Source: Candidatus Stramentimicrobium fermentans
GTDB taxonomy: Bacteria; Atribacterota; Phoenicimicrobiia; Phoenicimicrobiales; Stramentimicrobiaceae
DNA length: 16,522 nt
Assembly (NCBI GenBank): GCA_012520575.1
Contig: JAAYOB010000041.1
Location: 1 to 16,522 of the forward strand
Direction: 5' to 3'
In this document: positions 1-16,522 of the stretch, in pieces
Layout of the letters: the number at the start of each line of letters is the position of its first letter
Position numbering within the stretch: the first letter of the stretch is position 1
Position numbers and translations under genes: made by a program
The notes under the pieces: model-generated
The model's database searches: none
What the model was told of the DNA's origin: nothing
What the model saw: the letters and a program-made list of their open reading frames with translations, nothing else

Positions 1-114
1 ACCATAACCGGTGCCTTAATTACTCCCATAGCTATGGAAAAGGGTGTTCGTTTTGCTATTCGAGAAGGTGGTAGAACTGTGGCGGCAGGAGTGGTTACTG
101 AGGTTCTGGAATAA
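1..114 (+). CDS. tuf: Elongation factor Tu, C-terminal end (5' part outside window)
   Basis: Frame 1 is open from the window edge to TAA at 112-114 and gives the last 37 residues of EF-Tu, the GTPase that brings aminoacyl-tRNA to the ribosome. The visible part is the end of the C-terminal beta-barrel (domain 3), recognised by the motifs [17 protein letters not shown] and GVVTEVLE. The Ala of RFAIREGG, equivalent to E. coli A375 at the kirromycin site, is present. One oddity is VAAG where almost all EF-Tu proteins have VGAG (E. coli G384). A terminator follows at 183-210, so this gene ends its transcription unit. A second tuf begins at 16434; the two are direct repeats around this cluster. The identity is secure; only a fragment is visible. 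Confidence 0.95.
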
Positions 115-182
115 GGGAAGTAATTAAGTAGTCCATATATCATATATAAGGGATAACAAGAATATAGTTTATTATAAGATTG

Positions 183-218
183 AGACTGGGATGTAATTTA
201 AGCCCAGTCTTATTATTG
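183..218 (+). terminator. Rho-independent terminator after tuf
   Basis: AGACTGGG (183-190) pairs perfectly with CCCAGTCT (203-210) across a 12-nt loop, and a T-rich run (TTATTATTG) follows at once. A flanking G-U and a T-A pair can extend the stem. It lies about 70 nt after the tuf stop and before the rpmG promoter, as expected for the end of the upstream unit. Confidence 0.75.
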
Positions 219-301
219 TGTTTATTTAAACGAACTGATAATTGTACGCAGCAATAAAGACCTCGGATAATTAATTGATTAAAACATAAAAATTAACCTG
301 C

Positions 302-330
302 TTGACAGGTATGGTAAAATGTGTTAGATT
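302..330 (+). promoter_or_regulatory. Sigma-70-type promoter, extended -10, for rpmG and downstream genes
   Basis: A consensus -35 box TTGACA (302-307) is followed by a 17-nt spacer and TAGATT (325-330) as the -10. TG at 322-323 is placed one base before the -10, as in extended -10 promoters. Transcription would start near 337, some 30 nt before rpmG. This is a sequence match only; TAAAAT at 315-320 is a better -10 hexamer but has no good -35 at the right distance. Confidence 0.6.
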
Positions 331-368
331 TAGTTTCGTAAATTTTCTCTGCTAGTGAGGAAAGAATA

Positions 369-518
369 ATGAGAGACAGAATAGTATTAGCTTGCTCAGA
401 ATGTAATAATAGAAATTATTATAGTCATAAGAATAAGAAAAATACCACTGAAAAGATTTCTCTTAAAAAGTATTGTAAGTATTGTCAAAAGCATACCTTG
501 CATAAAGAGACAAGATAA
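369..518 (+). CDS. rpmG: 50S ribosomal protein L33, zinc-binding (C+) type
   Basis: A 49-residue protein, the usual length for L33, a small protein of the large ribosomal subunit near the E site. It matches the family along its whole length: [12 protein letters not shown] at the N-terminus, then a Lys/Asn-rich middle, then [17 protein letters not shown]. The two CxxC pairs (C9/C12 and C36/C39) mark the zinc-binding form rather than the zinc-free paralogue some bacteria switch to under zinc limitation. ATG is preceded by GTGAGGAAAG as Shine-Dalgarno sequence. It sits directly before tRNA-Trp, secE and nusG, the same order as in Thermus. Being so short it is easily missed by gene finders. Confidence 0.95.
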
Positions 519-562
519 AATTATTTGTAATGGTATGTCCTGAAGTTTAAAGACAGATATAC

Positions 563-638
563 AGGTCCGTAGCTCTAACGGGAGAGCACCGGACTCCAAA
601 TCCGGGGGTTGCAGGTTCAAATCCTGCCGGGCCTGCCA
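563..638 (+). tRNA. trnW: tRNA-Trp (anticodon CCA)
   Basis: A full cloverleaf can be drawn. The acceptor stem 563-569/628-634 has seven pairs, one of them U-G. The D stem is GCTC/GAGC (572-575/584-587), the anticodon stem is CCGGA/TCCGG (589-593/601-605), and the T stem is GCAGG/CCTGC (611-615/623-627) with loop TTCAAAT. The seven-base anticodon loop at 594-600 puts CCA at 596-598, so it reads UGG. The discriminator base is G635, as is usual for bacterial tRNA-Trp. The terminal CCA (636-638) is encoded. It has no obvious promoter of its own, and no terminator separates it from rpmG or secE, so it is probably processed from a longer transcript. Confidence 0.96.
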
Positions 639-685
639 TATAATCTAATGCAATTAGAGAATAAATAGTGCTGAAAAGGTGAGAA

Positions 686-886
686 ATGAAAATAAAACAG
701 ATTTTTCAAAAATTAGTTAATTTTATTAAAGAAGCCAGAGCAGAACTAAAAAAAGTTACCTGGCCAAACAGGAAAGAATTAATTAGCAGCACTATTGTAG
801 TTATGGTTGCAGTGGTCTTAGTTGCTATCTATTTGGGATTGATTGACCTTTTATTTTCTCGAGTCGTAGCTATAATTCTACAATAA
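686..886 (+). CDS. secE: Preprotein translocase subunit SecE
   Basis: A 66-residue SecE of the short, single-membrane-span type found in most bacteria outside the enteric group. SecE clamps SecY in the plasma-membrane protein channel. Residues about 16-31 hold the conserved amphipathic segment EARAELKKVTWPNRKE, and residues about 35-57 form one hydrophobic transmembrane helix. AAGGTGAG at 676-683 is a good ribosome binding site for the ATG. The position just before nusG is near universal in bacteria and supports the call. SecE is an odd member among ribosomal and transcription genes by function, but not by context. Confidence 0.95.
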   Translation: MKIKQIFQKLVNFIKEARAELKKVTWPNRKELISSTIVVMVAVVLVAIYLGLIDLLFSRVVAIILQ

Positions 887-921
887 ATAGATTAATAAGA
901 GAAAGCATAATATACCCCGTC

Positions 922-940
922 GGGAGGGAGATGTAAGATA
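922..940 (+). promoter_or_regulatory. nusG ribosome binding site with an AUG-UAA start-stop
   Basis: A strong Shine-Dalgarno-like run GGGAGGGAG (922-930) is followed by ATG TAA (931-936), a start codon directly followed by a stop. This ATG is not in the nusG frame. The first codon in the nusG frame that could initiate after this site is ATA at 938. A short CCC/GGG hairpin with loop GTC (916-924) could partly hide the Shine-Dalgarno sequence. Confidence 0.5.
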
Positions 941-1477
941 ATAAGGTCCAGCGAAGATAAAGAATGGTATGTAGTTCATACTTATTCAGGATATGAAAAT
1001 AAGGTTAAGGTAAATCTTGAACAGCGGGTCAAATCTATGGGCATGGAAGACCAGATATTTCAAGTGCTGATACCGACTGAAAAATTTCTGGAGACAAAGT
1101 CTGGTAAAAAAAAATATGTACAGAAAAAAGTGTTTCCTGGGTATGTAGTAGTGCAAATGAAATTGAACAATGATTCATGGTATACGGTCAGGAATACCCC
1201 AGGAGTTACCAGATTTGTCGGTTCAGGCGGTAAACCAGTTGCTTTGGCAGAACATGAAATTAAGAATATATTAATACAAATGGGTAAAGGGGAAAAGAAA
1301 CCCCGGGTAGATATTGACATTGGCACAAGTGTTAACATTATAAATGGGCCCTTTACTGGGTATACCGGAAATGTAAAAGAAATTGATACCCAGAGAGGGA
1401 AACTAAAGGTATTTTTAACTATTTTTGGCAGAGAAACATCAGTAGAGCTGGAATATACCGACGTAGAAAAATATTAG
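938..1477 (+). CDS. nusG: Transcription termination/antitermination factor NusG (start uncertain, non-canonical)
   Basis: NusG binds the beta-prime clamp of RNA polymerase, reduces pausing and couples transcription to Rho or the ribosome. From ATA at 938 the protein has 179 residues, close to E. coli NusG (181). The NGN domain starts with EWYVVHTYSGYENKV (residues about 9-23) and includes the FPGYVVVQM strand. The KOW domain follows at about 127-179 (GTSVNIINGPFTGYTG). The frame is open upstream to a stop at 908-910, but between that stop and the ATG at 1037 there is no ATG, GTG, TTG or CTG. Starting at 1037 would delete the first strand and helix of the NGN domain, so the true start must lie upstream: an AUA codon (938 or 941), or an ATG at 931 if one base in 934-936 is an insertion. 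The identity is secure; the exact start is not. Confidence 0.9.
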   Translation: MIRSSEDKEWYVVHTYSGYENKVKVNLEQRVKSMGMEDQIFQVLIPTEKFLETKSGKKKYVQKKVFPGYVVVQMKLNNDSWYTVRNTPGVTRFVGSGGKPVALAEHEIKNILIQMGKGEKKPRVDIDIGTSVNIINGPFTGYTGNVKEIDTQRGKLKVFLTIFGRETSVELEYTDVEKY

Positions 1478-1572
1478 AAATGGACAGAACTATAAATATA
1501 AGTATACTTCCAGTAGTTTTAGATATCAAAGTCTCCAATCTACGACAGTTAGCATGAAGAGGTGTTTTAGAG

Positions 1573-1995
1573 ATGGCAAAAAAAATAATTGCGAATATTA
1601 AGTTACAAATTCCTGCAGGAGCTGCCAATCCGGCGCCACCGGTTGGTCCGGCTTTGGGACAGCATGCACTCAATATAATGGAATTTTGTAAAACATTTAA
1701 CGAACGAACCAAACAAGATATTGGCACAATTATCCCCGTTATTATTACCGTATATCAGGACAGAACTTTTGACTTTGTATGCAAAAAACCGCCTATGTCT
1801 TTTTTATTGAAGGAAGCAGCAAAAATTGAAAAAGGGTCTTCTGAACCCAATAGAGATAAAGTTGCTAAAGTTAAAAGAGATAAGGTAAAAGAAATAGCGG
1901 AGATAAAAATGCCCGATTTAAATACTGACGATATAGATAGTGCGATGAAGATAGCGGAAGGAACAGCTCGCAGTATGGGGATTGAAATAGAATAA
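1573..1995 (+). CDS. rplK: 50S ribosomal protein L11
   Basis: A 140-residue L11, the usual length. L11 binds the GTPase-associated region of 23S rRNA at the base of the stalk and is needed for RelA-type stringent signalling. The N-terminal domain contains the proline-rich loop [11 protein letters not shown] (residues about 20-30), the site linked to thiostrepton action, then [10 protein letters not shown]. The C-terminal rRNA-binding domain runs from about residue 75 and ends SMGIEIE. Family members usually have GQHGVNI or GQQGVNI; here it is GQHALNI, a small deviation. The ATG is preceded by GAGGTG (1559-1564). It lies 95 nt after nusG and 92 nt before rplA, the usual L11-L1 pair. Confidence 0.97.
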
Positions 1996-2087
1996 TCTCG
2001 ATAAGCTACTTCTAATCATATCGAAAAGAAAACAGCAAGTTATTAAGTGGGAGGAATAATCCATTTTACCACAAGGGGGGAAGGGTA

Positions 2088-2798
2088 TTGAAAAACAGAG
2101 GTAAGAAATATTCAGAAACTGTGAAAAATTATGATAAAGCTAAACAATATTCAATCATAGAAGCAATAACATTAGTCAAACAGCTCAGCTTTGCCAATTT
2201 TACTGAGACTATCGATGTGGCAATACGTTTAGGTATAAATACCCGCCGCTCTGAAGAACAGGTAAGAGGGGCAGTTGAGTTGCCACATGGCACAGGTAAA
2301 CAGAGTAGGGTTTTAGTATTTGCAGAAACTGAAAAGGCAAAGGAAGCTGAAGAGGCAGGAGCAGATTTTATTGGAGGTAATGAATTAGCAGAAAAAATAC
2401 AGAATGGATGGACGGATTTTGATTCAGTCATAGCTACCCCAGATATGATGAAAGTAGTCGGAAAATTAGGGCGGGTTCTCGGCCCCCGAGGTTTAATGCC
2501 CAACCCTAAACTTGGATCAGTAACCTTTGATATAAAAAATGCAGTTTTAGCTGTAAAGAAGGGTAAGGTAGAATATAGAGCAGACCGCTTTGGAATAGTA
2601 CATGCTATTCTCGGTAAAACAAATTTTTCAGATGATCAGCTTGTTGAAAATTTTTACACCGTTTTAGATGCAATCGTAAAAGCAAAGCCACCCACTTCCA
2701 AGGGCCGATATGTATTAAGCATCACTGTTTCTTCGACCATGGGTCCCGGAATAAAATTAGATATTTTAAAAACATTAAGTGAGGCAGAAAAAAGGTAG
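2088..2798 (+). CDS. rplA: 50S ribosomal protein L1
   Basis: A 236-residue L1, which binds helices 76-78 of 23S rRNA, forms the mobile L1 stalk at the E site and in many bacteria represses its own operon. The start is TTG at 2088: MKNRGKKYSE fits the family start, and no in-frame ATG lies near. The Shine-Dalgarno sequence is the G-rich run AAGGGGGGAAGGG. Hallmarks are RGAVELPHGTGK, the interdomain motif GPRGLMPNPK (residues 132-141) and the C-terminal TVSSTMGPGIK (about 213-223). An L1 operator might be expected in the leaders at 1478-1572 or 1996-2087, but none could be drawn with confidence. Confidence 0.97.
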   Translation: MKNRGKKYSETVKNYDKAKQYSIIEAITLVKQLSFANFTETIDVAIRLGINTRRSEEQVRGAVELPHGTGKQSRVLVFAETEKAKEAEEAGADFIGGNELAEKIQNGWTDFDSVIATPDMMKVVGKLGRVLGPRGLMPNPKLGSVTFDIKNAVLAVKKGKVEYRADRFGIVHAILGKTNFSDDQLVENFYTVLDAIVKAKPPTSKGRYVLSITVSSTMGPGIKLDILKTLSEAEKR

Positions 2799-2840
2799 TA
2801 AACTCTAAATCTAAGAGTACAAAATAGATATAGTTATTAT

Positions 2841-2967
2841 AAATCCTTAGAATGCAGGTACCTTCAGCATAGTTTAGTCTGCAAAAGGTATAATTAGATG
2901 CAAATCAGCCTGCGGAGGAATCCAGAAAAATCCTTCCTTAAAATCACTTCTAAGGCAGGATTTTTTT
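2841..2967 (+). promoter_or_regulatory. L10-type mRNA leader with attenuator, upstream of rplJ
   Basis: The rplA-rplJ gap can fold into a multi-arm structure. A closing stem joins GCAGG (2854-2858) to CCTGC (2909-2913), with outer pairs TCCT/AGGA (2844-2847/2916-2919) across an asymmetric internal loop. An arm TACCTT/AAGGTA (2859-2864/2885-2890) lies inside, and a small hairpin GAT-GCAA-ATC sits at 2897-2906. A terminator hairpin follows (2929-2967). GGAGGA (2914-2919) can instead pair with TCCTTCC (2931-2937), which would break the terminator. This is how known L10 leaders (Rfam family of that name) work: L10-L12 binding controls readthrough into rplJL. The match to that family is by position and shape, judged by eye. 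Confidence 0.7.
2929..2967 (+). terminator. Attenuator terminator in the rplJ leader
   Basis: AATCCT-T-CCTTA (2929-2940) pairs with TAAGG-C-AGGATT (2951-2962): eleven pairs with one T/C mismatch and a 10-nt loop, followed by T residues to 2967. It ends 43 nt before the rplJ start. Being between two genes that should be co-expressed, it is best read as a conditional terminator rather than an operon end. Confidence 0.8.
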
Positions 2968-3010
2968 AATTAGACTGAAAATTAAAGTGCCATAGAAAGG
3001 AGGAAGTCCA

Positions 3011-3538
3011 TTGCCATTAACAAGAGAGAAAAAAGAACTAATTATTAAAGAATTAAAAGATGAGTTAGGAAAATCCTCTAGTGTTGTTTTAACTGACTAT
3101 CAAGGTCTAAATGCCAAAGATATCTCACAGCTAAGAAATACCCTAAAAGAGAAGAATATCAAGTTTAAGGTATACAAAAATACTTTATTAAAAATTGCTG
3201 TCCAAGAAATTGGTTTAGAGAGTTTAACAAGCAGTTTAACCGGGTGTACAAGTATTGCTTTTGGTAAGGATGATGCGTTGCTGCCAATTAAGCTGTTGTA
3301 TAAGTATTCTCTGGATAATGCAGAAAAATTTAAAATGAAAAATGCCTTATTGGAAGGGCAGATTTTCTTTGGAGAGCAGTTAACCCGAATAGCGCTATTA
3401 CCCGGCAAAGAAGAGTTATTAGCCAAAATGCTGGGAAATATGAAGAGCCCCATTAGTTCATTTGTTTATGTGGTAAGTTCACCATTGTCCGGGTTAGTTA
3501 ATGTACTAGAACAGATTCGAAAAAAACAATCAGAGTGA
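3011..3538 (+). CDS. rplJ: 50S ribosomal protein L10
   Basis: A 175-residue L10, the base of the ribosomal stalk. It binds 23S rRNA beside L11 with its N-terminal domain and carries L7/L12 dimers on its C-terminal helix. The start is TTG at 3011 behind AAAGGAGG (2996-3003); MPLTREKKELIIKEL is a typical family start. Other family landmarks are VVLTDYQGL (residues about 25-33), FKVYKNTLLKIA (about 52-63) and the C-terminal helix SPLSGLVNVLEQIRKKQ, which would bind L12. The length is in the usual range. Known L10-L12 complexes repress their own mRNA at a leader such as the one at 2841-2967. rplL follows 57 nt downstream. Confidence 0.96.
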   Translation: MPLTREKKELIIKELKDELGKSSSVVLTDYQGLNAKDISQLRNTLKEKNIKFKVYKNTLLKIAVQEIGLESLTSSLTGCTSIAFGKDDALLPIKLLYKYSLDNAEKFKMKNALLEGQIFFGEQLTRIALLPGKEELLAKMLGNMKSPISSFVYVVSSPLSGLVNVLEQIRKKQSE

Positions 3539-3595
3539 TAGCAAAGAGCAATTATATTTGTAGTTTTTAAATAATCAAGAGAGGAGACGGGATTT

Positions 3596-4102
3596 ATGGA
3601 AGAAAAGGTTAAAAAAAATGAAGATGTTGCAATAGAAAAAGAGAATGTTAAAAATAAATCAAAAAAAGAGAAAGAGGTTCTCAAGGAAAAAGAGGTAACA
3701 ATGTCTCAAGAAAAAGATAGCAACAATATTCAAGAAATTATGGAGAGAATAGAAAAATTAACTGTTTTAGAATTGGCTGATTTAGTTAAATCTCTAGAAG
3801 AAAAGTTTGGTGTAAGCGCTGCTGCACCTCTTATGGCTCAAAATGTTATTTCGGCACAAGGAGCTGCACCAGCAGCTCAGGAGGAAGAAAAAACAGAATT
3901 TGATGTTGTTTTAAAAGAGATTGGAGCCAATAAAATACAAGTAATTAAGGAAGTAAGAGCTGCTACTGGTTTGGGTTTGAAGGAGTCTAAGGACCTGGTA
4001 GAAGGAGCCCCAAAAGCTGTTAAAGAAAAAGTTGAGCTAAAAGAGGCACAGGCTTTAAAAGAAAAATTAGAAGCAGTCGGAGCAACTGTGGAATTGAAGT
4101 AG
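3596..4102 (+). CDS. rplL: 50S ribosomal protein L7/L12 with N-terminal extension
   Basis: L7/L12 is the multicopy stalk protein that recruits and stimulates translational GTPases such as EF-Tu and EF-G, both encoded in this window. From ATG 3596 it has 168 residues, against about 120-130 in the family. The canonical part begins near residue 45: a dimerisation domain ([20 protein letters not shown]), an Ala/Gln/Glu-rich hinge (about 76-100), and a C-terminal factor-binding domain from F102 ([20 protein letters not shown]). Residues 1-35 are almost all Lys and Glu with Val/Asn and look disordered or helical. ATG 3596 has a good site (GAGGAG, 3581-3586). A second in-frame ATG at 3701, also with AGAGGT before it, would give a normal 133-residue protein. 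Either or both may be used. Confidence 0.95.
3691..3703 (+). promoter_or_regulatory. Possible internal translation start in rplL
   Basis: AGAGGT (3691-3696) is followed after four bases by ATG at 3701, in frame with rplL. Starting here gives [20 protein letters not shown], the normal beginning of an L7/L12. The spacing is slightly short. It decides between a 133- and a 168-residue product. Confidence 0.45.
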
Positions 4103-4231
4103 AGACTTCATAGTTGTTTATTCTAACTACTATTTATTCATGGTATATTAAAGAATTAAAAGTATTGGATCAAGAGAAAAAGCTTTTATCTAAGAAAATG
4201 ATAAATTCTAATCCCTTGCTTAAATTTAAAA

Positions 4232-4268
4232 AAGAAGATATCCCTGTCTAAAACAGGGATATCTTCTT
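4232..4268 (+). repeat. Perfect 16-bp hairpin between rplL and rpoB
   Basis: AAGAAGATATCCCTGT (4232-4247) and ACAGGGATATCTTCTT (4253-4268) are exact reverse complements around the 5-nt loop CTAAA. No T-run follows on the + strand, so it is not a standard intrinsic terminator. On the RNA it would be a very stable stem able to slow or partly end transcription, or to serve as a processing site. In E. coli the same gap holds a partial attenuator and an RNase III site, but no sequence relationship is claimed. The function is inferred. Confidence 0.8.
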
Positions 4269-4295
4269 GACTTCTATCATTACCGATGATATCAT
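4267..4295 (+). promoter_or_regulatory. Internal promoter for rpoBC
   Basis: TTGACT (4267-4272) and TATCAT (4290-4295) each match consensus at five of six positions, with a 17-nt spacer and TG at 4287-4288 in extended -10 position. The -35 overlaps the last two bases of the hairpin at 4232-4268. Transcripts would start near 4302, so they lack the hairpin and have a leader of about 35 nt. A TATAAT at 4296-4301 also exists, but it is 23 nt from this -35. Confidence 0.6.
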
Positions 4296-4336
4296 TATAA
4301 TTTGCAACAAATCTTCAAAAAGGTTGGTGTTCAAAA

Positions 4337-7300
4337 GTGACAAATACCAAACTGGATATTTTGGACTACTCCAAAATAAAAAACTATATCGAGCCACCTG
4401 ATTTTTTAGATGTTCAAAAACAATCTTTTCAGAAATTTCTACAAGAAAATATTCTTCCTGAGAAACGACAGGATATCGGCTTGCACAAAGTGTTTAAAGA
4501 TGTGTTCCCTATTCAGGATTTCACCGGGAACCTTGTTTTAGAGTACATGCATTATTCCATTAAAGAGCCAAAATACACCCCTATGGAGTGCTGGGAGAGG
4601 GGTAGTACGTATTCTGCACCATTGGAAGTAAGAATAAGTCTCCATAATAAAAAAGATGGTGAAATTAAAGAGCAGGATGTTTTTATGGGAGAGATACCAT
4701 TAATGACCGAAAGTGGCAGCTTTATCATTAATGGAGCTGAGAGGGTTGTGGTCAATCAATTAATACGTTCACCCGGTATTTATTATGGTAGTGAAGAATA
4801 TAGCGAGAATAAGATCCTTTTTAATTATAGAATCATTCCCAATCGGGGCTCTTGGTTAGAATTTGGCTTTGATAGTAATAATATGATTTATGTTAGAATT
4901 GATAAAAAAAGAAAAATCCCTGCTACTACTCTATTAAGGGCTTTGGGTTATGAGAGTAATGAGCAGATATTGGATTTATTTGATAATAGCGAAATTATTC
5001 AGGAAACTTTAGTAAAAGATAATACTACTAATAAAAGTGATGCACTAGTTGAAATATTTAGAAGGCTTAGACCTAGCGAACCACCCACAGAGAGGAATAC
5101 ACGTCAATTACTGGATAGATTATTGTTTGACCCTAGAAGGTATGACCTGGCGGATGTTGGCAGATACAAGGTAAACCAAAAACTAAACATTCAAAACAGA
5201 ATTTTAGATATGACTACCGCAAAAAATGTTAATGACCCTCTTACCAAAAAACAATTAGTGAAAAAAAATACACATATTAATAAAAGAATAGCAGAATTGA
5301 TTAGCCAATCTGATGTCGATAAAGTATATGTCTATAATGATAATGACCAGGAAATTAGCGTCTATAATGAAAAAGAAGATGTTGTAGTCAACTTGTATGA
5401 CTCTGATGAAGGAATTGTCAATGAGAATACTATAGGTCTGCAATTAGCCGAAGATGTTATAAACAATGAAACAGGTGAAATAATTGCCGAAAATGGTCAA
5501 GTCCTTGATCTGGAGCTGATTAACAAGATCGGACAAACACAGTCTTTCGCAAGAGTAAAAAAAGGAAACGCTTTAACTAGGGATGATTTAGTGGCTTCAA
5601 TGAGGTACTTAGTTAATCTCTATTATGGGGTTGGGCACATTGACGACATTGACCATTTAGGGAATAGAAGAGTAAAGACCGTTGGGGAATTATTATTAGA
5701 TCAATTTTATATTGGTCTGGTAAGAATGGAAAGAGTAATCCGGGAAAGGATGACCATACAGCCTGACCTTTCTTCAGTTACTCCACAAGCTTTAATAAAT
5801 ATTAGGCCATTGGTGGCCTCAGTTAAACAATTTTTTGGTAGTAGCCAATTGTCCCAATTTATGGATCAAACCAATCCTCTTTCTGAAATTACTCACAAGA
5901 GAAGGTTATCAGCACTTGGTCCGGGTGGATTAACCAGAGAAAGAGCAGGATTTGAAGTTCGTGATGTCCATTATAGCCATTATGGTAGAATATGTCCCAT
6001 TGAGACACCTGAAGGCCCAAATATAGGGTTAATTGGTTCATTAAGTATTTATGCCAGAATTAATAACCTCGGTTTTATTGAGACTCCTTACCGGAAGGTA
6101 GAAAATGGCAAAGTTACTGATAAAATTATATATCTTACTGCTGACGAGGAAGACCAGTATAAAATAGCTCAAATCAATATAAAAATTGATGACAACCATA
6201 AGATTACCCAAGAAGGGATTCCTTGTAGATATCGAGATGTATATCTGACTGTTTCTCCGGAAGAGGTAGATTTTATAGATGTTGCGCCAGATCAGATGGT
6301 CAGTATTTCTGCTAGTTTAATTCCTTTTTTAGATCATGATGATGCTAACAGGGCTTTAATGGGAACCAATATGCAAAGGCAAGCAGTTCCGGTAATAAAA
6401 GCAGAAACCCCGTTAGTTATGACTGGAATGGAAAGTAAAGTTGCCCGCGACTCGGGAACGATCATAATAGCAGAAGAAGACGGGGTAGTAGAAAAGGTTG
6501 ATTCCCGAAATATTATAGTTAAAAGCAATCAGGGCAAAAGTAAAGAATATATTTTAAAAAAGTTTCATCGTTCCAATCAAGGGACATGTATTAACCAAAA
6601 GCCAATCGTTAAAGAAGGGCAAAAAATAACAAAAAACATGGTCATGGCCGATGGTCACAATACTGAACAGGGATTTCTGTCATTAGGGCGGAATATTCTG
6701 GTAGCTTATATGTGCTGGGAAGGATACAATTTTGAGGATGCTATAGTAATAAGTGAAAAATTGGTTCAAGAAGATACCTTTACCTCTATTCATATAAGCG
6801 AGCATGAGTGTGCTGCCAGAGATACCAAATTAGGCCCGGAAGAGATAACTGCAGATATACCTAACATTGGTGAAAGCAGCTTAGCTAATTTAGATGAAGA
6901 TGGAGTTATTCGTATAGGTACAGAAGTAGAGGCCGGTGATATTTTAGTAGGCAAAGTAACTCCTAAAGGAGAAACGGAATTAGGCCCGGAAGAGAGATTA
7001 TTAAGGGCAATATTTGGGGAGAAAGCCAGAGAAGTCAGGGATACCTCCCTCAGGGTTCCACATGGCGATAGGGGGAAGGTAATTGATATAAAGGTTTTTT
7101 CCAGGGAAAACGGCGATGAGATCCCACCGGGTGTGAATAAGATGGTAAAAGTTTTTATTGCCCAAAAAAGGAAGATATCAGAAGGTGATAAAATATCGGG
7201 AAGGCATGGCAACAAAGGTGTTATAGCAAAAATATTACCGGTCAATGACATGCCTTTTTTACCAGATGGTACTCCTATTGATATCATCCTAAACCCTCTA

Positions 7301-7942
7301 GGAGTTCCTTCTAGGATGAATGTCGGGCAGATATTAGAACTGCACTTAGGTTGGGTTGCTAAAATGCTTAGAGTCAATATTATTACTCCGGTCTTTAATG
7401 GGGCTACCGAAGAAGATATTAGTAAAGCTTTAGTTGATGCTGGTTTATCTCAGGATGGTAAGATTGTTTTGTACGATGGAAGAACCGGATTACCATTTAA
7501 GCAAAAAGTCAGCGTTGGTTATAGTTACATACTTAAGCTAATTCATTTAGTCGATGATAAGATACATGCTCGCTCTACAGGACCTTATTCTCTGGTTACT
7601 CAACAACCATTGGGAGGAAAGGCTCAGTTTGGAGGTCAAAGATTTGGAGAGATGGAAGTTTGGGCCCTAGAGGGGTATGGTGCTGCCTATAACCTACAAG
7701 AAATGCTAACCGTTAAGTCAGATGATGTTACGGGAAGAATTAAGACGTATGAGTCTATTGTTAAAGGTGAGAATATTCCAGTCCCAGGGACACCTGAGTC
7801 CTTTAAAGTATTAATAAGAGAGTTAAGAAGCCTCTGTTTAAATATTAAAGTACTGGATCATGATGGGAAAGAGATAGAGATTAAAGAAGATCTTGATACA
7901 AGAGACAGAATTGATCAGGATTTTATAGACTATCAGACTTAA
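4337..7942 (+). CDS. rpoB: DNA-directed RNA polymerase subunit beta
   Basis: RpoB forms one pincer of RNA polymerase and part of the active centre. It has 1201 residues from GTG 4337; the preceding GGTTGGTG gives a modest ribosome binding site, and no better in-frame start exists. The order of regions is normal: beta1/lobe ([29 protein letters not shown]), the rifampicin pocket [16 protein letters not shown] (from residue 500) and [24 protein letters not shown], the nucleotide-site lysines K952 and K960 in [16 protein letters not shown], and the C-terminal clamp [21 protein letters not shown]510, H520 and S525 (E. coli D516, H526, S531) are intact, so the pocket looks rifampicin-sensitive. 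Residues about 290-411 carry an insert with two similar modules, the second with [19 protein letters not shown] (370-388); B. subtilis appears to have one such module. rpoC follows after 86 nt. Confidence 0.98.
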
Positions 7943-8028
7943 TTTTTTGATAAATATGGATATTATTTTTCATTATAGTTCTTGAGAATGTATTGACTAT
8001 TTAGATTGATAATGGGGAGGTAATTCGG

Positions 8029-11000
8029 TTGGAAATCTCAAAAAGAATTAATGCTATAACAATAGGATTAGCTTCACCAGAAGATATTAGGAAATGGTCC
8101 CATGGGGAAGTTAAAAAACCGGAAACCATTAATTATAGAACTCTCAAACCTGAAAAAGATGGGTTATTCTGTGAACGTATTTTCGGTCCCGTTAAGGATT
8201 GGGAGTGTAGTTGTGGAAAATATAAAAGAGTTAGGTATAAAGGGGTTATATGCGACCGTTGTGGTGTAGAAGTAACTAAGTCAATCACTCGACGCGAAAG
8301 AATGGGCCATATTGACTTAGCCTGTCCGGTTTCGCACGTATGGTATTTCAAGGGTATACCAAGTCCGCTTGCTTTATTGTTAAATATTCCCCCCAAAAAT
8401 TTAGAAAAAATACTCTACTTTGCACCAGATCGCAGAAGAGAACAATTATATGAAGCTCAAAAATTCGACGATAGTTCTGAAAATAATAATAAAATGTTTT
8501 TTGAAAATGGAGTAATAACCGAGACTGAGTTTAAAATACATAAAATGTATAATCCTAATTTCAATGCTGAATTATTATACCGAGTCAAACAGACAAAAAT
8601 ATTTCCACATAAGGTTGGAGATGTTATTACCAATAAAGAATTATCAGAATTGCAAGAAGTTTTTGGAAGTTTATTTTTCACTGTAGAGCCATATTTACCT
8701 CTTGAACTTAAACAGCAGAAAGGCGAATATGATTTAAGTGGGGCAGGTTTTAAGGCAGATGAAACAGACAAGGTAGAGGAAGAACAAGAAAAAAGCGAAT
8801 CTGCTGCGGAAAAAATATCTGAAACCGGGGAAACAATTGAAAATAATGAAAAAGAGACAGAAGTAGATTATAGAATATTAGAAATAGATGGACTAATCTC
8901 GGAGAGCAAACTATCTCCCCTTATAGAAAAAGAACAAGGACTGGCAAAAAAAACAACTATGGCTAAGCGAACAGTGGAAGAGTCTTGCTATGCAGTAATC
9001 AATCCCAGAAATACCAATCATAAAGTTGGTGATACCATATTGGAATCTGAAAATAGATTACATACCTATTATGATCCTGAATTTAAAGCAGGTATAGGCG
9101 CTGAGGCTATAAGGGCCATGTTAAAGGATATAAATCTTGATTCTTTGAATATGGAATTACGCGAAGAGCTAAAACACTCATCTGGCCAAAAAGCAAAAAA
9201 AATAATCAGAAGGCTACAAATAATCGATGCTTTTCGAAAAAGTAATGGTAAACCAGAATGGATGATTCTGGATGTGTTGCCTGTAATTCCTCCGGATTTG
9301 CGGCCTATGGTACAGTTAGAAGGTGGGAGATTTGCTACCTCTGATTTAAATGACCTTTATCGTAGAGTCATTAATCGTAATAATCGTTTAAAAAGATTAT
9401 TAGAACTGGGAGCACCTGGTATTATTGTTAAGAATGAAAAAAGAATGCTACAGGAAGCTGTTGATGCCTTAATAGATAATGGCAGGAGAGGTCACGCTGT
9501 TTTAGGTGCCGGAAATCGTCCCCTTAAATCGTTAAGCGATTTATTGCAGGGGAAAAAAGGAAGATTCAGACAAAATTTATTAGGTAAAAGGGTTGACTAT
9601 TCAGGTCGTTCGGTAATAGTAGTTGGTCCTAAACTAAGACTATACGAATGCGGGATACCAAAAAAAATGGCCTTAGAACTATTTAAACCCTTTATAATGC
9701 ACAATTTGGTTAAAAGAGAATTAGCTCATAATATTAAGACTGCTAAGAAGTTGGTAGAACAGGAATCTCTCGAGGTTTGGAATATTTTGCAAGAAATTGT
9801 GGAGGAGCATCCTGTTTTGTTGAATAGAGCTCCTACCTTGCATAGATTGGGGATACAGGTTTTTAAACCGATATTAGTGGAGGGGAATGCTATCCAGCTC
9901 CATCCCTTAGCCTGTCCAGCCTTTAATGCCGATTTTGACGGTGACCAGATGGCGGTGCATGTTCCTTTATCCATAGAGGCACAGACCGAGGCCGAAATGT
10001 TAATGTTGGCCAGTAATAACGTTTTATCACCTGCTAACGGTACACCTATTGCCTTACCCTCTCAAGATATTATTTTAGGATGTTATTATCTGACTATGAA
10101 AGCAAAGGGAGCAAAAGTAGAAAAGAGTATTTTTGCCAATCCTGAAGAGGCTATTAGAGCACAGGAAGATGGTTATATAGACATACATACTGTGGTAAAA
10201 GTTAGAGTAAAAGGAAAAATTGAGGAAACAACAATAGGGCGTATCTTATTTAATCAAGTTTTACCCGAAGACTTTAAATTTGTGGATTTGACTATAGATA
10301 AAAAAGGATTAGCTCGAATTATTTCTTATATTTACCGCCAGTACGGACAAGATGTAGCCGTTAATTGCTTGGATGATATAAAAGAATTGGGTTTTCACTA
10401 TGCAACTATATCAGGTATAACTATTGGAATAGTTGATTTAGAAATACCTTCCGAGAAAGAAAGAATATTAGAAGAAGCTGAAAAGAATGTTGCTAAGATT
10501 AGAGAGCAATTTAATTATGGTTTAATTATGGAAGAGGAAAGAATAGAAAAAATTATTAATGCCTGGACCGATGCAGCTGACGAGGTAATTAGTGCTATTA
10601 TTGGAAACCTGAGCAGCTTTAATCCACTTTACACTATGGTTGAATCCGGAGCCCGGGGAAGTCGAAGACAAATTGGTCAGTTAGCCGGAATGAGAGGCCT
10701 AATGGCAGATCCCTCCGGAAAAATTATTGAGTTTCCTATTCGGTCTAATTTTAGAGAAGGCTTATCTTGTTTAGAGTATTTTATCTCCACGCATGGAGCA
10801 AGAAAAGGTTTAGCTGATACAGCACTTAGAACATCTAAATCAGGCTACTTAACCAGAAGATTAATAGATGTAGCTCAGGACCTTATTATTACTGAAGAAG
10901 ATTGCGGTACCAGTGATGGTATAATCGTTTCTGATATTGAAGAAGATGGAAATGTTATTGAAAAATTAGACGAGAGAATAGTGGGACGTACTGCCCTGGA

Positions 11001-13158
11001 AGACTTGATAAACGCTAAAACTGGAGAAATATATGTACACAAGGATGAAAACATTGACGAAAAGGCTGCTAAAAAAATTAATGACGCAGGTATAAAAGAA
11101 GTAAAAATAAGATCACCATTAACCTGTGTTTCTAAAAAAGGTATTTGCGCTAAGTGCTATGGCAGAGACCTTGCTTCTGGCCAAATGGTGACTATTGGTG
11201 AGGCAGTAGGTACTATTGCTGCCCAATCTATTGGTGAACCGGGAACACAATTAACATTAAGGACTTTTCATACCGGTGGAATAAAAATTACCGGTGAAGA
11301 TATAACTTTAGGATTACCCAGGGTAGAACAATTATTTGAAGTAAGAAAACCAAAAAAACAGGCTGTCATAAGCGAAATAAATGGATATGTAGACAGCGTT
11401 AAAGAAGGACCAAAATCTGCGGAAAAAGAAGTTATCATAAAACCGGAGGCCGAAATATTAACTGCAAAGAACAAAGAAACCAAAAAAAAGGTTTATTCCA
11501 TACCAAAAGATTTAAGAATTACAGTTGAAGAGGGTCAGAAAGTTACAGCTGGGCAAAAGTTAACTACTGGTTTTGTTGATCCCAACGATATTTTAAGAAT
11601 ACAGGGTATCAAGGCTGTTCAAAAGTATCTCCTAGAGCAAGTACAAGAAGTATATCGTTCACAAGGCGTTACAATTAATGATAAACATATAGAAGTAATC
11701 GTCAGACAGATAGCCCGCTTGAATAAAATTTATGTTAAAGCATCTCGTGATTCCGAGCTACTTTCTGGAGAGCTAGTATACGTATCTGATTTTGAACAGG
11801 CTAATAAGCAAGTTGTTCTTGAGAATGAAGAAATTCGAAATAAGAACAGAAAATTACTCATGAACAAAACCTTAGTTCATTGTATTTCTGGAAATAAAGG
11901 GGATACTTTAGTCGATGAGAATACTGTCATTGATGAAAATGTTATAAATAAAATTGAGAATTCTGAATGTTTGAGTTTCGATGTCTTGGATGAACAAGGC
12001 GGAACAATTAATATTGTACAAGGTGAAATAAACTTTATAGGGCGAATTAAAGACTATATTTTCATTGGAGATATTTCGGAAGACATCCCGAAGACCAAAA
12101 ATACTAAAGATGATGAGTTGAGAACTAAGGATTTAGAGAAACTCAAGGGAAATATAATCACTAAAGAGATTGCCCTTGAGTTAGTAAGGAACAATGTCAG
12201 TAAGATACGAATTTATAAGCCAGAATTAAGTGTTGAATTAATTGGGAAAATGTTGGCACAGGATATTAAAGACCAGAATGAACAGAATATTATCATTCCT
12301 GCTAATACAATTTTAGACGAAAATGATATAAAGAGAATAATAGAACAACAATATGAAAAGATTGAGATATGGAGCGATATTAAAGAGATTAATATCAGAG
12401 AAAACTTAGTAAGCATTATTAAAGATGATGTTATCGGTAAGAATTTAGGTAAAGAACTTAGGGACGAAACGGGTAATATCATCGCCGACATAAAGCAACC
12501 AGTAAGCAAAAATATTATTAGAAAAGCATATTCTGCAGGGATTAGCGACATACCCTTAGAGGATGGTCGATTCTTTTCTTTAGAAGGCAGGGTTTTAGAA
12601 TATATCTATAATAATCTTGTTGGAAAAATCATTGCTCAAGATATTACAGATAAATATACCGGAGAAATAGTTATATCGGCAGGCGACAAAATTACTAAAA
12701 ATAATGCCCAAGCTTTGATACAGCAAGTGGTTGAATTAGTCAAATATCGGACTGAAAGTAGCCAGCCAGAGCCAATTTTCTTAATTGAGAATGTGGGCTT
12801 CATGAAAAGAATTAAGTTGCCCGCAGTTGGGATGCCTATTATACAAGGTATTACCCAAGCTTCTTTATCTACTGAAAGTTTCCTATCGGGGGCCTCTTTT
12901 CAGAGGACTACCCATGTTTTGACCAATGCTTCTATCAAAGGTAAGATAGATTATCTGTTGGGCTTAAAAGAAAATGTGATTATTGGCAATATTATACCTG
13001 CCGGAACCGGGTTGGGTCAATATAGAAATATTGAAATCACCTCCAAATATGAGGAGGAGCTGGAAAAAGAGGTTCAAAGTCAAAATGCATTAGAAATTGT
13101 AGCTCAGGCAGAACAAAATAATCAAATTGTTTCAGATAGATATGATGATAGTGAATAA
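8029..13158 (+). CDS. rpoC: DNA-directed RNA polymerase subunit beta-prime, with large inserts
   Basis: RpoC carries the catalytic Mg2+ and most of the clamp. It has 1709 residues from TTG 8029 (GGGGAGG at 8014-8020), against about 1200 in B. subtilis and 1407 in E. coli. Visible parts are: the N-terminal zinc ribbon C60, C62, C75, C78; an insert at about 134-354 with acidic linker 244-283; the active site NADFDGDQ (D635, D637, D639); the second zinc site C959, C1033, C1040, C1043; bridge helix/trigger loop region [20 protein letters not shown] with H1081; and no insert inside the trigger loop. Between FEQANK (about 1263-1268) and GITQASL (1607-1613) lies an insert of about 300 residues made of some five repeated modules of about 64. 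The conserved C-terminal end [17 protein letters not shown] follows. No frameshift or missing catalytic residue was seen. Confidence 0.98.
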
Positions 13159-13223
13159 CGTACAAAAAGTTTAAGATAATAAAGAAATATCTTATTTAAA
13201 TCTATATTTTAGACAAGTTTTTG

Positions 13224-13252
13224 TTGACATCAGGACATGATGTTGCTAAAAT
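13224..13252 (+). promoter_or_regulatory. Strong sigma-70-type promoter for the str operon
   Basis: A perfect -35 TTGACA (13224-13229), a 17-nt spacer, TG at 13244-13245 and -10 TAAAAT (13247-13252, five of six) form the best promoter in the window. The start would lie near 13259, 40 nt before rpsL. It shows that rpsL-rpsG-fusA-tuf can be transcribed apart from rpoBC. Confidence 0.75.
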
Positions 13253-13298
13253 ACTTAGGTGTTTTAACCTGGAATTATTTTGAAAAGGTGGTATTAAT

Positions 13299-13673
13299 AT
13301 GCCAACAATCAATCAATTGGTGAGAAAAGGAAGAAAAAATTTAATAAAAAAGTCTGGCACTCCAGCTTTACAGAGTTCACCCTTCAAACGCGGGGTATGT
13401 ACACGTGTCTGGACTATAACCCCGAAGAAGCCCAATTCTGCTTTAAGGAAGGTAGCCCGAGTAAGATTGTCCAATAATATGGAAGTAACTGCTTATATTC
13501 CAGGGATAGGGCATAATTTGCAAGAACATTCAATCGTTTTGATAAGGGGTGGCAGGGTAAAAGACCTACCCGGAGTTAGATACCATATAGTTCGGGGAGT
13601 AATGGATGCTACTGGAGTGGAAGGGAGAAAACAAGCTCGTTCTAAATATGGAGCTATCAAGCCGAAGAAATAG
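13299..13673 (+). CDS. rpsL: 30S ribosomal protein S12
   Basis: A 124-residue S12, the standard length. S12 lies at the decoding centre of the 30S subunit and influences accuracy. The family is recognised across its length: [54 protein letters not shown] and the C-terminal [17 protein letters not shown]43 and K88, the positions where streptomycin resistance mutations fall, are the wild-type lysines. D89, which is methylthiolated in some bacteria, is also present. AAAAGGTGG before the ATG is the ribosome binding site. It follows the promoter at 13224-13252 and leads the str operon. No L7Ae-family gene lies between rpoC and rpsL, unlike in many Bacillota. Confidence 0.98.
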
Positions 13674-13753
13674 CGAAACTGACCGGTGTAACCAGTAAAT
13701 AACAAATATTTTAAATACTTTTTAATATTAGGCGTAATTGAGGTGGATGAAGA

Positions 13754-14224
13754 ATGTCCAGAAAAAGAAGGGCAATAAAACGCGATATAAAAGGAGATCC
13801 TGTTTATCAAGATAAGCGAGTAGCAAAGTTTATTAATCATATCATGTGGGATGGTGAAAAAAGTATAGCCAGAGGGGTATTTTATGACGCGATGAACATT
13901 GTAAAAGAAAAGACTAAAAAAGACCCCCTGAAAGTTTTCAATGAGGCCATGGAAAATGTAATGCCTATTCTGGAGGTTAAGTCCAGGAGAGTTGGTGGGG
14001 CAAGTTATCAGGTACCGGTTGAAGTTGATCCTGAGAGAAGAGTTACCTTAGCTATGAGATGGATTATAAGCTATAGCAGAAGTAAAACTGGTAGGCCATT
14101 TGCCGAAAAGTTAGCCGCTGAATTGATTGATGCATCTCAAGGGGCAGGGGCTTCCTTTAAGAAAAAAGAAGATACACATAAAATGGCTGAAGCGAACAAA
14201 GCGTTTGCTCATTACCGTTGGTAA
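13754..14224 (+). CDS. rpsG: 30S ribosomal protein S7
   Basis: A 156-residue S7, the standard length. S7 nucleates assembly of the 30S head by binding the 3' domain of 16S rRNA, and it contacts E-site tRNA. Landmarks are the basic N-terminus MSRKRRAIKRDI, KFINHIMWDGEKSIA, the conserved stretch MPILEVKSRRVGGASYQVPV with the beta-hairpin, RRVTLAMRWI, and the C-terminal KMAEANKAFAHYRW. GAGGTG (13740-13745) is eight bases before ATG 13754. It follows rpsL by 80 nt. In E. coli, S7 represses its operon by binding the rpsL-rpsG gap; here that gap holds only weak AT-rich pairing and no clear operator. Confidence 0.98.
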   Translation: MSRKRRAIKRDIKGDPVYQDKRVAKFINHIMWDGEKSIARGVFYDAMNIVKEKTKKDPLKVFNEAMENVMPILEVKSRRVGGASYQVPVEVDPERRVTLAMRWIISYSRSKTGRPFAEKLAAELIDASQGAGASFKKKEDTHKMAEANKAFAHYRW

Positions 14225-14311
14225 TGATTATTGAATATGATTATTAAAGAAAAGACAAGATTTGCAGACTTTAATAAGTTAGTGAAAGAAAAAATAAGGA
14301 ACAATTGTTCT

Positions 14312-16387
14312 ATGCTAAATTCAGTAGACTTAACACAGGTCAGGAATATTGGTATTATGGCTCACATAGATGCCGGTAAAACAACAGTTACTGAAAGAAT
14401 TTTGTACTATACTGGTAGAGTTCATAAGATGGGAGAGGTGCACGAAGGTACTGCAACCATGGATTGGATGCCCCAAGAAAGGGAAAGAGGCATTACTATA
14501 ACCTCTGCAGTCACATCTTCTTTATGGAAGGGGCATCAAATTAATATAATTGATACACCCGGCCATGTAGACTTTACCGTGGAAGTAGAACGCTCTTTGA
14601 GGGTTTTGGATGGAGCAATTGTAACTTTTTGTGCAGTAGGCGGGGTAGAACCACAAACTGAGACGGTCTGGCATCAGGCTGATAGATATCATGTTCCTCG
14701 TATTGCTTTTGTTAATAAAATGGACCGTGTTGGTGCAAATTTTCAGGGAACTGTTAAGATGATAAAAGAGAAATTCTCCACTATTCCCCTGGTAATTCAA
14801 TTACCCTGGGGGAGTGAAGGAAGTTTCCAGGGAATTATCGATATTATTGATATGAAAGCTTATTCCTATACCTTTGATAGTCAAGGAGCAAACTATTGTG
14901 TAGAAAAAATTCCTAATGAATATGAAAAAATTGCCGAAAAAGCACGAAAAAATATGATGGATATTTTGTCTGAAGAAGATGAATCATTTATGGAAGAATA
15001 CTTATATGGTAAAGAGATCAAAGTTGAGCGGATCTATCATGCTATAAGACAGGCCACTATAAAAAATAGAATAGTACCGGTATTATGCGGTTCTGCTCTT
15101 AAAAATAAAGGCATTCAATTGCTTCTGGATGCCGTTAATAGATACTTACCTTCACCCTTGGAAGTACTGCCTGTTAAAGGAGAGAAGCCTGATTCAGGGG
15201 AAGAGATAATCAGGAAAACCGATGTGAATGAGCCATTGTCAGCCTTAGTTTTTAAAGTTGCGACTGATCCTTTTTTTGGAAGATTGTGCTTCATTAGGGT
15301 CTATTCAGGCATATTAAAGGAAGGCTCTTATGTTTATAATTCTACCCAAAATCTAAAAGAGAGAATAAATAGATTGGTAAAAATTCATGCCGATCATAAA
15401 GAACAAATCAAAGAATTATCTGCTGGTAATTTGGGAGCAATAGTGGGGATAAAGAAATCAAGTACGGGTGATACATTGTGTGATGAGAAAAACCCGATTA
15501 TTTTAGAAAAAATTAAATTTCCGGACCCAGTAATATCAATAGCCATTGAACCAAAGAGTATAGCAGATAGAGAAAAATTAGGGTTTGCCTTAGACAAGAT
15601 TGCAGAAGAAGATCCTACTTTTAAACATACTGTTAATAAAGATACCGGTCAGACCTTAATTTCTGGTATGGGAGAATTGCACCTTGAGATTATTGTAGAC
15701 CGGTTATTAAGAGATTACAAAGTGGATGGAAATGTGGGAGAACCACAAGTAGCTTTTAGAGAAACAATTACCAGAAAAGTTTCTTCTCAGGGTAAGTTTA
15801 TTAGACAAAGTGGCGGTAGGGGTCAATATGGAGATGTTGCCCTTGAAATAGAACCATACCAAGAGGATGCTTTCGAATTTGTAGATAAAACAGTGGGAGG
15901 AAGTATACCTAAAGAATACATACCTGCTGTAAAACAAGGAGTTCGGGAAGCAATGCTATGTGGTGTACTAGCTAGCTATCCTGTTACCAATATCAAAGTT
16001 TCGGTAGTCGATGGTTCTTTTCATCCAGTAGATTCTTCCGAGTTAGCCTTTAGAATAGCCGCCTCCAAAGCATTTAAAGAAGGCTTAAAAAAAGCTAACC
16101 CGGTTCTTTTAGAGCCAATCGTTGAAATAGAGATTAGAACGCCAGATGAATATCTGGGCTCTATAATTACCGATTTAAATTCCCGGAGGGCAAAAGTCGG
16201 CGGTATTCAAGAGAAAGAAGAAATTAAAGGCAAAGTAATATCTGCCTATGCACCCTTACAGGAAGTCTTTGGTTATGCTACAAGCCTGAGGTCAATATCT
16301 CAGGGAAGAGCTAACTATGTAATGCAATTTGCCTATTATGAAGTTGCGCCTGACAGCATAATTAAAAAAATATTGTTTAAAATATAA
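14312..16387 (+). CDS. fusA: Elongation factor G
   Basis: EF-G is the GTPase that drives translocation of tRNA and mRNA after peptide bond formation. From ATG 14312 it has 691 residues, the usual length, starting MLNSVDLTQVRNIGIMAHID. AAGGA at 14296-14300 is a possible ribosome binding site, with rather long spacing. The frame is open further up, to TTG 14231 and ATG 14237, which would add up to 27 residues with no family counterpart and no good binding site, so the shorter form is preferred. Motifs are G1 AHIDAGKTT (residues 17-25), G2 RGITI, G3 DTPGH, G4 NKMD and G5 GSA. Domain II includes FFGRLCFIRVYSG and GDTLCDEKNP. Domains III-V include GMGELHLEIIVDRL, RQSGGRGQYGDV and the C-terminal GRANYVMQF. 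It reads as the housekeeping form; tuf follows 46 nt on. Confidence 0.97.
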   Translation: MLNSVDLTQVRNIGIMAHIDAGKTTVTERILYYTGRVHKMGEVHEGTATMDWMPQERERGITITSAVTSSLWKGHQINIIDTPGHVDFTVEVERSLRVLDGAIVTFCAVGGVEPQTETVWHQADRYHVPRIAFVNKMDRVGANFQGTVKMIKEKFSTIPLVIQLPWGSEGSFQGIIDIIDMKAYSYTFDSQGANYCVEKIPNEYEKIAEKARKNMMDILSEEDESFMEEYLYGKEIKVERIYHAIRQATIKNRIVPVLCGSALKNKGIQLLLDAVNRYLPSPLEVLPVKGEKPDSGEEIIRKTDVNEPLSALVFKVATDPFFGRLCFIRVYSGILKEGSYVYNSTQNLKERINRLVKIHADHKEQIKELSAGNLGAIVGIKKSSTGDTLCDEKNPIILEKIKFPDPVISIAIEPKSIADREKLGFALDKIAEEDPTFKHTVNKDTGQTLISGMGELHLEIIVDRLLRDYKVDGNVGEPQVAFRETITRKVSSQGKFIRQSGGRGQYGDVALEIEPYQEDAFEFVDKTVGGSIPKEYIPAVKQGVREAMLCGVLASYPVTNIKVSVVDGSFHPVDSSELAFRIAASKAFKEGLKKANPVLLEPIVEIEIRTPDEYLGSIITDLNSRRAKVGGIQEKEEIKGKVISAYAPLQEVFGYATSLRSISQGRANYVMQFAYYEVAPDSIIKKILFKI

Positions 16388-16433
16388 GAAATAAGGGAAA
16401 ATATTAGCAAACCCTTTAAGGAGGAAAAACAAA

Positions 16434-16522
16434 ATGGCTAAAGAAAAGTTTGTCCGTTCCAAACCGCATGTCAATATTGGGACTATTGGTCATGTCGACC
16501 ACGGTAAAACAACTCTTACTGC
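16434..16522 (+). CDS. tuf: Elongation factor Tu, N-terminal start (runs off window)
   Basis: The ATG at 16434 follows an ideal Shine-Dalgarno sequence AAGGAGG (16418-16424). The 29 complete codons visible read [29 protein letters not shown], with the EF-Tu P-loop GHVDHGKTT. This is the last gene of the str operon in its usual place after fusA. It is a second tuf copy, in the same direction as the one ending at 114; the two visible parts do not overlap, so their similarity cannot be compared here. Confidence 0.96.

What the first reader, a model, noticed from the sequence alone, without database searches (positions are those of the whole stretch)
11850..12780. About five tandem 64-residue modules inserted near the C-terminus of RpoC
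Between the conserved FEQANK and GITQASL segments, where B. subtilis has only a few residues, RpoC has some 300 extra residues. They contain recurring units near residues 1277, 1345, 1405, 1468 and 1531, spaced about 60-68 apart. The pattern is [I/V]GK..AqDI.D..TGeI[I/V]...n.I....A..I......I.I. The clearest copies are IGKMLAQDI (1405), [17 protein letters not shown] (1469) and [18 protein letters not shown] (1531). They resemble the conserved RpoC unit [18 protein letters not shown] (985-1002), suggesting growth by internal duplication. The insert should lie on the outside of the polymerase near the jaw/clamp base and could bind DNA or a partner.
Basis: partly seen in the sequence, partly recalled or inferred. 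Interest (0 to 1): 0.6.

Follow-up and report, generated by a model that had tools for sequence, protein, structure and literature searches.

The report
Five-module arm on Atribacterota RNA polymerase
The largest subunit of this Atribacterota bacterium's RNA polymerase carries five tandem copies of a small module that every bacterial polymerase has once at another site; the same array occurs throughout Atribacterota and in their relatives the Synergistota, so it is an old, selected extra part whose function is unknown and now testable.

Summary
RpoC (1709 aa) has 329 extra residues (1275-1603) in its C-terminal small-left-claw domain (beta'-bD7, beta' shelf). A close Clostridium RpoC aligns there with no residues between the flanks. 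Profile comparisons show five units of about 50-70 residues similar to each other and to the core unit at 985, well above controls. AlphaFold predicts the same fold five times (pLDDT 84). Its best solved matches are the known BBM2/BEAN domains: E. coli beta SI1, the core beta' unit, gephyrin/MoeA. So this is a tandem array of a known RNAP insertion module at a reported insertion site (PMC11515920).

Additions: the array is in every Atribacterota genome whose RpoC could be read there and in 61/61 Synergistota; units are largely colinear and the two phyla group together in a core RpoC tree made without the insert. Other lineages carry one or four units at the same site, which fits growth by duplication. 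The insert is acidic and under purifying selection, so simple DNA binding is unlikely; UvrD docking is not a general function. Most likely it is an external protein-docking arm; its partner is unknown.

The parts
8029..13158 (+). rpoC (RNA polymerase beta'), 1709 aa from the TTG at 8029
   Evidence: NCBIfam TIGR02386 1678 bits
10930..11124 (+). core beta' BBM2/BEAN unit (beta'-bD5, residues 968-1032), present in all bacteria
   Evidence: PMC11515920
11851..12837 (+). whole insert, residues 1275-1603, in the C-terminal small-left-claw domain beta'-bD7
   Evidence: gap against 8i23_D
11821..11994 (+). BBM2 unit 1 (residues 1265-1322), with its leading helix
11995..12213 (+). BBM2 unit 2 (residues 1323-1395), with a variable low-confidence loop
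12214..12381 (+). BBM2 unit 3 (residues 1396-1451), invariant W1448
12382..12567 (+). BBM2 unit 4 (residues 1452-1513)
12568..12777 (+). BBM2 unit 5 (residues 1514-1583), the unit closest to the core unit
12553..12591 (+). [13 protein letters not shown] segment joining units 4 and 5; most conserved part of the insert in Atribacterota (0.91 against 0.59 mean)
11791..11808 (+). FEQANK, left flank of the insert
12847..12867 (+). GITQASL, right flank of the insert

Best explanation
The insert is five tandem BBM2/BEAN modules placed in the C-terminal small-left-claw domain (bD7) of beta', which belongs to the beta' shelf of the swivel module. Shown here: the five-fold repeat, its kinship and predicted fold shared with the core beta' unit and with beta SI1, its presence throughout Atribacterota and Synergistota, and purifying selection. 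Inferred: it arose from one BBM2 inserted at bD7 that then multiplied in tandem before the two phyla diverged; it forms an acidic arm, on the order of 100 A long, projecting from the polymerase on the downstream-DNA side; and it works as a protein-docking or bracing surface, not by binding DNA. In Atribacterota the segment joining units 4 and 5 ([13 protein letters not shown]) is the likeliest contact site, either with a lineage-specific factor or with the polymerase itself. Confidence in identity and origin is about 0.9; in the docking role about 0.4.
For: Unit-to-unit and unit-to-core profile scores far above controls. The insert model repeats one pattern five times with pLDDT 83.8, and the core unit shows it too. 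Foldseek's top matches are E. coli-type beta chains, with the isolated SI1-bearing fragments 7egs and 3lti also listed; VIA-align matches fall on core beta' 893-967 (Mtb), beta 226-336 (E. coli) and gephyrin/MoeA, proteins or protein families reported to hold BEAN domains (PMC11515920 names RNAP-beta, RNAP-beta' and MoeA). Distribution; named Atribacterota contigs; Synergistota named by an exact genome-length match, 1,848,474 bp (PMC3035242). Colinearity: for units 2, 3 and 4 the same-number match is best in both row and column, and S1's best match is U1. Core RpoC tree without the insert: the two phyla on one side of a branch, 100/100. Units at the same site: one in several lineages, four in another. 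dN/dS of the insert is 0.03-0.26. Length 317-334 aa across the phylum; net charge 0 to -25 in all 37 sequences. BBM2 inserts can be docking sites: the PcrA CTD binds beta SI1 (PMC8318588).
Against: No partner was found and no function was tested. The [13 protein letters not shown] segment is not conserved in Synergistota. The insert evolves about 1.4 to 5 times faster than the core by dN/dS, so part of it may be little constrained. The placement in the whole enzyme is inferred from sequence position; the larger model has a poor core (pTM 0.42). VIA Z values of 5-6.6 are modest, as expected for 55-75 residue modules, and Foldseek TM-scores are low.
Confidence: 0.6

Rival explanations
1. Docking array for the PcrA/UvrD helicase: the TGE hairpin of BBM2 is the helicase interaction motif of beta SI1, so extra BBM2 units would recruit extra helicase.
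For: The published motif [VIL]-D-x-x-T-G-E-[VIL]-[VILT] lies in the SI1 insert of beta (PMC8318588). Strict copies occur in unit 1 or 5 of several JS1 relatives, most of whose genomes also have the UvrD Tudor domain.
Against: This genome has no Tudor domain at E<=0.001; only 14 of 50 Atribacterota do, none of them in families f3-f7. Strict motifs are absent from the insert in 18 of 25 RpoCs and from all Synergistota checked (one of the 25, L057, was not parsed). The beta subunit keeps its own TGE- or SGE-type hairpin in most JS1 genomes read.
Confidence: 0.07
2. Neutral accretion: the array spread by duplication with no specific function and is kept only because bD7 tolerates it.
For: The insert changes faster than the core; module number varies between lineages at this site; the [13 protein letters not shown] segment is not shared by Synergistota.
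Against: dN/dS well below 1, nearly constant length, no loss seen in either phylum, and a run of near-invariant residues that the repeat fold alone does not explain.
Confidence: 0.25
3. Intramolecular brace: the arm closes over the main cleft and touches sigma or the beta lobe, like the cyanobacterial SI3-sigma arch.
For: Two tandem BBM2s of E. coli beta-i4 form a rod about 50 A long (PMC2939025), so five could span a large part of the enzyme. A long beta' insert of another fold makes such an arch in cyanobacteria (PMC10120043).
Against: No complex model could be built here; the insertion site differs from SI3 (bD7, not the trigger loop).
Confidence: 0.25
4. Downstream DNA-binding arm.
For: The shelf lines the downstream-DNA channel (PMC6970531).
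Against: Net charge -12 in the window and 0 to -25 in all 37 sequences; E. coli beta-i4 and beta'-i6 are also acidic (PMC2939025).
Confidence: 0.05

Closest known systems
beta-beta' module 2 (BBM2) / BEAN domain, CATH 3.90.105.10 (Iyer 2004; Opalka 2010 PMC2939025; Alvarez-Carreno 2024 PMC11515920)
   Same: Same predicted fold, TGE-type hairpin in several units, insertion into RNAP large subunits, tandem repetition (one to six reported for beta-i4)
   Different: Five units in beta' bD7, where the accessible text names only an insertion site used by rare variants and does not mention Atribacterota or an array
E. coli beta SI1 (beta-i4)
   Same: Two tandem BBM2 units; acidic surface; nearest solved structural match
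   Different: Lies in the beta lobe, two units; SI1-type inserts contact the UvrD/PcrA C-terminal domain. This insert lies in the beta' shelf
Cyanobacterial SI3 (PMC10120043)
   Same: A large tandem-module beta' insert, grown from a module family native to RNAP
   Different: SBHM/HABAS fold, in the trigger loop, about 630 residues
Core beta' unit beta'-bD5 (residues 968-1032 here)
   Same: Homologous module, highest profile score with unit 5
   Different: Single copy, universal in bacteria, at another site

Membership tests
BBM2/BEAN domain | Full-length profile similarity to known BEAN domains (HHalign probability >70%) | tested here: met
   Units 1-5 vs the core beta'-bD5 BEAN: 94.7-98.6%
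BBM2/BEAN domain | Fold of two alpha/beta brackets, as in beta SI1, beta'-bD5 and MoeA | tested here: met
   VIA-align and Foldseek matches to these domains; rows cover mainly units 3-5, with unit 1 matching C. difficile beta 280-339. Z 5-6.6 and Foldseek TM-scores are low, so this supports the call but the call rests on the sequence result
BBM2/BEAN domain | TGD/E hairpin motif reported for the beta-subunit members | tested here: inconclusive
   TGE in unit 5 and TGN in unit 4 of the window; varies by unit and lineage
Lineage-specific RNAP insert | Absent from most phyla, fixed within a lineage, at a reported insertion site (beta'-bD7) | tested here: met
   Present in Atribacterota and Synergistota. 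Of 63 other genomes measured 56 have the short 55-59 residue spacing and 7 a 96-98 residue version without BBM2; site named in PMC11515920
Helicase interaction motif (PcrA/UvrD docking site) | [VIL]-D-x-x-T-G-E-[VIL]-[VILT] in the insert together with a Tudor-domain UvrD | tested here: not met
   Window insert has no strict motif and the genome has no PF21196 match
SI3-sigma-arch-type brace | Contact between the insert and sigma across the cleft | not testable with these tools
   No complex prediction available

The most novel reading that the evidence does not exclude
A five-module BBM2 arm built once in a common ancestor of Atribacterota and Synergistota is an added functional part of their RNA polymerase: a docking or bracing arm on the beta' shelf with a lineage-specific partner, and a rare structural marker uniting the two phyla.
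Probability: 0.35. Interest if true: 0.6.

Novelty: new variant of a known kind. Interest (0 to 1): 0.38.

Why it matters
RNAP inserts are where bacterial phyla differ in how they regulate transcription. A large array kept across two phyla, largely colinear unit by unit, gives a phylogenetic marker for a disputed part of the bacterial tree and a clear target (isolates exist in both phyla) for asking what tandem BBM2 modules do. The 0-1-4-5 series at one site is also a clean example of domain growth by duplication.

Tried and rejected
DNA binding: rejected on charge. UvrD docking as the general function: rejected on absence of the Tudor domain and of the motif. Pfam and NCBIfam have no model for the insert. 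Placing the insert with the 776-residue model failed: core pLDDT low, pTM 0.42. A MAFFT alignment with whole E. coli RpoC misplaced SI3 and was not used for the site; the E. coli numbering comes from reading the DKHIE-GIT stretch by hand. One HHalign control that overlapped unit 1 was discarded. Table S4 of PMC11515920, which may list a Synergistetes bD7 variant, could not be read (no supplement look-ups). Lane and Darst 2010 is not held. A handful of surveyed genomes could not be measured by pattern.

Full report
What is there. It holds the ordinary ribosomal-protein/rpoBC/S12-S7-EF-G cluster. RpoC (8029-13158, 1709 aa) carries 329 residues (1275-1603) between FEQANK and GITQASL that a close Clostridium RpoC lacks altogether.

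Repeats. I aligned 25 Atribacterota RpoCs, cut the insert into five units and compared the profiles with each other, with the core unit at residues 968-1032 and with other RpoC segments. All 15 pairs score 25.5-76.3 with probabilities of 64-98.6%; genuine controls reach 21. Unit 5 against the core unit is the best pair. Units 1 and 2 are the most diverged. In Caldatribacterium-type sequences the five units can be read by eye.

Structure. AlphaFold on the insert with an alignment of 29 sequences gives pLDDT 83.8 and the same helix-strand-strand-helix-strand pattern five times; the core unit has it too. Foldseek's best matches are E. coli-type beta chains and SI1 fragments. VIA-align places the model on core beta' units, on beta SI1 (226-336) and on gephyrin/MoeA. 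RNAP-beta, RNAP-beta' and MoeA are among the proteins in which BEAN domains were described (PMC11515920). The insert is therefore a tandem array of BBM2/BEAN modules.

Site. By position the insert lies at about E. coli beta' 1295-1300, in domain beta'-bD7, within the beta' shelf as defined in PMC6970531 and in the swivel module. The shelf lines the downstream-DNA channel. bD7 is one of seven insertion sites named in PMC11515920, where rare variants combine HABAS, BEAN and small-left-claw modules; Atribacterota are not mentioned in its text.

Distribution. The insert is found over its full length in the Atribacterota genomes whose RpoC is contiguous there, families f1-f7; a few same-phylum genomes gave no RpoC match at all (incomplete MAGs). 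Among about 240 genomes of other phyla one (G171) aligned across it, and 61 of 61 genomes of that phylum match, most across the whole insert; one genus of family f208 matches in two pieces. A single-contig member has exactly the published length of Thermanaerovibrio acidaminovorans, 1,848,474 bp (PMC3035242), so the phylum is Synergistota. Of 63 further genomes measured, 56 have the short spacing and 7 a longer one that looks like a duplicated small-left-claw hairpin; none has BBM2 units. Single BBM2 units sit at the same site in G288/G150, G099 and G241 and in G389/G404, while G233, in the family of the last two, has four.

Origin. Same-number units of the two phyla match best for units 2, 3 and 4 in both directions, and S1 matches U1 best, so the array existed before they separated, or was transferred whole. 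A tree of the RpoC core without the insert puts the two phyla on one side of a branch (100/100), with 40 other rows sampled. One insertion followed by tandem duplication in their common ancestor is the simplest account; the four-unit array of G233 is separate.

Function. dN/dS in the insert is 0.03-0.26, against 0.02-0.11 in the core: constrained, but less than the core. It is acidic to neutral in all 37 sequences, which argues against DNA binding. The best-conserved stretch is [13 protein letters not shown] between units 4 and 5, not kept in Synergistota. Since the BBM2-type hairpin of beta SI1 binds the PcrA Tudor domain (PMC8318588), I tested that idea: the window's genome has no such Tudor domain, 14 of 50 Atribacterota do, all in families f1-f2, and the strict motif is missing from most inserts. 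UvrD docking may apply in one JS1 family at most. I commit to a protein-docking or bracing arm, with about 0.4 confidence in that role.

Verdict. It is a new, large and phylum-wide version of a known kind of polymerase insert, not a new kind of system.

Noticed in passing
window 8434-9114 (RpoC residues 136-362): The N-terminal small-left-claw (bD2) looks duplicated: residues 138-180 and 318-354 align at 98.5% HHalign probability, with an acidic stretch between them in the window; the region is 171-226 aa across the phylum.
   Followed up: partly
window 5432-5560 (RpoB residues 366-408): RpoB has its own BBM2-like unit with a TGE hairpin ([12 protein letters not shown]), close to the helicase interaction motif, although the genome lacks a UvrD Tudor domain.
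   Followed up: partly
L040 (JAGXNU010000222.1): A contig labelled Candidatus Lokiarchaeota carries an Atribacterota JS1-type rpoC; probably a misbinned contig.
   Followed up: no
L095, L105, L106, L113, L114, L129, L132, L160, L161: bD7 about 40 residues longer with a second DPGDS-type hairpin: apparent tandem duplication of the small-left-claw itself in another set of lineages.
   Followed up: no
L064 (G233), L179, L180: One family shows 1 unit (G389, G404) and 4 units (G233) of BBM2 at bD7, an apparently recent expansion.
   Followed up: partly
G333, RpoC copies on C4 and C9: One Synergistota genome gives two separate full-length RpoC matches (1925 and 1665 aa frames); assembly redundancy or a second rpoC.
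   Followed up: no
window 3596-4102: The L7/L12 frame has a lysine/glutamate-rich N-terminal extension before an internal ATG (MSQEKD...); the start codon is uncertain.
   Followed up: no
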